Below, in pieces: positions 1 to 64,000 of a DNA stretch of 64,000 nucleotides. The translations under genes and the position numbers were made by a program. The first letter of the stretch is position 1, and each line of letters opens with the position of its first letter. The notes under the pieces are model-generated. The model was not told the DNA's origin and made no database searches. It saw only the letters and a program-made list of their open reading frames with translations. Origin of the DNA: a virus. The stretch lies in IMG/VR virus record IMGVR_UViG_3300030329_006034, positions 29,793-93,792 of that record; one strand, 5' to 3'.

Positions 1-2
1 AT

Positions 3-524
3 ACATACGAACCAGATGCTAGCTATTTCTTAGGACATGTTCAAGCTCCAACTTCAGCCAAAAGAACATGGGAGTATGATACTTCACATCCTTTTGAATC
101 TCTTTCATGGATGGTTTCCCATAACGGTGTTTTAACTAACCATAAAAAACTTAAAAAAGAATACTGCAGTTTTATACAAAATAATGTAGACACGGCAGTA
201 ATTGTTAATATACTAGAACACTTTACACAAAAAGAACACAGCAAGGGGCTTGTGGCGGTGAATCCTGTTCCTATTATTAAAAAGACGTTGCAATTATTAT
301 CCGGGACCTATGCTTTAAGTATTGTGTTTTGCGATACAAATGAAGTTTTCCTTGCAAGATCCGGATCTATTCTCCACTGTAATACAAAAGGTGACTATTC
401 AACCATGCTAGGTACAGGGTTTAAAGAAATTCCAGAAGGTGTTATAGTAAAATTGAATAACAAAACACGTAGATGGAACAAGGTAGGTAAATTTAAACAC
501 GATTCACCGTTCTCGTTTATATAA
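3..524 (+). CDS. Class II glutamine amidotransferase domain protein (5' truncated)
   Basis: The frame is open from base 3 to the TAA at 522-524, so the start and the expected N-terminal nucleophile Cys lie upstream of the window. The visible motifs GHVQAPTSA, HPFES and VSHNGVLTN match, in order, the substrate-binding blocks of Ntn-type amidotransferases (GlmS, PurF and AsnB N-domains), which release ammonia from glutamine at a Cys1 nucleophile. No sugar isomerase or synthetase domain follows before the stop, so this may be a stand-alone glutaminase domain feeding ammonia to a partner. The next gene, a glycosyltransferase, starts on the last base of the stop codon, which implies translational coupling and perhaps a shared job in amino-sugar or glycan chemistry. 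That job is inference; the fold assignment is fairly firm. Confidence 0.75.
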   Translation, partial: TYEPDASYFLGHVQAPTSAKRTWEYDTSHPFESLSWMVSHNGVLTNHKKLKKEYCSFIQNNVDTAVIVNILEHFTQKEHSKGLVAVNPVPIIKKTLQLLSGTYALSIVFCDTNEVFLARSGSILHCNTKGDYSTMLGTGFKEIPEGVIVKLNNKTRRWNKVGKFKHDSPFSFI

Positions 525-1174
525 TGGATACAATGATATTCTCAGCAACAGCAGGTAAAGAAAAAGATACCTTATTATGGAAAACAACAGAAAAAGATAC
601 TGTCGTTTTTAAAGAAAATAATAAAGACTCCTTGCAAAAGGTGTACAATAAAGCTATTGATTTTGCAATTCAAGAAAATGTACAAAAGTTGGTATTAGTA
701 CATGATGATGTTATTTTGGAAAACTACTCTGATAGTAAATTAGATAGTCTATTCGAAAGGTTTGATGTTATAGGGTGCGCCGGAACTACAGAGGTTAAAC
801 TAAAGCCACCAGCGTTATGGCATCTAATGGGTGGTGGTTTTGGATCCGGTAATTTATATGGTGCAGTTGCTCACGGTGATAAAAATAATAAACATATGAC
901 AGCTTTTGGTAAATATCCAAAGCGAGTTGTGTTACTAGATGGCGTCTTTTTAGCAATCCACCGTCGTGTGTTTGAAAAGGTTCGTTTTGATGAAAATTGT
1001 CCATCTAAATGGCATTTTTATGATTTAGATTATTCTATGCAATGCCATAAAGAGGGATTTAAATTAGGCGTAGGTGATATTTTAATAACACATAACTCTC
1101 CTGGTCTTACTTCCTTTACTAAGGAATTTAACGAAGGCCAGCAGTGGTTTTTAGACAAGTGGAAAACGAAATAA
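524..1174 (+). CDS. Glycosyltransferase, GT-A fold, StrF/GT2-like
   Basis: The 216-residue protein contains VLVHDDVI near residue 60, the DXD-type metal and nucleotide-sugar site as it appears in StrF-like GT2 proteins. A later block has LDGVFLAIHRRVFE and FYDLDYSMQCHKEG, the typical acceptor and base region, and it ends with ITHNSPG. The first 50 residues lack the usual VSVIIPTYN strand and look degenerate. The ATG overlaps the upstream amidotransferase stop (TAATG), so the two genes are probably co-translated. It likely transfers a sugar in the host cytoplasm; donor and acceptor are unknown. A role in glycan or virion decoration is inferred from the other glycosyltransferases in this genome. 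Confidence 0.65.
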   Translation: MDTMIFSATAGKEKDTLLWKTTEKDTVVFKENNKDSLQKVYNKAIDFAIQENVQKLVLVHDDVILENYSDSKLDSLFERFDVIGCAGTTEVKLKPPALWHLMGGGFGSGNLYGAVAHGDKNNKHMTAFGKYPKRVVLLDGVFLAIHRRVFEKVRFDENCPSKWHFYDLDYSMQCHKEGFKLGVGDILITHNSPGLTSFTKEFNEGQQWFLDKWKTK

Positions 1175-1176
1175 CC

Positions 1177-1182
1177 TATAAT
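1177..1182 (+). promoter_or_regulatory. Putative -10 element (TATAAT) before gp41
   Basis: TATAAT lies in the short gap before the helicase gene, with 11 bases between it and the GTG start. The same spacing occurs before the gene at 40555. With normal sigma70-type spacing the leader would be only about 4-6 bases. No clear -35 box was found. Confidence 0.4.
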
Positions 1183-1193
1183 ACTATTATATT

Positions 1194-2501
1194 GTGAGTA
1201 AACTGGACTTAGATTATTTTGAAAATGTCCTTATGTATAAGTCTCTTACTGATGGGACTTATCTTGCTTCTATTGCTGACTTCGTTCAACCAGATTACTT
1301 TAAGAACAAAGCAATTGCGAGTATTTTTAGTATTATTAAAGACTTTTCCGAAAATCGAAACAAGCTTCCTACTGTTACCGAAATTAAATCATATTTAGTA
1401 TCTGATGAACAAAAGAGTTCGTTTAAAGAACTAGTACAATCGTTTAATGATATCGATAAGAACTTAGATCGTGATGAATTATATGATAATACGGAACAGT
1501 TCCTAAAAGAAAAAGCTGTCTATCATACAATGCTTAACGTAGCAGAAGATGTATCTAGTGGTAAGGTAGATACATCTGATGTTTTAGATAAATTTGAAAA
1601 ATCATGTAACATTAGTCTTGTAACCGACTTGGGATTAGACCTATACTCTAATATCGATACTTTAATAGATGATATTAACTCCGTTGAACGACATATTCCA
1701 AGTAAGTGGGAATGGTTAGATAATAACCTCGGGGGTGGATTTTTAGAAGCTGGGAAATCGTTGTATGTTTTTGCTGGTGAAACAAATATCGGTAAATCTA
1801 TCTTTTTAGGCAACATTGCACACAACATTGCACAAGAAGGTAAGAATGTGTTGCTTGTAACGCTAGAGATGTCAGAGCTTCTTTACGCTAGACGTATTTG
1901 TACTAATGTAACAAAGGTACCTATGAAGGAGTTAGTTGGTAATACTCCAGCTATTAAACAAGCCATAAGCGAAGAAAAAGGTAAAATTTTTATTAAGGAG
2001 TTTCCACCATCAACCATTACTCCAAATCAGTTAAAAGGCTTTATTAAGAAGTTTCAAGAACAGGGTATTGAGCTAGATGCAATTGTACTTGACTATCTTA
2101 ACCTTATGCACTCTACAATGGGTAATAACTCATATGAGCGAATTAAGCACGTCACCGAACAAGTGCGTGCTATGAGTTATTTGTTTAATTGTCCTATTAT
2201 CTCTGCAACGCAGTTAAATCGAGCAGGATTTGATACTGATAATCCTGATCTAGCTACTATTTCTGAATCTATTGGTCTTGCAGCAACTGCAGACGTAATA
2301 TGCTCTATCTTTCAAAATGAAGAAGATAGAGAATTAGGAATTATTAGGTTGGGGATGATGAAAAATCGCTATGGTCCAAGAGGTACATCACAAGCTATGC
2401 GTATTAACTATTCAACTCTTTCTATTGAGGAAGCTGATGACGTAGAATTTGAGGACGAAAGCATGGAAACTCTTAATGCGTTAGCGGGACTTGCATCGTA
2501 A
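1194..2501 (+). CDS. gp41: Replicative DNA helicase, DnaB family (T4 gp41)
   Basis: This 435-residue DnaB-type hexameric helicase unwinds the lagging-strand template at the phage fork and partners with primase gp61 and loader gp59, both encoded nearby. The Walker A motif GETNIGKS sits near residue 195 and Walker B AIVLDYLNLM near residue 300. The motif QLNRAGFD and the C-terminal GMMKNRYGPRGT arginine-finger region are also present. An N-terminal helical domain precedes the RecA-like core. T4 gp41 is about 475 residues, so the length fits. The start is GTG at 1194, the only good start after the upstream stop, and no Shine-Dalgarno sequence is visible. A TATAAT element lies just upstream. Confidence 0.93.
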   Translation: MSKLDLDYFENVLMYKSLTDGTYLASIADFVQPDYFKNKAIASIFSIIKDFSENRNKLPTVTEIKSYLVSDEQKSSFKELVQSFNDIDKNLDRDELYDNTEQFLKEKAVYHTMLNVAEDVSSGKVDTSDVLDKFEKSCNISLVTDLGLDLYSNIDTLIDDINSVERHIPSKWEWLDNNLGGGFLEAGKSLYVFAGETNIGKSIFLGNIAHNIAQEGKNVLLVTLEMSELLYARRICTNVTKVPMKELVGNTPAIKQAISEEKGKIFIKEFPPSTITPNQLKGFIKKFQEQGIELDAIVLDYLNLMHSTMGNNSYERIKHVTEQVRAMSYLFNCPIISATQLNRAGFDTDNPDLATISESIGLAATADVICSIFQNEEDRELGIIRLGMMKNRYGPRGTSQAMRINYSTLSIEEADDVEFEDESMETLNALAGLAS

Positions 2502-2524
2502 GGAACTCTTTGTAAATAGTAATA

Positions 2525-3397
2525 GTGAATATCCAAGTATGGACAGATACTGACTTACACGGAGCTGGGTCTGCTCTCGTTTTAAAGTGGTTATATAAAG
2601 ATGCTAAAACATTTAGTGTCAATGACGTCTCTGAGTATACTTTTACTGGTAGATTCAAAGGCGCAGAGCAAACATTAGATCATTATGATAGGGTCTATAT
2701 TGTTGAGTTAAATTTAACTCCGGAACAAATTAAGTTAGCTGATCGTCATAATGTTGTTGTTATTGACACGCATAAAAATCACATTAACAATAAATCACTT
2801 TATAAAAAAGCAAAAGTTATTTTAGAAGACAGCCCATCAACACCTGATTTAATTTATAATAAGTTTGGTGACCATTTGCTCCATCTAACTGATAAACAGT
2901 TATTAATGATTGAGTATATTAGTACATATGATTGGTATAATACAAGGTATAAAGAATCTCTTAAATTAAATGCAATATATTATAATTTAAATTCTCCAAA
3001 AACAGAAAACTTTATTTCAGCATTTTGTGACGGGTTTAGAGATTTTACAGTTCATGAAAAAAATGCTATTAAGCTCTACTTTAAAAAATTTAAGGACCAA
3101 ATCGAAAACAACGGCGTTTTTAAAGGCAAAATTAAAGAATACAATATTGTCGCGACATTTGGAAATTATGCAGTCGGTGAGCTAGCTCATTTTTTAATTA
3201 AAAAATACAACGCGGATATAGGTATAGTAGTTAACTCACAAGCTAAAGCAGTCTCGTTTAGAAGATCAAAATTAAGCGATGTGGATGTTAGTATCCTAGC
3301 TAAGAACTTGTGTCAAGGCGGTGGTCATGCTTCAGCAGCTGGAGGTAAGTTAACAGAACAGTTTGCAACTTTAACCAAAAAATTTACCCCATGTTAA
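2525..3397 (+). CDS. DHH/DHHA1 superfamily phosphoesterase
   Basis: The 290-residue protein begins VWTDTDLHGAGSAL, the first metal-binding block of the DHH family (RecJ, NrnA, NrnB). It has VVIDTHKNH near residue 80, where the family signature is DHH, and ends with the DHHA1 nucleotide-binding motif GGGHASAAGG. Relatives hydrolyse short oligonucleotides or cyclic nucleotides with Mn2+, so a role in nucleotide salvage or nanoRNA removal is likely. The signature reads DTH here, a change that may alter metal use. The start is GTG at 2525. The gene sits between gp41 and the gp33/gp59/gp32 group, suggesting a nucleic-acid role. Confidence 0.8.
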   Translation: MNIQVWTDTDLHGAGSALVLKWLYKDAKTFSVNDVSEYTFTGRFKGAEQTLDHYDRVYIVELNLTPEQIKLADRHNVVVIDTHKNHINNKSLYKKAKVILEDSPSTPDLIYNKFGDHLLHLTDKQLLMIEYISTYDWYNTRYKESLKLNAIYYNLNSPKTENFISAFCDGFRDFTVHEKNAIKLYFKKFKDQIENNGVFKGKIKEYNIVATFGNYAVGELAHFLIKKYNADIGIVVNSQAKAVSFRRSKLSDVDVSILAKNLCQGGGHASAAGGKLTEQFATLTKKFTPC

Positions 3398-3687
3398 TTA
3401 CTAATGCCCCGAAATCACCGTCCTCAACTTTGATCAAAGATGAAACTGATCACCTGTTAATGTGTTTTTGTACATTTTGTTCCTTATTAAAGGGTAAAAA
3501 GTTATCGTTGCAGAACGTGTTTATACTAGTATTACAAGAAGAAAGACTCCGAAATATTCTTAAAGACCTTTTAACCATTGAAACTAACTTTGATGTAGTT
3601 AAACTATTTATAGACTTTGAACCTTCGATTACAAAATCGAAATATATTACAAAGTTCCTTAATGCTAATTCAAACATCAAGTTATGA
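3391..3687 (+). CDS. Small protein at the position of T4 gp33 (late transcription coactivator), identity uncertain
   Basis: This 98-residue protein overlaps the DHH gene by 7 bases and the next gene by 4. In T4 the order is 33-59-32, and here a gp59-like gene and gp32 follow directly, so position suggests the late-transcription coactivator gp33 (112 residues in T4). The sequence itself does not confirm this. It is mostly helical with a Cys/Phe-rich patch (LLMCFCTFCSLL), and it lacks an obvious C-terminal clamp-binding tail like the LDFLL ending of T4 gp33. The genome clearly has T4-type late promoters and so needs a gp33 somewhere. Treat this as a positional guess. Confidence 0.4.
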   Translation: MLITNAPKSPSSTLIKDETDHLLMCFCTFCSLLKGKKLSLQNVFILVLQEERLRNILKDLLTIETNFDVVKLFIDFEPSITKSKYITKFLNANSNIKL

Positions 3688-4370
3688 TTAATGAAAAGGA
3701 AAAATCTATATATAACAGTTTTTTATACGCGTCTCGAAAAGCAAAGAACAAACCAGTTCGGTTAAGGCAAAATTTTGACAATATAGCTAGTAAAGATGAA
3801 GTAGCTCTTAAAAAGCTTAATAACCTTTTATCAAAATACTCGCATATTAATTATAGTGATTTTTTTATAGCGCCATATGAAGTATATGGCCCGGATGAGT
3901 ACTTTGATTTGTCGTTCTTTAATACGAGAAGAGCTATAAAGTGCTATTCGTTATATTGTAAAGATAAAGAAACACGAGACCCGGATAGTGAAGATACTAT
4001 TAGCACATTAAAGGAATGTTTAAAGTTTATCTATAAATACTGTTCCGAAGAAAAAATAACACTCCAGGAATATAAAACATATATACCGGGAGTAGCTTCG
4101 GATCTTTTACCGGGTAGTGCAATACCAGAAGTATTTTATCATTTAAAAAACCACCATATCAATTTCTATACACTACACGCGCTTTATATGGATACAGCAG
4201 TAAAAGATATAGATACAGAAATATTCAATTGGTTTATACCTGATTTTATAGATTTATATTCCAAGACACGTATTAAATTTTTAAGTTCCAAATCACTTAA
4301 GGAAAAGGCAAAAAAGGGTCTGAAAATAATAGAACAAAAACTGTTGAAGTTCAGCGCGCAGTCGTTATAA
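3684..4370 (+). CDS. gp59: Helicase loader (T4 gp59-like)
   Basis: The 228-residue protein matches T4 gp59 (217 residues) in length and position, directly upstream of gp32. The middle segment IPEVFYHLKNHHINFYTLH aligns well with the T4 stretch ending SYIFKLLQSNIISFETF, and the preceding YSDFFIAPYEV and TLKECLKFIYKY blocks fit the all-helical fold. In T4, gp59 binds fork DNA, gp32 and gp41 and loads the helicase. The ATG overlaps the upstream stop by 4 bases, so the genes are translationally coupled. The call rests on modest sequence similarity plus strong synteny. Confidence 0.65.
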   Translation: MINEKEKSIYNSFLYASRKAKNKPVRLRQNFDNIASKDEVALKKLNNLLSKYSHINYSDFFIAPYEVYGPDEYFDLSFFNTRRAIKCYSLYCKDKETRDPDSEDTISTLKECLKFIYKYCSEEKITLQEYKTYIPGVASDLLPGSAIPEVFYHLKNHHINFYTLHALYMDTAVKDIDTEIFNWFIPDFIDLYSKTRIKFLSSKSLKEKAKKGLKIIEQKLLKFSAQSL

Positions 4371-4377
4371 TTATGGC

Positions 4378-5208
4378 ATGAGTACTTTTAATACTTCAAT
4401 GTTTCAATCAATTAAAGACGCGTTAGCAAGCTCTGATAGTAAGGGCTCTGCTACATTCAACGAAATTATGCAGACTAAGGTCGGTAATACGTTTACGGTT
4501 AGACTTTTGCCTTTTGCAAAAGATCCTAGTAAGACATTTTTTCATTATTACAATCACGGGTGGAATTCCTTTGCTACTGGACAGTATGTGCAGACGTTAA
4601 GTCCGCAGACGTTTGGTGAGCGTGATCCTATCGCTGAAGAACGTTTCAAGGTTCTTCGTACTGGTAGTGAAGAAGATAAAGAAAAGATGAGTGCTGTTCG
4701 TCGTTTGGAAAAATGGCTTGTAAATGTTTATGTTATTGACGACCCTGTCAATCCAGACAACAACGGTAAGGTAAAAATTCTGCGGTATGGTAAGCAGCTT
4801 CAAAAAATTATTACTGAAGCTATTGAAGGCGAAGATGCTGAAGAGTTTGGTCCACGTATTTTCGATCTTGGTTCTGAAGGTGTAAACTTTAAGATCAAGG
4901 TTGAGCAGCAAGGTGATTTTCCGACATACGTTTCTTCGAGATTTACCGCTGCTGGTAAAGTTGATCTTTCGGAAGACCAGCAAAAGGATATTTATGATGG
5001 TGTGTTTGATCTCACCGAGGTGTTTACTCTTAAGTCTTATGATGATCTTAAGGAAATGTTCAACGAGCATTACTACTGCAAGACTGAAGATACTACCCCG
5101 GAGACAACAGCGCCAGTTCCGGAAGCAACTCCAGCAGAGCCAGAGCCGGTAGCTGTTGCTAATGACACGGTAGAAGAAGATATTGACGACTTGTTAAAGG
5201 ATCTTTAA
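4378..5208 (+). CDS. gp32: Single-stranded DNA-binding protein (T4 gp32)
   Basis: The 276-residue protein shows the gp32 OB-fold landmarks: VRLLPFAKDP near residue 40, YYNHGWNSF near 57, VNVYVIDDPVNPDNNGKV near 115 and FDLTEVF near 210. It ends with an acidic tail closing in DDLLKDL, nearly identical to the T4 terminus DDLLNDL that recruits partner proteins. It coats ssDNA at forks and recombination sites. The T4 zinc site (His and three Cys in the loop after NHG) is absent: that loop here reads VQTLSPQTFGERDP without cysteines. The only Cys is near residue 235. The ATG at 4378 is used because an in-frame start with the SIKDALASS N-terminus follows it. Confidence 0.92.
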   Translation: MSTFNTSMFQSIKDALASSDSKGSATFNEIMQTKVGNTFTVRLLPFAKDPSKTFFHYYNHGWNSFATGQYVQTLSPQTFGERDPIAEERFKVLRTGSEEDKEKMSAVRRLEKWLVNVYVIDDPVNPDNNGKVKILRYGKQLQKIITEAIEGEDAEEFGPRIFDLGSEGVNFKIKVEQQGDFPTYVSSRFTAAGKVDLSEDQQKDIYDGVFDLTEVFTLKSYDDLKEMFNEHYYCKTEDTTPETTAPVPEATPAEPEPVAVANDTVEEDIDDLLKDL

Positions 5209-5209
5209 T

Positions 5210-5695
5210 ATGCAAGAACCACCAATGACGCCAGAGGCTAAAGCAGCCCTAATGCAATTTGTTGGCCAGACATATGGTCAAATGAATAAGCAAGATCAAA
5301 TGATTGTAGGTCAATCGGGTAATTTACAGCCCAAGTCTGATCAATTAAGACAAACATTTGAATCGGTAGCAAAAATGCCTACAGCGCAAAGACCTCAGCA
5401 AGCACCACCGCCTCAGCAAGCACCACCAGCGGAAGAGCCACCTCAGCAAGTTGCTCCTGTTACACCGGAGCAAGCGGCGAAGGAGTTACAGCAACAAGCT
5501 ACGCCACCATCACCTGTAGGGCCTCAAGGACAACCAGGTATACCAGGACAACTAGATTTAGATTTTAGCGAACCAAGTAAAGCAGATAAGCTTATTAGTA
5601 TTCTGGAGAAGCAAAATTTGATTCTTAAAGAAATAAGCTTAAAATTAGATAATGGAAAACCTCTTAAAGCTAACAAACAAAAGCGAATTTCTTAA
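5210..5695 (+). CDS. Pro/Gln-rich protein between gp32 and gp45
   Basis: The 161-residue protein has a helical N-terminus and a disordered centre of PPQQAPPAEEPP-type repeats. A short collagen-like stretch GPQGQPGIPG is followed by QLDLDFSEPSKADKLISILEKQNLILKEI, which reads as an acidic motif plus an amphipathic helix. QLDLDF resembles the QL[SD]LF sliding-clamp-binding peptide, and the clamp gene follows with a 44-base overlap. A clamp- or gp32-associated adaptor is therefore possible, but this is inference; I do not recognise the family. The composition is typical of a flexible tether. Confidence 0.6.
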   Translation: MQEPPMTPEAKAALMQFVGQTYGQMNKQDQMIVGQSGNLQPKSDQLRQTFESVAKMPTAQRPQQAPPPQQAPPAEEPPQQVAPVTPEQAAKELQQQATPPSPVGPQGQPGIPGQLDLDFSEPSKADKLISILEKQNLILKEISLKLDNGKPLKANKQKRIS

Positions 5696-6374
5696 GTTTC
5701 TAGACGCTATATCTAAAATTAACGATCAAGGTGTAATTTTAGATATTAAAGATCAAAAAGTATCAGCTCTTGTTTCGAGTCTAGATAACACGTTGATACT
5801 TCATACCGAGCTAACAGGTACTGATGGGGCAGACAATACTTTAAATATACCAGATGTTAAAAAGTTTAAGCATGTTCTGGATACTATAGAAGGTGAGAGT
5901 GTAGATCTTATCATTAATCAAAATAATATTGAATACAAGGGCAACGATATCAAATTTAAATATCATCTCTACGAAGAAGGTTTTATAACTCGCCCTAGTA
6001 TTAATTTAGATAAAATTAATAAATTTACGTACGATGTAGAGTTTAAATTAGATAAAAACACCCTACAGCGTATTTTTAAAGGCTGTGGATTTGCTCATGA
6101 AACTAATAAAATCTATTTTTATACAGATAATAATAGATTGATGGCTGAGCTTACAGATAGAGCCCGACATAATACTGATAACTTTACATTATCTGTCTGT
6201 GATGCGGACTTTACGTTAGATCCCATACCGGTAAATTTAGATAATATAAGACTTTTATCTGTTATTGATGATGGGTTTAATGTGAGAGTTAATACTGAAT
6301 ACGGTGTCGTTGTATTTGATATTCAGAGCAATGATATTAAATTAAAGTATATAATCTCAGCCTTAACTCAATGA
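5652..6374 (+). CDS. gp45: DNA polymerase sliding clamp (T4 gp45)
   Basis: The 240-residue protein has the length and strand pattern of T4 gp45 (228 residues): LLKLTNKSEFLKFLDAIS at the N-terminus, LNIPDVKKFKHVLDTI near residue 70, and FKLDKNTLQRIFKGCGFA near 130 beginning the second PCNA-like domain. It would form the trimeric ring that tethers the polymerase. In T4 it also activates late promoters with gp33 and gp55, which matters here because late promoters are abundant. The start codon lies inside the preceding gene. The loader subunit gp44 is 35 kb away on the other strand rather than adjacent as in T4. Confidence 0.85.
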   Translation: MENLLKLTNKSEFLKFLDAISKINDQGVILDIKDQKVSALVSSLDNTLILHTELTGTDGADNTLNIPDVKKFKHVLDTIEGESVDLIINQNNIEYKGNDIKFKYHLYEEGFITRPSINLDKINKFTYDVEFKLDKNTLQRIFKGCGFAHETNKIYFYTDNNRLMAELTDRARHNTDNFTLSVCDADFTLDPIPVNLDNIRLLSVIDDGFNVRVNTEYGVVVFDIQSNDIKLKYIISALTQ

Positions 6375-6709
6375 TCGTGAACCAAAAGAAAAATAAACTA
6401 AAGACGCCGGGCTACTTTATTAAACGTCTTAAAGATAACGATTTTGTTACTTTACGAATTTTTACTAAATACAGTGAATCTGATCCACGTAAATGGACAG
6501 TTTTAGTTGACCCGGGAGGAGCGTCCGTTTTTATTACTTGTTTTGAAAACACCCCGTTTAGAGGAGAGTATCTGTTTTCCTTTAATGATGGTAATCAAAA
6601 CTTTAATAATAATTTTAGCCTAAAGACCGATTCTATTGAAGTCGTTGTTCAAAAGCTCTTAAAGAGTGGTGTTCGCCAGAAGGATGAAAGTGATTTTTTA
6701 AATAAATAA
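6371..6709 (+). CDS. Hypothetical protein (112 aa)
   Basis: No family was recognised. The protein is basic at the N-terminus (KKNKLKTPGYFIKRLKD), then predicted mostly beta (VTLRIFTKY, WTVLVDPGGASVFITCF). It overlaps the clamp gene stop by 4 bases (ATGA), so it is translated with gp45. The position is where T4 carries clamp, loader or RegA genes, but the sequence does not match gp62 or RegA well enough to call either. Confidence 0.6.
   Translation: MIVNQKKNKLKTPGYFIKRLKDNDFVTLRIFTKYSESDPRKWTVLVDPGGASVFITCFENTPFRGEYLFSFNDGNQNFNNNFSLKTDSIEVVVQKLLKSGVRQKDESDFLNK
6701..6708 (+). promoter_or_regulatory. T4-type late promoter AATAAATA
   Basis: The element ends exactly 5 bases before the ATG at 6714, the spacing seen at many virion genes. 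It also overlaps the stop of the upstream gene, so chance is possible. Confidence 0.4.
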
Positions 6710-6713
6710 TAAT

Positions 6714-7040
6714 ATGGGTGATAGAGATCAAGATCAAAGCTTCGATAATGATGAAGAGCTAAGAGAAATGGTTGAACGAGCTCTCAAGGAAAGTATTAAA
6801 GAGAAAAAAACGTTTAAACGCCGTAAAGATTTAGCGTATAGAATATCCTCTATAATTAGCGAATATTTAGATTGCTATATCTTATTGGGGTATGACTTCA
6901 ATGGCAGGCACTTAGACATAAAAGCGGCAAATACCCCGCAACAAGCAGAAGCTCTTAATTCCTTTTTACTCAAATATTTTGCATCTGAAGCGCATTCAAT
7001 AAAAGGTTTAAATCCCCCAGGGCCTGATGAGCTATTGTAA
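6714..7040 (+). CDS. Hypothetical protein (108 aa)
   Basis: No family was recognised. It starts with an acidic, Asp-rich segment (MGDRDQDQSFDNDEEL), then a charged helix ending in KEKKTFKRRKDLAYRI, and then a globular part with YILLGYDFNGRHLDIKAA. A late-promoter-like AATAAATA lies at the characteristic distance upstream, so it may have its own late transcript inside the replication block. It overlaps the next gene by 14 bases. Confidence 0.6.
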   Translation: MGDRDQDQSFDNDEELREMVERALKESIKEKKTFKRRKDLAYRISSIISEYLDCYILLGYDFNGRHLDIKAANTPQQAEALNSFLLKYFASEAHSIKGLNPPGPDELL

Positions 7041-7368
7041 GAGAGACATATATGCGGTTGAGACAGGTGACTACATAGGGCAAATGTTCGCTATAGTCGA
7101 TCTTAAAGAAGATACTATCGGGTGCCTTATTCTCCCGTCCATGGAAAATATTAATGTTCCACGAAAATCGTTTGATAACGGAAGGAACAATGATATAATT
7201 AAATTTGTAGAAAAGCTTCCTAAAGACGTTTATTCAGTTGTTGAGGCGCAATATAGAAAAAATGAAAACCCTGATAATAGACGGAAACAACTTAATACAC
7301 CGAACGTTTTATACAGCAAAGACACAGTCGAAGAAGACAAACAACCACTCGGATTACCAGGTAAGTAA
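7027..7368 (+). CDS. Hypothetical protein (113 aa) overlapping the 5' nuclease gene
   Basis: The N-terminal 75 residues look like a small beta-rich fold (YAVETGDYIGQMFAIVDLKED, IGCLILPSMENINVPR). The last 35 residues fall in the 107-base overlap with the nuclease gene and look like low-complexity out-of-frame sequence. The protein is probably real, because it begins inside the previous gene's end in the usual overlapping style, but its C-terminus is likely unconstrained. Function unknown. Confidence 0.5.
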   Translation: MSYCKRDIYAVETGDYIGQMFAIVDLKEDTIGCLILPSMENINVPRKSFDNGRNNDIIKFVEKLPKDVYSVVEAQYRKNENPDNRRKQLNTPNVLYSKDTVEEDKQPLGLPGK

Positions 7369-8146
7369 CTTCCACATATACTTTACGCTTAATGCTGTTA
7401 GCTCCTACGTCAAGCAGTTTGTTCCCGATAATACAATATTTGTATGGGATGAAAAGAAAGAGTATAAACCCAATATACGCAAGAGTATCCTTAAAGAATA
7501 TAAAGGTAATAGATCAAAAGATTTAACGCCGCATCAAAATAATGAGGTAATTAAATCTATTCTCTATTCTATGGGAATTAACTCTATTTTTCCCCGTGAG
7601 TTGGAAGCCGATGATATTGTCGCGTATATTTGCAGAGAACACGAAGGTACGAAGGTTATAGTTTCTGTAGATAGAGATTTTCTGCAACTGGTCAGTGCAG
7701 AGTGCACTTTATATGATCCCATCCGGAAAAAGTTCTTTGAAGAAGGAAATTTTGAAGAAGAGACAGGATATAGTGATGTATCGCAATGGTTTACAGCAAA
7801 ATGTTTAACAGGTGATAAGTCGGATAATGTACCAGGTATACCTCGTTTTGGTAAAGCATCAGTTAAAAGGTATTTTGAGGATCCTAGCTATATGCTAGAC
7901 GAAAAACAGCGAGAAATATTCAAACGAAATTTAGATATATTTTGTTTAGATAAGTATGAGTCGCTTCCAGATGAAAAGCAGTACTATAAGGAACAATTAG
8001 AAGTTAAAATAGACCCCTGTTATAAGACGTTCCTTGAGCATTGTGAAGAACACTCGTTTAAGCGTATTCTTGATAAAAAAGAAGACTGGCATAATTTGTT
8101 TTTTATGAAAAGTCTGTATAATAAGTTAAATGATATCGCTTCCTGA
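7262..8146 (+). CDS. rnh: 5'-3' exonuclease / RNase H, FEN family (T4 Rnh-like)
   Basis: The protein starts MKTLIIDGNNLIHRTF, the first metal-binding Asp block of FEN/PIN nucleases, so I use the ATG at 7262 rather than the in-frame codon at 7238. Further acidic motifs are LEADDIVAYI near residue 115, VSVDRDFLQL near 135 and TGDKSDNVPGIPRFG near 180, the helix-hairpin-helix block. Its 294 residues match T4 RNase H (305). It removes RNA primers and flaps on the lagging strand, in keeping with its place just before primase. It overlaps the upstream gene by 107 bases and the next by 17. Confidence 0.88.
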   Translation: MKTLIIDGNNLIHRTFYTAKTQSKKTNNHSDYQVSNFHIYFTLNAVSSYVKQFVPDNTIFVWDEKKEYKPNIRKSILKEYKGNRSKDLTPHQNNEVIKSILYSMGINSIFPRELEADDIVAYICREHEGTKVIVSVDRDFLQLVSAECTLYDPIRKKFFEEGNFEEETGYSDVSQWFTAKCLTGDKSDNVPGIPRFGKASVKRYFEDPSYMLDEKQREIFKRNLDIFCLDKYESLPDEKQYYKEQLEVKIDPCYKTFLEHCEEHSFKRILDKKEDWHNLFFMKSLYNKLNDIAS

Positions 8147-9191
8147 AGACTTTGTTATACTTAAGTTTTTTGAACTAGGCTTTTATCCAAAGTATAATAA
8201 ATTTAATAACGTTTATCAATGCAGCTGTCCTATCTGCAGAGAAGGTAAATCGTTAGGCAAGAAAAGACGGTGTTATTATATTCCGAAAAACGAAAATATA
8301 TTTTGTCATAACTGCGGCTGGTCTGGCAAGCCATTAAGATGGATAAAGGAAGTTTCAGGTACTACAGATAAAGACATAATTAAAGAATTAAAAGACCATG
8401 TTCCAGATGCTAAAGATATTATCGATAGAGATCAAGATACTAAACCAGACTTTAAAGTCACTACCTTACCTAAGGACTGTATTAATTTGTCTGACGAGCT
8501 TCAGCTTGACTTTTATAGTAACAGCAACGTTGTTACGGCTGTTCGGCATTTAATTAAGGAAAGGCGGTTAGATACTGCCGTAAATAAACCTTCAGCGTTA
8601 TATGTATCATTAACTGACATGGTTCATAAGAATAGACTCGTTATACCGTTTTTTAATGAGAGTGATGAGATTGAGTTTTATCAAACTAGGACAGTCCTAA
8701 ACAAAGACAAAAAAGTTAAACCAAAATACCTAGGAAAGGTAAACGCGGAAAAAACTTTGTTTAATATTGATCGAGTAAGCAGTGATCATGATTGTGTTTA
8801 TATATTTGAGGGACCTATTAACGCATTCTTTACAAAAAATTCTGTTGCTGTGGCAGGAATTACTGAACGAGGTAAATCATTTACTCAACGACAGGAAGAG
8901 CAGTTAAATACAACGCTTAAATGGTATGATAAGACGTGGATACTTGATTCACAATGGGTTGATCAAGCATCCTTAGTAAAGTCTGAAGTATTACTAAAAC
9001 AAGGGGAGAGAGTGTTTATTTGGCCAGAAAAATTTGGGAGGAAATTTAAAGACTTTAACGATATTGCAATTGCTTGTAAGATAGATGAGATTAAGTGGAA
9101 ATTTATAGAAAAAAATACCTTCGACGGAATCGAAGGTATTGTAAGGTTATCCGAAATTAAAAAATATCGAAATCAGACGTATTTAAACTGA
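8130..9191 (+). CDS. gp61: DNA primase (T4 gp61)
   Basis: The 353-residue primase has an N-terminal zinc-binding domain with CSCPIC near residue 32 and CHNCGW near 58, then a TOPRIM-type core with VYIFEGPINAFFT (metal-binding Glu) and a later ILDSQWVDQAS block. T4 gp61 is 342 residues. It synthesises RNA primers for lagging-strand replication with helicase gp41. The ATG lies inside the end of the nuclease gene. The 3' end overlaps the convergent minus-strand gene by 19 bases and contains a hairpin that reads as a terminator on the opposite strand. Confidence 0.9.
   Translation: MISLPEDFVILKFFELGFYPKYNKFNNVYQCSCPICREGKSLGKKRRCYYIPKNENIFCHNCGWSGKPLRWIKEVSGTTDKDIIKELKDHVPDAKDIIDRDQDTKPDFKVTTLPKDCINLSDELQLDFYSNSNVVTAVRHLIKERRLDTAVNKPSALYVSLTDMVHKNRLVIPFFNESDEIEFYQTRTVLNKDKKVKPKYLGKVNAEKTLFNIDRVSSDHDCVYIFEGPINAFFTKNSVAVAGITERGKSFTQRQEEQLNTTLKWYDKTWILDSQWVDQASLVKSEVLLKQGERVFIWPEKFGRKFKDFNDIAIACKIDEIKWKFIEKNTFDGIEGIVRLSEIKKYRNQTYLN
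9109..9139 (-). terminator. Rho-independent terminator for the minus-strand gene at 9173-9610
   Basis: A perfect 10-bp stem (9115-9124 with 9130-9139) encloses a 5-base loop and, read on the minus strand, is followed by a run of seven T (9115-9109). It lies 34 bases beyond the stop of the minus-strand gene and inside the coding end of gp61, so the primase sequence accommodates a terminator for its convergent neighbour. Confidence 0.75.
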
Positions 9192-9610
9192 GCGTTACCA
9201 GTTTGTGCAAGGTAACCTTTAAACGACTCGTTTAGTGCTGCGAGCTCTGTAGCAACTCTAGCAATTTTACGCTGTTCAGAGGCTTTCATTCGATCAAAGA
9301 TGGTATCAGGCTCTGCATTAGCTAAAAGAGTTTGAATAGAGTTGGGTGACGACCCATTTAAGTACTCTAAGAAGGTTTCAATTTCACCAACCCATCCTTC
9401 GAGGGTAGCTCTCATAGCTGCATTACGCTCGCTTACAGCTTGCGCAGCTTTTACATTAGGATCTTCTTCTACGGCAGTCTCATCAACATCAATATTAACA
9501 TCAAAGTCTTCTGCACTTGTACCATCCTCTAATTCTGCCTCAAAAGCTTCTCGCTCTTCTACTGCTTGTTCAGTGAGAGATTTAAAAAAACGTCTTTCGA
9601 ATTTAGTCAT
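9173..9610 (-). CDS. Acidic late protein, 145 aa, unknown
   Basis: No family was recognised. The N-terminus is charged and helical (MTKFERRFFKSLTEQAVEE), followed by an acidic Asp/Glu-rich linker (DVNIDVDETAVEEDP) and a helical C-terminal part. Such composition is common in phage head-internal or scaffold-associated proteins. A late-promoter variant ACTAAATA ends 5 bases before the ATG, and a terminator follows the gene, making it a one-gene late unit. It is divergent from the late gene at 9643. Confidence 0.7.
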   Translation of the reverse strand: MTKFERRFFKSLTEQAVEEREAFEAELEDGTSAEDFDVNIDVDETAVEEDPNVKAAQAVSERNAAMRATLEGWVGEIETFLEYLNGSSPNSIQTLLANAEPDTIFDRMKASEQRKIARVATELAALNESFKGYLAQTGNAQFKYV

Positions 9611-9615
9611 AAAAT

Positions 9616-9623
9616 TATTTAGT
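9616..9623 (-). promoter_or_regulatory. Late promoter variant ACTAAATA
   Basis: There are five bases between the element and the ATG at 9610 (minus strand). It has one mismatch to NATAAATA and the exact common spacing. It is arranged back to back with the plus-strand late promoter at 9630. Confidence 0.55.
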
Positions 9624-9629
9624 CTCTAG

Positions 9630-9637
9630 CATAAATA
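9630..9637 (+). promoter_or_regulatory. T4-type late promoter CATAAATA
   Basis: The element ends 5 bases before the ATG at 9643. The 16-base string from the element to the ATG is identical to that at 56801-56816. Confidence 0.8.
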
Positions 9638-9642
9638 ATTAC

Positions 9643-10014
9643 ATGGATGGAGCGGAATTTCCTTATAGTGTAGGCCCAGAAGATAAGCCTATTAATTTTC
9701 ATATGAATGTACAGGATCAAATATCTATGTACAAAGATAATGAAAAAGATCAAAAGGCGCCGCCTATTTTACCGTTTGATCTTGAACCCATGAATCAAGA
9801 GCTGTGTGAAGTTTTCTCTAGACTAGCAAATATACGTAATATGTTAGCTCGCGCAGTTAATCAACCAGTACAGGGTGATCCTACAGAACTACCATATGAT
9901 CAAGCAGCTGGAAAAATTAATAAGGGTGCGGTACAAAACATAACCAATAAAATTGATCAGATTAATGACTTGATACTTGATATTCCGGGTGACTTGGCTA
10001 AAATAGCTATATGA
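9643..10014 (+). CDS. Hypothetical late protein (123 aa)
   Basis: No family was recognised. An N-terminal region with no clear structure (FPYSVGPEDKPINFHMNV) is followed by helices, including LCEVFSRLANIRNMLARAV and VQNITNKIDQINDLILDI, the latter coiled-coil-like. A strong late promoter places it with virion or assembly genes. It overlaps the following membrane-protein gene by 4 bases (ATGA), so the pair is probably co-translated. Confidence 0.65.
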   Translation: MDGAEFPYSVGPEDKPINFHMNVQDQISMYKDNEKDQKAPPILPFDLEPMNQELCEVFSRLANIRNMLARAVNQPVQGDPTELPYDQAAGKINKGAVQNITNKIDQINDLILDIPGDLAKIAI

Positions 10015-10469
10015 CTATTTTAAGGTCGCTTCTTATTACCATATTAGTATCAGCTGCTATTGGTTTTGGATTGCGTAATGTATTTGGATTCTGGGAAACA
10101 GCAGTTCTCGCTTTTGTTGTACAATTTTTAGCAGCGTTTATTGTCTCCTCTTTAAAAATAAACAGAGTAGATAATTTAACTGCGGAATTTGAAAACGAAC
10201 TACAGCAACTACTTGACTTAAGTGAAGTATCTATATCTTGCCCTTGCGGGAATTACTCCTTTACTGAGAATGTATTCATGAATATGGAAAGCGCATACAC
10301 TTGTGAAAAATGTAATAATGAATTTAGACTCGAAATTAATGTAACACCAACTCTTCTTACTCAGCCTATTAGTATTAACCAAACCTTTGCTGATCTTACA
10401 AAAGAAGAACTTCCAGAAGATGACGAAATTAAAATCACCTCTGAGTACAAGCAAGGAACGGAACTATAA
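10011..10469 (+). CDS. Membrane protein with a zinc-ribbon tail (152 aa)
   Basis: Two hydrophobic segments near residues 4-24 and 28-48 predict an N-terminal membrane hairpin. A soluble part follows with CPCG near residue 77 and CEKC near residue 97, a four-Cys zinc-ribbon pattern. An acidic tail ends the protein. It is co-transcribed with the preceding late gene. I know no T4 counterpart. It could anchor a small zinc domain on the inner face of the host membrane; that function is a guess. Confidence 0.65.
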   Translation: MTILRSLLITILVSAAIGFGLRNVFGFWETAVLAFVVQFLAAFIVSSLKINRVDNLTAEFENELQQLLDLSEVSISCPCGNYSFTENVFMNMESAYTCEKCNNEFRLEINVTPTLLTQPISINQTFADLTKEELPEDDEIKITSEYKQGTEL

Positions 10470-10538
10470 TATAGTTGTATAGAATATGAACATTGATAGG
10501 TTTATCTTAAAAGATAGTAGTCCCAATACAATGGAATT
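10456..10538 (+). repeat. Promoter plus 5'-coding repeat, copy 1
   Basis: These 83 bases align without gaps to 11055-11137 (offset 599). The first 30 bases, upstream of the ATG, match at 28 positions and carry TATAAT at 10465-10470. The first 18 codons remain similar (both encode an LKD.S..TME pattern). This looks like duplication of a promoter with the start of a gene. Confidence 0.8.
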
Positions 10539-11052
10539 ACAATTTAACTCTCAAATACAACAAGATAAGTGGATTTGTCAAGTGCTTGAAAATCTAAAAA
10601 ACGGAACATGGGTCGATATAGGTTGTGGAGCTCCAATATATATCAATAATACTTACGTACTAGAAAATCAGCTAGGATGGAAAGGAATATCATTAGATCT
10701 CGATAAGAGTTCAACTGATCAATGGAGAGAAGTAGGTAGAGATACTAAAATGGTCTTTAATCAAGATGCTTTAACTACTGATTATAAAAAATTATTTGAA
10801 GAATGTAATATGCCTAAAGTTATAGATTATCTTTCTCTAGATCTTGAACCTCCGCAGTTAACATTACAGGCGTTATATAAAATACCTTTTGATGATTATA
10901 AGTTTAAGTGTGTAACTTATGAAACTGATGTTTATCGAACTCTAGAAACAGTTGAGCCTTCAAGAAAGCTTTTTGCAGAAAAAGGCTACATTTTAGTTCA
11001 AGAGATGGGTAGTCAAGATGACTTTTATATACATCCTGATTGCGTTAATTAG
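10486..11052 (+). CDS. FkbM-like SAM-dependent methyltransferase
   Basis: The 188-residue protein has the SAM-binding block TWVDIGCGAPIYINNT near residue 40, then GWKGISLDLD (acidic residue after strand 2) and YLSLDLEPPQ near residue 115, the pattern of FkbM-type methyltransferases that often act on sugar hydroxyls. The C-terminal EKGYILVQEMGSQDDFY completes the family layout. It probably modifies a glycan or small molecule. The promoter just upstream is a TATAAT type shared with the next gene, so it should be expressed early rather than late. Its N-terminal codons belong to a duplicated segment. Confidence 0.7.
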   Translation: MNIDRFILKDSSPNTMELQFNSQIQQDKWICQVLENLKNGTWVDIGCGAPIYINNTYVLENQLGWKGISLDLDKSSTDQWREVGRDTKMVFNQDALTTDYKKLFEECNMPKVIDYLSLDLEPPQLTLQALYKIPFDDYKFKCVTYETDVYRTLETVEPSRKLFAEKGYILVQEMGSQDDFYIHPDCVN

Positions 11053-11054
11053 TA

Positions 11055-11137
11055 GAACGGAACTATAATATAATTATATAGAATATGAAAAATTTTAAAT
11101 TTAATTTAAAAGATGGTAGTACCAAAACAATGGAATT
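11055..11137 (+). repeat. Promoter plus 5'-coding repeat, copy 2
   Basis: The gapless counterpart of 10456-10538. It carries TATAAT at 11064-11069 and the ATG at 11085 at the same relative position as copy 1. Confidence 0.8.
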
Positions 11138-11318
11138 TGATGAACTAGTTCGTTGGGCGTGTTTAATTGAAGCTCTTGAAGTAGTTGGCGGTCAAGAAGA
11201 CGTAGATGTAGATAGTGATAAATGGATTAAACCCTTAGCTTTCCAAAAGTATATCGACGAAAGATATCACTCTATGAGACATGACCTTAAGGTTGAGGCT
11301 TCTTTAGGTAATTTGTAA
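11085..11318 (+). CDS. Small protein (77 aa) sharing its N-terminus with the methyltransferase
   Basis: No domain was recognised. The first 18 codons resemble those of the methyltransferase gene at 10486, after which the sequences diverge (here WACLIEALEVVGGQEDVDVD and KYIDERYHSMRHDL). It has its own copy of the TATAAT promoter. It may be a new small gene built by joining a duplicated promoter and start region to other sequence. It ends one base before the convergent fusion gene. Confidence 0.6.
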   Translation: MKNFKFNLKDGSTKTMEFDELVRWACLIEALEVVGGQEDVDVDSDKWIKPLAFQKYIDERYHSMRHDLKVEASLGNL

Positions 11319-11319
11319 G

Positions 11320-13629
11320 CTAAGACTGTATAATTGTTATTTCGTTTCCGTTTTCGAGGTTAAAAGTCTCTCGTAGTGGGAGTTGTGAAATTAGTTCTAT
11401 AAAGTCCGGTTTATATCTTTTCATATTTTTTTCCCAACGAATTGCCCAACATGAAATAATTGTGTTGTTAATTTCTGCGAAAAGTGGGTATAATCTACAC
11501 GGAGCCGGTTCCCAGTCCGGAGCATCGTTTATTTCCGCACTAATGTAATATTTTTCCCAATTAAAATTTTTATTTAACTTAATATTTAATGTCCCTGGGT
11601 AAGGTAATTCTTCAGTGTATGTAGCTATATCTATTATTCGCGAATTATCATTTCTAACAAACGCTTTAGACGCGCCGCCTGCACCGCTTCTAACTGTCCC
11701 GGTATAAATTACCTTGGGCTGCTCTAATATAAAATATTCTGATTTTTCTTTTAAAACAGAATATCTTTTTAAGAGATTTTTCCACTTCGGGACATTTTTA
11801 TGATGTCTAGTAGGTTGATCATAGCACTTTAAAGCGTTCATTTTCTGTTCATAAACTTCATCTGTTAATTTAAACTCTGTACCGGAGCCATAACCAAAAA
11901 ATAACTTTGGCACGTTTGGGATATTTGCTACGACCCACTTATGAATAAATTTATGATGTTTATGACCATATTCACCTGCTTCAGAATGCGTTACAATTAA
12001 GTCGTATTTTGATATCATATCAATTAACATATCTGGCATCTCCAAGGTAGTAGATTTTTTAACTTCGACGAATGGCAGTGACATTGCATTTGTAATACCT
12101 AAGGTGTTTGCAGCTCTAATATAACAAACAGACCGGACTTTATCTTCAATATCAGCAGGAACAGAGCAAGTTAAGCTATCCCACGTTTTATCTGGGTTCG
12201 ACGCAATTAAACCACCGGCCCAACATGTTTCATCATCTGGATGAGCTCCTATAACTAGTATTCGCTCCGCAGCATTAATAATATTATTAATTTTTGGTTT
12301 TTGAATTTTGGTGTATACGGTTAACGATTCATAATCATGAGATCTTTTAAACAGCCCTGAGTCGTCTACCAGTTGATGTGCAATTTTACCTTTATTTGAT
12401 TTTTTAAACATTATCATTTTACCGTCATCTTTTAGCATTGTATATAATGTTTCAATTAATTTAATATCTGTCGTTTGCCCGTAGTCCTCAATATCTTTAC
12501 CTCTTTTACTACAATATTTTTTGCTATATTCACAAAGGTGAAAATTCGTAATAATATCAAAATTATTTAAAAAAGGTGCTGTATTTAAGGTATACATGTC
12601 CCCATAAAATGCTTTATACTTGAGACATAATTCCGGATCTGTCTGTAACATATTCATATATTCCTGATATTCTTTAATCGACGCAGTAATACCTAATATA
12701 TTGTGATTTCTAAGATTATCGCCTACCATATGGTGACCACCGGTGCCGATATGAAATATAGATAGATCGCTAGTGTTTAAGGACGCCACGTAATCAATAA
12801 AATGCTTATCACATGGGCATCTTTTATAATCAAATTTACACGATTTATTATATGTGTTAAATTTTTTAATAGGAGGCGGTATCTCTACATTTTTTTTATT
12901 TTTTACCGTATTTAATACATGAAGCACATCCTTTGTGTGCTTGTCATCAAAAGTCCAATTTTCTTTAATGAATCTTTTGTCTCTTAATTCGTGTTGTTTA
13001 GGGTTACCATGAAAGTAGACATATCGAGCTGCTGGTGGAATTCCTGCGTCGAAGTCACCTTCGTTACAGTGCTTTTTATAGCTTACTAGTTGACCCGGTG
13101 TTACGTCATCCCATAGAGCATCTGGTTTTACGTAATCATTAAGCCAGAACATTTCTGAAAACTGACCCTTTAAAAAATATTTTCTGTTATGAATGTCGTC
13201 GTTTTTGTTCTTTAACCACGTATTCCAGACGTAGTCAGCTTTATCTGAATTTAAAGAGACGAAACCATTGCAAAGCTTACATAAACGCCCGGGATTACGA
13301 GGGACAATGTAAGATTCTTGCCGGTGTTCTATGTCTTCTGGTGACTTAATAAATAACCCATCGAGATCCATTATTATAGCACGTTCTTTAACGATTTCAG
13401 GTCTATACATTTCTAACTTGCAACACCAACCTCTTTCTGAGTTTATAAAAGGATATGTTTGAATTTCCGGAAGAAAGCCACTTTCAAAATCAGTAACTAC
13501 ACTTAAGGTGGAGTCTGGAGACCATTTTTTAATGTTTGAGTAGAGAGAATTTACCCACTGCGGGTTATATCCCGCTCCGAAATCTCGAAACTTAGAGGGT
13601 CTTTTAAATAATGTGGTTACGTAATTCAT
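11320..13629 (-). CDS. Four-part glycan enzyme: glycosyltransferase, methyltransferase-like, PIG-L deacetylase, CTP-riboflavin-kinase-like domain
   Basis: The 769-residue protein shows several units. Residues 1-230 resemble a GT8-type glycosyltransferase (SVVTDFESG, then IIMDLDGLFI as the DXD site). Residues 275-450 look like a degenerate methyltransferase (FHIGTGGHHMVGDN, DDGKMIMFKK). Residues 455-610 are a PIG-L-type N-deacetylase with VIGAHPDDETCWAGG near 463 and GEYGHKHHK near 556, which supply the zinc ligands. Residues 640-769 match archaeal CTP-dependent riboflavin kinase (DUF120): GTVRSGAGG, PYPGTLNIKL near 678 and LPLRETFNLENGNEI at the end. It overlaps the sialyltransferase-like gene by 4 bases, the last of an operon of glycan genes. 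Substrates are unknown; deacetylation of an N-acetyl sugar is likely for the PIG-L part. Confidence 0.8.
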   Translation of the reverse strand: MNYVTTLFKRPSKFRDFGAGYNPQWVNSLYSNIKKWSPDSTLSVVTDFESGFLPEIQTYPFINSERGWCCKLEMYRPEIVKERAIIMDLDGLFIKSPEDIEHRQESYIVPRNPGRLCKLCNGFVSLNSDKADYVWNTWLKNKNDDIHNRKYFLKGQFSEMFWLNDYVKPDALWDDVTPGQLVSYKKHCNEGDFDAGIPPAARYVYFHGNPKQHELRDKRFIKENWTFDDKHTKDVLHVLNTVKNKKNVEIPPPIKKFNTYNKSCKFDYKRCPCDKHFIDYVASLNTSDLSIFHIGTGGHHMVGDNLRNHNILGITASIKEYQEYMNMLQTDPELCLKYKAFYGDMYTLNTAPFLNNFDIITNFHLCEYSKKYCSKRGKDIEDYGQTTDIKLIETLYTMLKDDGKMIMFKKSNKGKIAHQLVDDSGLFKRSHDYESLTVYTKIQKPKINNIINAAERILVIGAHPDDETCWAGGLIASNPDKTWDSLTCSVPADIEDKVRSVCYIRAANTLGITNAMSLPFVEVKKSTTLEMPDMLIDMISKYDLIVTHSEAGEYGHKHHKFIHKWVVANIPNVPKLFFGYGSGTEFKLTDEVYEQKMNALKCYDQPTRHHKNVPKWKNLLKRYSVLKEKSEYFILEQPKVIYTGTVRSGAGGASKAFVRNDNSRIIDIATYTEELPYPGTLNIKLNKNFNWEKYYISAEINDAPDWEPAPCRLYPLFAEINNTIISCWAIRWEKNMKRYKPDFIELISQLPLRETFNLENGNEITIIQS

Positions 13630-14195
13630 TCGTATTTTACAATTGTTATTTTATTTCTTATTGATTGTAGCCAAGTTTGTTCGAGCTCCGGTCTATGGAA
13701 CCGGCTATTTTTTTTGCCTCCAGGTCTGCAGGGCCAGGTTCTCGACTTAAGTCCATCAAATCCAAATACTGTAGATGATGCTGGGTGAAAAATAGTCATA
13801 AGCGCATGCACCGTTGTAGCCCCTGTTGTAGGTTCCTTATAAATTAGATTTTTACACTCTTTTACTGCCTTAACCGGTAAGTGATATTCTACGTGTTTTG
13901 AACGACGCGTCGACATTATAAGTGACTTATAATGTCGCCGTTGTATGCTGTTCCAAAGCCACTGCATTTTATATGTTTTTCTTAGTAATGACATCGCACA
14001 AATCATAATATCTGTGCGGTTTCCGAGACTCTCTGATAGCTCTGGTATAGGAAATTGAAAATTAAATCTAATAACAACGTCGTGTTCATCAATCCACGAT
14101 CCATCCTTTTTTTCTATAATTTTTTCACAATTTCCAACAACAGCAACACTTTTCCCATCAATTAAATGAGATGCATATGTTAAATCCTTACTCAT
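13626..14195 (-). CDS. Sialyltransferase-like protein (GT29 family motifs)
   Basis: The 189-residue protein has SVAVVGNCEKI near residue 16 and IDEHDVVIRFNF near 35, closely matching sialylmotif L of GT29 (CAVVGNSG ... ID.HD.V.R.N), and PTTGATTVHALMTIF followed by VFGFDG near 122-147, matching sialylmotif S. GT29 enzymes move sialic acid, or in bacteria and phages related nonulosonic sugars, from CMP donors. It is shorter than animal enzymes and lacks a membrane anchor, as expected for a cytoplasmic phage enzyme. It starts on the stop of the upstream gene (1-base overlap) and overlaps the downstream fusion gene by 4 bases. Confidence 0.7.
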   Translation of the reverse strand: MSKDLTYASHLIDGKSVAVVGNCEKIIEKKDGSWIDEHDVVIRFNFQFPIPELSESLGNRTDIMICAMSLLRKTYKMQWLWNSIQRRHYKSLIMSTRRSKHVEYHLPVKAVKECKNLIYKEPTTGATTVHALMTIFHPASSTVFGFDGLKSRTWPCRPGGKKNSRFHRPELEQTWLQSIRNKITIVKYE

Positions 14196-14875
14196 TAATA
14201 CGGGGCTAATGAATCTATAGGCTCTTTTCTAGCTATGTTAATTTCTGATTCAACAGGAGAAAAGTTAACCAGGTCAATATTGAGTTTTTCGCAGCTTTCT
14301 AAAGCTAATTTAAATTTGTCCTTTAAGCGTGTAGCTCCAAGACGGAGAGGATCCGGGGTACTGTACGAACCGTAGAAAGAATCTGCTTCTAAATTTTTGA
14401 AGAAGTTCTCACCCCACTCTTGTATACTTGACTCTGTTTTATTGCAAAATTGATTCTGTAAATTGGGTCTCTTTGCTTGGTTCCACTTTTCAACCTTAGC
14501 TGGGTTGTAGTCGTGATCAAATCCTAAGAGACAAATCTTTTCTGGACGTAGCGACATCATTATCCAGTATAACCCCATAAAAAATATAGTGTACCCGCAA
14601 TGATGCTGCGGTGACTTAATATCCCAATTAAAATAATTTTTTGCGTCTTCAGCTGTTTTAGCGTATTCGTGAAATCCTACTTCTGTTCCAAATTTAAATT
14701 CACCTGGCTTAGGCTTTTGTTCTGATGGAAAATCTCCAGAACGTATCCAAGCATCGACTGGGTGATTTCTAAATAACCTCCATGCATTATTTACACAACA
14801 TACTGCATAATCATCAAGACTTACCGCGTCAACGAGTTTGGCTGAATTACCGCTTCCTACATATAATACTTTCAT
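14195..14875 (-). CDS. Sialyltransferase-like / DUF115-type glycosyltransferase
   Basis: The 226-residue protein begins VLYVGSGNSAKLVDA, a Rossmann-type GxGxS block, then VCCVNNAWRLF and PVDAWIRSGDFP. The centre has HCGYTIFFMGLYWIMMSL and EKICLLGFDHDYN. This order resembles GT42 and DUF115-type transferases, which use CMP-sugars or act on flagellin and surface glycans. The exact family is uncertain. It overlaps the GT2 gene by 4 bases, so it belongs to the same operon. It is probably a second transferase acting on the same glycan. Confidence 0.55.
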   Translation of the reverse strand: MKVLYVGSGNSAKLVDAVSLDDYAVCCVNNAWRLFRNHPVDAWIRSGDFPSEQKPKPGEFKFGTEVGFHEYAKTAEDAKNYFNWDIKSPQHHCGYTIFFMGLYWIMMSLRPEKICLLGFDHDYNPAKVEKWNQAKRPNLQNQFCNKTESSIQEWGENFFKNLEADSFYGSYSTPDPLRLGATRLKDKFKLALESCEKLNIDLVNFSPVESEINIARKEPIDSLAPY

Positions 14876-15702
14876 AACTTTAACTCTCTTTTAACTTCTT
14901 TAATAAAATCTTCCGGTATTACATCTTTAAACTGCTCAATAACAAGATTAGTATCTAATCCCACTTCTTGATGACCGATCATATAGTTTCTGAATCGATC
15001 TTTAAGATCGTTTCGATATGGCACCCCGTCAGGTCTATCAAATCTATGGTTCCATCTTAAGAAAGGCAAGCACATTACTTTCTTACCATGTTTTCTGTAT
15101 TTTTCATGAATATACCCCTCTTCACCACCAAACCCTCTAAAGTTAGAATTAAAGCCTAGCCAACTATCTTTACGACATGTAAACAATCCTAATCCTTGCG
15201 CTTCTATTTCAAATGGGTCACTATTAGCATATTCACCTCTTGTATCCACGCCCCATTCACCCCACATATGTGCACCCCACTTACTTAAATTGAAGTGTGT
15301 ACTATAACTTTTTAAGTCATCGTAGAGCAAAGGACCATGTAGTAAATTTCCATCATCTTTCCCACTATCGTAATAATCTAAAAGTTTCTTTAACGCGCCG
15401 TTTTCAATTAACACGTGACAATCCATTACTAACACGTATTCTGTGTTTGCTAAATCAAATATCTTTGATCGCAATGCTGTGGATTGAAAGTTATCGTATT
15501 CAATATATGTTGTGGGCTCTTTAATCCAGTTTTTAAAATTATAAAGCGCTTTACCCTGATTAGAGTTAGGGTTGTTATTAATAATAACGAACTCTAGCCT
15601 GTCTAGTATATCCCTGTTATGTAATCTTGCTGATTGTAAGGTAAAATATGCCCCGTCGTAGTCATCGTATACACATATACCAATAGTAAGTTTGCCTGTC
15701 AT
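14872..15702 (-). CDS. GT2 family glycosyltransferase
   Basis: The 276-residue protein is a GT-A enzyme. It has LTIGICVYDDYDGAYFTLQS at the N-terminus, VIINNNPNS near residue 40, YVLVMDCHVLI near 90 (DXH in place of DXD, as in polypeptide GalNAc-transferases), and FRGFGGEEGYIHEKYRKHG near 190 followed by a WNHRF histidine. The D.H site plus the GG.E.E block recalls ppGalNAcT-type enzymes that add the first sugar to Ser/Thr. It lies 13 bases downstream of the Ser/Thr-rich virion protein gene, so initiating O-glycosylation of that protein is an attractive inference. Confidence 0.8.
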   Translation of the reverse strand: MTGKLTIGICVYDDYDGAYFTLQSARLHNRDILDRLEFVIINNNPNSNQGKALYNFKNWIKEPTTYIEYDNFQSTALRSKIFDLANTEYVLVMDCHVLIENGALKKLLDYYDSGKDDGNLLHGPLLYDDLKSYSTHFNLSKWGAHMWGEWGVDTRGEYANSDPFEIEAQGLGLFTCRKDSWLGFNSNFRGFGGEEGYIHEKYRKHGKKVMCLPFLRWNHRFDRPDGVPYRNDLKDRFRNYMIGHQEVGLDTNLVIEQFKDVIPEDFIKEVKRELKL

Positions 15703-15715
15703 ACGACATTACTTA

Positions 15716-18700
15716 CTAAAACTTTAGAACATTGCAACGAGGTCCTCCTCTAGATTCCGGTGGACATATTGTTGTCGGGGGCGGTGGTGTAGTTACCGTT
15801 GTCGTTGTCACCGTCGGTGTTGTAGTCGGGGTTGTAGTCCGCCGGCGACGACGCGTCGTTGAAGGAATCGGTGGAAAGACCGGATCTCCACCACCGACAA
15901 CAATTATTGGGGGCCTTGTAACTGGTGGGTTTGGCGGCCCAATGGGTTGTCCTCCAGGGGTGTCATCCGTTGGTGGGCATGGGCAACATTCGCACATTTC
16001 CCAACCTAAACCTTTATCTTTTGGCTCGAGATCTTTGGTACGAAGCTTTGCTGGCTTCTTTTTATTTTGCGGATTCATTGCAGGATCATTAACATGCATT
16101 AAAACGTCAATTGCTGGATTAAGCATAGGATTAGCATTAACAAAATCTGCATTAATAATTTTAAAACAAATCGGTCGGCATGCTTCTCTACAATCTTCAT
16201 CAAAATTTTTCGCAACGTCTTCCAGGCCTCCCTCCCAGTTTTCTTCTTCCTCTTCAGAAATTACACCGTCGTTGTTTGCGTCCTTCTTTCTGTTTGGATC
16301 AAATACAACTTCACCGTCTTCATTTTTAAACTGCTTTAACCGGTCGCCATCCTTTATATCGCCTATAGTAAGCTCGTTGCCTGGTTTAACAGCATTCCAA
16401 TTTTCATCGTTTTCTATTAAACGCTCTCTAGCCAATGCGTCGTTTATATCTTGGCGCGCTCTTTCTGGATCTGCTAATAGGTTATCAAACCTATTTAACG
16501 CCCAATCTGGTCGCTCGAGATCTTCAGGCGGCACGCCACCGTGAATTTCTTGCAACCTTCTCTCTTGCGATAATAAGGTTCGCAATTGATCTTCTTGTTG
16601 AGGAGCTAACCAGTCCTCGTTTTCAACAATTTGTTGTATAAGACCACCCACATTACCTTTAGCAATATTGTAATCTATTCGTGCCTGATTTAATCTCCCT
16701 TGTGCTTCATCTAGTTTTTCCTGTGCTGCTTCTGCCCCTGCAGACCCGGCTGGTTCTTCAGCAAGCGCCTCTTCTGCTTTTTTTACCGCTGCCAAGGCAT
16801 CTCTTCCTTCTTGTAGTGCGTCTTCAATAACGTCATCAACAAATCCCTCAGCACCAAACGGTGGATCAGTGCAGCAGTATTTTATTACAGTACCTTCTTC
16901 CACCTCAACCGGAAACTTGTCATTATCAGGAATGCCATCTTCATCTTTATCCTCCAGATCACGTACTATCTTTATACGCTGTATAGTCCACCTACCCGGC
17001 TCTACCTTTATAATTCTTATACCTCTAATCTTCCTATCAGGGTTATTCGGATCAGTAACCTTTACGCTTTCGAGTTGTCTTCTTATTTCTGCTCTTCGAG
17101 CTACTGCAGCGTCAGAATCACCACGTGGAACACTAATATTTTCAGGATCCGACCATTCCCCTTTGAAAGCCGGTTCAAATTTAACAAAGCCGAGATCAAC
17201 AAAGACGTTATTGTTTCTTGCTTTCCAATACCAGCATAGATTACAGTTTGTTGGCGGGCAACACGGGCAACATTCACACTCTCTCCATCCGAGTCCTCTA
17301 TCAACTTCTCCATCGCCGTCTGTATCGTCATCTGGTAATTCGCCATTTTCTCTAATATCTTCTGACGGTCTAGTATCCTTATTTTGATTTACCCACTCTG
17401 CATCATGAATTTTAAAACACCTTCTCTTGTCCTCATCAAGGTATTCCGCTTTCCATTGTTCGAGACGTGCCCATAGGTCATTTGCTTGTTCTGGTGTTAT
17501 ATAACCTTGATTAACAGTGAACTGAACCATCGATCGCGCTTTAAACAGATCATTTTCTAACAACGCACCAGCGACGTCAAACTCACTACGATCCGGATCT
17601 TCATCCATTCCTTCATGACGAAGTTGGTTTGGAAAAACCCCAGGTGCGAGTCCTTCCGCGTAAGTTTTTGCTTCAAATTCGGGCCCTTCCCAAAACACTA
17701 GTCCGTTTTCTGCTGTCCCGTCAAACGGTCTTAAGTAGTTGTCCCGAGCATTATCCCAAAACCACATTGCTAGTCTTTCTGCTGGAGGCGCGCATTCCGG
17801 AACACAGCACGGTGTTGTGGTACTTGTAGAAGTTGATGTTGATGTACTCGTACTAGTAGATGTAGATGTACTAGTTGAAGTAGAAGTTGAAGTAGAAGTT
17901 GATGTTGTAGTAGTTACATCATCCTTATCTGGGCAACATTCGCAATATTCCCATCCCCCAGCTGCATGACCGGCTTCGACAGGATTTTCTAGACCATTAT
18001 ATCCAATTGGTATTTCATTATCCCAGTGTCCTTTACCAAAGCGATCTTCTACTGATTGCTCGTTATCAAATTGATAAGCTGCAGCAACTAGCTCTGCTGG
18101 TGATCTATCTAAATTTTGTCGTACAAGATCTTCATTAACAATCTTGTAACACTGCCCGTCACTATCATCTAAACACTTTTCCCATTCTATGCCAGCGCTA
18201 TTATTATCCTTTACTACAAGTACAGCTGTTGGAGTAGCAGCCCACTCCCCGTTAAAGTCATCCTCTGTTGCCTGCTTTTTATCCGCCCCCGTAGCAGCGA
18301 GCTCAATATATATATTTTTATAATTGCCTTGTTTTACCTCTTCTTTGGTAGCTGTTTCTTTTTCAAAGTACCATTCACCTTTCGGCGGGCAACACTTAGG
18401 ACACGGTGTAGTAGTTGACGTGGTCGTAGGTGGACTCGTAGTAGATGTACTAGTTGATGTTGTGGTTGTAATGTCTGGTTTTCCCGGTGGTTTTTTCTTG
18501 CAGCAACGACATTCTTTCCACACTGCAGAACTTAAACTCGGATCAATACACGCTGGGTCTTCCTGTTTAGGGTTATAAGATTCAGCAGAACCATCACTAT
18601 TAGATTGACTACTTTCTCGGGAATTATACAGAGCTTCCCAATTAATTAGCCGATAGCACTTTCCATTATGTTTTATAACTATTCCCTTCTTAGCAGCTTT

Positions 18701-21700
18701 TTCAAGCTCTTCCTTATTAATAGTACCATCTTCATTCATGACACCGGGAAAAGCATCCAGAAAATTTCCTTCTGTTGGTGGGTCGCCTTCACCGTCCCAT
18801 CCTTCATTTTCGTCCCGGATCTGCCGAACTTCTCCATCAACTTCTGGTCCTGTTCCCACCGGTGCACCTACGTTAACCGGTTCAGTTCTCTCAACTTCAC
18901 CTGGCTCGTTAGGATCCGGATCAGCCGGCGCCTCAGGATCCGGATCATCTGGCTCAATAGGCTTGCTCTTCTGCCTTTCGTCATTAATACCGGGTACTGG
19001 ATCTTGTCCCGGCACAACGACATCATCTCCCTCGCCCGGCTGGCTCGCCGGTTCGAACCACCTCTCAATCGCCCCGAGTGCGATTCCTATTCGCGCACCA
19101 TCTTCTGGAACGTCACGGAATAAACCGCCACTCTCCCAACCATCATTAGGTCTATGAAAAACAAGATAAGGGTCACGATCATCGGCGAATAAACGAGCGT
19201 CTAATGATGCATTCTTGGCATTTGAAAGTTCTACAGTGATACCCAAGTTATTATCAAAGACAACATCTATAATATTGCCTTTATTGTCCCGAGTAATAGT
19301 CATAGGAATTCCACGTTCATCGGGCCCGGGAAGGAGAGCCCCTCCAAGAGCGTCAAAACTTCGATGTCTCCATTGGCTCACCCCGAGACCGGGTAACCCT
19401 TCTCGGTTAATCCTCTCAACCTCGGCACCACTTCTTCCAACCAAATGTTGTTGTTCTGGATGTCTAAATAAAACTCTTTCTTGTCGCGATTGTCCTTGGT
19501 TACGCACATTGCGTTTAGCTTTAGGATTTTGTAACGCACCTGGTCCTCTAACACTAACGGTTACAGGACTTCTTTGTTGTGTGCCAGTTGGTTGCTGTCG
19601 TGAAGTTGCAACTAGTGTATAAGTGTTATCGGCATTTAGTTGAGCGTGTAATTCCTGCGTAACAACTACATTTTGCCCACCTCCACCTTCAAACAGGCCT
19701 TGAAAGTTAGATGCGTTTTGTTGCTGTACCTTATTATAGGCGGTGTAGTTATTAGGTGGTGACGTTCCATAAGTATTAGGCGGAAAAGTCGTACCTGCCT
19801 CCTCCGGTGGCATCGTCGTACTATCCTCATCCGGTGGCATCGTCGTACTATCTGTGCTATAATTTGGTGCAGTATTTGTATTGAGATCTTCTAAAGGATC
19901 TCCTGTTGGTGGGTTATGTGTCCACCCTAACTGCTCGAGCTCTAAATGCTGCTTAAAAGTAGTAGTATATATTCCGTACCCCTCAGCATCATACATGTAA
20001 TGCGGTGTAAAGGTCACTTGTGTGTAGACAGGATCATTTGCTGAACTTTGTGACTTTGATGGAGCAGGAGTTGATGGTGCCGGAGCCCGAGGAAACGGCG
20101 TTGCCTCTACATTTGGATTTGGTGTAGTTGTCCGCGTTGTGGGTCGCGGTGGCATTGTTGGCATAGGCCCGGGCTCAAATGGATCCGGTGTTGTAGGTGC
20201 AATCGGTCTTCTTGTTGTAGTTGTAGTAGTAATAGGCTCCGGAGCTGAAGTAGTAGTAGTAACATCATCGGGCTCGGTCACCGTAGGTGAAACACTTGGC
20301 TTACCTGTTGAGATATCAACTGTGCGCAGTTTATGCACCTTACTATCTGTCTGTACGCTAAGGCTCTCCATAGCCTCATTGATCTTACTCTGTGTTTCAG
20401 AATTACCGTAAAATGGACCCTCTAAATTTGTGGTATGTGTTTCAATTAAAATGGGCGTGTCTTCAGTATATATAAATGCTGGTCCACTACTATCACCCTT
20501 TCCTAACCCTTCCCTTAGATTACCGTCGTACTCATCAGCGTATTCATCTGGAAGAGAGGTATATAAGACCACTTTTTCTCCTGCTTTTCCCAGCCTATTC
20601 GCGGCTTGAAAGCTTACTACTTTTGGAAGTGTTTTTCTCTCTTGATCGATTACAACAACATATGCGCCTGTTAACTCTTTATTGTATCCACCTACCGGCC
20701 GTGGTTCTGGTACAGGGTAGATTTCAGTATTTTCGACCGGTGCATTAAGAATACCGACGCTAATATCTGCACCTTGTAGCGGCTCGACCGCTACGATAGT
20801 ACGTGTAACTCGCTCGCCGCTATTGTTAATAAAGTTAACAGTGTTACCAGGCATACGTAAATCCCAGTGCTTCGACATTACAAAGTGAGTAGGTGAAACT
20901 AAAGTTACAGCTTTTTTGTACCCGGGCGTTGGATATGAGGGAGCTTTTTCACTAACTCCAGAGAGATTTACCTTGCTATTAAGATCTGGTAAGATTGATA
21001 GGAGTAATGTGTTTATTTCTTTTGATACTGTATCGTCGGCTGTTGGTTTTTGAAGCCGGGGATCCACCGTGGTTTTATCGGTATCAAAACTATCAACATC
21101 TGAAGTGGTATTGTACGTAGTCGATCCGGATCCGGATCCAGTATAAATACTAGTATCGACAGTAGAATTGCGTACTATTAACTCCTCAAAGGTTATAGAC
21201 CAGTCTTCTGATGTATCTACTATAAAGCTATCTATACTATCCGGGTAATAATATGTCGTCCCAGCTGCAGTATCAACCCTAACTCTATTTGGATTCTTCG
21301 AGTCGTAGCTTTCGTAATCTACATCATATGATTCACCTTCATAACCTTTAAAAAAAGCCGACCCTAGCATCGCGAAGTATTTTTTTAAATTCGGGCCTTT
21401 ATTTAGTGTTGTGTCTTTGCCAGACTTAGGATTATTCCAGTACCAGGGACCTGTAGGCCAACAGCATGTTGTTGTACTAGTTGAAGTTGAAGTTGACGTT
21501 GATGTACTTGTACTTGTACTAGTTGATGTAGATGTACTAGTTGAAGTTGAGGTTGTAGTAGTTACATCATCACATTCACAGCAAATCTCTATACAGCATC
21601 CGCAGCTTTCTATTAGTAAATATAAGTCTGATCCTGGATCGCTAGGATTTATTCGGGCTGGAATCGCATCATTAATTCCTTGCCTGTCCTTTAGGATGAC

Positions 21701-21892
21701 TGAAAGGAAAGGTGTAGTTGCGTTTTTTTTGTATATCTTATATAACGGCCCGCCTCCGGATACTGATGTTATTTTGATCGTTCCCTCTTTACAATTACAC
21801 TCGTATTTTACCGTTACTGTGTCATTAGAACATTGTCCGGGATTGCTGTTACAATCACTACTCGAGTTACTAGCTGAACTATCATTAGCCAT
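15716..21892 (-). CDS. Giant mucin-like, Cys-rich virion adhesin with a trypsin-like domain (2058 aa)
   Basis: The protein is a mosaic. Residues 1-105 are Cys-rich, ending ICCECDD. (ST)n linkers lie at about 109-143, 1141-1163 and 1324-1361, with further Thr/Pro-rich runs near 541-620 and at the C-terminus. Residues about 320-500 have a trypsin-like triad: SPTHF near 335, ADISVGIL near 373 and GDSSGPAF near 467. Later Cys modules share an opening aromatic block (GPWYW, GEWYF, MWFWD, CWYWK), a C[FY]K[IV] block near their end and a GW..C.CC close. The ending contains RRRRRTTTPTTT. The gene sits at the end of the fibre cluster and is followed by four glycan-enzyme genes in the same orientation. 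It is likely a surface fibre or adhesin whose Ser/Thr linkers may be O-glycosylated. It starts 2 bases after the upstream gene and has no promoter of its own. Confidence 0.75.
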   Translation of the reverse strand: MANDSSASNSSSDCNSNPGQCSNDTVTVKYECNCKEGTIKITSVSGGGPLYKIYKKNATTPFLSVILKDRQGINDAIPARINPSDPGSDLYLLIESCGCCIEICCECDDVTTTTSTSTSTSTSTSTSTSTSTSTSTSTSTTTCCWPTGPWYWNNPKSGKDTTLNKGPNLKKYFAMLGSAFFKGYEGESYDVDYESYDSKNPNRVRVDTAAGTTYYYPDSIDSFIVDTSEDWSITFEELIVRNSTVDTSIYTGSGSGSTTYNTTSDVDSFDTDKTTVDPRLQKPTADDTVSKEINTLLLSILPDLNSKVNLSGVSEKAPSYPTPGYKKAVTLVSPTHFVMSKHWDLRMPGNTVNFINNSGERVTRTIVAVEPLQGADISVGILNAPVENTEIYPVPEPRPVGGYNKELTGAYVVVIDQERKTLPKVVSFQAANRLGKAGEKVVLYTSLPDEYADEYDGNLREGLGKGDSSGPAFIYTEDTPILIETHTTNLEGPFYGNSETQSKINEAMESLSVQTDSKVHKLRTVDISTGKPSVSPTVTEPDDVTTTTSAPEPITTTTTTRRPIAPTTPDPFEPGPMPTMPPRPTTRTTTPNPNVEATPFPRAPAPSTPAPSKSQSSANDPVYTQVTFTPHYMYDAEGYGIYTTTFKQHLELEQLGWTHNPPTGDPLEDLNTNTAPNYSTDSTTMPPDEDSTTMPPEEAGTTFPPNTYGTSPPNNYTAYNKVQQQNASNFQGLFEGGGGQNVVVTQELHAQLNADNTYTLVATSRQQPTGTQQRSPVTVSVRGPGALQNPKAKRNVRNQGQSRQERVLFRHPEQQHLVGRSGAEVERINREGLPGLGVSQWRHRSFDALGGALLPGPDERGIPMTITRDNKGNIIDVVFDNNLGITVELSNAKNASLDARLFADDRDPYLVFHRPNDGWESGGLFRDVPEDGARIGIALGAIERWFEPASQPGEGDDVVVPGQDPVPGINDERQKSKPIEPDDPDPEAPADPDPNEPGEVERTEPVNVGAPVGTGPEVDGEVRQIRDENEGWDGEGDPPTEGNFLDAFPGVMNEDGTINKEELEKAAKKGIVIKHNGKCYRLINWEALYNSRESSQSNSDGSAESYNPKQEDPACIDPSLSSAVWKECRCCKKKPPGKPDITTTTSTSTSTTSPPTTTSTTTPCPKCCPPKGEWYFEKETATKEEVKQGNYKNIYIELAATGADKKQATEDDFNGEWAATPTAVLVVKDNNSAGIEWEKCLDDSDGQCYKIVNEDLVRQNLDRSPAELVAAAYQFDNEQSVEDRFGKGHWDNEIPIGYNGLENPVEAGHAAGGWEYCECCPDKDDVTTTTSTSTSTSTSTSTSTSTSTSTSTSTSTSTTTPCCVPECAPPAERLAMWFWDNARDNYLRPFDGTAENGLVFWEGPEFEAKTYAEGLAPGVFPNQLRHEGMDEDPDRSEFDVAGALLENDLFKARSMVQFTVNQGYITPEQANDLWARLEQWKAEYLDEDKRRCFKIHDAEWVNQNKDTRPSEDIRENGELPDDDTDGDGEVDRGLGWRECECCPCCPPTNCNLCWYWKARNNNVFVDLGFVKFEPAFKGEWSDPENISVPRGDSDAAVARRAEIRRQLESVKVTDPNNPDRKIRGIRIIKVEPGRWTIQRIKIVRDLEDKDEDGIPDNDKFPVEVEEGTVIKYCCTDPPFGAEGFVDDVIEDALQEGRDALAAVKKAEEALAEEPAGSAGAEAAQEKLDEAQGRLNQARIDYNIAKGNVGGLIQQIVENEDWLAPQQEDQLRTLLSQERRLQEIHGGVPPEDLERPDWALNRFDNLLADPERARQDINDALARERLIENDENWNAVKPGNELTIGDIKDGDRLKQFKNEDGEVVFDPNRKKDANNDGVISEEEEENWEGGLEDVAKNFDEDCREACRPICFKIINADFVNANPMLNPAIDVLMHVNDPAMNPQNKKKPAKLRTKDLEPKDKGLGWEMCECCPCPPTDDTPGGQPIGPPNPPVTRPPIIVVGGGDPVFPPIPSTTRRRRRTTTPTTTPTVTTTTVTTPPPPTTICPPESRGGPRCNVLKF
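17811..17920 (-). repeat. Ser-Thr dipeptide-coding microsatellite
   Basis: The segment encodes about 37 residues of alternating Ser and Thr between two Cys-rich modules of the giant adhesin. Codons vary (AGT, TCA, ACA, ACT), so the protein repeat is kept without an exact DNA repeat, arguing for selection on the amino acids. Confidence 0.8.
18404..18471 (-). repeat. Short Ser/Thr-rich linker repeat
   Basis: The segment encodes a shorter TTTTSTSTSTTSPPTTTSTTT-type linker with Pro between two Cys-rich modules of the adhesin. Confidence 0.7.
21467..21566 (-). repeat. Ser-Thr dipeptide-coding microsatellite
   Basis: The segment encodes about 33 alternating Ser/Thr residues between the N-terminal Cys-rich domain and the CCWPTGPWYW module. 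Flanking codons (DDVTTTTSTS) match those of the 17811-17920 linker. Confidence 0.8.
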
Positions 21893-21894
21893 AA

Positions 21895-22788
21895 TTATAC
21901 AGATCTAGCTGTTATATCACTAACAGTAGAAATAACAGTATTTTCATTAACTGGTATTTCTGCACTAGTAATTGTTTCGGTTAATACAGAATAACCTACA
22001 TATCCCTCTGTATGAAAGTTCTTTAAAAAGAATTCTTTGGCACTTAGGTTAACAGCAGTAGCAGATACAGGCGTTGTAAATGAAAACCCGCAATATATAT
22101 CATCTAGATTACTATAGTTTTCTAATCTAAACCCTAAATCAACGGTCGTTAATGGAGAGTAGGTTGTAGTGTCTGAGTCGTGGTAGTCTATAAATAATTT
22201 TTGTCCTAAGTTTACATATCTAAATCTTAGCGTTCTAAATGTATCCGTTGAAAGAGTACTAAACGATGTAGATATAGCAGAAAGGTGCTCGTTAAGAATA
22301 ACGTTATGGTTATAATCTCTCAAGATAAGAGATTCCTTTTTCTTATAATCATACCCGACGCCCGGTCGACTATCACGGCCATCTACGGCGTATAGTCCCG
22401 TTGTATCAAATGCTATTTTTAATAAAACACCGCTTAATGCGTTTTCTTCAACTTCTATAAATTCACCGGCTTCTGTAAGTAAAGAAGCACCTGCTTCTGT
22501 AGTGAGCTTGCCTCCAGATAAAATCCACGCAGGGTCTGAGTCTCCTATATATTGACCCGGTAATGCTGAAATTGGAGAAGATAGAGTAGTTAGAAATGTA
22601 GCAAATGCTAGTTGGTAGTCTTCAGGATCTTCGATGTTAAGTACTTCGCTATTTGTAATAGTAGTTTGTGGTAATTTATACTGAAAAGACCATACTATAT
22701 CATAATTAGAATTATATTTTCTTTTTGTTTCTATAAAAGAATAATATCTTGCGTCAGTTGGCAAAGTAATGTCACTAGGGAAAGCCAT
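21895..22788 (-). CDS. Putative fibre-associated protein (297 aa)
   Basis: The protein is beta-rich, with repeated hydroxy residues, and looks like a concanavalin/jelly-roll type domain: WSFQYKLPQ near residue 30, GVLLKIAFDTTGLYAVDG near 120, RTLRFRYVNLGQKLFIDYHD near 185 and DDIYCGFSFTTP near 230. This pattern suggests a carbohydrate-binding sandwich, but no exact family was recognised. It has a late-promoter variant ATTAAATA and is followed after 2 bases by the giant adhesin, so both are probably on one message. A tail-fibre or adhesin partner is likely. Confidence 0.6.
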   Translation of the reverse strand: MAFPSDITLPTDARYYSFIETKRKYNSNYDIVWSFQYKLPQTTITNSEVLNIEDPEDYQLAFATFLTTLSSPISALPGQYIGDSDPAWILSGGKLTTEAGASLLTEAGEFIEVEENALSGVLLKIAFDTTGLYAVDGRDSRPGVGYDYKKKESLILRDYNHNVILNEHLSAISTSFSTLSTDTFRTLRFRYVNLGQKLFIDYHDSDTTTYSPLTTVDLGFRLENYSNLDDIYCGFSFTTPVSATAVNLSAKEFFLKNFHTEGYVGYSVLTETITSAEIPVNENTVISTVSDITARSV

Positions 22789-22795
22789 GTACTTA

Positions 22796-22803
22796 TATTT
22801 AAT
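22796..22803 (-). promoter_or_regulatory. Late promoter variant ATTAAATA
   Basis: It serves the gene at 22788, with predicted +1 two bases before the ATG. It probably also drives the adhesin and glycan operon, which has no other visible promoter. Confidence 0.6.
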
Positions 22804-22806
22804 TAC

Positions 22807-23019
22807 TCAACCTTTTATAAAAGTACAGGTCAAAGAATTAGTTGCGCGTAATCTAGTTTTAAAAACTAAAGCATATCCAAGTTTACCCAATTCTCTAAAT
22901 ACTGTACCAAAGTAATCTTCATGAACGTTAACTAGTATACTATCAAATATTTCATCATATAAGACAAAATCAGAGAACTCTTCACAGAGCGCGCTGCCTC
23001 TCTGATAACTTGCCTTCAT
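22807..23019 (-). CDS. Small hypothetical protein (70 aa)
   Basis: No family was recognised. It starts MKASYQRGSALCEEFSDF and ends with a beta-rich FRELGKLGYALVFKTRL segment. The AATAAATA late element stands exactly 5 bases before the ATG. It sits among fibre genes, so it may be a small virion or assembly protein. Confidence 0.6.
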   Translation of the reverse strand: MKASYQRGSALCEEFSDFVLYDEIFDSILVNVHEDYFGTVFRELGKLGYALVFKTRLRATNSLTCTFIKG

Positions 23020-23024
23020 ACTAG

Positions 23025-23032
23025 TATTTATT
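23025..23032 (-). promoter_or_regulatory. Late promoter AATAAATA
   Basis: The element is exactly 5 bases from the ATG at 23019, so +1 is predicted on the A of ATG. Confidence 0.7.
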
Positions 23033-23195
23033 CATTAAATACCTGTATTATTTCTTCAATCTTATCTAAAAGAATATTTGTTTTTTCGATTTCAGCAGTT
23101 TCATCTATAGAAAAAGATGTATGAGATTTTAGAATATTCTTAAGAACTACAAAATCTTGATAATCTAATCCTTCTACTATTACTTCATCAGCCAT
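23028..23195 (-). CDS. Small hypothetical protein (55 aa)
   Basis: I use the ATG at 23195 (MADEVIVEGLDYQDFV) rather than the in-frame start at 23228, because the late-promoter-like CATAAATT ends exactly 5 bases before it. The protein is acidic and helical, with a KTNILLDKIEEIIQVF coiled-coil-like end. Function unknown. Confidence 0.55.
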   Translation of the reverse strand: MADEVIVEGLDYQDFVVLKNILKSHTSFSIDETAEIEKTNILLDKIEEIIQVFNE

Positions 23196-23200
23196 ATACA

Positions 23201-23208
23201 AATTTATG
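23201..23208 (-). promoter_or_regulatory. Late promoter variant CATAAATT
   Basis: One mismatch to NATAAATA, at the common 5-base spacing before the ATG at 23195. It decides the start of that gene. Confidence 0.5.
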
Positions 23209-23228
23209 TATATCCGGGTGTTTATCAA

Positions 23229-24848
23229 CTAGGACCATTCAAACTTAACCATCCCAGGTCCAACGCAATATACTGGCGGGCCGCATCCGTTTTGCCCTCC
23301 TCCTCCAGCACCTGGCGCCGGCGCTGATCCCCAGTAAGAGGAAGCACCAGCACTATGGAGACATTCCCCAACACTAAGAATTCCACCATAACCACCTGTT
23401 AATACGTGGCCTGTAGCTACATATTCGTTACCGGTATTAATAGTGCCTTCTCCATGAAGTGGTATACTTCCGGTCGACGTGCGTCCACCATTAGAAATAG
23501 CAAGGTTACCGCCGCCTTTACTTATTAGACTTTGGTTACCGTTAGTATTAATTCCTGTGGGATTAGTTCCCACTGTCACACTAAAAGTAGTTCCTGCTGG
23601 AGCTGATATATAACCAGTCACAGTAGATGCAGCACCACCTGGTTTATTACCACCTGTAGCACCGGATCCTGTAACATAAAATTTAACAAACTCGATACCA
23701 GCCGGCATTTGGAAACCATTGGCAAACGTACCAGGTGTTGTAAGTACACAAGTACCTGGTGTAGGTCGTTCAATCTTTACACTACCGCTTAGAGGGTTAA
23801 ATGCTACTCCGGTTATATCGTCAGCATTTATACGCGCAGATAAGTTTTTACTAATAGTAAATGTTGGACTAGTTACACCACCAACCGCTTTAATTATAAA
23901 CATTGTACCGGTAGCGGATAATGTTGAAGCAGTTGTGGTACTGTTGACCTGGAACAATGTACTGTTAAACGGGTCATCAGACCCATATAGTGCTTTACTG
24001 GTAAAGTCAGGCACTTTAAAGCTAGAAGGCGTCCCGCCGTATTGTGTTGTTATAATTGCTGAGAGATCTGGGTAATCTGCGTTTAATACTTCCCTACCAT
24101 CGCAAGGCAACCAACCATTCGGGAAATGAGGATTACCAGCAGTAGATACATATGGTACTATGGTACCTGCAGGAATCAAAGCTGCGGTAGTTGGTGCTAC
24201 CCCTGTTGTTATAATATTAGGATTACCCCACCCTAGTGCGCCAGAAGCATCGGCTCGTAAATATTGATCCTTTTCAGGCGCGCCTAAAGGGAATGTATAA
24301 TCGATTGCATTAATTTTTAGCTTAGATGGTAAAGTAAAATAATCATCAGCATTAGTAGACGCTTGATTAATCCGATCGGTTACTATAGTACTGCTAAGAG
24401 TTACACGCCCTGAACTATCTAGAGTTTGACCTTCACCGAGAGCATCTGCAGAGAAATTATTTGCTGATAAAGTACCTACTGTAATTTCTTCAGCTGCATT
24501 TATTGTTATAGTTTGATTTCCAGCTGTATTATTAGTAGCTACTTTATACCAATTTTCAGCTAAGCTTCCAACACCGGATACACAAACAAAAAATGAATTG
24601 TTGTCGGTGTCGTATGCATAATCGCCAATATCAACAGGTGCCAGTGTCGTTAAATTTGCAGCTCTACCCTTATACTTGTTGCCTACTAAATTACCGCCTA
24701 CTGTTGTACCATCACCTATCCACAGTCTTTTTGTATCTGTCGTATACCCCAACTCTCCGCTATCTAAAGTAATTTGCTGCCGATCATAATCAGTCCCTCT
24801 CCTTACTAGGAGCTTTAATAACGTGTTTTCTAAAATTTCAATACCCAT
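23229..24848 (-). CDS. Tail fibre protein with collar domain (539 aa)
   Basis: The N-terminus has RRGTDYDRQQITLDSGELGY followed by RLWIGDGTTVGGN, the phage fibre attachment repeat shared with the next gene. A phage tail collar domain near residues 225-290 shows PAGTIVPY, GWLPCDGREV and FKVPDFTSKALYGSDD. The C-terminal third is Gly-rich (NKPGGAAS, SKGGGNLAIS, APGAGGGGQNGCG), as in variable tips of short fibres. It is probably a virion fibre contacting the host surface. It is paralogous to 24865-26376 in layout, with a different tip. The late promoter gives a leader of about 4 bases. Confidence 0.75.
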   Translation of the reverse strand: MGIEILENTLLKLLVRRGTDYDRQQITLDSGELGYTTDTKRLWIGDGTTVGGNLVGNKYKGRAANLTTLAPVDIGDYAYDTDNNSFFVCVSGVGSLAENWYKVATNNTAGNQTITINAAEEITVGTLSANNFSADALGEGQTLDSSGRVTLSSTIVTDRINQASTNADDYFTLPSKLKINAIDYTFPLGAPEKDQYLRADASGALGWGNPNIITTGVAPTTAALIPAGTIVPYVSTAGNPHFPNGWLPCDGREVLNADYPDLSAIITTQYGGTPSSFKVPDFTSKALYGSDDPFNSTLFQVNSTTTASTLSATGTMFIIKAVGGVTSPTFTISKNLSARINADDITGVAFNPLSGSVKIERPTPGTCVLTTPGTFANGFQMPAGIEFVKFYVTGSGATGGNKPGGAASTVTGYISAPAGTTFSVTVGTNPTGINTNGNQSLISKGGGNLAISNGGRTSTGSIPLHGEGTINTGNEYVATGHVLTGGYGGILSVGECLHSAGASSYWGSAPAPGAGGGGQNGCGPPVYCVGPGMVKFEWS

Positions 24849-24857
24849 TGTCTTATA

Positions 24858-24865
24858 TATTTATT
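24858..24865 (-). promoter_or_regulatory. Late promoter AATAAATA
   Basis: Lies 9 bases before the ATG at 24848, so a 4-base leader is predicted. Confidence 0.55.
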
Positions 24866-26376
24866 TACCAGTTAAATACAGGAATTGCAAATCTATCAAA
24901 AGGTTCTGTACATCCAGGTCTTCTACCACTGCCAGATAATGCGAATCTTATAAATCCTGCTGAGCTTAGTCTCGTGGTAACCCCTTGACAATCTAAAGCC
25001 TCATATACTTTTTGATTATACATACCTTGATATCCTCTAGACACCTGGTTCGGAGCTCCGTTAAATAATTCATTGTTACCATCTGCCGCAGAGTATCTAA
25101 TAATAAAGTTAAATCCTTGCGCGCTTAGGGTTCCTGCGTCATTAAAACCACCGCCTGGGTCAGTGGCACCACTTATATAGTAAGTTGTTGAATCTGGTGC
25201 ACCAGCATCAGAACCATATAGTAAAACATCACCACCGGTTAGAGCAGGTACTCTAAAGAAATTACCTGGAGGGGATGGTAACCCGTTTGTGTTGTCATAT
25301 CTATTTCCGATAACGTTATACAAATCTCTGTAATTCGAATCAACAGTAGATGAATATATATTACCATCACAAAGTAAGTATCCATCAGGTATTACACTAA
25401 AGGCACGTGCGTGAGGTAATATAGTTCCTATTGGAACATCATCACCTGAAGCGCCACCTGATAACCCAGTAGCTGTTACAACATCATAAATAGAACTTGC
25501 CATTCCATTTATAATTCCATTAGATATATTAAAAAGAGCAAATTCACTAGCAGAAGTATCAGATGAGTTAGTAGAAAAGCCATTAGCTATACCAATAACA
25601 CCGTCACTACCTCTAGTTAAAGAGCTATCAACACCTGTAAATGTACCTTCTAACTTTTGTGTGCTAGCATTTAACGCTAATCCATTTCCGATAGAGTTTG
25701 GATCGAAGCTAGAGTACTTAGTAGTGTGTGTTCCGAGATTAGCTAAATAGAGGCGGTCATTAACGTCAAATTCGAATTGCGCTGGGTCAACATTAACCCT
25801 AATGGTGGCCCCATTACCACCCGAAATACCAGCACCTAAAGCAGTGGTAGATATTTCTCTTGCACCAATGGAATTTTGCTTAATACTAATCTTCCCGGCA
25901 GATATTTCATTAAAAACAGTACTATAGGCTACCGCCATCCTGTCGCCTACTTTTACGAGACCATCACCAAAAATATCGTTAGTAAATTCACTAGTATTTA
26001 CTGAGCTTTTAGCTACTATTATACTATTATTTGCTCCATAATCTAAGGTTAATCCAGGAACAGGTCCAATATATGCATGCCCGGAGAGAGGGTCGTCACC
26101 ACCATAATCTACACTGGTTAGCATGTACAGCTTACTGTTAGCATATGCGATATCACCAACTTCGGCTCCTTCTATAGTTCCTAAACTAGATTCGAGATTA
26201 AATGGTCCGTAGTTTATATTAGAGACCGCTCGACCACCTACCGAAGCACCATCACCGACATATAACCTTCTAGTATCTAAAGTGTATCCCAATTCACCCT
26301 GATCGAGTATAATAGACCTTCGTTGCTGGTTAGTACCGCGCCTTACTTTTAATTTTACTATACTTACGTCTGCCAT
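24865..26376 (-). CDS. Tail fibre protein with collar domain, paralogue (503 aa)
   Basis: It has the same architecture as 23229-24848: KLKVRRGTNQQRRSIILDQ and ELGYTLDTRRLYVGDGASVG at the N-terminus, and a collar domain near residues 310-385 with IPIGTILPHA, GYLLCDGNIYSS and FFRVPALTGGDVLLYGSD. A shorter tip ends in FDRFAIPVFNW. The two genes are tandem, likely from duplication with divergence of shaft and tip. Only a weak promoter-like sequence precedes it, so it may be read from the gene upstream. Confidence 0.75.
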   Translation of the reverse strand: MADVSIVKLKVRRGTNQQRRSIILDQGELGYTLDTRRLYVGDGASVGGRAVSNINYGPFNLESSLGTIEGAEVGDIAYANSKLYMLTSVDYGGDDPLSGHAYIGPVPGLTLDYGANNSIIVAKSSVNTSEFTNDIFGDGLVKVGDRMAVAYSTVFNEISAGKISIKQNSIGAREISTTALGAGISGGNGATIRVNVDPAQFEFDVNDRLYLANLGTHTTKYSSFDPNSIGNGLALNASTQKLEGTFTGVDSSLTRGSDGVIGIANGFSTNSSDTSASEFALFNISNGIINGMASSIYDVVTATGLSGGASGDDVPIGTILPHARAFSVIPDGYLLCDGNIYSSTVDSNYRDLYNVIGNRYDNTNGLPSPPGNFFRVPALTGGDVLLYGSDAGAPDSTTYYISGATDPGGGFNDAGTLSAQGFNFIIRYSAADGNNELFNGAPNQVSRGYQGMYNQKVYEALDCQGVTTRLSSAGFIRFALSGSGRRPGCTEPFDRFAIPVFNW

Positions 26377-26384
26377 TTTTTAAA

Positions 26385-27146
26385 TTATTGTGTTCTTTTC
26401 CATATATAAGCCCCATAACTTATAGGCGATATACTAAATGCCGTTGCAGCCCCACCATCGGTGCCACCTGTATCTGAAAGTCTTTGTGCTATTGGCTGTA
26501 TCCCAGGAAATGCATAGATTGGCTCTGAAGATTGGTCGCCAGTATTTGGAACCAATTGGTTTATGGGTCCTGCAAATTCATCTTCTGCGGTTCCATCCGG
26601 AGGCGAACCTGGTGTCGACGGCCAAGACAAAATATTTTTATACCCTCCATCTTGGCCACTAGGAACGTGTGTGTGTTTGGGCATTTGCTCTTTAATTAAA
26701 GAAACAACAGAAGTTTGACCATCGTGTGACGGTCCCATACCTCCATTGTTATTTCCAGATACATATCCGGTATAATCTGTACTTGGATTTTGACCACCCA
26801 CTCCAACTAAAAATCTTCCTTCTGCAACTCGCTCCCATACAGTACCTGGTATTCTTTCACCTGGATCCGCACCGTCTACGGTAGTTATCTGAATTGATCC
26901 AACTGGAAAAAACATATCAACTAAACTAGTAATTTCGTTGTTGCCAGCCTCCTCAGACCGAACATGCTGCTCAGGAAGCTCAACGTTGTTAGCTATTACC
27001 TTTGTACCGCTAAGGGCAATCCCAGTGACGTTGCCGTCGCCGTCATATATATCCCTCTTTGGGGTCTTATTCAAATTTCCACCACTCAAGTGTAATAACG
27101 ATGAATAGGTTTCTGATATGAATTCGTTCCGTAGACTTGCTGACAT
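26385..27146 (-). CDS. Short tail fibre / baseplate collar-type protein (253 aa)
   Basis: The centre has FFPVGSIQITTVDGADPGE, PGTVWERVAEGRFLVGVG and LIKEQMPKHTHVPSG, a module of phage baseplate and fibre proteins (gp10/gp12-like tips, where the His-rich loop can bind metal). The C-terminus AYIWKRTQ is typical of these tips. The late promoter AATAAATA ends 5 bases before the ATG. The first 80 residues, including LSGTKVIANNVELP, probably form the trimerising stem. Confidence 0.7.
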   Translation of the reverse strand: MSASLRNEFISETYSSLLHLSGGNLNKTPKRDIYDGDGNVTGIALSGTKVIANNVELPEQHVRSEEAGNNEITSLVDMFFPVGSIQITTVDGADPGERIPGTVWERVAEGRFLVGVGGQNPSTDYTGYVSGNNNGGMGPSHDGQTSVVSLIKEQMPKHTHVPSGQDGGYKNILSWPSTPGSPPDGTAEDEFAGPINQLVPNTGDQSSEPIYAFPGIQPIAQRLSDTGGTDGGAATAFSISPISYGAYIWKRTQ

Positions 27147-27151
27147 AATAT

Positions 27152-27159
27152 TATTTATT
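27152..27159 (-). promoter_or_regulatory. Late promoter AATAAATA
   Basis: Exactly 5 bases before the ATG at 27146; +1 predicted on the A of ATG. Confidence 0.7.
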
Positions 27160-29100
27160 CTAGTTATTCAAAATACTATCTAGTACATTCCGTTGAAGGT
27201 TATAAAGGCTATCAAAAACTCGCGATACAACGTTGTAGTTTATTTCTTCATTTTCATGAAATTCAAAATCTCTGAAATCAACGTCAATATTAGGGTATGA
27301 AGTATATCTAGCAAGAACCGGAACACCCTCAATAGTTGTACCGGTAATTACTAAAGCTAAATTTACATAAATTTTTAAAGTGTCCTTTAATATTGATTCA
27401 ATTTCACTATTAAGAGAAATACCTAAACTAGATTCACATCCTAACTCTCTATCATATGTATTTGCTAAATCTAGAGGTAAAACATTATCATAAATTAATT
27501 TAGTAGTTCTTGTCAAATATATACGGCCTGTGTTTTGAAAAAGAGAAAAGATATTTCCATTATTTTCCTCCATTATAAAGTTAATAAAGTTCGGCCGGTT
27601 AGACGGTAGATTGTTACTATTCCATGCTAATCTACTATTCCAAAATTTTTCTAGTGTAGATACCCAGTACGAATTTGGTAAAAATTGTAAGTTACTTGCA
27701 CTAAAAAACCCTGCAGGGTATTGTGGGTTACTTATAAATCTTGTAGTAGCGGTATTTAAATCCCTAAGTATAAACATGTTAGAGTCGTCTTTAGAAAATG
27801 TAATTAAATTAGTAGACGAAGTATCTATTCTTGTTGTTGCCTGTCTCAGAGCTCGTGATTGATATCTTGTAACTCTATTCGGCTGTTGATTTAACCCGAG
27901 TCTATAATCTTCAACCAAGTCCGCATCTACATGATATACATTGTAATAAGTATTCATATCACGCGCCGGAACTGGTCCAGGGTCAGTAATCACTAAGATA
28001 GAATCATCAGTATCTCTTATGTCAAAATCTAATATAATTTCGCTAGGGTCTTGAGTGGTAATAGTTCCAAAAAATTTATTTGAATATTTATTTGTAAGCT
28101 CAACAGCTAATTTATTTTCAGCTCCAAAAGACCTTACAACTAGAGCGCCTTTAAGATTATTACCTATTTTAAAGTTCCCGTTTATAACTTCCTTCGGTTG
28201 TACGACACCTGTTCTTGGATTAATTTCACGGAAAGTAAATATATCCTTAACCTTCCACTCACCACATGTATTATAAAAACTAAAATCGTACCCTATTAAC
28301 CTATCATACACTTTGTTATCATCCGGATTTACCCATTTACCTAAATTAAATAAAGTATCGGTATTGTTATCATACGTTAAAGTAGTATTACCGGCGATAG
28401 TATCTGTTTCGTCACCTCTTAAAGTAAATAAACTATTTCTAAGAAAGCTCCCTGAAAAAGACTTCGTTGCAGTATCAGTGATTATAAAATAGTTAAATGT
28501 TTGGTTTTTGTTAACTATTAAAGTGGTGCTAATTGCATCATCTAAACTTTCTATACCATCTAGAACATCTGGGATATCGTTCACCTCCACCCTAACGCCG
28601 TCTGAATTAACCCTAATGGTATTAAAAGGCAGAGCGTTAAAAGACTCGGCATTAGATTTAGCTAAGCTTACATTTGGATTTTTAGATTCAGCTAAACTGG
28701 ACAATGCTAGAACATAAGAAGCTGCATCTTCACTGGTAGACTGGAAGTTAAATATTTCGGGGTTAGACAATATATTAAGATCATACAAGTTTAAATTATT
28801 GTCGTTTAAAATATCTAAATTCTTATTAAGAAACGACTGGTCAATAATATCCTTTGGCGATATATGCGGCTTTGTAAGCACCTTATCTGCTTGTACTAAA
28901 CTAAATGTACGATCAAATTCTTTTTTCGCTAGAAATGAATTAGCTATAAAAGTACCTTTAGTACTTAGCGGTTGTGATAGAGAAGTAAGAGACTTTCCAG
29001 TAAAAGCCCGTCCATCGTCTGTAACGTTAAAAAGACCTTTGTAGTCTGTACCGCTTAAAGTAAACGACTCTCCCGAAGTATATTTAAAATATGATATCAT
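27160..29100 (-). CDS. Structural protein, probable baseplate/fibre connector (646 aa)
   Basis: No family was recognised. The protein is large, beta-rich and Asn/Asp/Ser-rich, without cysteine clusters. Its N-terminus SGESFTLSGTDYKGLFNV is repeated in style by later GKSLTSLSQPLS and LKGALVV segments. The C-terminus is helical (VVSRVFDSLYNLQRNVLDSI). It overlaps the upstream gene by 4 bases, so the two are made together. Its place between wedge genes and fibre genes suggests a peripheral baseplate component. Confidence 0.6.
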   Translation of the reverse strand: MISYFKYTSGESFTLSGTDYKGLFNVTDDGRAFTGKSLTSLSQPLSTKGTFIANSFLAKKEFDRTFSLVQADKVLTKPHISPKDIIDQSFLNKNLDILNDNNLNLYDLNILSNPEIFNFQSTSEDAASYVLALSSLAESKNPNVSLAKSNAESFNALPFNTIRVNSDGVRVEVNDIPDVLDGIESLDDAISTTLIVNKNQTFNYFIITDTATKSFSGSFLRNSLFTLRGDETDTIAGNTTLTYDNNTDTLFNLGKWVNPDDNKVYDRLIGYDFSFYNTCGEWKVKDIFTFREINPRTGVVQPKEVINGNFKIGNNLKGALVVRSFGAENKLAVELTNKYSNKFFGTITTQDPSEIILDFDIRDTDDSILVITDPGPVPARDMNTYYNVYHVDADLVEDYRLGLNQQPNRVTRYQSRALRQATTRIDTSSTNLITFSKDDSNMFILRDLNTATTRFISNPQYPAGFFSASNLQFLPNSYWVSTLEKFWNSRLAWNSNNLPSNRPNFINFIMEENNGNIFSLFQNTGRIYLTRTTKLIYDNVLPLDLANTYDRELGCESSLGISLNSEIESILKDTLKIYVNLALVITGTTIEGVPVLARYTSYPNIDVDFRDFEFHENEEINYNVVSRVFDSLYNLQRNVLDSILNN

Positions 29101-31484
29101 TTATAGTTTATAAAGTTAACGTCGTTAATAGTTGTGGTTTCAGGTAGTGATGAAGTAATGTTATTTAAAAGCAAGGTTCTCACTTCCTCTGTAATACCAC
29201 TATCCTGAATATTTAAATTCTTTACATTAATATCCACTACATTACTCCTATGCTTTAAATTAGTTCCTATTGAATTAACTGTTGCAATAGTATCTGTTAA
29301 ATTACGCTGACCGCAAGGCAGGGATATAGTAATATCCTGTATTTCGTTTAAATTCTGTGTGAATACGCCAGATATTTCTTCTTCTTCACTTAGCGGTGAT
29401 AATGTGAGATATATATCATCAATATATAAATTAGGATCTGGGTTCGGGTTAAGCAATCTTTCTGCAACACCGTCGGAGCCTACTATTTCGATTATGCCAA
29501 ATAAAATCATTTTATTTAACATCTGGTAAGCCTTTACATTAAAAGAAAACACAACCTCAGAATTTACATATAATGTACATTCTCCTCGGATACCATCAAA
29601 TGATAAAAATACTGTATTATTAACAAATTGATTTAACGGTATATTTTTACTAAAGGATACTAGAACCGGTGGTTCGGGTGAATTATCAAAAATATTAAAT
29701 GAAAAGCTTAAATCACCGTTACTCTTCTTAATAAGTTGAAATCCTCCGTTAATATCATTTCTTTTCGATCTTATAGTAAATGCGCTTGAATTGCTTTTTA
29801 TATTAAACCCTAAAGCAAATCCGCCATTATCATTTATTACTCTAAAGTAATTGTTGACGCGATCTGTTAATTCAGCGCCTTCACAAAAGTTAACTGGTCT
29901 CCTTTTTTCTAATTCATCCTTATCTAATCGCTCGTACCGATATCGTGTATTTGGCTCAAACACCAAATCGCTTTTCTTATCAAATATGTATTTTTTTTCT
30001 ACTGAAGTTTTTAAGGTACTATTATTTTGGATAAGTTCCTCTACCAATAAATCGTACGTAATATTAAATGAACCGTTAGTTGACAGAGCTTCTTCTTTTG
30101 ATGTTAGGTCAGGGTAAAAATACCTATCAACCCAAACCCCTCGTTCGCCTAATCCACCGGAGAGCCATGTGCACAGATACGTAGCGTCTAGATCTTTAAC
30201 CCCGTCTTCATCGTCCAGGTGATAAACTCTGTCAGATAAAAAGGGTTGCGTAAAGCAAAACGCTCCCGAATCCACAAACTTAGTATCATTAATATTAATT
30301 TGTGTAAACGGATTTAAGGACGACGGGGTTTGGAAAATTGTACTACCCGGTTTTATTTTTACATTAAAGTTGTTGTAGACGTAATTTAATGCCAATACTT
30401 CATTTTTTTCACTATCTATATCAGAAAAGATACTAGTGTATTTTCTTAAACCTTCAACGTATAACGGGTTAGTGTCACTAGAAGATAATAAATTATTAGA
30501 CGAAACATACTCATCGTAATTATTGGCAATATTTTTTAAATTAAGTATATCGAATTTTGGCTTTGTTGAATTTGACGAAGAGTGTAATAGGTAGTTGGAT
30601 GGTAGATTAAAGTTGCTCTTATCCGTATCTACCTTATTACCGGCTTTGTTATAAGTAACAAAAGAGGTATTATAGGGTGAAGGTATAGTAAGATCAATTT
30701 CCCCTCCAAGTTTAATAGCTTTACCTGGAAGCCAAAGGGCGTCTACTTTTTCGGTCGGAGCGATTCTTTCAGCTATTAACGTCTGCCCGTCGCTTACAAG
30801 TATGTATTTGCCCGATTCTGAATCTTTGTCCTCCGGAAATAGGAACTTTTGTGAAAATAGACATATAAAATCTGATGTAGTATCTACCCCGCTTTTAATA
30901 ATTGAGTATTCTAAATTTGCGGCGGATAATGGAATTTTGTTTTCCCCTGCAAAAATAACTTTTTTCTGCAGATCCACTCGTCGCCCTTGGCCTATATTTT
31001 CGTCACTAACTATAAGATAGTAGCGAAAGTTATTAACAAGAAATGCAACTCTACATGTAAAAGTATCTATTAGTTGTATCTCTATGTTATCAGCGTCAGC
31101 AATATTGGTTGTAATACCTGGATACCCGTAATAGCCGGCCTCATATGTATTTCCAACCTCTCTAAAATTAGACGCATCAGCTATATTGAAGTTTAGATAC
31201 CCCGGCGCATCTGCTGCAAAGTTTAGTGTAGAAAATATTTTTTCCGGAATTACACGGCCACCTGTAAATGTTGTTACGTTATCAAGCTTATATTCATTTG
31301 AGAGATAAAAATTTGTAAAATTTAAATTTTTAAAGCTTTGCGTCCCGGATAGAGCTGTAATAAAATTAAATCTATATCCACCTGGATATGTCCTATAAAA
31401 TTGATCTAAATCCAGATCTACAGGACATATTTCTGCTGTTTCTGATTTTAAAGCGCTTAAGCCAGCTTGTACCAATGCTCCCAT
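29097..31484 (-). CDS. Structural protein with LamG/concanavalin-like domain (795 aa)
   Basis: Residues about 545-700 read as a lectin-like sandwich: GGFALGFNIKSNSSAFTI, GGFQLIKKSNGDLSFSF, NTVFLSFDGIRGECTLYVN and IIEIVGSDG, the repeating strands and 'DG...lYVN' turn of LamG/ConA folds. The N-terminal part (DQFYRTYPGGYRFNFITAL) and middle are unrecognised. A perfect TATAAATA late promoter precedes it. It is probably a baseplate-peripheral protein that could bind surface sugars. It overlaps the following gene by 4 bases. Confidence 0.6.
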   Translation of the reverse strand: MGALVQAGLSALKSETAEICPVDLDLDQFYRTYPGGYRFNFITALSGTQSFKNLNFTNFYLSNEYKLDNVTTFTGGRVIPEKIFSTLNFAADAPGYLNFNIADASNFREVGNTYEAGYYGYPGITTNIADADNIEIQLIDTFTCRVAFLVNNFRYYLIVSDENIGQGRRVDLQKKVIFAGENKIPLSAANLEYSIIKSGVDTTSDFICLFSQKFLFPEDKDSESGKYILVSDGQTLIAERIAPTEKVDALWLPGKAIKLGGEIDLTIPSPYNTSFVTYNKAGNKVDTDKSNFNLPSNYLLHSSSNSTKPKFDILNLKNIANNYDEYVSSNNLLSSSDTNPLYVEGLRKYTSIFSDIDSEKNEVLALNYVYNNFNVKIKPGSTIFQTPSSLNPFTQININDTKFVDSGAFCFTQPFLSDRVYHLDDEDGVKDLDATYLCTWLSGGLGERGVWVDRYFYPDLTSKEEALSTNGSFNITYDLLVEELIQNNSTLKTSVEKKYIFDKKSDLVFEPNTRYRYERLDKDELEKRRPVNFCEGAELTDRVNNYFRVINDNGGFALGFNIKSNSSAFTIRSKRNDINGGFQLIKKSNGDLSFSFNIFDNSPEPPVLVSFSKNIPLNQFVNNTVFLSFDGIRGECTLYVNSEVVFSFNVKAYQMLNKMILFGIIEIVGSDGVAERLLNPNPDPNLYIDDIYLTLSPLSEEEEISGVFTQNLNEIQDITISLPCGQRNLTDTIATVNSIGTNLKHRSNVVDINVKNLNIQDSGITEEVRTLLLNNITSSLPETTTINDVNFINYK

Positions 31485-31490
31485 TGTATA

Positions 31491-31498
31491 TATTTATA
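31491..31498 (-). promoter_or_regulatory. T4 late promoter TATAAATA (perfect)
   Basis: Lies 6 bases before the ATG at 31484, so a 1-base leader is predicted. Confidence 0.8.
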
Positions 31499-31504
31499 CT
31501 GCAG

Positions 31505-32986
31505 TTAGCTTAAGCGAACTGTTGATAGTTTATATCCCCATGTATTTCCTACCGCTTCCATTCCTGCACTTATGTCTGCCTGTATATCAGAGTTCCCGAA
31601 ATTTCTTGCTTTGCCAACATAACCATTACTTGAACTCCTCTGTAATATACCTAAAAGTAACAATTCTTCAAAATATGTTATAAAAATCGGACCACCGCTG
31701 TCGCCGCTACTTACCCCGGATAAGCTTAAATTATAAGTCGACAGCGCCGGTGAAACATTAGTTAGTTTAAAATCTGGTAGACCTGGGGGCCCTATATTTA
31801 ATGTAATAATAGAGTTGTAACTATTAATTATTGTGTTATCACTATTCCTAGATAAGGATAATCGATTAATAAAGTCTGTTGAACCATACCCTGCAAAATG
31901 ATCACTATCAAACATTTTACTTCCACCGTTATACACTACAGGGTAGTTGTCAGCCGGTACCTCGTTTGCAAAATGCGGAACCTTGTATAATTTAATATTA
32001 GCAGCTGATCCTGTAGATGCAGTAGCAGTGACTAAATCACGATTAAAACTGACAACTCTTAAATCATTTCCTATGTTAGCTGCCGCGGAAATAGTAGCAG
32101 ATACAGAATTACCGGTAGTGTGGTCATAAAAATACGCTGTATCACCAGCCTTTGGATCGTCGTTAAAATGGTCTACACTTATTCCGTGTCTAGGTGTAAT
32201 TAAAGTTATATTATTGTTATCTCCAAATCCTGTTGCTTTGTAGCTTGTTCCGGAAAAATCATAAACAGATCTATTAGCATATCCCCAAAAACTAGATTTC
32301 CATGTCGCGGATTCGTCAGTTATACTCTCTATAAACTTAAATTTATCTTCCGCTCCAGCAGGGTCAGCAACAGCAGATAAAAGTGATTGTGTTTCGTTTA
32401 TACTCTGGTTGGATGTGTCGCTGTATGAAGACAAGGTATTAATTGAACCTATTGTATCGTATTGTATAGTATCATTGCTGTGATTCTGGATTACAAAATT
32501 ATCTTGCTTGGTTAAAAATGTAAAAATAGACTTATTGTCCTTATTGTTTAATAAACTTACATTTAATAATTCAATATCGTTTATATTTTCATAATAACCT
32601 TCTGTCCGAACGTTTAGAGGAATAATAAACTTATACGTTTCACCTGTAATGTAGCCTACGTTTACTCTCATTGTTAGTGCCTTTTTAAGAGCAGTGTCAG
32701 AGGGGTAAAATATATGAGGGTATTGGTTGTTTAAAAATACAGGGGAAGCCCCATCTCTAACTTCAGGGTATATAGAGTCTGTTTTGTAATTTCTATATAT
32801 TGTAATGTCTGGTTCTTCGATCCCGCTATCATCACCCCAGTTAATAGCTAAGTAGTTTGGAAATACGCCAGAATAAACTTGTGATAAATCTAAAGATAAT
32901 TTAGTTAAATCGAACAGTTCAACGGTTGGCAGTTCCTGAGTACCAGTTACAGAAGTTGAAGTAAGATATACGGTATAAGTGTTCAT
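31505..32986 (-). CDS. PKD-like plus trypsin-like serine protease virion protein (493 aa)
   Basis: The first 130 residues contain a PKD-like sandwich (YLAINWGDDSG then HIFYPSD). Residues about 225-470 are a chymotrypsin-fold protease with a complete-looking triad: ITPRHGISV near 265, GNDLRVVSFN near 307 and SGDSGGPIF near 428. The family cleaves peptide bonds after His-Asp-Ser activation. The gene overlaps the upstream baseplate-type gene by 4 bases, so the product is probably part of the virion. It may process a neighbour during assembly or digest host surface protein; both are inference. Confidence 0.75.
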   Translation of the reverse strand: MNTYTVYLTSTSVTGTQELPTVELFDLTKLSLDLSQVYSGVFPNYLAINWGDDSGIEEPDITIYRNYKTDSIYPEVRDGASPVFLNNQYPHIFYPSDTALKKALTMRVNVGYITGETYKFIIPLNVRTEGYYENINDIELLNVSLLNNKDNKSIFTFLTKQDNFVIQNHSNDTIQYDTIGSINTLSSYSDTSNQSINETQSLLSAVADPAGAEDKFKFIESITDESATWKSSFWGYANRSVYDFSGTSYKATGFGDNNNITLITPRHGISVDHFNDDPKAGDTAYFYDHTTGNSVSATISAAANIGNDLRVVSFNRDLVTATASTGSAANIKLYKVPHFANEVPADNYPVVYNGGSKMFDSDHFAGYGSTDFINRLSLSRNSDNTIINSYNSIITLNIGPPGLPDFKLTNVSPALSTYNLSLSGVSSGDSGGPIFITYFEELLLLGILQRSSSNGYVGKARNFGNSDIQADISAGMEAVGNTWGYKLSTVRLS

Positions 32987-35826
32987 AGTATTATAGAAGC
33001 AGCAGATGGTGGAAAAGAAATGGATAAGGTTGGTATACCAGAACTTAGTGCAAATTCCAAAAAGCTAAGATCCATTTCCGGGGTACCCCACCCAGATGTT
33101 TTAATAAAGTTAAAGGTTTGAGATGTATCGTTAGCGATATAATATTCAGTATTTATAAATTTAACTTTGTTCTTATATTCAAAAATATAAGAATATAATC
33201 TCGGGGCTTTGTTTTGATCTTTAAGTATAAAACTTAAATTAAACAGTTCGTTATCACTACTGTATGTTAATACCGGTTTGCTTGATTCTAATATAACAAC
33301 ATCATTTTTCATGCTATTAAAATACAGAGCGTCATAAGCTACAGGCGTTTCAGCAGTTGGATAAATTTGTTCTACTTTTTTTGTCGTATAGTTAAATTTA
33401 TAAATTTCTGGGTATACGCTAAAATCTTTAAACACTGTGTTTGCATTTATGACCCCTGTATGAACTAGCTTAGCATAATAAACATCCTCACCTACCTTAA
33501 ATCTATTACTAATTTTATCAAAATTATTAGTATTGGTAGATAACACGTTTGAAATTGACCCATAGTTGTCAAATTCATAAGTTTTAATATTATAATCTAT
33601 GTTTTCAACCACTAAGAATGAACTAGTCTCAATAAACAAGGTGTTGTAAAATAAATCAAAATTCTTTACACATGTCGATAGCTCGTGTTTAATGGTCGAT
33701 GAATACTTTGTATCTAAGTATGTTAGTGTCTCGGTAAGTTCCTTTACATTAGGCCAATTAGAAGGTTTGTTTATATTTTTAACGTATATTTTACCACAAT
33801 TAACTTGCTTGGAAAAGAAGCTTTCTGCTGCAGATACGACATCTGTTACTACTGTTTGTCTTAAAGTTTCATCGACATAATCTGTCGACTCAAAGCCACG
33901 TGGTCTGTAATCAAAAGTAAGATCATCAAAAAATAACCCAGCTTCCATGTTAGTAACATTGTTATCACCTGAAGCCACCACATTATAAGTAAAATCACCG
34001 GTTGCTGTTGGGTGTAGCGTATCGCAAAGAGCTCTCACAATAGTCGACTTATCATCATAATAGGATATACCTGCTTCTAATAAGTCAGAAAAGAAAAACT
34101 CTCCGGTCGAGGTAGAATACGAACTTAAATTAGTACTTACAGCGTCATCAAGTATTTGTTCGTCAGAGAATTTAAAAAAGGCACCTTCCTTTACATTAGC
34201 GTCAATAGTACCTACCTGTTCTATATCTACTGCTGAGAAAGTTGGTATGGGCATTAAAGGCTGGTCGTCGTAATATCTACCAAATATATCATAACCAGAA
34301 GCTTGTTCTGCAACTGTTCCAGCTGTAAAGCCCTGAGTGTAAGACGTAATGCCCGATCTCCGTGTTTCGGAGTATGTTGCTGTATCTGTAGTATCGTAAT
34401 TAAAGCTAAATCCCTCACCATACAATGTATCATAAAATTGATAACCGTTTAGAATTAAACTTTTAATTACTTTTCTATCTGCTACCTTAAAATTATTTCT
34501 ATAGTAATTTTGATCCTTAAGTAAGCCAAAAACATTACCATTTAAATCTTTTTTACTGTCGTGTATATACCCTTGGTTGAATAAAAAGGATAAGTCAGAG
34601 TTAATATTTTTACCCGTAGGTAACTCCGAATTATATCCCATCAGGGATGTGCTGTTTTTATCCGTATTAGGTTGATTTACAGCAGCCCCCTTACTTTGAT
34701 TGCTTATTGATCTAGACGTATCAATAATAAATGTAAAAATTTCATCATTGTTTGTAAACAGATTAGGATCCGGAAAAATATAAAGTTTATTAGTACCATA
34801 AAACGACTTACTAAAGAAACTTAGTCGTTCACTTTCAATAGAAACTATACTCGCGTTGGTGGGTTTAAAAAATCCTTGATCCCTTACGCTTTTTATTTCA
34901 TTAGAAAATACTGAAGCTACAGAAGGGTAGTTTGTGTTTAAGAAATTAGCATAGGGGGCGTCTGCTTCAAATAACGTCCCTATTTCAAACGCACCAACAT
35001 TATTTGAAGACAGGTAATAATAGTCGGCGCCTATAAATTTTTCTGTTTGCGATCTTTTATTTTCAAATAACTGATCAACTTCTTTTAGCTCTTTTATAAC
35101 ACTATCAATCCCAAAAAATACTTCCTCGACTAACACTGTATCATTAGTTAAAAATATATTACTCGATGGTGCACCTTCGGGGTTATACTCTCTATAATTT
35201 TCACCGTATACTTTATCATTAGGTTCAGCATTAAAATATTGAGTGTATTGGTCTACAAATTCAGTTAACGAGACAGTAACATTTTCTTTTATAGTATCTA
35301 TGTTATAATCTTGTGCAGCGGTACTTCTATTAGCTAAAAAATCTGTAATAAGATTATAAGCATTTTGCTTGAAACCAAAATTGCTTCCTTTAAGCTTTGC
35401 TTTAGTTGTTGAAAAATGTAGCTTATCTCTCTTTACTTGATAGTAAGAAATAATGCTTCTAATTTTTCTACTATAAAAAGATATTGCTATTTGCAAATCA
35501 TACTTATCTGCAAAGTCAATTTGCGAAAGAAATTTTTTCTCAGCATTTGTTGTATAATTAAGGGTAATATCTCTTAAAAACTCTCTATATCTTTCTATAA
35601 TAATTTCTTTATCTGAAGCTTCCTTAGAAGTTTTTTTAATATTATATCTCCTAATATATTCATTATAGAAATTCTGTAAATCAGCGGGGTCGTAAGACTC
35701 GCGAACATTTTCCATAAATTCAAGAAAAGTAAACGGTCTATTTCTATCTAGAGCGTTTTCTCTCCTTACGTTTGGATTGGTTACAGATAAATTAACCTCA
35801 GGATACCCTTGAATTACTTCTTCCAT
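32983..35826 (-). CDS. Large baseplate wedge-type protein (947 aa)
   Basis: The N-terminal 200 residues are helical and charged (RPFTFLEFMENVRESYDP, KFLSQIDFADKYDLQIAISF), followed by mixed and beta-rich regions rich in Asn and Tyr. No motif identifies a T4 gene, but order and size suggest a counterpart of T4 wedge proteins gp7 or gp8, which follow gp6 in T4. The GATAAATA late promoter lies 6 bases before the ATG. It overlaps the protease gene by 4 bases. Confidence 0.6.
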   Translation of the reverse strand: MEEVIQGYPEVNLSVTNPNVRRENALDRNRPFTFLEFMENVRESYDPADLQNFYNEYIRRYNIKKTSKEASDKEIIIERYREFLRDITLNYTTNAEKKFLSQIDFADKYDLQIAISFYSRKIRSIISYYQVKRDKLHFSTTKAKLKGSNFGFKQNAYNLITDFLANRSTAAQDYNIDTIKENVTVSLTEFVDQYTQYFNAEPNDKVYGENYREYNPEGAPSSNIFLTNDTVLVEEVFFGIDSVIKELKEVDQLFENKRSQTEKFIGADYYYLSSNNVGAFEIGTLFEADAPYANFLNTNYPSVASVFSNEIKSVRDQGFFKPTNASIVSIESERLSFFSKSFYGTNKLYIFPDPNLFTNNDEIFTFIIDTSRSISNQSKGAAVNQPNTDKNSTSLMGYNSELPTGKNINSDLSFLFNQGYIHDSKKDLNGNVFGLLKDQNYYRNNFKVADRKVIKSLILNGYQFYDTLYGEGFSFNYDTTDTATYSETRRSGITSYTQGFTAGTVAEQASGYDIFGRYYDDQPLMPIPTFSAVDIEQVGTIDANVKEGAFFKFSDEQILDDAVSTNLSSYSTSTGEFFFSDLLEAGISYYDDKSTIVRALCDTLHPTATGDFTYNVVASGDNNVTNMEAGLFFDDLTFDYRPRGFESTDYVDETLRQTVVTDVVSAAESFFSKQVNCGKIYVKNINKPSNWPNVKELTETLTYLDTKYSSTIKHELSTCVKNFDLFYNTLFIETSSFLVVENIDYNIKTYEFDNYGSISNVLSTNTNNFDKISNRFKVGEDVYYAKLVHTGVINANTVFKDFSVYPEIYKFNYTTKKVEQIYPTAETPVAYDALYFNSMKNDVVILESSKPVLTYSSDNELFNLSFILKDQNKAPRLYSYIFEYKNKVKFINTEYYIANDTSQTFNFIKTSGWGTPEMDLSFLEFALSSGIPTLSISFPPSAASIIL

Positions 35827-35832
35827 TAAACA

Positions 35833-35840
35833 TATTTATC
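35833..35840 (-). promoter_or_regulatory. Late promoter GATAAATA
   Basis: Lies 6 bases before the ATG at 35826; a 1-base leader is predicted. Confidence 0.7.
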
Positions 35841-38175
35841 CTTCAAATAGAGATAGACTACTAAATAATGAGTTCCTAATCATTATGTCGAATATATTAT
35901 CATCACCCTCTAGGCCTGTAATCCCTGTATTATAAGTTAACTCATTCGCCCCGCGGCTGTGTGTAGGTTCCCCAGTAAGCCACCCCCCAGCTCCATCCGG
36001 GTATGCGGTATCTAAAATGCCAGTCTGTGGGTTTGACCAATCAATAACCCCGTTTAGAATTTCTCCGCTATCGCCAGGTGTATATTGATAAAATGTGTAA
36101 AATTGTTCAATACCAGTCCCTGTAGTACCGGGAGGTAGTACTAATGGCCATCCCCAGTTATCATTATATGAACTTAAACTATATGTGGATATAATTGGTG
36201 ACCCGGTAAAAAACCTACTCCAGCTATCTCGCTCTACAACCTCAGCCGTCAGTAATGGTTGATAGGTATTAAGCTGGGTGTATACTCCGCTGAATTTTTC
36301 ATAAGCTACTATGTCTATGTTGCTAGATATTAGATAGGTTGCAACAGATATTTCGTCTCCTAAATTTGTACCGTATATTTCTTTTGATGTTCTGTTTCTA
36401 GTATCGAAATTTTGGCTAAATGCATTTTTATATCCTCTAAACTTATTATACTGTATGCTTAGCAAGTTTATTAATCTTTTTATTTCTTCTGGGTAAGTAC
36501 TATTATAGATTAAAGTTTCGTTGTCTACTAACTTGCTCATTCCGTCAAGAGCTGTAACATGGCAGACGTCAATATCAGAGGTATTTTGTACAAAGTTGAT
36601 TATACTTTCGTATAATTTCTTACCCAACCCGGTATTATTACTACTAACACCACCAAAAATTGACCCTATAAAATCTGTAAAAAATATGTCCTTATCAAAA
36701 AGTATCTCTTGAAATCTAAGATCCTTTATCATTTGTTCAAAGTCAAAATCTTCATTAACCTTATATAAAGAATAATAATCTTTAGGATACAAACTAAAAT
36801 TAGTCCCGCCTGTTAGAGTGAATTCTGTTGTTACCGCATCATTGGACACGTACGCGTAAGCGTTTCTAGCACTCAATTGTACATTCATTACAACAGCGCT
36901 TGAAGCAGCAATTAAACTATCATCATACTTAAGTACGCCTCTATACCAAAAATCAGTTCCAATAGAAGATAGGGTGTTGTTTAAATTTGTAATAGTATAA
37001 TTGTCTGTGCTTATATGAACGCCGTTTGCGCATCCGTTACTACCAGACTGGGGTATTAAGTATGATGTTCTACAAACCAGGGCAAATTCAGGATCACCCG
37101 CAGAAAGAGCATTTGATGTAAATGAGTTTTCATTTTTAGGTTTAATAATAAAAGGGATATTGGTATTTTTATATTGTATGGGACTAAGCTTGAAAGAGTT
37201 AATTTCATCTCCCTCATTATCTAGCCCATTTGAAGAGATGGAAATATCTCCTGAGGATAAAGAATTAACATTAGACGGCCCGACTATAGCGGAAAGACTG
37301 ACGGTAAAATTATTTAGAAAGTTGTGATTAGAATACCCGCTGGTTCCTCTAGAGTAAATATTATTCCTGTCTTTATAAAAAGATAGATATACAGGCGTCG
37401 TGGAGAGGGTTTGTTCCTGTGTTTTAAAGTACACTACCTTTGTTCCAGATTGACCTGCTACAATAGATGACGGCGTGTTGGTTGTAGATGTGACTAGCTC
37501 TGTTCCGCTAAGCCTAACATATAGATTTTCTGAAGATAGAGGTATCTTAGTTAATTCAATATATTGAAACCCGGTTAAATTTGGCAAAAATTGCTTTTCA
37601 TAAAAAGAAAAGTAATCACGTAACTGGTTATATTTATTATCATCTAAATTAAAATAGTTAGGACAATCAGTTCCAGAAACTGAAAAGTAAATATCTTGAA
37701 AATCTTGGTAAAAAGGTGTTTGTGAGTTTATAGTTAACGGTGTAGAATATTCACCTGCTGATAGGGCGAATTTATAATAGGGTTGAAGATCTAAGCAAGT
37801 AACTACAAACGTATTTGTTATATAATCTTCTATTTGGATATCTTTGCTATCAGAAGCGAGAATAGCGTTGTTATTGCAGTCCCTTAGCACCATTCTAACA
37901 GTATAAACTCCGGGAAATTCAAAATTATGAGCTGCGCTTAATATATTGTTTCCAGATATATCGTTGCCAAGAGATGTTGCGTGTTCAATAGTCCCATCAC
38001 CGTAATCAAATGTTACTTCGGTATTATTAAGAGCTAATGATACGTCACCGGTTTGCGTAGGAACATTCGCGAAAAAAGTAAGCGGCGTTATCGATAGATT
38101 ATAGGAGGATAGTGCATAATCCCCCTTATAGTCAATAGCGCTAATAGTAGCATAATTTGTTCTTGCGTTACTCAT
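35836..38175 (-). CDS. Baseplate-type protein with PKD-like domain (779 aa)
   Basis: Residues about 45-125 form a PKD-like sandwich (NTEVTFDYGDGTIEHA, then AHNFEFPGVYTVRMVLRDC). The C-terminus has WGWPLVLPPGTTG and FYTFYQYTPGDSGEILNGV, followed by VIDWSNPQTG, a pattern I associate with wedge-region proteins of marine T4-like phages. I take the ATG at 38175, one codon after an in-frame TTG. It overlaps gp6 by 8 bases. It probably belongs to the baseplate periphery, with the PKD domain as a spacer or adhesive module. Confidence 0.6.
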   Translation of the reverse strand: MSNARTNYATISAIDYKGDYALSSYNLSITPLTFFANVPTQTGDVSLALNNTEVTFDYGDGTIEHATSLGNDISGNNILSAAHNFEFPGVYTVRMVLRDCNNNAILASDSKDIQIEDYITNTFVVTCLDLQPYYKFALSAGEYSTPLTINSQTPFYQDFQDIYFSVSGTDCPNYFNLDDNKYNQLRDYFSFYEKQFLPNLTGFQYIELTKIPLSSENLYVRLSGTELVTSTTNTPSSIVAGQSGTKVVYFKTQEQTLSTTPVYLSFYKDRNNIYSRGTSGYSNHNFLNNFTVSLSAIVGPSNVNSLSSGDISISSNGLDNEGDEINSFKLSPIQYKNTNIPFIIKPKNENSFTSNALSAGDPEFALVCRTSYLIPQSGSNGCANGVHISTDNYTITNLNNTLSSIGTDFWYRGVLKYDDSLIAASSAVVMNVQLSARNAYAYVSNDAVTTEFTLTGGTNFSLYPKDYYSLYKVNEDFDFEQMIKDLRFQEILFDKDIFFTDFIGSIFGGVSSNNTGLGKKLYESIINFVQNTSDIDVCHVTALDGMSKLVDNETLIYNSTYPEEIKRLINLLSIQYNKFRGYKNAFSQNFDTRNRTSKEIYGTNLGDEISVATYLISSNIDIVAYEKFSGVYTQLNTYQPLLTAEVVERDSWSRFFTGSPIISTYSLSSYNDNWGWPLVLPPGTTGTGIEQFYTFYQYTPGDSGEILNGVIDWSNPQTGILDTAYPDGAGGWLTGEPTHSRGANELTYNTGITGLEGDDNIFDIMIRNSLFSSLSLFEG

Positions 38176-40003
38176 CAATAACAGTTATGTTATTACCTAA
38201 TGATTGTGTAGTATACAAATACGGGAATTTAAAATATGGTAAAGCTATATCTTGGTTTACCAGTTGTATATCACTTTCAGGGTATTGTGGGTTAAAAGAT
38301 AGCAACGACAGCCCATTAAACACCGAACCGTCGCTTTCATTTTTTGTAAATATCCGTTTTACGCCTGTTATAGATAATATTTCTCCTGCCATTTTTGCTA
38401 AGTCTATAGTTTGGCCTAATTCATTGTTAGCTGGTAAAAAATATTTTCTTATAATGGCTGTCGTTTTGGAGACTAATGTTGGTTTACTAATTTTATTACT
38501 GTTTTCTCGTACTAGGTATAGCTTGGTGTTGTCTAGGATACTCACATCGAGGGTATCACTATTACTCATTCCCAGTCCAAATGCCATGTAAATAGGATCA
38601 CGCGGTACTACATCGTTCGATACCATTTTTCTAGGTTCTGTGGTGCTGACAATAAGATTTTTAAACGATTCGCTGCAGAATGGTGGGTAAGCCCCGTCTT
38701 CTGTGATAGTAAAATTAGGCGCCACAAACAAATTGACGTTGTTAAAGTCACACGCGTCAGCAAAATTAACTTGGTTAATAATAACTCTATTTACTTTGTT
38801 CGGATCGACACATATGTCATAAAAATATTGAATATAGCCGTTAAGGTATTCGTCGTTATTAACAACTTTTACACTATTAACAACGTCGGTTAAGTTCTTC
38901 TTGATAAAAAATTCATAATCATCACTCGTAACTAAACGTAACTGTGAAGAAAATAATTTTGAAGCATTTCTCCTTATATTAGCTACCGATTCTGAATCTG
39001 TAAGCGTCGACGAGTTAATAGAGTTGTTTATAGCTAAGTCTGAGCCCGTTCTGTTAGTAATAAACGTTGTTTGGTCTTTGTTTTGATATGTGTCATTGAA
39101 TATTTGACGCTGTCTCGGTGAATCATATACAAAGAGCTTATTGCCATTAATTGTGTTTTTGCTTATTATTCCACCGTCGCCATTAGATAGGATATAATTT
39201 ACAGAAACAACATCATTTTTATTTAGCTTTCTACCAAAAGAACCATCTCCAAATTTTATCTCAAAAAATCCGTTTTCATTTAATCTTTTTTCATATACCC
39301 TATCCGTCGGATCAGTTAAGTAAAGATTGTCTACTTCTGTGTATTCGAAATACATATCAGATGCAGTTTCTTTTACGTATACGCTTATTGTGTTATCTGC
39401 TATAAATTTATCGTCAGCGTCTGATACACTCTGTGAAACTATCGGAAGTGTTTCAAAATCGATTCCTTGTGCAATGTAATCTGGATACTCGCCCACTGTT
39501 CCTTGGTATAAAATAACGTTGTCGTTTAGCGTCTTTATAGTTTCAGACCCTGTTATAGTTTTATCGAATGAATAGTCACTATTAAATGTATATTGCGTGT
39601 TAGAGTCTGCTAAGAAATAACTATATTTTCTTATCGTATAATTACCTTTTACTAGCCCGCTTCCAGCAACTGCATTAATAGGAACAACAGAAGTCTGTTT
39701 ACCTGCTGGTTTGTATCCAATAAGCTTAACAATCCTATTCATATTTTCATACAATGTCGCTTGATTGAAATCAACTTCTGAAGCTGTATTGTTTAAGTAA
39801 AATAAAAGAACATGATATGAATAGGCGATTATATCAATGATCGCCGCTAGGTTACTCCCTTCATAATTTTGATCCGTAAATTTTTCATTCTCATTTAAAC
39901 GCTGTATAATAAAGTCCTTTAAGGTAGTAGCGTCAAAAGCTACGTACGCGTCTTGAGGCAGGTTAAACTCTAAAAATTTGTTGTCTTGTTTGTTGTTAAG
40001 CAT
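38168..40003 (-). CDS. gp6: Baseplate wedge protein (T4 gp6)
   Basis: The N-terminus has LKDFIIQRLNENEKFTDQNY, then LAAIIDIIAYSYHVLLFYLN and LYENMNRIVKLIGYKPAGKQ, the signature start of gp6/J-type wedge proteins. Later FEIKFGDGSFGRKLNKNDVV and LRLVTSDDYEFFIKKNL match the family's conserved core. Its 611 residues compare with 660 in T4. It forms the wedge dimer that clamps gp7 and gp53. It follows gp25 by 2 bases, the usual gp25-gp6 pair. Confidence 0.88.
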   Translation of the reverse strand: MLNNKQDNKFLEFNLPQDAYVAFDATTLKDFIIQRLNENEKFTDQNYEGSNLAAIIDIIAYSYHVLLFYLNNTASEVDFNQATLYENMNRIVKLIGYKPAGKQTSVVPINAVAGSGLVKGNYTIRKYSYFLADSNTQYTFNSDYSFDKTITGSETIKTLNDNVILYQGTVGEYPDYIAQGIDFETLPIVSQSVSDADDKFIADNTISVYVKETASDMYFEYTEVDNLYLTDPTDRVYEKRLNENGFFEIKFGDGSFGRKLNKNDVVSVNYILSNGDGGIISKNTINGNKLFVYDSPRQRQIFNDTYQNKDQTTFITNRTGSDLAINNSINSSTLTDSESVANIRRNASKLFSSQLRLVTSDDYEFFIKKNLTDVVNSVKVVNNDEYLNGYIQYFYDICVDPNKVNRVIINQVNFADACDFNNVNLFVAPNFTITEDGAYPPFCSESFKNLIVSTTEPRKMVSNDVVPRDPIYMAFGLGMSNSDTLDVSILDNTKLYLVRENSNKISKPTLVSKTTAIIRKYFLPANNELGQTIDLAKMAGEILSITGVKRIFTKNESDGSVFNGLSLLSFNPQYPESDIQLVNQDIALPYFKFPYLYTTQSLGNNITVIDE

Positions 40004-40005
40004 GG

Positions 40006-40494
40006 CTAAACTATATAGTATCCTTCTTTATTTAAGCGACCTTCGAGAGTTATGCCATAAGCATTAAGTGAAGGTACATTTATTGTTAAAAACACATCAA
40101 ACCGGTTCTCATCTGGTTTGGCTACTACTTCTACATTTTCTAACTCTATTCTCGGCTCTTGATCAGGCAAGCTTCTTTCTATATCTTGCTGTATCCAAGT
40201 TTCCTCAAACACGGATACTTGTTCAAATAGATGCCTTCTCAAATCAATACCAAACTCCGGGTTTAGTATCTTTTGACCTGGGGATGTTAAAAAAGCATTT
40301 GCAATACTATTTTTTACCGACTCTAAATCAAACACTCCTTGTACATCCTTTAACTGCTGGCCCTTATTTAACTGCCGGTTGTAATAAACAGCCATTTTTA
40401 AATCTAGACGTAGATCTTTATATAAGTAGTCATTATTTAAACTAACGTTATCTAGCTTATCTACTGATAATTCAGGTATTTTTATTAGAGGCAT
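40006..40494 (-). CDS. gp25: Baseplate wedge subunit gp25 (lysozyme-like fold)
   Basis: The 162-residue protein has VKNSIANAFLTSPGQKIL, then EFGIDLRRHLFEQV and RIELENVEVVAKPDENRF, the conserved gp25/GpW-type core. It connects wedges to the tail sheath in the baseplate. T4 gp25 is 132 residues; the extra length is at the N-terminus. A late element ATTAAATA lies 6 bases before the ATG and drives gp25-gp6. Confidence 0.88.
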   Translation of the reverse strand: MPLIKIPELSVDKLDNVSLNNDYLYKDLRLDLKMAVYYNRQLNKGQQLKDVQGVFDLESVKNSIANAFLTSPGQKILNPEFGIDLRRHLFEQVSVFEETWIQQDIERSLPDQEPRIELENVEVVAKPDENRFDVFLTINVPSLNAYGITLEGRLNKEGYYIV

Positions 40495-40500
40495 TAATAA

Positions 40501-40508
40501 TATTTAAT
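40501..40508 (-). promoter_or_regulatory. Late promoter variant ATTAAATA
   Basis: Lies 6 bases before the ATG of gp25 at 40494; a 1-base leader is predicted. Confidence 0.6.
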
Positions 40509-40532
40509 ACCAGGATGGTAAATCCAATTTAA

Positions 40533-40549
40533 GGAACTATAATATAATT
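40533..40549 (+). promoter_or_regulatory. Putative early-type promoter (GGAACTATAATATAATT)
   Basis: These 17 bases are shared with the promoter at 11059-11075 and nearly with that at 10460-10476. TATAAT is at 40538-40543, 11 bases before the ATG at 40555. It is clearly different from the late element. Confidence 0.6.
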
Positions 40550-40554
40550 AAAGT

Positions 40555-40821
40555 ATGCGTGTTAAAGGTAAAACTGCTGTTGAGGTGGAAATAGACCATA
40601 AAGAACTAGTAAAGGCTCTTAAAGAAGAGGTGTATTCGAGAATGAATTTCCCTAGTCCGAATGAAGGTCGAGTATACATTAAAGACGGGCGATTTGTTCA
40701 TGAAAAGTCCGTATACACAACACATTCTTTTGAAATTGAAGAAGACTTAGGACTCGTTATAGAAGATGACGAAGAGGTGTTTACAGCATTTCATACAATA
40801 GCTGAGTTTCTTAAAGATTAG
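40555..40821 (+). CDS. Small hypothetical protein (88 aa), early-type promoter
   Basis: No family was recognised. The sequence is VEVEIDHKELVKALKEEVY at the N-terminus and a beta-rich VYIKDGRFVHEKSVYTTHSF middle, with an acidic EEDLGLVIEDDEEVF end. It uses a TATAAT-type promoter rather than a late one, so it is probably expressed early, unlike its structural neighbours. Confidence 0.65.
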   Translation: MRVKGKTAVEVEIDHKELVKALKEEVYSRMNFPSPNEGRVYIKDGRFVHEKSVYTTHSFEIEEDLGLVIEDDEEVFTAFHTIAEFLKD

Positions 40822-40853
40822 TATGTATATCTGTGTTATTATTTACAGGTTTG

Positions 40854-40861
40854 TATAAATA
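40854..40861 (+). promoter_or_regulatory. T4 late promoter TATAAATA (perfect)
   Basis: Exactly 5 bases before the ATG at 40867; +1 predicted on the A of ATG. Confidence 0.85.
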
Positions 40862-40866
40862 ATAAT

Positions 40867-41490
40867 ATGGCAAGGAATAAATTTGTTACTTTACACGAAT
40901 CTTATATGAAGCAGTATCAGCGAGGAGGCTTCCTCGTCGGCCAGGTTTTTGAGTTTAATGATGACTTTAAATCGGAGGAGGGTTATAAAAAGTTAGGACA
41001 GAGTACAAAAGATCTGATCGATCAGATGATTGATTCTGGTCTACATATTAGAATTACCGATATTAAAGATACTAGCCCAGCTCGTTATCCTGCTAACACT
41101 CAAACATCGTCACTTGATGTAGTATTAGATCTTGCTCTTGACCAGATGGGCGGAAGGTATACACATCATGTATCTGTACCTGGTTCGTTAGGACAAGCAG
41201 TTGAGTTTGCTCCTAATTTGTTGCCTATCCCCGACGGAGTGAGAAGGAAAGACAAGGTTAATATTAAGCCAGAAGAAGCAGAGGAAGATCCTAACAATAT
41301 TCAAAATCGAACTGCACGTGGTACTACAGGTACTGCAGATCATGTAGGCACGCCGCTGTCGCCGACTGAAAGATCACTTCCAAAGCAGAATACAAAGATT
41401 CCGAGTGACCCAGCTACTCCTTCTCCCGAGGCGTCCACTTATACACAGCAATATTTGTCGGACTTGAAAAAAGGTCCTAGCATGTACTAA
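40867..41490 (+). CDS. Hypothetical late protein (207 aa)
   Basis: No family was recognised. The N-terminal 120 residues look globular (KFVTLHESYMKQYQRGGFLV, LDQMGGRYTHHVSVPGSLG). The last 80 are disordered and rich in Pro, Thr and Ser (TPLSPTERSLPKQNTKIP). A perfect late promoter indicates a virion or assembly role. It ends in a 4-base overlap with the convergent gp44 gene. Confidence 0.65.
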   Translation: MARNKFVTLHESYMKQYQRGGFLVGQVFEFNDDFKSEEGYKKLGQSTKDLIDQMIDSGLHIRITDIKDTSPARYPANTQTSSLDVVLDLALDQMGGRYTHHVSVPGSLGQAVEFAPNLLPIPDGVRRKDKVNIKPEEAEEDPNNIQNRTARGTTGTADHVGTPLSPTERSLPKQNTKIPSDPATPSPEASTYTQQYLSDLKKGPSMY

Positions 41491-42413
41491 CGTAAGGTAT
41501 TTTCTACATTTACTAAGCATGCAAACGCGTTGATTTCTTTATCAACGACAAAAGCACTCTTATACAGGTGGTCGGCTATAATTGCTATTACAGCTTTCTT
41601 TTTTATATCATCTATATTAACTCTGTAGATGTAATTAAGAAAGTTACCCAACAAAGTATCGTAATCACCCTGAAATCTATCTTCATTTTCAATTAGGTAT
41701 TTTCGAGCGTCGAGGGAATTTTTAGAAGCTATTTTTTTATAAATCGCTTCGAGCAACTCGTTATCACCAGTAACGCTAACAATACACAGCTCTGAATCAA
41801 TGATGTTTTTCTGGAGCTCGTTAATTGTTTTCCGCAAGTCGGGGAAGTGACGCTTGACAAGTTGGATAAATTTTTTCTTTTGTTCTTCTGGGACCGTAAT
41901 ATTTTCATTTTTTAGAATGTTATAGCATCTCTTGACAGCACGCTCAACAACCGGCTTAATATCTAAAGCTTGACACCTTGATTGCAGAGCAGGAATAATT
42001 TTATGTTTGTAGTTTGCTGTCAGAATAAACCTACAATACTTAGCATAAGTCTCCATTGTATTACGCAAAGCAGATTGTGCTTGTGTGGTTAGACCATCAG
42101 CCTCATCTAGTATAACTACTTTTACCTTACCATCAAAAGATTTAGTTTGAGCGAAGTTAGTAATATTATGTCGGATGGTATCGATACCAGACTCATCAGA
42201 AGCATTAATGTAAAGGTAATTACATCCGAGTACATCGTTAACAATAATCCTAGCAAGTGTGGTCTTACCAGTACCGGGACTACCAACAAAGAGAAGATTA
42301 GGTATTTCATCTTTAAATTCTTCTACTTGCTTAAGCGTTCTTTCATCTAGAATAATATCATCTAGAGCAGTTGGTCGGTATTTTTCAACCCAAATCTTAT
42401 CAAAATCAATCAT
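41487..42413 (-). CDS. gp44: Clamp loader large subunit, AAA+ ATPase (T4 gp44)
   Basis: The 308-residue protein has Walker A FVGSPGTGKTTLARI near residue 45, Walker B VVILDEADGLT near 103, sensor 1 CRFILTANYKHKI near 130 and the SRC arginine-finger motif near 147. Its N-terminus KYRPTALDDIILDE is typical of RFC-type loaders. It opens gp45 to place it on DNA using ATP. T4 gp44 is 319 residues. Unlike T4, gp44 is far from gp45, and no gp62 partner was recognised in this window. It lies 2 bases after dUTPase on the same strand. Confidence 0.92.
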   Translation of the reverse strand: MIDFDKIWVEKYRPTALDDIILDERTLKQVEEFKDEIPNLLFVGSPGTGKTTLARIIVNDVLGCNYLYINASDESGIDTIRHNITNFAQTKSFDGKVKVVILDEADGLTTQAQSALRNTMETYAKYCRFILTANYKHKIIPALQSRCQALDIKPVVERAVKRCYNILKNENITVPEEQKKKFIQLVKRHFPDLRKTINELQKNIIDSELCIVSVTGDNELLEAIYKKIASKNSLDARKYLIENEDRFQGDYDTLLGNFLNYIYRVNIDDIKKKAVIAIIADHLYKSAFVVDKEINAFACLVNVENTLR

Positions 42414-42415
42414 AA

Positions 42416-42838
42416 TTATTTACCTGAAGAGCCAAAGCCTTTTTCGCCGCGTTTTGATTCCATAATTTCACCTTCGGATACTTCAACGGTATAATTTCTA
42501 TATACAACAAACTGCGCGACTCTATCACCTGCTTTAACTTTGTAATCAGTATCAGTATTATTATATAACTTTACACCAGCGTCTCCACGGTATCCTTGAT
42601 CAATAATACCTGGATGTGGAATAATTCCATGTTTGAAGCCAAGGCCAGAGCGCCCTTCTACCTTTACCCAGAACCCAAGATCAATATATGCAAACTTTAA
42701 CCCAACATCAACAACAGCAGAACCACGAGCTGGTATAATTTTATCTTCTACAGAGGTTACATCCAACCCAGTATCTGCTTCATGGTTCTTTGAAGGTATT
42801 ACAGCTTTATCATTAGTCTTTTTAAAACGTACAACCAT
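42416..42838 (-). CDS. dut: dUTP diphosphatase (dUTPase)
   Basis: All five trimeric dUTPase motifs are present: HEADTGLDVTS (1), VEGRSGLGFKHG (2), GIIDQGYRGDAGVKLYN (3), GDRVAQFVVY (4) and RGEKGFGSSG (5). It hydrolyses dUTP to dUMP, keeping uracil out of phage DNA and feeding dTMP synthesis. Its 140 residues are normal. The promoter region is a short divergent gap shared with the plus-strand gp16-like gene, with TATTATA-type sequence on the minus strand. Confidence 0.95.
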   Translation of the reverse strand: MVVRFKKTNDKAVIPSKNHEADTGLDVTSVEDKIIPARGSAVVDVGLKFAYIDLGFWVKVEGRSGLGFKHGIIPHPGIIDQGYRGDAGVKLYNNTDTDYKVKAGDRVAQFVVYRNYTVEVSEGEIMESKRGEKGFGSSGK

Positions 42839-42878
42839 ATGACTATAATAAGGTATGTTGCAAAAAATTCAAGTAAAG

Positions 42879-42886
42879 ATTAAATA
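42879..42886 (+). promoter_or_regulatory. Late promoter variant ATTAAATA
   Basis: Exactly 5 bases before the ATG at 42892; +1 predicted on the A of ATG. Confidence 0.65.
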
Positions 42887-42891
42887 TATGT

Positions 42892-43329
42892 ATGGCCGAA
42901 GAATTAGACGAGGCTGTTAACGATATTATCACGCAATTAAAGCAAAATAATAAAGTTGCAAAAGCTCCTATAGAAGAAAGTATTCTTAATAAAGAAGACT
43001 TAGAGGATTTCCTTATTCAAAATTCAGGTAAATTGATCAAAAAATCATTGAGTATTGTAGATAACGTCAATGATTACATTTCCTCTGCTCCAGAAAATAG
43101 AGATGTTGCGGCGCTTGCTGAGCTTATTAAAGCATCGTCTTCTGCTATTGAGACATTAAACAAACTTCACACCGCTAAGGAAAGAAACGAGACACAAGTT
43201 GCCGTAAAGCAGATGGATGTTGAAAGTAAGGAACGTCTTAATATTGCTGATAATGGTACTAAGCTGTTATTATCAAGAGATGATATTATGAAGGCCCTTG
43301 TGGATAAAGATGATGTAATTGATGTATAA
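42892..43329 (+). CDS. gp16: Terminase small subunit (T4 gp16-like)
   Basis: The 145-residue helical protein has ENRDVAALAELIKASSSAIE followed by TLNKLHTAKERNETQ, which parallels the T4 gp16 core [20 protein letters not shown] followed by EILKLHKDMK. The acidic N-terminus and the C-terminal SRDDIMKALVDKDD also fit. gp16 forms a ring that stimulates the gp17 ATPase and recognises DNA for packaging. The gene is 13 kb from gp17, whereas T4 has them adjacent. The late promoter supports a late packaging role. Confidence 0.65.
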   Translation: MAEELDEAVNDIITQLKQNNKVAKAPIEESILNKEDLEDFLIQNSGKLIKKSLSIVDNVNDYISSAPENRDVAALAELIKASSSAIETLNKLHTAKERNETQVAVKQMDVESKERLNIADNGTKLLLSRDDIMKALVDKDDVIDV

Positions 43330-43330
43330 A

Positions 43331-44674
43331 CTATTCGTTACCAAACATACCTCCGTCCTCTTCTACATCTACACCGCTACCTAGCTGACCTTTGACCGTA
43401 TATAGCTTAAATTTATTTTCACCATTGTTATCCTCTGTTTTAAGCTCAAACTTTCTTCTCTCAACACTATCGAAAGTTCGACCAAACATATCTGTCTCTA
43501 CTTTCTTTGTTTCTTTTGTTAATATTTCCGGTTTATTGCATTTGATGCAATCATCCTCTTCCTCCTCTTTTTCAAGAAATGTCTGTTGCATATAATCAAC
43601 GTTTCGGTTAATAGAAGCTCCTACAGAGTGAGCTAGATTCTGGTATTCATTAAAGTAATTAATTAACTTTCGAAAAAGGAAAAGTCTAAATGCTTTATCA
43701 CCCAAATACTCGTTGATTAGTTCAATAATACGGTCTTGAACATCTTCGTGAATTTTAATCTTTTCAATGTCTTTGACCATTAAGTTTCCGTGTACTGGGT
43801 TTACTTTATTTCTACCACTGCCAGGTTCCACCTCTCCGGAATAGGCTTCAACCATTGAAAGTGCACCAACTCCTTCTTCCTCTGGCGCATCACCTGAAGC
43901 TCTTTGCGGAACTCCTGCTTCTTGTTCTTTCCGGTCATCGTTGTTCTTATCCATTTGCATTATACCGTGTAATAAAGAGGGGTACGGTGCTGTATTTTCG
44001 TCGATTGCACCACTACCGAGGACCGCACCTGCAAACACACCAGATGCATTTCCTGCGCCCTGGAACATTAGATTTGTTAAAAATCCTGGTGCTTTTCTTA
44101 AAGTATCATTAGGTACCATGGTGTTACCTGCCTGAAGCGCGTTAACCCATACCGGGGCTGATGAAGTAGTTACATTTGAGTTAGCGTTAACACCCATAAT
44201 ATCAGGCCCGGGCCTAAAAATTTCTACACTAATTTTATCAAGACCTTTGCTTCTTCCAGTCGCCTCGTGTGTTTCCTGTTCATACGGTCCGTGCTCTAAT
44301 AGCGAGATATAGTACAAGATTGAATATTCGTCTAGTTTATTTTCATCACCGCCGCCCGCTTCTGTCGGCGCTGCTTCGTCAAGCCCAGTTATAAATTTTG
44401 TTAGCTGCTTAGTTCCTAGTGAATAAACCTTTTTAAATTCTTCCATTAACTGTAGGTCAATAGCTTTAATATTGCTTTTTTCTCCTTTGTTTTCGCAAAA
44501 GGGCAATCTTCTAATACGACCATACTCTTTGTTAAACTGTTTTTCAGTTAGCTCTAAAGCTCTTAATATTTCTACCTTCTTAGTAAATGAAGGCAGTTCC
44601 GAATCATAAAATTCAGGATCCCCCGGAGCTGGCTCCGATCCTTGATTAATAGGTGTTGTTATATCAATATTCAT
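43331..44674 (-). CDS. Baseplate hub-region structural protein (447 aa)
   Basis: I start at ATG 44674 (MNIDITTPINQ), which overlaps the hub gene stop by 4 bases; the longer frame to 44728 would run deep into it. Recognisable traits are a helical N-terminal third (LTEKQFNKEYGRIRRLPF), a Gly/Ala-rich centre (GNASGVFAGAVLGSGAI), and a helix-rich part IQDRIIELINEYLG-like near residue 310 with a CIKC pair near 385. No T4 family was assigned. Its position after the gp27-like hub suggests a hub or central-spike-associated protein, the slot of gp5 or gp28. Confidence 0.6.
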   Translation of the reverse strand: MNIDITTPINQGSEPAPGDPEFYDSELPSFTKKVEILRALELTEKQFNKEYGRIRRLPFCENKGEKSNIKAIDLQLMEEFKKVYSLGTKQLTKFITGLDEAAPTEAGGGDENKLDEYSILYYISLLEHGPYEQETHEATGRSKGLDKISVEIFRPGPDIMGVNANSNVTTSSAPVWVNALQAGNTMVPNDTLRKAPGFLTNLMFQGAGNASGVFAGAVLGSGAIDENTAPYPSLLHGIMQMDKNNDDRKEQEAGVPQRASGDAPEEEGVGALSMVEAYSGEVEPGSGRNKVNPVHGNLMVKDIEKIKIHEDVQDRIIELINEYLGDKAFRLFLFRKLINYFNEYQNLAHSVGASINRNVDYMQQTFLEKEEEEDDCIKCNKPEILTKETKKVETDMFGRTFDSVERRKFELKTEDNNGENKFKLYTVKGQLGSGVDVEEDGGMFGNE

Positions 44675-46161
44675 GACAGTCCATCGCTTGGGGCCGGCTC
44701 CCCGGGACCCATATGAGGTTTTATACACTGTATTACATTAGTGTAGTTGTCTACTTTTGCAGTAGTAAATTCGTGTCTTATTTTTGTAACAAACCATTGC
44801 CCTAACAGCTTGGCATCACTTCTGTGTTTTAACTTACCGCCTCCCCTTTGAAAGGGATTCTTACCTTCACTTTCTTTCATCTCTCTAGCTACTGATACAT
44901 CTACCATTTCACCAGGTTGCCTATCTGTGTTACCTAGAGTCTGAAACGCGAGTTGTAAATTTAATAGAGTCATGTTAGTAGTTAATTCTGCTTCTGCTAA
45001 AGCTCTCATTCTATCTGGTGTAAAATTCATCCCTAAATTACGGAATAGTCTATAGCTTTTAACGTTATTTAACACAACCCACGGTTGGGGCAATCCTCCT
45101 ATATATTTAAACGGCTCAACAAAAATTACCTTCCATCCCTTCTTAACTTCTTTTATACGAACTTGACTCATTACATGTTCACCTAAGACTGAGTCATACG
45201 TACTTACTAATAAATTATTTAAGTATGTATTAGAGTATGTCAACATAGGTGTGGAAAAGTCTGTATGTGCTAACGCCGCGTACTTTAGGTTATGTGGAGT
45301 AAACCCTGGAGCTGTAACCGGGTTGTTTGGGTTAACTCCACATTTAGTAACTAAATCATCAACTGAAAAACCTTCTCTAATTTTCGCATTTAGAAAGGGA
45401 TCAGATAGAGGTAGATATTTATAACTTTTACATCTTCTACACCAATTGAGAAATAGTCTAACGTAGCAGCCACCGCATGTCTCCACACACGTAGAGACCC
45501 ACTTGTAGTTTATCTTAATCAAATATTTAATAAGATCTGAATATCTAAAAGTTGATGGTGGGAGAATATGTTCCGGGAAAATATCAATCTCATGATCTCC
45601 ACAATCCCACTCTCCTGTGGGTATGCCGAACTCTGCCAATATATCTCTAATTATACATCCTACCTTACCTCTAAATCTTCTCCCGTAGGGAATCTGCTCA
45701 CTAAGAAGAAAGTAGTTTCGGTCTAAAAGTCTATAGGTTTTAAAGTTGTTTAATCTATCTGTTTTAGATGCACTGTTAAACTCGCTGCTAATGACAAAGC
45801 TGTATTCTAGTGGAATTGATTTTTCTTCTCCTGGATCTGTCCCAGTACCATCTCCTTCATCTACAGGTTTTAAATAAACTGTAAATTTATCGCGCCCGTC
45901 TCCACGAATAAGCTTACCGTCTTCAATAAAGTCTAATGGGTTATTAATGTATATATTTCCATTAGTAAACGGTTCTAAGAAATTTTCTTCTATATCCATA
46001 CCTCTTATAGCAGATTTAGAAAAGTTTATTTCAGTTGAATCACCTTGTGATTTACCTCCAACACCACCATCTCCTCCGTCTGGTGCCGTTGGCGCGGTAG
46101 AGAGCGTAAATTTAGCCTCAAATTCCGCATTATTAATTTTATATTTAATTGCTTCGCTCAT
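44671..46161 (-). CDS. gp27: Baseplate hub protein (T4 gp27-like)
   Basis: The start MSEAIKYKINNAEF (ATG 46161) is one base past the gp53 stop. The protein shows hub features: IRGMDIEENFLEPFTNGNIY near residue 45, IRDILAEFGIPTGEWDCG near 175, and the C-terminal LLGQWFVTKIRHEFT with YTNVIQCIKPHMG, typical of gp27/gpD hubs that form the base of the tube. A Cys cluster (CVETCGGCY, NWCRRCKSY) near residue 225 could bind a metal, which T4 gp27 lacks. It is 496 residues against 391 in T4. The call rests on pattern and gene order. Confidence 0.65.
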   Translation of the reverse strand: MSEAIKYKINNAEFEAKFTLSTAPTAPDGGDGGVGGKSQGDSTEINFSKSAIRGMDIEENFLEPFTNGNIYINNPLDFIEDGKLIRGDGRDKFTVYLKPVDEGDGTGTDPGEEKSIPLEYSFVISSEFNSASKTDRLNNFKTYRLLDRNYFLLSEQIPYGRRFRGKVGCIIRDILAEFGIPTGEWDCGDHEIDIFPEHILPPSTFRYSDLIKYLIKINYKWVSTCVETCGGCYVRLFLNWCRRCKSYKYLPLSDPFLNAKIREGFSVDDLVTKCGVNPNNPVTAPGFTPHNLKYAALAHTDFSTPMLTYSNTYLNNLLVSTYDSVLGEHVMSQVRIKEVKKGWKVIFVEPFKYIGGLPQPWVVLNNVKSYRLFRNLGMNFTPDRMRALAEAELTTNMTLLNLQLAFQTLGNTDRQPGEMVDVSVAREMKESEGKNPFQRGGGKLKHRSDAKLLGQWFVTKIRHEFTTAKVDNYTNVIQCIKPHMGPGEPAPSDGLS

Positions 46162-46162
46162 A

Positions 46163-46576
46163 CTAAAAATGCCGATTGCCAAACACTGTGGAATTTGTCA
46201 TTTCTGTATATATAAATGCGAGAAACTCAGGCTTTATAAATTTTAATTGAACTCCACCGTCCACGTAAAATTTATTTCTTAGCACATCGAGATTGTTTAA
46301 ATAAAGAATCCACCAGAGACTAATATTATCATATATATGATATGAGACGGTAGTGAGAGGTAATCTCCCTGTGACCTTATGAAGACCAAAAAATTCACTA
46401 TCCAAATTTGTTGGAAAATCTATCTTGTTAAGAATATTATAGAAATAAAATTGCTTATCAGTATCTTCCGCGGCTTGTGTATATACTTTAAAAATATTTT
46501 CATACATACCAAGCGGCACGCCAGATAAACTAGTTATTTGGTTTTGATATTTTCCTAATTTACCAATTAATTCCAT
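46163..46576 (-). CDS. gp53: Baseplate wedge protein (T4 gp53-like)
   Basis: The 137-residue protein has the LPLTTVSYHIYDNISLWWIL block followed by LYLNN near residue 75, which matches the conserved gp53 'a..iYgnp.lYWvll..N' core that binds the wedge to the hub. T4 gp53 is 196 residues, so this is a short form. It overlaps gp48 by one base and precedes the hub gene by one base, inside a tail operon. Confidence 0.6.
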   Translation of the reverse strand: MELIGKLGKYQNQITSLSGVPLGMYENIFKVYTQAAEDTDKQFYFYNILNKIDFPTNLDSEFFGLHKVTGRLPLTTVSYHIYDNISLWWILYLNNLDVLRNKFYVDGGVQLKFIKPEFLAFIYTEMTNSTVFGNRHF

Positions 46577-47508
46577 TACATTCCAGCCCTTTCTATAAAG
46601 TTTGCAGGTTCTATTGTTAGTGAATTAAACACCAAAGAAATACCATATGCTTCAGGTGCAATTTTGTTGTTTACTTGTCTTCGCTGACCTAATAAATTAA
46701 AGGCAGCATTGGCTAAATAAGCCCATCTTATATATCTTAACCCGGGGACTTTAATTTCATAAATCCTAGGAAATGTCATTTCTAATGCGCTGCCTCGTCT
46801 TGGTCTTGCCTCTTCCATAATTTTCTTTATTAATTCTTGATTCTTTTCTCGGTCTCCCCTGTCTATAGTGTTAGCTAAAACAAAGCTTATTTCAAGCCCA
46901 GCGTCGGTATTTGCATATTGATAAAACATCGGGTGTTCAATATATGTGCCTGGATACTCACCGGGGTTGTTAGGGCGAGGTAGTCTAAACTGAAAGTTTT
47001 GAGCCTTTGCATCAAACTTGTCTAATAATGCGTTAGCGCGATCATCAACAGTACCAGCCACCTTTTCAAACTGTGTAGCGAGAGATGTGTTACCGACCTG
47101 CTGCACGGTTGCACCTAAACCTATAACTTCGTCAACGATATTGCCAGCAGGGTTTACAAAATCTGCACCTAAAAATTGTGCCCCTCGTTGACTAATTTGT
47201 GAAAAGGTATCTGCATAGTTATTGCTAAACCCTCTAAAATTATCTTCAAAAAATGGGAATCTATATCTTGTAGGACCCTCGGCACTTCCATTACCTGATT
47301 TTGTTTTATATAATCCATCATAAAACTTCATAGGATTTTTTGAACCTTCATTAAACACATTAACGTATCCACTAACAAATGCTCTTAATTGACTTTCTTC
47401 TAGTTCGTATGATGTAACTAGGGCGTTAGGAGCCTCTGCACGTAACGGTGCGCGCTTTGGAATAGACGTCCAAGCGTAATCTGCAACTACATCAATTATA
47501 CCAGCCAT
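46576..47508 (-). CDS. gp48: Baseplate tail-tube cap protein (T4 gp48-like)
   Basis: The 310-residue protein ends with IYEIKVPGLRYIRWAYLANA, LLGQRRQVNNKIAPEAYG and ISLVFNSLTIEPANFIERAG, the strand-rich C-terminal pattern of gp48/gp54 tube initiators. The middle YRFPFFEDNFRGFSNNY and IEHPMFYQYANTDAGLEIS supports it. It follows the tape-measure gene, as in T4 (29-48). It has a perfect TATAAATA promoter and heads the 48-53-27 group. Confidence 0.65.
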   Translation of the reverse strand: MAGIIDVVADYAWTSIPKRAPLRAEAPNALVTSYELEESQLRAFVSGYVNVFNEGSKNPMKFYDGLYKTKSGNGSAEGPTRYRFPFFEDNFRGFSNNYADTFSQISQRGAQFLGADFVNPAGNIVDEVIGLGATVQQVGNTSLATQFEKVAGTVDDRANALLDKFDAKAQNFQFRLPRPNNPGEYPGTYIEHPMFYQYANTDAGLEISFVLANTIDRGDREKNQELIKKIMEEARPRRGSALEMTFPRIYEIKVPGLRYIRWAYLANAAFNLLGQRRQVNNKIAPEAYGISLVFNSLTIEPANFIERAGM

Positions 47509-47514
47509 TAATAA

Positions 47515-47522
47515 TATTTATA
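47515..47522 (-). promoter_or_regulatory. T4 late promoter TATAAATA (perfect)
   Basis: Lies 6 bases before the ATG at 47508; a 1-base leader is predicted. It probably drives gp48, gp53, the hub and the following gene. Confidence 0.85.
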
Positions 47523-47528
47523 CTAAGA

Positions 47529-49103
47529 CTATGTTAGCACAAAATTAGAATTAATACTATATAAAGAATTCACAAGCCCGGCACGTGAATCAAGTTTAGG
47601 TGGGCCCATCGAAGGGACATTAGTTGCAACTACATTAGAACCTTCATTAGTTCCTCTACCCCCACTTCGTTGACCTGGCGCCACCACAACCTGGTTTCCA
47701 TTACCGGCGGCACCTGCACGTGTATTACGTTCAATTTGCGTTAGAATGTCTGTCTGATTTTGTAATTCGGTATCTGCAATAGACGTGCCGCTCGCCCCTC
47801 CAGATCCGAGTGGTACTACTACTGCACCCCCACCCGGCATTCCCGGTGCTCCGGTTATTCCTGGCGCTCCTCGGGCACCTCGATCTCCACTAGCAGGGGT
47901 CCAAGTAATTGGACCGGGCCAAGAGTCAGATGGAAACGGTGGAAATAAGTTTTTAAGTTTATCCTTGATGTTGAGGATTTTAACTTTATCCCAGATATCA
48001 ATTAAATTAGGAAGATCCCACTTCGGAGTGCCACCAAATGTCTGACCAGGCATCCTTTCAACACCGGGATATTTGTCGCCTGGATCAAGCCAGTCCATAA
48101 ACTTCTGCTTAGCCAGCCAATCCTGAACACCTGGTCTTTTTTTGGCTGCATCTTTTTCTTCTTGTATCTCTTTTTTTATTGCATCAATTTTAGGCTGCGC
48201 ATCAGGAAACAGAGGTTGCCTTGGACTCATAATCTTGTGTTGTTGAGTTGGTAAAGGATTATATACTGCTGGTGTCATCGCAGTTTTTAGCAAATTTAAA
48301 AGAGGTATAGTAATTCCTTCTTGAAGTGCGTGTTTGAGAACTTGAAACAGGGTTCTACCCTCAAATATTTTATCCAAAAGTCCAGCAAATGCTGTAAGTA
48401 AATTTGCAATAGCTAATTTAAAATTAGGTAAAAAGCTACTATTAAACCACTTTTTTAAATTGTCCCACATTGACTGGAGAATATTAAAAAGTGTTCCAAG
48501 TATCTCAGGTAACATTGCGATAAAATCCTTAATACCCTTGACGACGCCTTTTAGCCATTCCCAAAAAGGCCCCTTAATCCACTCCAAAACTTTCTCACCC
48601 CATGCTATAATGTCCTTAATAACTCTAACAACTGGGTTTTTTGAGTTCTCCCACCATGGAACAATTACATCATTATAGAACTTTGTTAATGGTTCTTTTA
48701 ATAAAGACCATAACAGAATACCGGATACCCAGCTTTTAAGCATTGACCCTAATATACTATTACCCTTTTGTACAGCTTGATGGGTTTTTTCAGCCATATC
48801 TGCTTGCTTCACTTGCATGCGCGCAATATTAGTTTTGCCCTTTTCATCCGCTGGCTTTTGATACATCCACGGAAACATTCTAGCTAAAACACCACCGACA
48901 ACTCGAGTTTCATTCTCAAGCTTTTGCCGTTCAATAGCTCCAACGTTTGCGTTAGGTCGTTGCTGTTTAAACGCAGATGCTTGTGAAGGAATTATATCTC
49001 GCGAATACTGAGATCTAGCTAAATCTTGAGCAGCTAACTCGCCCATGGCCTCTTCACGGGCCCGGACTAGATGCATTAATTGCTCTGTTCTTGGTGCTGC
49101 CAC
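47529..49103 (-). CDS. gp29: Tape measure / baseplate hub protein (T4 gp29-like)
   Basis: The 524-residue protein starts at GTG 49103, fixed by ATTAAATA 5 bases upstream. The N-terminus is helical, then comes a Trp-rich amphipathic run from residue 120 (LKSWVSGILLWSLLKEPL, VPWWENSKN, WIKGPFWEWLKGVVKG), typical of tape-measure segments that contact membrane. Near residue 420 a collagen-like GDRGARGAPGITGAPGMPGG stretch occurs, unusual for a tape measure. Its position between the gp26-like and gp48 genes matches T4. The length is close to T4 gp29 (590), so a similar or slightly shorter tail is expected. Confidence 0.6.
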   Translation of the reverse strand: MAAPRTEQLMHLVRAREEAMGELAAQDLARSQYSRDIIPSQASAFKQQRPNANVGAIERQKLENETRVVGGVLARMFPWMYQKPADEKGKTNIARMQVKQADMAEKTHQAVQKGNSILGSMLKSWVSGILLWSLLKEPLTKFYNDVIVPWWENSKNPVVRVIKDIIAWGEKVLEWIKGPFWEWLKGVVKGIKDFIAMLPEILGTLFNILQSMWDNLKKWFNSSFLPNFKLAIANLLTAFAGLLDKIFEGRTLFQVLKHALQEGITIPLLNLLKTAMTPAVYNPLPTQQHKIMSPRQPLFPDAQPKIDAIKKEIQEEKDAAKKRPGVQDWLAKQKFMDWLDPGDKYPGVERMPGQTFGGTPKWDLPNLIDIWDKVKILNIKDKLKNLFPPFPSDSWPGPITWTPASGDRGARGAPGITGAPGMPGGGAVVVPLGSGGASGTSIADTELQNQTDILTQIERNTRAGAAGNGNQVVVAPGQRSGGRGTNEGSNVVATNVPSMGPPKLDSRAGLVNSLYSINSNFVLT

Positions 49104-49108
49104 ATAGA

Positions 49109-49116
49109 TATTTAAT
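49109..49116 (-). promoter_or_regulatory. Late promoter variant ATTAAATA
   Basis: Exactly 5 bases before the GTG at 49103. A nearby ATG two bases upstream is out of frame, so this spacing decides the start. Confidence 0.65.
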
Positions 49117-49852
49117 CTATATCACCTGTATCGAAGAATCGAGCGTCAATTGACACGGTAACATCATCAACAGTTAAAATTTCTGCTAGATATTCATTGA
49201 CTGAGTTAATATAATCCGAAATTTCATTATACATTACAAGAGGCAGCTCTTCAATTAACTTAATGCGATCATTAATTCGAATTTGACTGAAGTCAATTTC
49301 TTCGTCTTCAATTATTAGTTTATCGATAAACTTAATAATTTCTAACATATACAATGTACCGATACCTTCTTTTGTAATATCGTCTCTCGGATTAACACCT
49401 TGTTCCCCTTTGGACACAATAACGTTCTCTTCCGTTAGAGTAGGTATTTTTAAGTGTACAGCTAGAGTTTTTAGCACCACTACGTGCTCGTCCTTAACCT
49501 TGAGCGTTGTGTTTTTAATATTAGCAATAATGCTATTCAAGTCAACAACGGTATCATCAACTTTAACTTTATCACCTAGAGACTGCTTTCTTAAACCAAT
49601 AACAAAGGGATATTTGTCGTAAAGCTTTAAATCTTTATTTCCTGTGTTTTTGATGACGATGTCGTTTAGAGTTTTACTAAAATTTAATGCGCCTCTTAAT
49701 CCATCAAGTGCAGATGATATTAGGTCTTTTTGTTGCTTGAGTGTAAGAGGTGTCGTTTCAATAGACTTTTTAATAGAAGGCACGTAAATCTTTATAGTGT
49801 CTTCGTTTATTTTTCCAAGCTTTTTTAAAAATCCTGATACGTTTTTGCTCAT
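49112..49852 (-). CDS. gp26: Baseplate hub assembly protein (T4 gp26/gp51 family)
   Basis: The 246-residue protein has IYVPSIKKSIETTPLTLKQQ followed by KDLISSALDG near residue 22, the 'P..kk.i.f.PLT.KQQKdLi' opening of the T4 baseplate family that holds gp26 and gp51. An acidic helical C-terminus (LPLVMYNEISDYINSVNEYL) completes it. Such proteins act in hub assembly and may chaperone the tape measure, whose gene follows 8 bases downstream. The late promoter ATTAAATA has exact spacing. Confidence 0.65.
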   Translation of the reverse strand: MSKNVSGFLKKLGKINEDTIKIYVPSIKKSIETTPLTLKQQKDLISSALDGLRGALNFSKTLNDIVIKNTGNKDLKLYDKYPFVIGLRKQSLGDKVKVDDTVVDLNSIIANIKNTTLKVKDEHVVVLKTLAVHLKIPTLTEENVIVSKGEQGVNPRDDITKEGIGTLYMLEIIKFIDKLIIEDEEIDFSQIRINDRIKLIEELPLVMYNEISDYINSVNEYLAEILTVDDVTVSIDARFFDTGDID

Positions 49853-49857
49853 AAGGA

Positions 49858-49865
49858 TATTTAAT
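49858..49865 (-). promoter_or_regulatory. Late promoter variant ATTAAATA
   Basis: Exactly 5 bases before the ATG at 49852. Confidence 0.65.
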
Positions 49866-49880
49866 AGAGTATTTTATTTA

Positions 49881-50675
49881 TCAAGGCGTTGGGCCCCCTT
49901 GTTGTTTTGTGTTTTGATTTTCAATCTCATCTCTATAGAGCTGGAAATAATCATTTACCTCTAAAAATGTTGAATTAGCTAAGAATGACACATCGTTTAT
50001 TCTCCTTGAAAGCGCAAATAGCATCTCTCTATATCCTGCTGTTGTTATGCACAAAAAAAGTGAAGTAATAAAATCTGCAAAGCCATATTCCATAACATTA
50101 AACTTTATAGGCTTTACATCAACATTTTCTCTTTCTTCTAGTAAGGTTAATGTAAAAAACTCTTTACAGTCTTCTATAAATTTATCGATATGTTCATGCA
50201 GCGTATCTGGTAAACGCTCTATTGCCTCTTGGTACTCTTCTTCTGTTAGTTCTGCAAGAACTAATTCTTCGTCTCCTATTCTAATCTTTTTAACGAGAGA
50301 TAAAATAAAATCATCATTTCCTGTGTTAAAATGATGAGGAAAGTCAAGAGTGTAAGTTATATTATCTATGGGTATGTCTGTTTCTATGTTAGGTAACCCA
50401 CCGGCGTTTTCTAGTAAAAAATCTAAATCTACATTAATAGGTCCCTTGTTTGAAGTTATAGTGATTTGGTTTCCAATACATTTTTGGCGGAGATAAAATA
50501 GACAGTAAAATTTTTCTAAAATATTAAGATTTTTTGTTAAGATAAAAGATTCTAAAAACTCCAGTCGACCATGTAACGCTGTATCGCTGTATAAATTAAA
50601 AGTCCGTAGATCCTTGTATAGTATTTCTTTAAGTCTTACTTCTTTCCTGTTTGGAAGAATATATGTAAAAGTCAT
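49881..50675 (-). CDS. gp51: Baseplate hub assembly protein, second gp26/gp51-like
   Basis: I start at ATG 50675 (MTFTYILPNRKEVRLKEIL) because a late-promoter variant ends 5 bases upstream; an in-frame TTG at 50708 would add 11 residues. The N-terminal RKEVRLKEILYKDLRTFNLY parallels the next gene's family motif, and the C-terminal half is acidic and helical (LTEEEYQEAIERLPDTLHEH). It is likely the second member of the gp26/gp51 pair needed to build the hub. Which of the two is gp26 and which gp51 is not certain. Confidence 0.6.
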   Translation of the reverse strand: MTFTYILPNRKEVRLKEILYKDLRTFNLYSDTALHGRLEFLESFILTKNLNILEKFYCLFYLRQKCIGNQITITSNKGPINVDLDFLLENAGGLPNIETDIPIDNITYTLDFPHHFNTGNDDFILSLVKKIRIGDEELVLAELTEEEYQEAIERLPDTLHEHIDKFIEDCKEFFTLTLLEERENVDVKPIKFNVMEYGFADFITSLFLCITTAGYREMLFALSRRINDVSFLANSTFLEVNDYFQLYRDEIENQNTKQQGGPTP

Positions 50676-50680
50676 GTCAT

Positions 50681-50688
50681 TACTTACA
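50681..50688 (-). promoter_or_regulatory. Weak late promoter variant TGTAAGTA
   Basis: Two mismatches to the consensus, but exact 5-base spacing to the ATG at 50675. Confidence 0.35.
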
Positions 50689-50710
50689 TTAATACTATGC
50701 AACCTCAAGG

Positions 50711-51313
50711 TTAGAGCGGGGCGTAATCTTTAAAAGCAAATGTTACTGTTTTTTCAGGGTAAATAGCTTCAGGTTCTTGAGTGAGAGTAAACCCTTCAAC
50801 GTTCGTTGGGAAAGCGTCAATAAATTTATACCCTTTCCGTACTCGTTTTAAATTATCATATTGCTGGACGTATATGTTGGCTTTAAGTCCGAAATTTGTA
50901 AGCCCATCTACCCCTATGGCAACAGACCATGGAGTAAAAAATTGATGAACTATATCATCTATTGTTTCAATAAAATTAATGGATAGGTTTCTAGTTAGAA
51001 AGCTTTCACGCTGCTGTAAACCGTACCCCGGCATAAACCCACCTCTACTATTTTGACCTGCCTCTAAAAATGTTGAGTTTTCGTTTGGTATAGTAACTTC
51101 TCTAGCAGCTAAGAGATTATTGCTTCCCCAATCTGCTACAGGTCTCGCTGACCATTGTCCCTGACCAGCTATTTTGCTAGTAGCGGTATTAATTGATCCT
51201 GCTAAACCACCAAGGCCTGGTATAGAAACGGTCCAGAGGAAAGGAAGGGATAGATAATACGGACTCTCTTGTGAAAGTTTGCTTAAAAATCTTCGCGTCG
51301 GTCTAGTGTCCAT
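50711..51313 (-). CDS. gp54: Tail tube initiator-like protein (gp54/gp19 family)
   Basis: The 200-residue protein has tube-fold traits: LAAREVTIPNENSTFLEAG near residue 67, NLSINFIETIDDIVHQFFTP near 105, LKANIYVQQYDNLKR near 150 and AFPTNVEGFTLTQEP then EKTVTFAFKDY at the end. This is the order of the gp19/gp54 family. It lies directly after gp19, and its role as tube initiator (gp54) is inferred from similarity to that family and from gene order. It has a late promoter with a 7-base leader, the longest seen here. Confidence 0.6.
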   Translation of the reverse strand: MDTRPTRRFLSKLSQESPYYLSLPFLWTVSIPGLGGLAGSINTATSKIAGQGQWSARPVADWGSNNLLAAREVTIPNENSTFLEAGQNSRGGFMPGYGLQQRESFLTRNLSINFIETIDDIVHQFFTPWSVAIGVDGLTNFGLKANIYVQQYDNLKRVRKGYKFIDAFPTNVEGFTLTQEPEAIYPEKTVTFAFKDYAPL

Positions 51314-51325
51314 TAGTACTACTAA

Positions 51326-51333
51326 TATTTATC
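51326..51333 (-). promoter_or_regulatory. Late promoter GATAAATA
   Basis: Lies 12 bases before the ATG at 51313, the longest spacing among the late elements. Confidence 0.6.
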
Positions 51334-51346
51334 TATTAGTAGTATT

Positions 51347-51928
51347 TTATTGTCCACCGAATGGATTTCCCGCTCCAGTAAGGGTGTTTTCGTAGTAGTG
51401 ATACGCAAAGGATACAGGGAAGGAAACTACCTCACCTGTACCATCAGAAATACTATAACTTAAATCTCCAATATCACGTATAGAAGCACCTATTAACTTA
51501 AGTTGCTTCGTCGTGTTTAATCCTTTGTCTAAGAGATCTAATGTTATAACGTCTTCCACCCCAGGCATACCATATTGACCTGTACTAAATTGATCATCGA
51601 ATACTGCTCTCGAAGCTGCTTCGAATTTTCCGCGAAGAGAATTATCTGCATCTGCATAAAACTCTACTGAATAACCAGCGGAATTAGTATAAGTCGCTCT
51701 GCCAGGTAAGTTAAAATCAAGACCCATATAGCTTACTACTTTATTTTCGATTGCCCTGCCAGGTAGGGTAGCAGATCTGGCATATATTAGCTCCTGATCA
51801 CCACCAAACTCAATACTCGACCCTGCGGTCGGACCAGTGAGCTTTATATTATTAACCCTAAAGAGAAAATCTCTAGAAAACTCTGCTTCCTGTGCTTTTG
51901 CAAAAAAGTTCTGTATTGTTGTCGCCAT
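51347..51928 (-). CDS. gp19: Tail tube protein (T4 gp19)
   Basis: The 193-residue protein has SRDFLFRVNNIKLTGPTAG, LIYARSATLPGRAIENKVVS, GLDFNLPGRATYTNSAGYSV and KLIGASIRDIGDLSYSISDG, followed by SFPVSFAYHYYE, the full gp19 pattern. It polymerises into the inner tail tube. T4 gp19 is 163 residues. It follows the sheath gene by 24 bases, as in T4 (18-19). The late promoter has exact spacing. Confidence 0.9.
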   Translation of the reverse strand: MATTIQNFFAKAQEAEFSRDFLFRVNNIKLTGPTAGSSIEFGGDQELIYARSATLPGRAIENKVVSYMGLDFNLPGRATYTNSAGYSVEFYADADNSLRGKFEAASRAVFDDQFSTGQYGMPGVEDVITLDLLDKGLNTTKQLKLIGASIRDIGDLSYSISDGTGEVVSFPVSFAYHYYENTLTGAGNPFGGQ

Positions 51929-51933
51929 ATAAT

Positions 51934-51941
51934 TATTTATT
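51934..51941 (-). promoter_or_regulatory. Late promoter AATAAATA
   Basis: Exactly 5 bases before the ATG of gp19 at 51928; +1 predicted on the A of ATG. Confidence 0.75.
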
Positions 51942-51952
51942 GTAAATTAGAT

Positions 51953-54385
51953 TTATCTAACCGGTCTTCCTTCAGGTCTTCCAGGTCCTAACAGTTCTTG
52001 GAAGTTTGCATCAGTTCTTGTTGCGTAGAACGTTATTAAGATAAACTCTGCAGTTCTGACAGGCTTGAGGTAAATATCCACTCTCAATTTATTTTCGTCA
52101 ATAATCTGCGGAGTGTTATTTCTTTCATCACAAACGATCAAGTAATCATAAACACCTTGGTTTTGCTTAGCACGTTCAAATAGAGGTGTTAAGACGTTAA
52201 CCAATCTTGTTCTTGTAAATTCTGTGTTAGGCTCAAACACGAAAAAGCGCGCTGCTTTCTTAGTAGGCCTTTCAAGTGCTAAGAACAGCCTTCTAACGTT
52301 AATTCTATCAAATGCACTTGGCTTCCTGTTAAGAGTCTTTTGTCCAAATATCGCATTACCTTGTGATGGGAAGAATGCTACTGGGTTAATATTAGACTTA
52401 TATAACTCATCACGCTGCTTTTGGTTTGGATTAATAGCAATATCAGTTGGTGTATGCAATATACCTCTGGTAAATCCTGCTGGTGCAAACCATGGGAAGG
52501 TTGCTGAATCACTATTAGCCATTGTTGCTGCAGCGAATCCAGAAAATGGAACCCAAACTAATTCACCTAATCCGCTATCGTATATTTGAGCCCAGTTGCC
52601 ATATACCGCAGCGTAGGAAGTGTTTTGTGTTTCAAACTGATGTTTCATCGGCCAGAAGATATCCGTTTGGAAGTTTCTAGTTTTATCATCTAATACTTTT
52701 GTATTACCGGCACCAATAGCAACAATTTGTCTAAAGGTATCAGCGATAAAGATACAATCACCTCTTTCACCACCTAAGAACGGTGGCTTAACGAATTCTT
52801 GGAAGCGGTTAAAAATGGTATTGTAGTTATTTCTAAGAGTAAGAGCATTACCAGCTATGGGTTTTGAAGTTCTCAAACCATCAACTGCTCCAGCGGTTGT
52901 GCCTTGGTAATAAAACTCATCGTAGTATAGAGGGTCTCCGGAATCTATAGTTCTAGATTTAGCTAACGCCCAGATAGTACCCAGCCCCGCTTCAGGAACA
53001 ACATCAATATCGTAAATTTCGTCATTTTTAACTGCCTCTAACGCTCTATTTAGTTTAGTAGGTATATCACCTAAATCTTTATTAGTTACCTTTGAGTTAA
53101 CATAAGATCCAAGCGGGAATAAGCTTGACGATTCACCAAGCCCGGTTTTAAAGTCAGCTAGAGCTGAATTTGGGAACCCTAGAGTGTCAAAAGGTGCACT
53201 ATCTAATGCTTCACTTAATGCTCTGATCTTTAATTTAGGATTACCAAGATCATCTAAATTATCATCACCAGAATTAAGCTGAGTAATATTTTCATTAACT
53301 TTAATAGCTACATTACGTGATTTGTCGCTTTGAGCGCCAATAAAATAGTTCATCTGTCTCCCGCCCTTTGGATCGTCAATCTTTCTTCTCGCGTTAATAG
53401 ATCCTACTAATCTATCTTCCAAGACATAACCAAGTTCAACTGGCCTAGGAGAATTTTGTGTTCTTCTTAATTTAAACACACCCACGCTTAAAATATCATC
53501 ATTGCTTCTTCCTTCTAAATCCCAATCTACCAGATTCTCCATTATTTCAGATATACTACCGTTTGGACCAGTAGTAGCTGACGCCGACATCGGAAAACTT
53601 AGCACGGATTCATTTAATGAAATATATGACCTGTCTAGTCCAGCAGAAGCGGTTATAGTCTTGGTAGTTCCAATGCCTACGAAATTATTAGCAGGGTTAA
53701 TATCGGCATTACCAATCAGTCCAACATAGTAACCTTCGTAGTTCTGATTAATAGTACTAGTCGACTTATTTAAAATAATTAAAGGAGCTCGTCCTGCAGA
53801 GCCTGTACATGCGCATGCAGCTGGCGAAAACGCCTGACTATAGGTCAAATCACTTTTAGCTAACCCACCAGCGTCTTGCCACTCCCATAAAGTATCATTT
53901 ATCGCACTAAGATATTGAGCTTCAGTAAGTTCAATATGTGTTGGTTGGCCGAGAAGCACCGTGCCACCAGAAGCTATGCTGCCCCATGTGCTACCCTGCG
54001 CCTGATAACCGCCAGATGCACCATTCGAACCTCCGGAGAGTGAAATTGCCGAACCGGAATAAACTAAAGCAGAATATTGTGACCCAAACCCATCACCGTT
54101 TCCAGCGCCATATGGCAGTCTAGTAGTGTATAAATTAGCTGGTGAGTTCAGAACCTCACTCGCTGTGTGAAAAAAGTACCGCTCTGCAGAGTTAGTCGGC
54201 ACTCCATAAATTTGTTCTAAGTCTTGCTGCGAGGTTAATTTTATAACTTCATCATAGGGCCCCTGTGCAGCGAATCCTGTCATGTATACATTTGTTCCTA
54301 CACCTGGAAGCGCTACATTTGAATAGTCCCACTCGTTTATTTCAACACCCGGTGAAGATATTGTTGGATTAAAGTCTATTGCCAT
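51953..54385 (-). CDS. gp18: Tail sheath protein (T4 gp18)
   Basis: The 810-residue protein starts with ISSPGVEINEWDYSNVALPG and GFAAQGPYDEVIKLTSQQDL, the standard sheath opening. It ends with the conserved C-terminal domain: INVRRLFLALERPTKKAARF, FEPNTEFTRTRLVNVLTPLF, VDIYLKPVRTAEFILITFYA. The fold contracts on infection. T4 gp18 is 659 residues; the extra length lies in variable surface domains near residues 120-350. The late promoter has exact spacing. Confidence 0.95.
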   Translation of the reverse strand: MAIDFNPTISSPGVEINEWDYSNVALPGVGTNVYMTGFAAQGPYDEVIKLTSQQDLEQIYGVPTNSAERYFFHTASEVLNSPANLYTTRLPYGAGNGDGFGSQYSALVYSGSAISLSGGSNGASGGYQAQGSTWGSIASGGTVLLGQPTHIELTEAQYLSAINDTLWEWQDAGGLAKSDLTYSQAFSPAACACTGSAGRAPLIILNKSTSTINQNYEGYYVGLIGNADINPANNFVGIGTTKTITASAGLDRSYISLNESVLSFPMSASATTGPNGSISEIMENLVDWDLEGRSNDDILSVGVFKLRRTQNSPRPVELGYVLEDRLVGSINARRKIDDPKGGRQMNYFIGAQSDKSRNVAIKVNENITQLNSGDDNLDDLGNPKLKIRALSEALDSAPFDTLGFPNSALADFKTGLGESSSLFPLGSYVNSKVTNKDLGDIPTKLNRALEAVKNDEIYDIDVVPEAGLGTIWALAKSRTIDSGDPLYYDEFYYQGTTAGAVDGLRTSKPIAGNALTLRNNYNTIFNRFQEFVKPPFLGGERGDCIFIADTFRQIVAIGAGNTKVLDDKTRNFQTDIFWPMKHQFETQNTSYAAVYGNWAQIYDSGLGELVWVPFSGFAAATMANSDSATFPWFAPAGFTRGILHTPTDIAINPNQKQRDELYKSNINPVAFFPSQGNAIFGQKTLNRKPSAFDRINVRRLFLALERPTKKAARFFVFEPNTEFTRTRLVNVLTPLFERAKQNQGVYDYLIVCDERNNTPQIIDENKLRVDIYLKPVRTAEFILITFYATRTDANFQELLGPGRPEGRPVR

Positions 54386-54390
54386 AAAAT

Positions 54391-54398
54391 TATTTATC
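54391..54398 (-). promoter_or_regulatory. Late promoter GATAAATA
   Basis: Exactly 5 bases before the ATG of gp18 at 54385. Confidence 0.75.
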
Positions 54399-54417
54399 CT
54401 AATTCAGATAAAAATAT

Positions 54418-55002
54418 TCAAAAATCGATTATTTCTGTATGAAGTTGAGAATAAACAAATGTAAAACCGGACTGGATTTCATCTGGAGTTTGGTAGTTAT
54501 ATGTAATTGCCTCTAAAGTAGTGGGGAAAGCCTTTGTATAAGTGAATTTTATTCTACTATTGTTAAATTCGTCTTTACCAAAAATTGTTAAATCTGTTTG
54601 ATACTCTTCAAACCCTTCTATAGAAGTTAATTCTCTCTCATTATAACGACCTTCATATTGACTATGAAGCAAATTTAACCACGTGTACATAACCCAGTAG
54701 TTTCTGTATTGGTTGTCAATATTAAAGTCCACTGTTACAGGTGGGTATGAATTTTTTGAGTGAGAAGATACATACAAGGTACTTCCGGCGTATCTCGTTT
54801 CAACAGCTGGTACAGTTATCTCCGGCACCGCAGAGCCAAAAATAGAAAACTGAACAGAGTCGCTAATTATAGTAGTGTTAGATTGGTCTCCTACCCATGG
54901 TCTGTCTATACCTTTTAGAATAGTAGGCAAATCAAAAACCAAGAGAAACTTATCAGCTCTTGATTTGTTGAGTACTGCCTGTTTTAGCTGATTGGTAGCC
55001 AT
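54418..55002 (-). CDS. Tube-like tail protein (gp19-family paralogue)
   Basis: The 194-residue protein resembles tail-tube folds: KSRADKFLLVFDLPTILKGI near residue 13, VPEITVPAVETRYAGSTLYV near 57, YPPVTVDFNIDNQYRNYWVM near 82 and KFTYTKAFPTTLEAITYNYQ near 150. It sits between gp17 and gp18, where T4 has no extra gene. It may be a terminator- or cap-type tube protein, or a second tube variant; the exact role is not shown. The late promoter leaves a 1-base leader. Confidence 0.65.
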   Translation of the reverse strand: MATNQLKQAVLNKSRADKFLLVFDLPTILKGIDRPWVGDQSNTTIISDSVQFSIFGSAVPEITVPAVETRYAGSTLYVSSHSKNSYPPVTVDFNIDNQYRNYWVMYTWLNLLHSQYEGRYNERELTSIEGFEEYQTDLTIFGKDEFNNSRIKFTYTKAFPTTLEAITYNYQTPDEIQSGFTFVYSQLHTEIIDF

Positions 55003-55008
55003 ATAGTA

Positions 55009-55016
55009 TATTTATT
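55009..55016 (-). promoter_or_regulatory. Late promoter AATAAATA
   Basis: Lies 6 bases before the ATG at 55002; a 1-base leader is predicted. Confidence 0.7.
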
Positions 55017-56781
55017 CGCGAATAGGCCTGCCCGTCCAATCTATTTCAGGTTCAACTGGCTTCCCTGTCCAATTTTTAGGCGGTTCTTCGCCAATGAGCT
55101 GATATCCGAAAACTCTCAACTCAGACATTTCTGTTTCATTTTCTTGACTCATACCCCACACCACCGCATTCATTTCATGAGTGTTGCTGCCCATAATTTC
55201 ATTATCTAGATATATAGAGGTTGGATCCTCAAAATAATTAATACCAAAATCCATCGGCTCAATTACAGCCGGTTTACCCATATCATCAACTTCTACTATT
55301 TCAAAAAATCGCTGTGTTATTTCATTCTCTAATATAAAGAGACCGTATAACATAGCCATTACTCTATCGTCATGAAACCCTGCGCGTGCTTTCCATGTAC
55401 CATTAGGATATCTTACAAAATTTCTAAGCTCTTCTACAGTCTCTTGCTCGTTTATGTTTACAGCTCTAACTTCGTTCATAAAGTAACGCATATTTAAAAC
55501 ACCTTTATATTTTGTATTAGTGTGAGCAATCATTCCTCTCATTACATTACGGCGATGAGCATTAGCATTACCATACGAAACAATCTTTTCGTATCCTAAA
55601 TCAACAGCTAGCCTGTCCACAACCTGTGCGCCACAATTGTTTCTCTCTATGAGAGCTAAGGGAGACCCCCAGTTACGTAAAATTTTGTATAACTTATTAG
55701 TAAATTCTAAAGGCGGGATTTTATTGTTTCTATATACAGCTACTTGTCTAATTTGCTTAATATCTGTAATGTCTAGTATTTGGATAACTGAAGAATCTAC
55801 ACCTACGCCTTCAGATATATCTACACCAGCTACATATAATTTTGAATCATCCGGCTCTTCCCATAACTTATAATGCCCGTCATCTAAAATAATTTTCGGC
55901 TTAGATACCTTCGACATCATCTCTTCAAATAGCTCGTCATCAAGAGTAGATTCACCTGAATGAATAAACTCACATTCGAATTCCTGTAACCAAGCATCTG
56001 CAGAGCCGATTGCTGTTTTAGTAGCTTTTGCCCAAGCTTCATCACGCCCGGGTATTTCATCCCACCTTATTTTATCATGAGCCCAGCCGTTTTCGTTTTC
56101 TATCGCACCATGGTATAGTTTATAAAATAGGTTGTCTGTGCCATTAGCAGTAGAACAAACAAACACTTTAGATTTTTTAGAAGAAGTAATAATAGGGAAA
56201 ACTGATTTCCAGAATTCTTCTACCAAGTGAGGCTCAATAAACGCCATCTCATCAATAACAAGGCAGTTAACAGATTGACCACGAGCAGCAGTGCCGGTAG
56301 TAGTTGTAATACCTATTCTGCTACCATTTTCTAATGTCATTGACGTCTTAGCGTATTCTTTAACTGGTGGCTTTAACCAGTTAGGAAGCTCTTCATATGC
56401 CATTCGAACTCTTTGAAATATCTCAATAGCAGTAGCCTCTTTGTTTGCCACTAAAAGTATACGTTGATCATTATTAAAACATGCCTGCCATAATATGTAT
56501 ATGGTCATCATAGTCGATTTACCAATCTGTCTAGAAGCTAATAAGCAAAAGAATCGATTATCTCTCATCTTTCTCAAAGCTCTTTTTTGTGGTTTATATA
56601 ACTTTATTTTTTCTTTACCTCTGTCTAGGTTGACGATATGAAAGAAATTTTCAGCGAAATGTAGTATATTACTACTCGCCTTTTTTAACTGTTTTACTTG
56701 TTCTTTAGTATATTCACCCTTCCAATTAACATTGGGTAGGTTTTTATTACCCATATAGAACATATTATCTTTAGCAGGCAC
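55012..56781 (-). CDS. gp17: Terminase large subunit (T4 gp17)
   Basis: The start is GTG 56781 (VPAKDNMFYMGNKNLPN), fixed by ATTAAATA ending 5 bases upstream; the open frame continues to 56853, but that sequence lies upstream of the promoter. The 589-residue protein has Walker A LLASRQIGKST near residue 80, Walker B CLVIDEMAFIE near 175, the C-motif VFCSTANGT near 215, and the RNase H-type nuclease with AGVDISEGVGVDSSV near 325 and DDRVMAMLYG near 470. It pumps DNA into the prohead and cuts concatemers. T4 gp17 is 610 residues. Confidence 0.95.
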   Translation of the reverse strand: MPAKDNMFYMGNKNLPNVNWKGEYTKEQVKQLKKASSNILHFAENFFHIVNLDRGKEKIKLYKPQKRALRKMRDNRFFCLLASRQIGKSTMMTIYILWQACFNNDQRILLVANKEATAIEIFQRVRMAYEELPNWLKPPVKEYAKTSMTLENGSRIGITTTTGTAARGQSVNCLVIDEMAFIEPHLVEEFWKSVFPIITSSKKSKVFVCSTANGTDNLFYKLYHGAIENENGWAHDKIRWDEIPGRDEAWAKATKTAIGSADAWLQEFECEFIHSGESTLDDELFEEMMSKVSKPKIILDDGHYKLWEEPDDSKLYVAGVDISEGVGVDSSVIQILDITDIKQIRQVAVYRNNKIPPLEFTNKLYKILRNWGSPLALIERNNCGAQVVDRLAVDLGYEKIVSYGNANAHRRNVMRGMIAHTNTKYKGVLNMRYFMNEVRAVNINEQETVEELRNFVRYPNGTWKARAGFHDDRVMAMLYGLFILENEITQRFFEIVEVDDMGKPAVIEPMDFGINYFEDPTSIYLDNEIMGSNTHEMNAVVWGMSQENETEMSELRVFGYQLIGEEPPKNWTGKPVEPEIDWTGRPIRE

Positions 56782-56786
56782 AAAAA

Positions 56787-56794
56787 TATTTAAT
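56787..56794 (-). promoter_or_regulatory. Late promoter variant ATTAAATA
   Basis: Exactly 5 bases before the GTG at 56781. It lies back to back with the plus-strand late promoter at 56801, so the two divergent units share about 30 bases. Confidence 0.7.
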
Positions 56795-56800
56795 GAGAGA

Positions 56801-56808
56801 CATAAATA
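56801..56808 (+). promoter_or_regulatory. Late promoter CATAAATA
   Basis: Exactly 5 bases before the ATG at 56814. It selects this start over the in-frame ATG at 56793. Confidence 0.8.
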
Positions 56809-56813
56809 ATTAC

Positions 56814-58301
56814 ATGTCAAAAAAGAAAGACTGGATATCATTAGGTGAAGCATACGGCGATGTGCTTAACAAAGTTGTAATAAATGAGGAGGTGCCAGCT
56901 GGTGAAGTTGGTGAAGCACCTCTAGAGTCAGGCGGCCCGGAAGAGAGAGGAGGTTTTAGACCGTCACAGATTGATATTACTAGAATGTCCGAAAAAGATA
57001 AAGAGGATAATATCTACAATATAAAGGGGTATACATATGGGGACGGTAATAACCCGGGTAATACTAACCAGCCAGATCCAACAGGTCCAGAGTTTGATCA
57101 GGTACCTTATTCTGGTATAGTTGGTCCTGAAGAGGATGAAGAGACATTGAGTACATTTGATACTGAGCTTTTAAGAGGTGTTAAGGGATACAAAAGTACA
57201 GCAGGTAGAGCATTATTAGAAAGAGCTCAACGAGAAGTACAAAAACAGGGATATCTTTCTCATGACACAAGACAAGCTTTAGCTGGAGATGTCTACGAGG
57301 AAGATGAAGAACAAGCTGTTGTTTGGAATGAAGGGATTTTAAAAACCTTGCTTGATCTATTCACTAAAGCTGGAGCGAAATTTGTTTCCAGACCAGTAAA
57401 GGGCGCTAAAGACGGATCTCGCGAGTTCAGCAAATGGCGCACCGCCGGCTCTGTCGGCGTCCCCGCCACAAAAGGTGCAATAGAAGGTTTCGGGAAGGAA
57501 ACGGGGGAAGCCTTTCACCAGGGATACGAAGATAAGCGCAACAAGCCCAAAGGTTCCGGTGTGGGTGCCGAAGCGGGGAGAAAAGCCGGCTCGAAAAAGG
57601 CGGAGCAAGAAGAAAATAACGAATACGAGGCAGATTGGAGTAAACTAGTTCCACCAGCGGCCTTTACCGGCGGTTACTTATTAGGACGTAAAAATAAAAA
57701 GAAGAAAAAGAAGGGGGAAAACGAAGAAGATGAAGAAATTTTGGCAGAACACGAGAAAATTGCACGCTCTGGCCTAAATAATTTTATGAGCAAGTCCGTA
57801 TTTGATAAACTTTATAATAAGGTAATGGTAACCGAAAATTTCGACGAGGTCGAAGATGTTTCAGAACTTGAAGCTCTTGGAATTGATAAAGAAGAAGTAA
57901 TCGATGAAGTTCCAGAAGAGATCACAGTTTCCATTCCCGGTGAATTAGCACAATCACTTTGTGATATCTTACAAACAGCTTTAGCACAACAGGAAGTCGA
58001 AGTTGACGTCGACGTTGATGTTGAAGAAGTAACTGATACAGAGTTTGAAGAGGATGAGGAAGCCGCAATGAAAGACGGTGGAGGCTACGGCATTGATGCT
58101 GGATCAACTCTTAAAAGTGAAGTAAATTACGGTAAAGGCGGGAAAAACAAAGTCGGTAAGCTTAGACCTGCTACCGGTCTTGCCCAAAAAGATGGAGGCG
58201 GTTACGGTGTTGATGCTGGATCTACTCTTGGTGGAGAAGTTAACTACGGTAAAAAGAACAAAGTAGGTAATACTAAGCTTGGATCTATACCCGGCGCGTA
58301 A
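56814..58301 (+). CDS. Probable head-internal or scaffold-type protein (495 aa) with internal repeats
   Basis: The start MSKKKDWISLGEAYGDVLN is set by the late promoter. Two similar motifs, EAYGDVLNKVVINEE near residue 13 and SVFDKLYNKVMVTEN near 330, resemble short sequences of head-internal proteins; the first ends in INEE, which fits the (L/I)(N/A/T)xE cut sites of the T4 prohead protease. Long acidic and Lys-rich tracts (KNKKKKKKGENEEDEE) suggest disorder. The C-terminus carries two copies of a KDGGGYG.DAGSTL..EVNY-type repeat. A GC-rich segment (57421-57600) codes for an Ala/Gly/Lys-rich part. No family was assigned. Confidence 0.65.
   Translation: MSKKKDWISLGEAYGDVLNKVVINEEVPAGEVGEAPLESGGPEERGGFRPSQIDITRMSEKDKEDNIYNIKGYTYGDGNNPGNTNQPDPTGPEFDQVPYSGIVGPEEDEETLSTFDTELLRGVKGYKSTAGRALLERAQREVQKQGYLSHDTRQALAGDVYEEDEEQAVVWNEGILKTLLDLFTKAGAKFVSRPVKGAKDGSREFSKWRTAGSVGVPATKGAIEGFGKETGEAFHQGYEDKRNKPKGSGVGAEAGRKAGSKKAEQEENNEYEADWSKLVPPAAFTGGYLLGRKNKKKKKKGENEEDEEILAEHEKIARSGLNNFMSKSVFDKLYNKVMVTENFDEVEDVSELEALGIDKEEVIDEVPEEITVSIPGELAQSLCDILQTALAQQEVEVDVDVDVEEVTDTEFEEDEEAAMKDGGGYGIDAGSTLKSEVNYGKGGKNKVGKLRPATGLAQKDGGGYGVDAGSTLGGEVNYGKKNKVGNTKLGSIPGA
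57421..57600 (+). other. GC-rich segment inside the 56814 gene
   Basis: By hand count 106 of 180 bases are G or C (59%), against about 37% in a nearby 60-base line (57301-57360). The frame stays open across it. Confidence 0.7.
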
Positions 58302-58325
58302 ATCGCTCAAATATTAACAAATTAA

Positions 58326-58361
58326 AAAGAGCCCGTTGAGTACACCTCTTCGGGCTTTTTT
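58326..58361 (+). terminator. Rho-independent terminator after the 56814 gene
   Basis: A 6-bp GC stem (AGCCCG at 58330-58335 pairing with CGGGCT at 58351-58356) is followed by a run of six T. The late promoter for the next gene begins 1 base after the T run. Confidence 0.8.
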
Positions 58362-58369
58362 AATAAATA
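58362..58369 (+). promoter_or_regulatory. Late promoter AATAAATA
   Basis: Exactly 5 bases before the GTG at 58375. It directly follows the terminator, so the next unit is transcribed independently. Confidence 0.75.
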
Positions 58370-58374
58370 TAAGT

Positions 58375-59415
58375 GTGAAGTTCTACAACAAAACTCTAAA
58401 TGAAAAGTTTTGGTCTGAAGATAATAAATTTGACCCGGCCATTAGAGAGAAGCTGTTGTCTATAACTGAAGATTTCCTTGATAAATTAGATTTAGAGAAT
58501 GTAACTGTTCATGATATTACCCTTACTGGTAGCAACAGTAATTACAACTACAATGATTATTCTGATTTAGATGTACATGTCCTTATTGACTATAAAGATA
58601 TTAATAAAGATGAAGCATTAGTTAAAAAAGCATTAGACGGTCAGCGTTTCATGTGGAATCTCAGACACAATATTAATCTAAGAGGCCATGATGTTGAAAT
58701 GTATATGCAGGATAAAGATGAGCCGCATATTGCTTCAGGCCTCTATTCATTATTAAATGACGCGTGGTTAGTAGAGCCTACATATGACCCCCCTTCTATC
58801 GATGAAAGGGACGTTTATAAAAAAGCCGACACAATAAAGGACGATGTTAGAATTCTACAAGAAAAAGTAGCAGAAGTAAAAGGCGAGTCTGCTAAAGATT
58901 TACACGACAAAGCTGAGCGCTTAAAGCAAAAAATATCAAAGATGCGAAAGCGTGGATTAGCTAGAGAAGGTGAATTCAGTGTAGAGAATTTAGCTTTTAA
59001 GATTTTACGAAATTCTGAAGTTATAGGTGATCTCATTGACATTATAGCTAATTCATACGACAAAATATATATGGAAAACTTTAAAACATATTTCGAATAC
59101 TACCAGGGTAACCCTATTATGAACCCGTTAATGCGAACAGGTAAAAATGTTAATAGGGTCGGCTTATCCAAAAAGCATCTAAACACAGTACCTAGGCAGC
59201 ACAACCATGCATGTCCTCATGTTAAAAATTTAATCAACGGTGGCGCACAACAAATTAAGTTAGTGGGAGGGCCCCTACATAATACATTAAGTATATATAG
59301 CGTAGATTATACACCAGGCGCAGTAAAGACATTAGGTAATTCTGGTGTAGAAGTTGAAATGTTTGAAGATGGAGAAGGAAACCATTGTGGAATGTTAAAA
59401 AAGAAAGAAGCGTAA
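58375..59415 (+). CDS. Nucleotidyltransferase-fold protein (347 aa)
   Basis: The start is GTG 58375 (MKFYNKTLNEKFW), supported by promoter spacing; the open frame extends to a TTG inside the terminator stem, which cannot be the start. The motif ITLTGSNSNYNYNDYSDLDV near residue 48 is the GS...DxD metal and nucleotide site of the pol-beta-like nucleotidyltransferase fold. A coiled helical part (KAERLKQKISKMRKRG) and a C-terminal His-containing part (RQHNHACPHVKNLI) follow. It may add a nucleotide to RNA, protein or a small molecule; the substrate is unknown. The next gene, gp14, starts 1 base after its stop. Confidence 0.7.
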   Translation: MKFYNKTLNEKFWSEDNKFDPAIREKLLSITEDFLDKLDLENVTVHDITLTGSNSNYNYNDYSDLDVHVLIDYKDINKDEALVKKALDGQRFMWNLRHNINLRGHDVEMYMQDKDEPHIASGLYSLLNDAWLVEPTYDPPSIDERDVYKKADTIKDDVRILQEKVAEVKGESAKDLHDKAERLKQKISKMRKRGLAREGEFSVENLAFKILRNSEVIGDLIDIIANSYDKIYMENFKTYFEYYQGNPIMNPLMRTGKNVNRVGLSKKHLNTVPRQHNHACPHVKNLINGGAQQIKLVGGPLHNTLSIYSVDYTPGAVKTLGNSGVEVEMFEDGEGNHCGMLKKKEA

Positions 59416-60228
59416 ATGTCTGTATGCAATCAAAATAGAATTAACTGCAAACCGGATGAGGTGCTAGCTGCTACTGCTATACCTGCATGCGGTAAATTTG
59501 TTAATCCTTCTAACTTGCAAGCAGAACAATTAGTATATGATCAAGCGTTTAACGACCTTATAAACAATTATGGTATACCAATAGATTATTATATTAATAC
59601 ATTTAATTTATCTGCTGCTGATCTTCTTTATGGTACTGATTGGGGAGGATCTGATAACGATTTTGGTCAGTTTAAAGGAGCTCTTCAAATGCAGATGTAC
59701 GTAGAGCTTTCAGATGATGCAATACAGCTGTCAAAATTTGGATTTGATCCCGGGGATGAATTTACAGGGTTTGTACATATAAGTACATTCCACACCGCAG
59801 CTTCTGCCTACTTTAACTATTCTGATGTCGGGCAGTCTATAGAGCCCAAGGCGGGTGATGTAATAAGCATGCAAGTGTTAGGGTGTGACAGACCAAATGG
59901 ACGTGGTACGGTAATGTATCAAATAACTGAAAGGATGGAGCAAGACATGTCTGCACTTAACCCAATTCTCGGTCACTATGTATATAGGTTGAGAGGTAAG
60001 CGATTTGACTACTCCTTTCAGAGTGGACTGTGTAGTGAGCCGGTTAACGAGCAAATTTACGACAACTCCTTTAGTGGTGTTCTGTCTACCACTCTTACAG
60101 ATCAAGTTACGTCAGATGGTAAGACGTATCCCAATCCGGACGACCCGTATAATATTGATGATGTATCAAAAGATCAAGTAATGGATATGGATGTCAACGA
60201 TACAGATATCTACGGCTCGTACTATTAA
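59416..60228 (+). CDS. gp14: Neck protein (T4 gp14)
   Basis: The 270-residue protein aligns in order with T4 gp14 (256): EQLVYDQAFNDLINNYGIPI, YYINTFNLSAADLLYGTDW, SKFGFDPGDEFTGFVHISTF, SIEPKAGDVISMQVLGCD and MYQITERMEQDMSALNPILG. The FGFDPGDE and PKAGDVI blocks match T4 FGMQVQDE and PKEGDLI. gp14 closes the head-tail connector after packaging. It follows the nucleotidyltransferase directly and overlaps the convergent GT9-like gene by 4 bases. Confidence 0.75.
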   Translation: MSVCNQNRINCKPDEVLAATAIPACGKFVNPSNLQAEQLVYDQAFNDLINNYGIPIDYYINTFNLSAADLLYGTDWGGSDNDFGQFKGALQMQMYVELSDDAIQLSKFGFDPGDEFTGFVHISTFHTAASAYFNYSDVGQSIEPKAGDVISMQVLGCDRPNGRGTVMYQITERMEQDMSALNPILGHYVYRLRGKRFDYSFQSGLCSEPVNEQIYDNSFSGVLSTTLTDQVTSDGKTYPNPDDPYNIDDVSKDQVMDMDVNDTDIYGSYY

Positions 60229-61121
60229 TCTAACACGCTATTAACTATTGCGTCGGCGTCATGGAAGTCGTCTAACTTGCTATAGGGGCATTGGTGTATG
60301 ACTCCTGTAAAATCATAATCATACAAATAAGAATCAATAGTACCTTGCGGAAATTCTTTTTTTGTAGTAATATTATTATGAATATTATAACCAAACATAT
60401 CCGGGTGGGTAGCTACCCACGCAACGGTCGCTGGTAAGTTTAAAGCTGCGGCGGCGTGTTGTAGTGATGAATCTATTACAATTCTTTTGTCAGAATGAGC
60501 TACCATACTAAACAACGCTTTCTTTCCAATCATCGCATCAAAGCGATGTACATTATTTAAACGTGGATGAAACTCATAACATACATGAACTATATCAAAC
60601 TTATCTGATAATTTATCTACTATTTCTTGCGCTTGCGTCGGGTGTATGTCTCTAGTCCAGGCATACGGGTGTTGCTGCTGCTCAGGTCCTGGACCTCCAA
60701 AAGGCTGAAATAACAGTACTGGTTTTTCACCAGTCCTAAACTGCGATATGTAAGCGCTACCCTCTTCAACTTCTCTTATGTTAAAATCTAGTTTTGGAAC
60801 GGCGCCATTATATTTTACACCAATCATATCACACCATGTTTCTATCAAGTGTTTCTTTTTAGTAATGTGTGATGTCTGCTTGTATGGATCTTGCATATAC
60901 ACCTCAACGTCTTTGCCTTTAATTACATCTTGATAGAAATACGGTGTGTTACCTATTCTATAAAATCTTGCAATATTGGAATTTTTTGTCCACACGTCAG
61001 GCCAAGCCGAGACTACAATAATATTACGTTTCGGAAAAGCTAACTTATATGTTTCTATAACAGCAGTTGCTGCTATATTCTTTCCAATACCTCCCTCGAT
61101 GTGGAAAACAGTTGTTGCCAT
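60225..61121 (-). CDS. GT9-like glycosyltransferase (heptosyltransferase family)
   Basis: The 298-residue protein begins FHIEGGIGKNIAATAVIETY, the N-terminal acceptor-side block of GT9 enzymes (GDIG..AT.vi..lk..fP). Its C-terminal half has VLLFQPFGGPGPEQQQ near residue 133 and RIVIDSSLQHAAAALNLPAT near 212, the nucleotide-sugar site with the DSS.HaAaAL motif, then VAWVATHPDMFGY. ADP-heptose or another NDP-sugar is the likely donor. It lies next to the repeat fibre gene on the same strand. A TATATATA sequence sits near the ATG, but promoter identity is weak. Confidence 0.75.
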   Translation of the reverse strand: MATTVFHIEGGIGKNIAATAVIETYKLAFPKRNIIVVSAWPDVWTKNSNIARFYRIGNTPYFYQDVIKGKDVEVYMQDPYKQTSHITKKKHLIETWCDMIGVKYNGAVPKLDFNIREVEEGSAYISQFRTGEKPVLLFQPFGGPGPEQQQHPYAWTRDIHPTQAQEIVDKLSDKFDIVHVCYEFHPRLNNVHRFDAMIGKKALFSMVAHSDKRIVIDSSLQHAAAALNLPATVAWVATHPDMFGYNIHNNITTKKEFPQGTIDSYLYDYDFTGVIHQCPYSKLDDFHDADAIVNSVLD

Positions 61122-61155
61122 ACGTTATATATATACGTGAATTGTTTTATTACAA

Positions 61156-62817
61156 CTACCCTACGGAGATTTTAAGATCAGTACCGTCTCTCCATACAAC
61201 CCCTGCTAAGCTTGGGTCTGATGTTGGCAGAGCACCAGCGCTGAGATATAAGCATTTAGCGTGGAGCATATCGGTACCAACAGAAGCTATATCGGATCCA
61301 ACTATAGCAGCTCTATCATGCGTAACGCAATTGCTACAGCCTCCGGCAATGATTGCATTGTTAGCACAAACGTGGTTTTTAATACCACCGGCGATGACAC
61401 CATGCGCGGCGTTACAGCATGCAATTCTGTTACAGCAACCACCGCCAATAAACCCATACGTCATAGAAGAACCTAAAATGCAGTTTGATAGACCTCCTAC
61501 AACAGTACTAAAGCATGTACTATCAGCAACACAGTTAGATCCACCGCCGCCTATAAAGTTGTTACCGCACCCAGATGTAACATTACGACTACCGCCTGCA
61601 ATAGTATCTTCAGTACCACAAACGCTGTTGGTGTATCCGCCACCTATAAACGAATATTCTCCTGCTGCTAGGTTAATTTGACCACCAGCAACAGCCGTAT
61701 AATTGCTACATGCTTTGTTAGCTGTGCCACCACCAATAAAGCCTACAACTGCGCTTCCGTATATGCAATTGTTTATACCGCCTACAATAGAGCTACTCTC
61801 TGATCCGGAGGCAATGGTATTTGTTCCTCCTGCTCCGATAAAAGAACTTAATCCGTCGACAGTGTTACTTACGCCCGCTGCTGCAGCACTTGCATCCCCA
61901 CCAACCACTGAACTACAACCACCGCCAATAAATGCATGATTACCGCATACAAGATGTCCCTGGCCACCAACCACGGCACTACCCGTGCCACATGCACAGT
62001 TTGTGTTACCTCCTACAACCACTGAACTAAGACCAGATGCGATGTTACTATGCCCACCTCCTATGAAGGTCGCAGTATTTATTGCTTTATTGCAACCTCC
62101 ACCAGCAATTGTAGAGCGAATGCCTCCAGATATATTAAAACTACCTCCGCCTATAGTAGCGCCATCTTTAGTTGTACAGCTACTAAGCCCGCCTCCTATT
62201 GTTGTAAATGACCCTATTGCACTTAATTGACAGCCGCCAGCAACAGTTGAATAATCTCCATCCGCTACGTTTAAGCGCCCGGCTCCTACACCGCCTTGGA
62301 GACCGGATACCTGATTAAGGCACCCTCCGCCTACAGTACCACCGACGCATGTGTCAACTCTATTGTCTTGACCGCCTCCTATAGTAGTAGAATTAGATTC
62401 GGCAACGTTAGTACACCCTCCGCCTATAGTTACGCAATTGCTACCGGTTCTGTTGTTGTTTCCACCGCCAATTGTTGAATAAGAACCGCCAATACAATGA
62501 GATGCTCCACCACCGACAGATCCAAGGGTAGGTGTGCTAGTTACAATACTATTTCCAACTATAAGATTACCTCTCCCGCTTATTGCCCCATTAACAGTCA
62601 AACCCGCGAGCATGGTTTGGTCGCATCCAAAATAATTATTTTTTAATCGTGCTGCTAGTATACTCGCGCCGTCAGTATCTTCAGCTCCAGAAAGATAAGT
62701 TATAATGGATGATAATGATGCTTGTGAAGTACCGAGACTATCAACTAGAGCTACCACCTCGTCACCTTGAAATGGTGGTCCCGGTCCAACAGGGAGCTGA
62801 GAAATTTTTACTGCCAT
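61156..62817 (-). CDS. Fibre adhesin with YadA/hemagglutinin-like repeats (553 aa)
   Basis: The N-terminus KISQLPVGPGPPFQGDEVVA looks like a phage fibre attachment domain. From about residue 95 to 500 the protein is built of repeats of roughly 15-19 residues with the core IGGG..N (VTIGGGCTNVAESN, TIGGGQDNRV, FIGGGHSNIASG), the left-handed beta-roll of trimeric adhesins (Hep_Hag). Many repeats carry Cys (GGGCTN, GGCQLS, GGGCCNR), unusual for this fold. The C-terminus has GVVWRDGTDLKISVG. It is a good candidate for host attachment. The late promoter has exact spacing. Confidence 0.8.
   Translation of the reverse strand: MAVKISQLPVGPGPPFQGDEVVALVDSLGTSQASLSSIITYLSGAEDTDGASILAARLKNNYFGCDQTMLAGLTVNGAISGRGNLIVGNSIVTSTPTLGSVGGGASHCIGGSYSTIGGGNNNRTGSNCVTIGGGCTNVAESNSTTIGGGQDNRVDTCVGGTVGGGCLNQVSGLQGGVGAGRLNVADGDYSTVAGGCQLSAIGSFTTIGGGLSSCTTKDGATIGGGSFNISGGIRSTIAGGGCNKAINTATFIGGGHSNIASGLSSVVVGGNTNCACGTGSAVVGGQGHLVCGNHAFIGGGCSSVVGGDASAAAAGVSNTVDGLSSFIGAGGTNTIASGSESSSIVGGINNCIYGSAVVGFIGGGTANKACSNYTAVAGGQINLAAGEYSFIGGGYTNSVCGTEDTIAGGSRNVTSGCGNNFIGGGGSNCVADSTCFSTVVGGLSNCILGSSMTYGFIGGGCCNRIACCNAAHGVIAGGIKNHVCANNAIIAGGCSNCVTHDRAAIVGSDIASVGTDMLHAKCLYLSAGALPTSDPSLAGVVWRDGTDLKISVG
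61290..62560 (-). repeat. Coding repeats of the IGGG..N adhesin roll
   Basis: The segment encodes some 20 or more degenerate copies of the IGGG..N unit of the fibre adhesin. The DNA copies share CCNCCGCCNATNN-type sequence in the plus sense, but codons differ between copies. Confidence 0.7.
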
Positions 62818-62822
62818 ACTTA

Positions 62823-62830
62823 TATTTATT
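62823..62830 (-). promoter_or_regulatory. Late promoter AATAAATA
   Basis: Exactly 5 bases before the ATG at 62817; +1 predicted on the A of ATG. Confidence 0.75.
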
Positions 62831-63069
62831 TACTTCGGCGCTTTTAGCCTGCAACAAACAGCAATTACTACTGCTAGTACACCAGATAAAAGTAAATGTT
62901 TCTTAAATCCATCAACAGATGTGCAGAGTCCATTAAAGTCGACAGCTTTACTTCCCCCATTTTGAATAGCGTCTAATGATAGTTTCATTTCTTCAGCACA
63001 AGTATAACCTCTAATAACAAAAGCCAATATAATAGCTGACAGGATATATACTAGATACCTAGGTTTCAT
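62830..63069 (-). CDS. Small membrane protein downstream of holin (79 aa)
   Basis: The protein has one hydrophobic segment near residues 5-22 (YLVYILSAIILAFVIRGY) and another near 58-73 (LLLSGVLAVVIAVCC), with a short polar loop between. It overlaps the holin gene stop by 4 bases (ATGA). The pairing suggests a lysis role, such as an antiholin or spanin-type partner, but no family was recognised. Confidence 0.6.
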   Translation of the reverse strand: MKPRYLVYILSAIILAFVIRGYTCAEEMKLSLDAIQNGGSKAVDFNGLCTSVDGFKKHLLLSGVLAVVIAVCCRLKAPK

Positions 63070-63383
63070 TTTTTAAGTACCTTTTCGGGGTTGTCTGCGA
63101 ATTTTTTTCCTAGTTTGACGATACCGGCTATTACCTCCGGAGATATCACACCAATAATACCGTAAGTAACAGCTTTATATAAAGACGATATTTCAGTTTG
63201 CTCTAATATAAACCACGCAATTCCAGCGGATAAGCCAGCTGTTAATATTTTTTTGAGTTGTTGCCACCACGTGTAATTATTTTCTCCGGAAAGCAGACGA
63301 GCAAGCATAGCGCCGGCGCCAATTAAAGGCACGACCCACCCTCCTTGGAGGAACTCTTTCAGTAAGGATTTTTCCGGCTCCAT
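63066..63383 (-). CDS. Holin (LydA-like)
   Basis: I start at ATG 63383 (MEPEKSLLKEFLQGGWVVPL), directly after a perfect TATAAATA; the in-frame codon at 63431 is upstream of the promoter. The 105-residue protein has GGWVVPLIGAGAMLARLLSG near residue 13, then LKKILTAGLSAGIAWFIL and TYGIIGVISPEVIAGIV, three hydrophobic segments. The GGW.vPL.GA.aMLARLL block is typical of LydA-type phage holins, which permeabilise the inner membrane at lysis. No endolysin is in the window. Confidence 0.75.
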   Translation of the reverse strand: MEPEKSLLKEFLQGGWVVPLIGAGAMLARLLSGENNYTWWQQLKKILTAGLSAGIAWFILEQTEISSLYKAVTYGIIGVISPEVIAGIVKLGKKFADNPEKVLKK

Positions 63384-63390
63384 GTTTATA

Positions 63391-63398
63391 TATTTATA
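63391..63398 (-). promoter_or_regulatory. T4 late promoter TATAAATA (perfect)
   Basis: Lies 7 bases before the ATG at 63383; a 2-base leader is predicted. It drives the holin and its small partner. Confidence 0.8.
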
Positions 63399-63444
63399 GA
63401 AAAACTTACGTGGTTCCAAGGATATGTACATTTATTATTGATTT

Positions 63445-63464
63445 TATAATAATGTGTATATAAT
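63445..63464 (+). promoter_or_regulatory. Putative TATAAT-type promoter before the nuclease gene
   Basis: Two TATAAT hexamers (63445-63450 and 63459-63464) precede the GTG at 63473. Either could serve; the second leaves only 8 bases to the start. Confidence 0.35.
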
Positions 63465-63472
63465 ATTAAATA

Positions 63473-64000
63473 GTGAAAATACAGTTTGATGAAGCATCTC
63501 ATACCTACACTCATAAAGATACAAAAGAAAAGTTTATATCTGTAACCACTCTTCTTGGTAAATACAAACCACCGTTTGATTCTGATAAGCATGCTACGAG
63601 AGTTGCTAAAAGAGAAGGGGTACCAAAAGAGTTAGTGTTAGAGACGTGGGAAGAAGAAAAGAATAGAGCATGTGATAGAGGCACACGTATACATAAACTC
63701 CTGGAAGATTATATTGAATACGGTGAGGTAGAAGACACATATGGTTGGTTGTATAAAACTTATGATAAGGTAGCAGAGCGCACCATAGACCCATTTGAAT
63801 CTGTATTGTGTGAGAATCTATTATATAGTGAAGATTTTAAAATTGCCGGAACTGCTGATTTAATTTACGAACACAAGGGAGATGAATTTACTGTCGGTGA
63901 TTTTAAAACAAATAAAAGGTTTAGGTTTAGTTCTCTCTATAAAGAGAAAATGCATTTTCCTGTTGATCATTTTGATTATTGTGAGTTTAATATGTATGCT
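63473..64000 (+). CDS. PD-(D/E)XK nuclease, RecB/Cas4-like (3' truncated)
   Basis: The frame is open from GTG 63473 to the window end. The N-terminus has KIQFDEASHTYTHKD and SVTTLLGKYKPPFD, followed by RGTRIHKLLEDYIEYG near residue 68, the typical RG...H helix. The active-site strands are FKIAGTADLIYE (Asp) and FTVGDFKTNKR (D..K), near residues 120-145. Such enzymes are single-strand exonucleases or end-processing nucleases. A TATAAT-type promoter suggests early expression. The C-terminus, including any Fe-S cysteines, lies outside the window. Confidence 0.8.
   Translation, partial: MKIQFDEASHTYTHKDTKEKFISVTTLLGKYKPPFDSDKHATRVAKREGVPKELVLETWEEEKNRACDRGTRIHKLLEDYIEYGEVEDTYGWLYKTYDKVAERTIDPFESVLCENLLYSEDFKIAGTADLIYEHKGDEFTVGDFKTNKRFRFSSLYKEKMHFPVDHFDYCEFNMYA

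What the first reader, a model, noticed from the sequence alone, without database searches (positions are those of the whole stretch)
11320..21892. Mucin-like adhesin in one operon with four glycan enzymes: a candidate self-glycosylation system of the virion
Five consecutive minus-strand genes have gaps of 13 bases or overlaps of 1-4 bases: the 2058-residue Ser/Thr-linker protein, then GT2 (DXH site as in ppGalNAcT-type initiators), a GT42/DUF115-like protein, a GT29-like protein and the deacetylase fusion. The genes touch, so they are likely made together. Long (Ser-Thr)n linkers are classic O-glycan targets. I infer that the enzymes build a (possibly sialic-acid-like) glycan on the phage's own fibre, for host mimicry, protection or adhesion. 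The gene order is seen; the target is inferred.
Basis: partly seen in the sequence, partly recalled or inferred. Interest (0 to 1): 0.92.

Follow-up and report, generated by a model that had tools for sequence, protein, structure and literature searches.

The report
Phage mucin-like protein with dedicated glycosyltransferase
Next to the gene for a huge virion-type protein with long serine-threonine stretches, this T4-like phage carries a sugar-attaching enzyme whose predicted fold matches the animal enzymes that start mucin glycosylation; across many related phages the enzyme and the stretches occur together, so these phages probably coat one of their own proteins with sugars.

Summary
In detail: five touching minus-strand genes, 21892 to 11320, on a 93.8-kb T4-like virus record. 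The core of the interpretation, that GT2 modifies the Ser/Thr runs of the adjacent protein, is well supported by comparison. (1) The GT2 model's 50 best PDB matches are all polypeptide GalNAc-transferases; DXH is invariant. (2) In 54 non-redundant GT2 loci, all 45 ORFs with a Ser/Thr run of 8 or more lie beside GT2 or in its adjacent gene cluster, none elsewhere; these proteins are otherwise unrelated. (3) In a scan not anchored on GT2, proteins of the same C-terminal type without GT2 have short runs (median 3.5 against 14). (4) Bacterial homologues often sit by small Tat-type Thr-repeat proteins. Corrections: the three downstream enzymes are not a fixed set; that slot holds different, mostly glycan-acting enzymes in near relatives. 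The last gene is a fusion including a CTP-dependent riboflavin-kinase-like domain. Sialic acid is unsupported. Some phages keep GT2 with no Ser/Thr run found. The adhesin has a trypsin-fold domain and a C-terminal tag, C-x-x-L-x-[FWY], shared with unrelated Ser/Thr proteins. Sugar, virion location and purpose are untested.

The parts
15716..21892 (-). Acceptor protein ('adhesin', 2058 aa): Cys-rich segments separated by Ser/Thr runs, an internal trypsin-fold domain, C-terminal tag CNVLKF
21467..21562 (-). Ser/Thr run 1 (residues 111-142), flanked by CC pairs
18404..18469 (-). Ser/Thr/Pro run 2 (residues 1142-1163)
17810..17914 (-). Ser/Thr run 3 (residues 1327-1361), flanked by CC pairs
15767..15862 (-). 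C-terminal Thr/Pro-rich stretch (residues about 2011-2042)
15719..15736 (-). C-terminal tag CNVLKF; pattern C-x-x-L-x-[FWY] shared with otherwise unrelated Ser/Thr-run proteins at the same locus
20258..21037 (-). Trypsin-fold (PA-clan-like) domain with invariant His342, Asp376, Ser468
   Evidence: A3 alignment; AF2 model pLDDT 81; PDB matches
14872..15702 (-). GT2 with a polypeptide GalNAc-transferase fold; invariant D94-x-H96 and GFGGEE; likely initiator of O-glycosylation
14195..14875 (-). Variable-slot gene 1: 226 aa, weakly sialyltransferase-like (GT42/DUF115 not confirmed)
13626..14195 (-). Variable-slot gene 2: GT29-like (sialyltransferase family), 189 aa, short
11320..13629 (-). Variable-slot gene 3: fusion of glycosyltransferase, putative methyltransferase (by eye), PIG-L deacetylase and DUF120/CTP-dependent riboflavin kinase-like domain
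21895..22788 (-). Conserved 297-aa gene 2 bases upstream of the adhesin; in L235 a Ser/Thr run is fused to its homologue, and in several relatives GT2 follows it directly
11085..11318 (+). Conserved 77-aa gene on the other strand that bounds the variable slot; used as an anchor independent of GT2

Best explanation
A phage-encoded O-glycosylation module. The large tail-region protein carries Ser/Thr runs between Cys-rich segments. The adjacent GT2, a compact enzyme with the fold of polypeptide GalNAc-transferases, transfers a first sugar onto Ser/Thr residues of the runs in the infected cell's cytoplasm, soon after translation (the genes are 7-13 bases apart in most relatives). The genes in the following slot, which differ from phage to phage, extend or cap the glycan; here they are a GT29-like protein, a 226-aa protein and a GT/deacetylase/kinase-like fusion. 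The protein is then built into the particle, perhaps through its conserved C-terminal tag, giving a stiff, sugar-coated stalk whose sugars vary between phages. Shown: gene order, predicted fold, conserved motif, co-occurrence and co-variation. Inferred: activity, sugar identity, role of the slot enzymes, virion location, purpose (shielding, adhesion or protease resistance).
For: GT2 AF2 model (pLDDT 93.4): the top 50 PDB matches are all ppGalNAc-Ts, best E 7e-13, TM 0.62-0.75 on the query. DXH is invariant in 53 phage sequences and in an alignment with 29 bacterial ones. 62 of 86 GT2 loci have a Ser/Thr run of 8 or more in the abutting gene. In 54 non-redundant loci, 45 of 984 ORFs have such a run; 41 carry the tag, three of the other four abut GT2 and the fourth is next but one. 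Abutting proteins are otherwise unrelated: from 2431 aa down to 113-177 aa with 44-61% Ser+Thr that are little more than run plus tag. In a scan anchored on the 77-aa gene, tagged proteins with GT2 have longest run median 14 (n=25), without GT2 3.5 (n=8), Mann-Whitney p 6e-4, while overall Ser+Thr is equal (0.18, 0.17). In L235 the run is fused to another protein, without the tag, and GT2 is still next door. Bacterial homologues (38-52% identity) sit near Tat-type Thr-repeat proteins: strict count 23 of 80 loci within 3.5 kb, 0 of 80 beyond, with similar amounts of DNA searched. Where identified, slot enzymes in relatives are glycan-type: GT31, GT6, GT2, GT32/Caps_synth, galactose-3-O-sulfotransferase, polyST-like, methyltransferase domains.
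Against: No biochemical data. GT2 occurs without an adjacent Ser/Thr run in 11 of 54 non-redundant loci, and nine such records that were searched held no run of ten [ST] codons of the form WCN (incomplete contigs; AGY serines not covered). One GT2 (L010) lies between replication genes. Sequence profiles place it only in GT2, not GT27. Foldseek matches have 12-17% identity and rmsd mostly above 5 A. The run comparison is not corrected for shared ancestry; the eight GT2-less proteins come from few lineages, and one of them has a run of 10.
Confidence: 0.68

Rival explanations
1. GT2 and the slot enzymes modify the host surface (LPS or capsule) to exclude other phages or change the receptor, and their place behind the adhesin is a hitch-hiking hot spot.
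For: GT2 persists in phages with no Ser/Thr run found; slot genes are exchangeable, and one has a 53% homologue beside a GDP-mannose dehydratase-like gene in an unrelated phage; some bacterial GT2 homologues are fused to GT25, a family named for LPS synthesis.
Against: Ser/Thr runs vary with GT2 presence at equal Ser+Thr content; every long run in the held phage loci lies at GT2; fold closest to protein-modifying GalNAc-Ts; abutting genes in the structural region.
Confidence: 0.14
2. GT2 modifies virion proteins, but not mainly the Ser/Thr runs; for example the 297-aa gene product or another tail protein, with the runs as plain flexible spacers.
For: In L006, L007, L045, L047, L051, L226 and L229 GT2 directly follows the homologue of the 297-aa gene and there is no run.
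Against: Many freshwater-type loci with 113-177-aa run-plus-tag proteins show no such homologue beside GT2; GT2-less tagged proteins mostly lack the runs.
Confidence: 0.1
3. GT2 glycosylates hypermodified phage DNA, as phage glycosyltransferases of T-even type do.
For: T4-like terminase; L010 GT2 lies between the DNA polymerase and UvsX genes.
Against: No thymidylate synthase/dCMP hydroxymethylase family on the record (record may be incomplete); position in the structural region; fold of protein O-GalNAc enzymes.
Confidence: 0.04

Closest known systems
Polypeptide GalNAc-transferases (CAZy GT27), initiators of mucin-type O-glycosylation in animals
   Same: Predicted fold, DXH motif, GGEE reminiscent of the GGEN motif (motif from own knowledge), Ser/Thr-rich acceptor next door
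   Different: No lectin domain, 276 aa, no significant sequence match to GT27 chains, would act in a bacterial cytoplasm, donor sugar unknown
Virion glycosylation in mycobacteriophages Che8 and relatives (Freeman et al. 2023, as cited in PMC11256854 and PMC12619734)
   Same: Phage-encoded glycosyltransferases acting on the phage's own structural proteins
   Different: There capsid and tail-tube C-termini; here a Ser/Thr-run protein with a dedicated, abutting, GalNAcT-like enzyme and an exchangeable decoration slot
Bacterial GT2-domain proteins fused to PqqD, HprK-like, GT25 or DUF6065 domains, near Tat-type Thr-repeat proteins
   Same: Homologous GT2 domain (38-52% identity) and repeat Thr/Ser neighbours
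   Different: Multidomain enzymes; partner has a Tat-type N-terminus instead of the phage C-terminal tag; no description found in the papers searched

Membership tests
Polypeptide GalNAc-transferase (GT27) | GT-A fold closest to ppGalNAc-Ts | tested here: met
   Top 50 PDB matches
Polypeptide GalNAc-transferase (GT27) | DXH metal-binding motif | tested here: met
   D94-x-H96 invariant
Polypeptide GalNAc-transferase (GT27) | Sequence similarity to GT27 members | tested here: not met
   Profiles A1 and A4 find no GalNAc-T chain; A4 finds GT2 enzymes. So: works like, not filed as, GT27
Polypeptide GalNAc-transferase (GT27) | C-terminal ricin-type lectin domain | tested here: not met
   276-aa single domain
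Polypeptide GalNAc-transferase (GT27) | Transfer of GalNAc to Ser/Thr | not testable with these tools
   Needs an enzyme assay
Glycosyltransferase family 2 | PF00535 above gathering score | tested here: met
   31.1 against 23.3 bits
GT29 sialyltransferases (189-aa gene) | PF00777 above gathering score | tested here: met
   38.6 against 23 bits over profile positions 58-180 of 272
GT29 sialyltransferases (189-aa gene) | CMP-sialic acid supply or activity | tested here: inconclusive
   No NeuB or CTP_transf_3 on the 93.8-kb record, but the host could supply it
GT42 / DUF115 (226-aa gene) | Family profile match | tested here: inconclusive
   No Pfam hit; phrog_4603 at E 0.0011 only
Phage virion glycosylation system | Glycan on a virion protein, dependent on phage GT genes | not testable with these tools
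   No proteomics available for this uncultured phage
PA-clan serine protease (adhesin domain) | Trypsin fold and His-Asp-Ser triad | tested here: met
   Invariant H, D, S in 15 sequences; nearly all PDB matches shown are trypsin-fold proteases, E 1e-6 and weaker. Activity untested

The most novel reading that the evidence does not exclude
A widespread, undescribed mucin-type O-glycosylation system of T4-like phages: a GalNAcT-like initiator with a dedicated Ser/Thr-run acceptor that ends in its own C-terminal tag, followed by an exchangeable slot of capping enzymes from families that in animals build mucin glycans (GT31, GT6, GT29, galactose-3-O-sulfotransferase), so that each phage wears a different sugar coat. 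A sister system in bacteria acts on Tat-exported Thr-repeat proteins.
Probability: 0.35. Interest if true: 0.9.

Novelty: new variant of a known kind. Interest (0 to 1): 0.78.

Why it matters
It would extend virion glycosylation from a few mycobacteriophages to a large group of uncultured phages, give a compact single-domain protein O-glycosyltransferase with a defined acceptor (easy to test in E. coli), and show that phages evolve exchangeable sugar coats on a tail protein. It also points to an apparently undescribed bacterial protein-glycosylation family linked to Tat-type Thr-repeat proteins.

Tried and rejected
Direct viral-contig scan with the GT29-like protein: no relatives. Cultured phage collection with two GT2 queries and the 226-aa protein: no match, even at E 1 for one GT2. 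C-terminal tag as a GT2 recognition signal: rejected as necessary or sufficient, since tagged proteins occur without GT2 (L208, L209, L211-L214, L217-L220, L222, L223) and L235 has run plus GT2 without the tag. Ser/Thr runs as DNA microsatellite slippage: disfavoured by mixed codons. DNA modification: no thymidylate synthase family. A T4-type late promoter just upstream of the operon: TATAAATA is not above chance in the window and there is none at the start of this operon. Sialic acid pathway: no supply genes. Sequence-only PDB search for GT2 and for the protease domain: uninformative. Literature searches found no description of this pairing; the library lacks most subscription journals.

Full report
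What is there. The window is bases 29793-93792 of a 93,792-base virus record. Its large terminase is T4-like, nearest in cultured phages to Sinorhizobium phage phiM9 at 38% identity, and the window carries baseplate and tail genes. The five ORFs of the finding are as stated, with a 13-base gap and overlaps of 4, 1 and 4 bases. A 297-aa gene lies 2 bases upstream of the large protein. The large protein has three main Ser/Thr runs and a Thr/Pro tail, with Cys pairs bracketing runs 1 and 3. The runs use seven Ser/Thr codons in mixture, which argues against slippage of a pure DNA repeat.

Enzymes. GT2 passes Pfam's cut-off. An AlphaFold2 model on 53 relatives is confident (pLDDT 93.4). All 50 best PDB matches are polypeptide GalNAc-transferases, and D94-x-H96 is invariant in 53 phage sequences and in a set of 12 phage plus 29 bacterial rows. 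By sequence alone the profile reaches only other GT2 enzymes over the N-terminal half, so I say it works like a ppGalNAc-T and do not file it as GT27. The 189-aa protein is GT29-like (weak match to a solved alpha-2,3-sialyltransferase). The 226-aa protein has no firm family. The 769-aa protein is a fusion of a phage glycosyltransferase domain, a likely methyltransferase (by eye only), PIG-L and a CTP-dependent riboflavin kinase-like domain.

Relatives by GT2. GT2 is the conserved enzyme. The gene ending 7-13 bases before it is in most loci a protein with Ser/Thr runs. These proteins range from 2431 aa to 113-177 aa, and the small ones are little more than a run and a C-terminus. Six of them were hidden under antisense ORFs (L054-L057, L070, L080). 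In 54 non-redundant loci with 984 ORFs, 45 ORFs have a run of 8 or more: 41 are tagged proteins of this locus, L042, L235 and the convergent L067 abut GT2, and in L046 the run lies next but one.

The tag. The acceptor proteins share a C-terminus C-x-x-L-x-[FWY], usually C-[NK]-x-L-x-[FYW], most with another Cys 3-9 residues earlier. Of 5,567 ORFs then held, 85 end this way and all are at the GT2 locus (two entries are the window's own protein). A DNA scan for one form of the tag gave 10 true ORF ends, 8 beside GT2 and 2 without it. So the tag belongs to the protein, not to the glycosylation; virion attachment is my guess.

A test not anchored on GT2. Using the conserved 77-aa gene as anchor, tagged proteins with GT2 have longest Ser/Thr run median 14 (25 non-redundant) and those without GT2 3.5 (8), p 6e-4, while total Ser+Thr is the same, 18% and 17%. 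Exceptions go both ways: L213 has a run of 10 without GT2; L206, L207 and L210 have GT2 with only Thr-Pro-Ala repeats or short runs. The samples are related, so the p value is indicative only.

Counter-evidence. Two clades (L006, L007, L045, L047, L051; and L029-L031, L036, L037, L039) and L010, L065, L226 and L229 keep GT2 with no adjacent run; a pattern search found no long run in the nine of these records that were searched, among them 80.6 kb and 105 kb. On the GT2 tree the run/no-run label needs six changes, one of which is a truncated contig (L013). It fits loss of the acceptor with GT2 retained for another target, or an acceptor elsewhere in missing sequence.

The slot. Between GT2 and the 77-aa gene, close relatives have other genes: L002 polyST-like, GT2, galactose-3-O-sulfotransferase; L003 and L004 fusions with GT2-, GT32/Caps_synth- and methyltransferase-type domains; L025, L028, L034 GT2-type (the last two below Pfam's cut-off); L027, L038 GT6; L046 GT31; L005, L013 and L004's second gene unassigned. 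Many relatives have nothing there.

Bacteria. One genome scan gave 80 bacterial loci at 38-52% identity. There the domain is mostly part of larger proteins with PqqD, HprK-like, GT25, DUF6065 or epimerase domains. Many neighbours are small proteins with a twin-arginine-type N-terminus and Thr repeats (TIGR01409 over its cut-off in L089). A loose count finds Ser/Thr-dense ORFs within 3.5 kb in 40 of 80 loci against 9 farther out (some are spurious frames); a strict count gives 23 and 0 with 559 and 519 kb searched. This pairing with an unrelated acceptor is the strongest independent support.

The acceptor also has a trypsin-fold domain with an invariant His-Asp-Ser set, found in relatives with and without GT2. 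Mechanism, with steps marked: GT2 glycosylates the runs (inferred, well supported); slot enzymes extend (inferred, weak); the protein is in the tail (inferred from gene context); the coat shields, stiffens or binds (speculative). Precedent for virion glycosylation exists in mycobacteriophages (PMC11256854 and PMC12619734, citing Freeman et al. 2023).

Noticed in passing
window 20258-21037 (-): The large protein contains a trypsin-fold domain with invariant His, Asp and Ser; Pfam does not recognise it, and homologues occur in many relatives.
   Followed up: yes
window 15719-15736 (-), and 85 ORFs in held loci: A short C-terminal tag C-x-x-L-x-[FWY] shared by otherwise unrelated proteins, in tandem arrays of up to three in L059, L068, L069 and L077; its role is unknown.
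   Followed up: partly
L086-L165, for example L090:6085-6558, L091:6951-7866, L111:6140-6905: Bacterial GT2-domain genes beside small Tat-type proteins with a pattern like LPxKWxKPVVxSVxxPAHA followed by Thr repeats, with PqqD and HprK-related domains nearby: a possible undescribed protein glycosylation system.
   Followed up: partly
window 11320-13629 (-), C-terminal 100 aa: A DUF120/CTP-dependent riboflavin kinase-like domain fused to a PIG-L deacetylase in a phage; the substrate is unknown.
   Followed up: no
window 10486-11052 (+): A 188-aa gene with no Pfam or PHROG hit, FkbM-methyltransferase-like by eye, with no homologue in the first set of relatives, so another insertion at this locus.
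   Followed up: no
L011:643-3602 (left end of the record): A second cluster with a nucleotide-diphospho-sugar transferase and a GT2, so the phage has more glycan genes.
   Followed up: partly
L265:8046-9656: A 53% homologue of the 226-aa slot protein next to a GDP-mannose dehydratase-like gene in an unrelated phage.
   Followed up: yes
L010:4053-4922: A GT2 relative between the DNA polymerase B and UvsX genes, far from any tail gene on its short contig.
   Followed up: no
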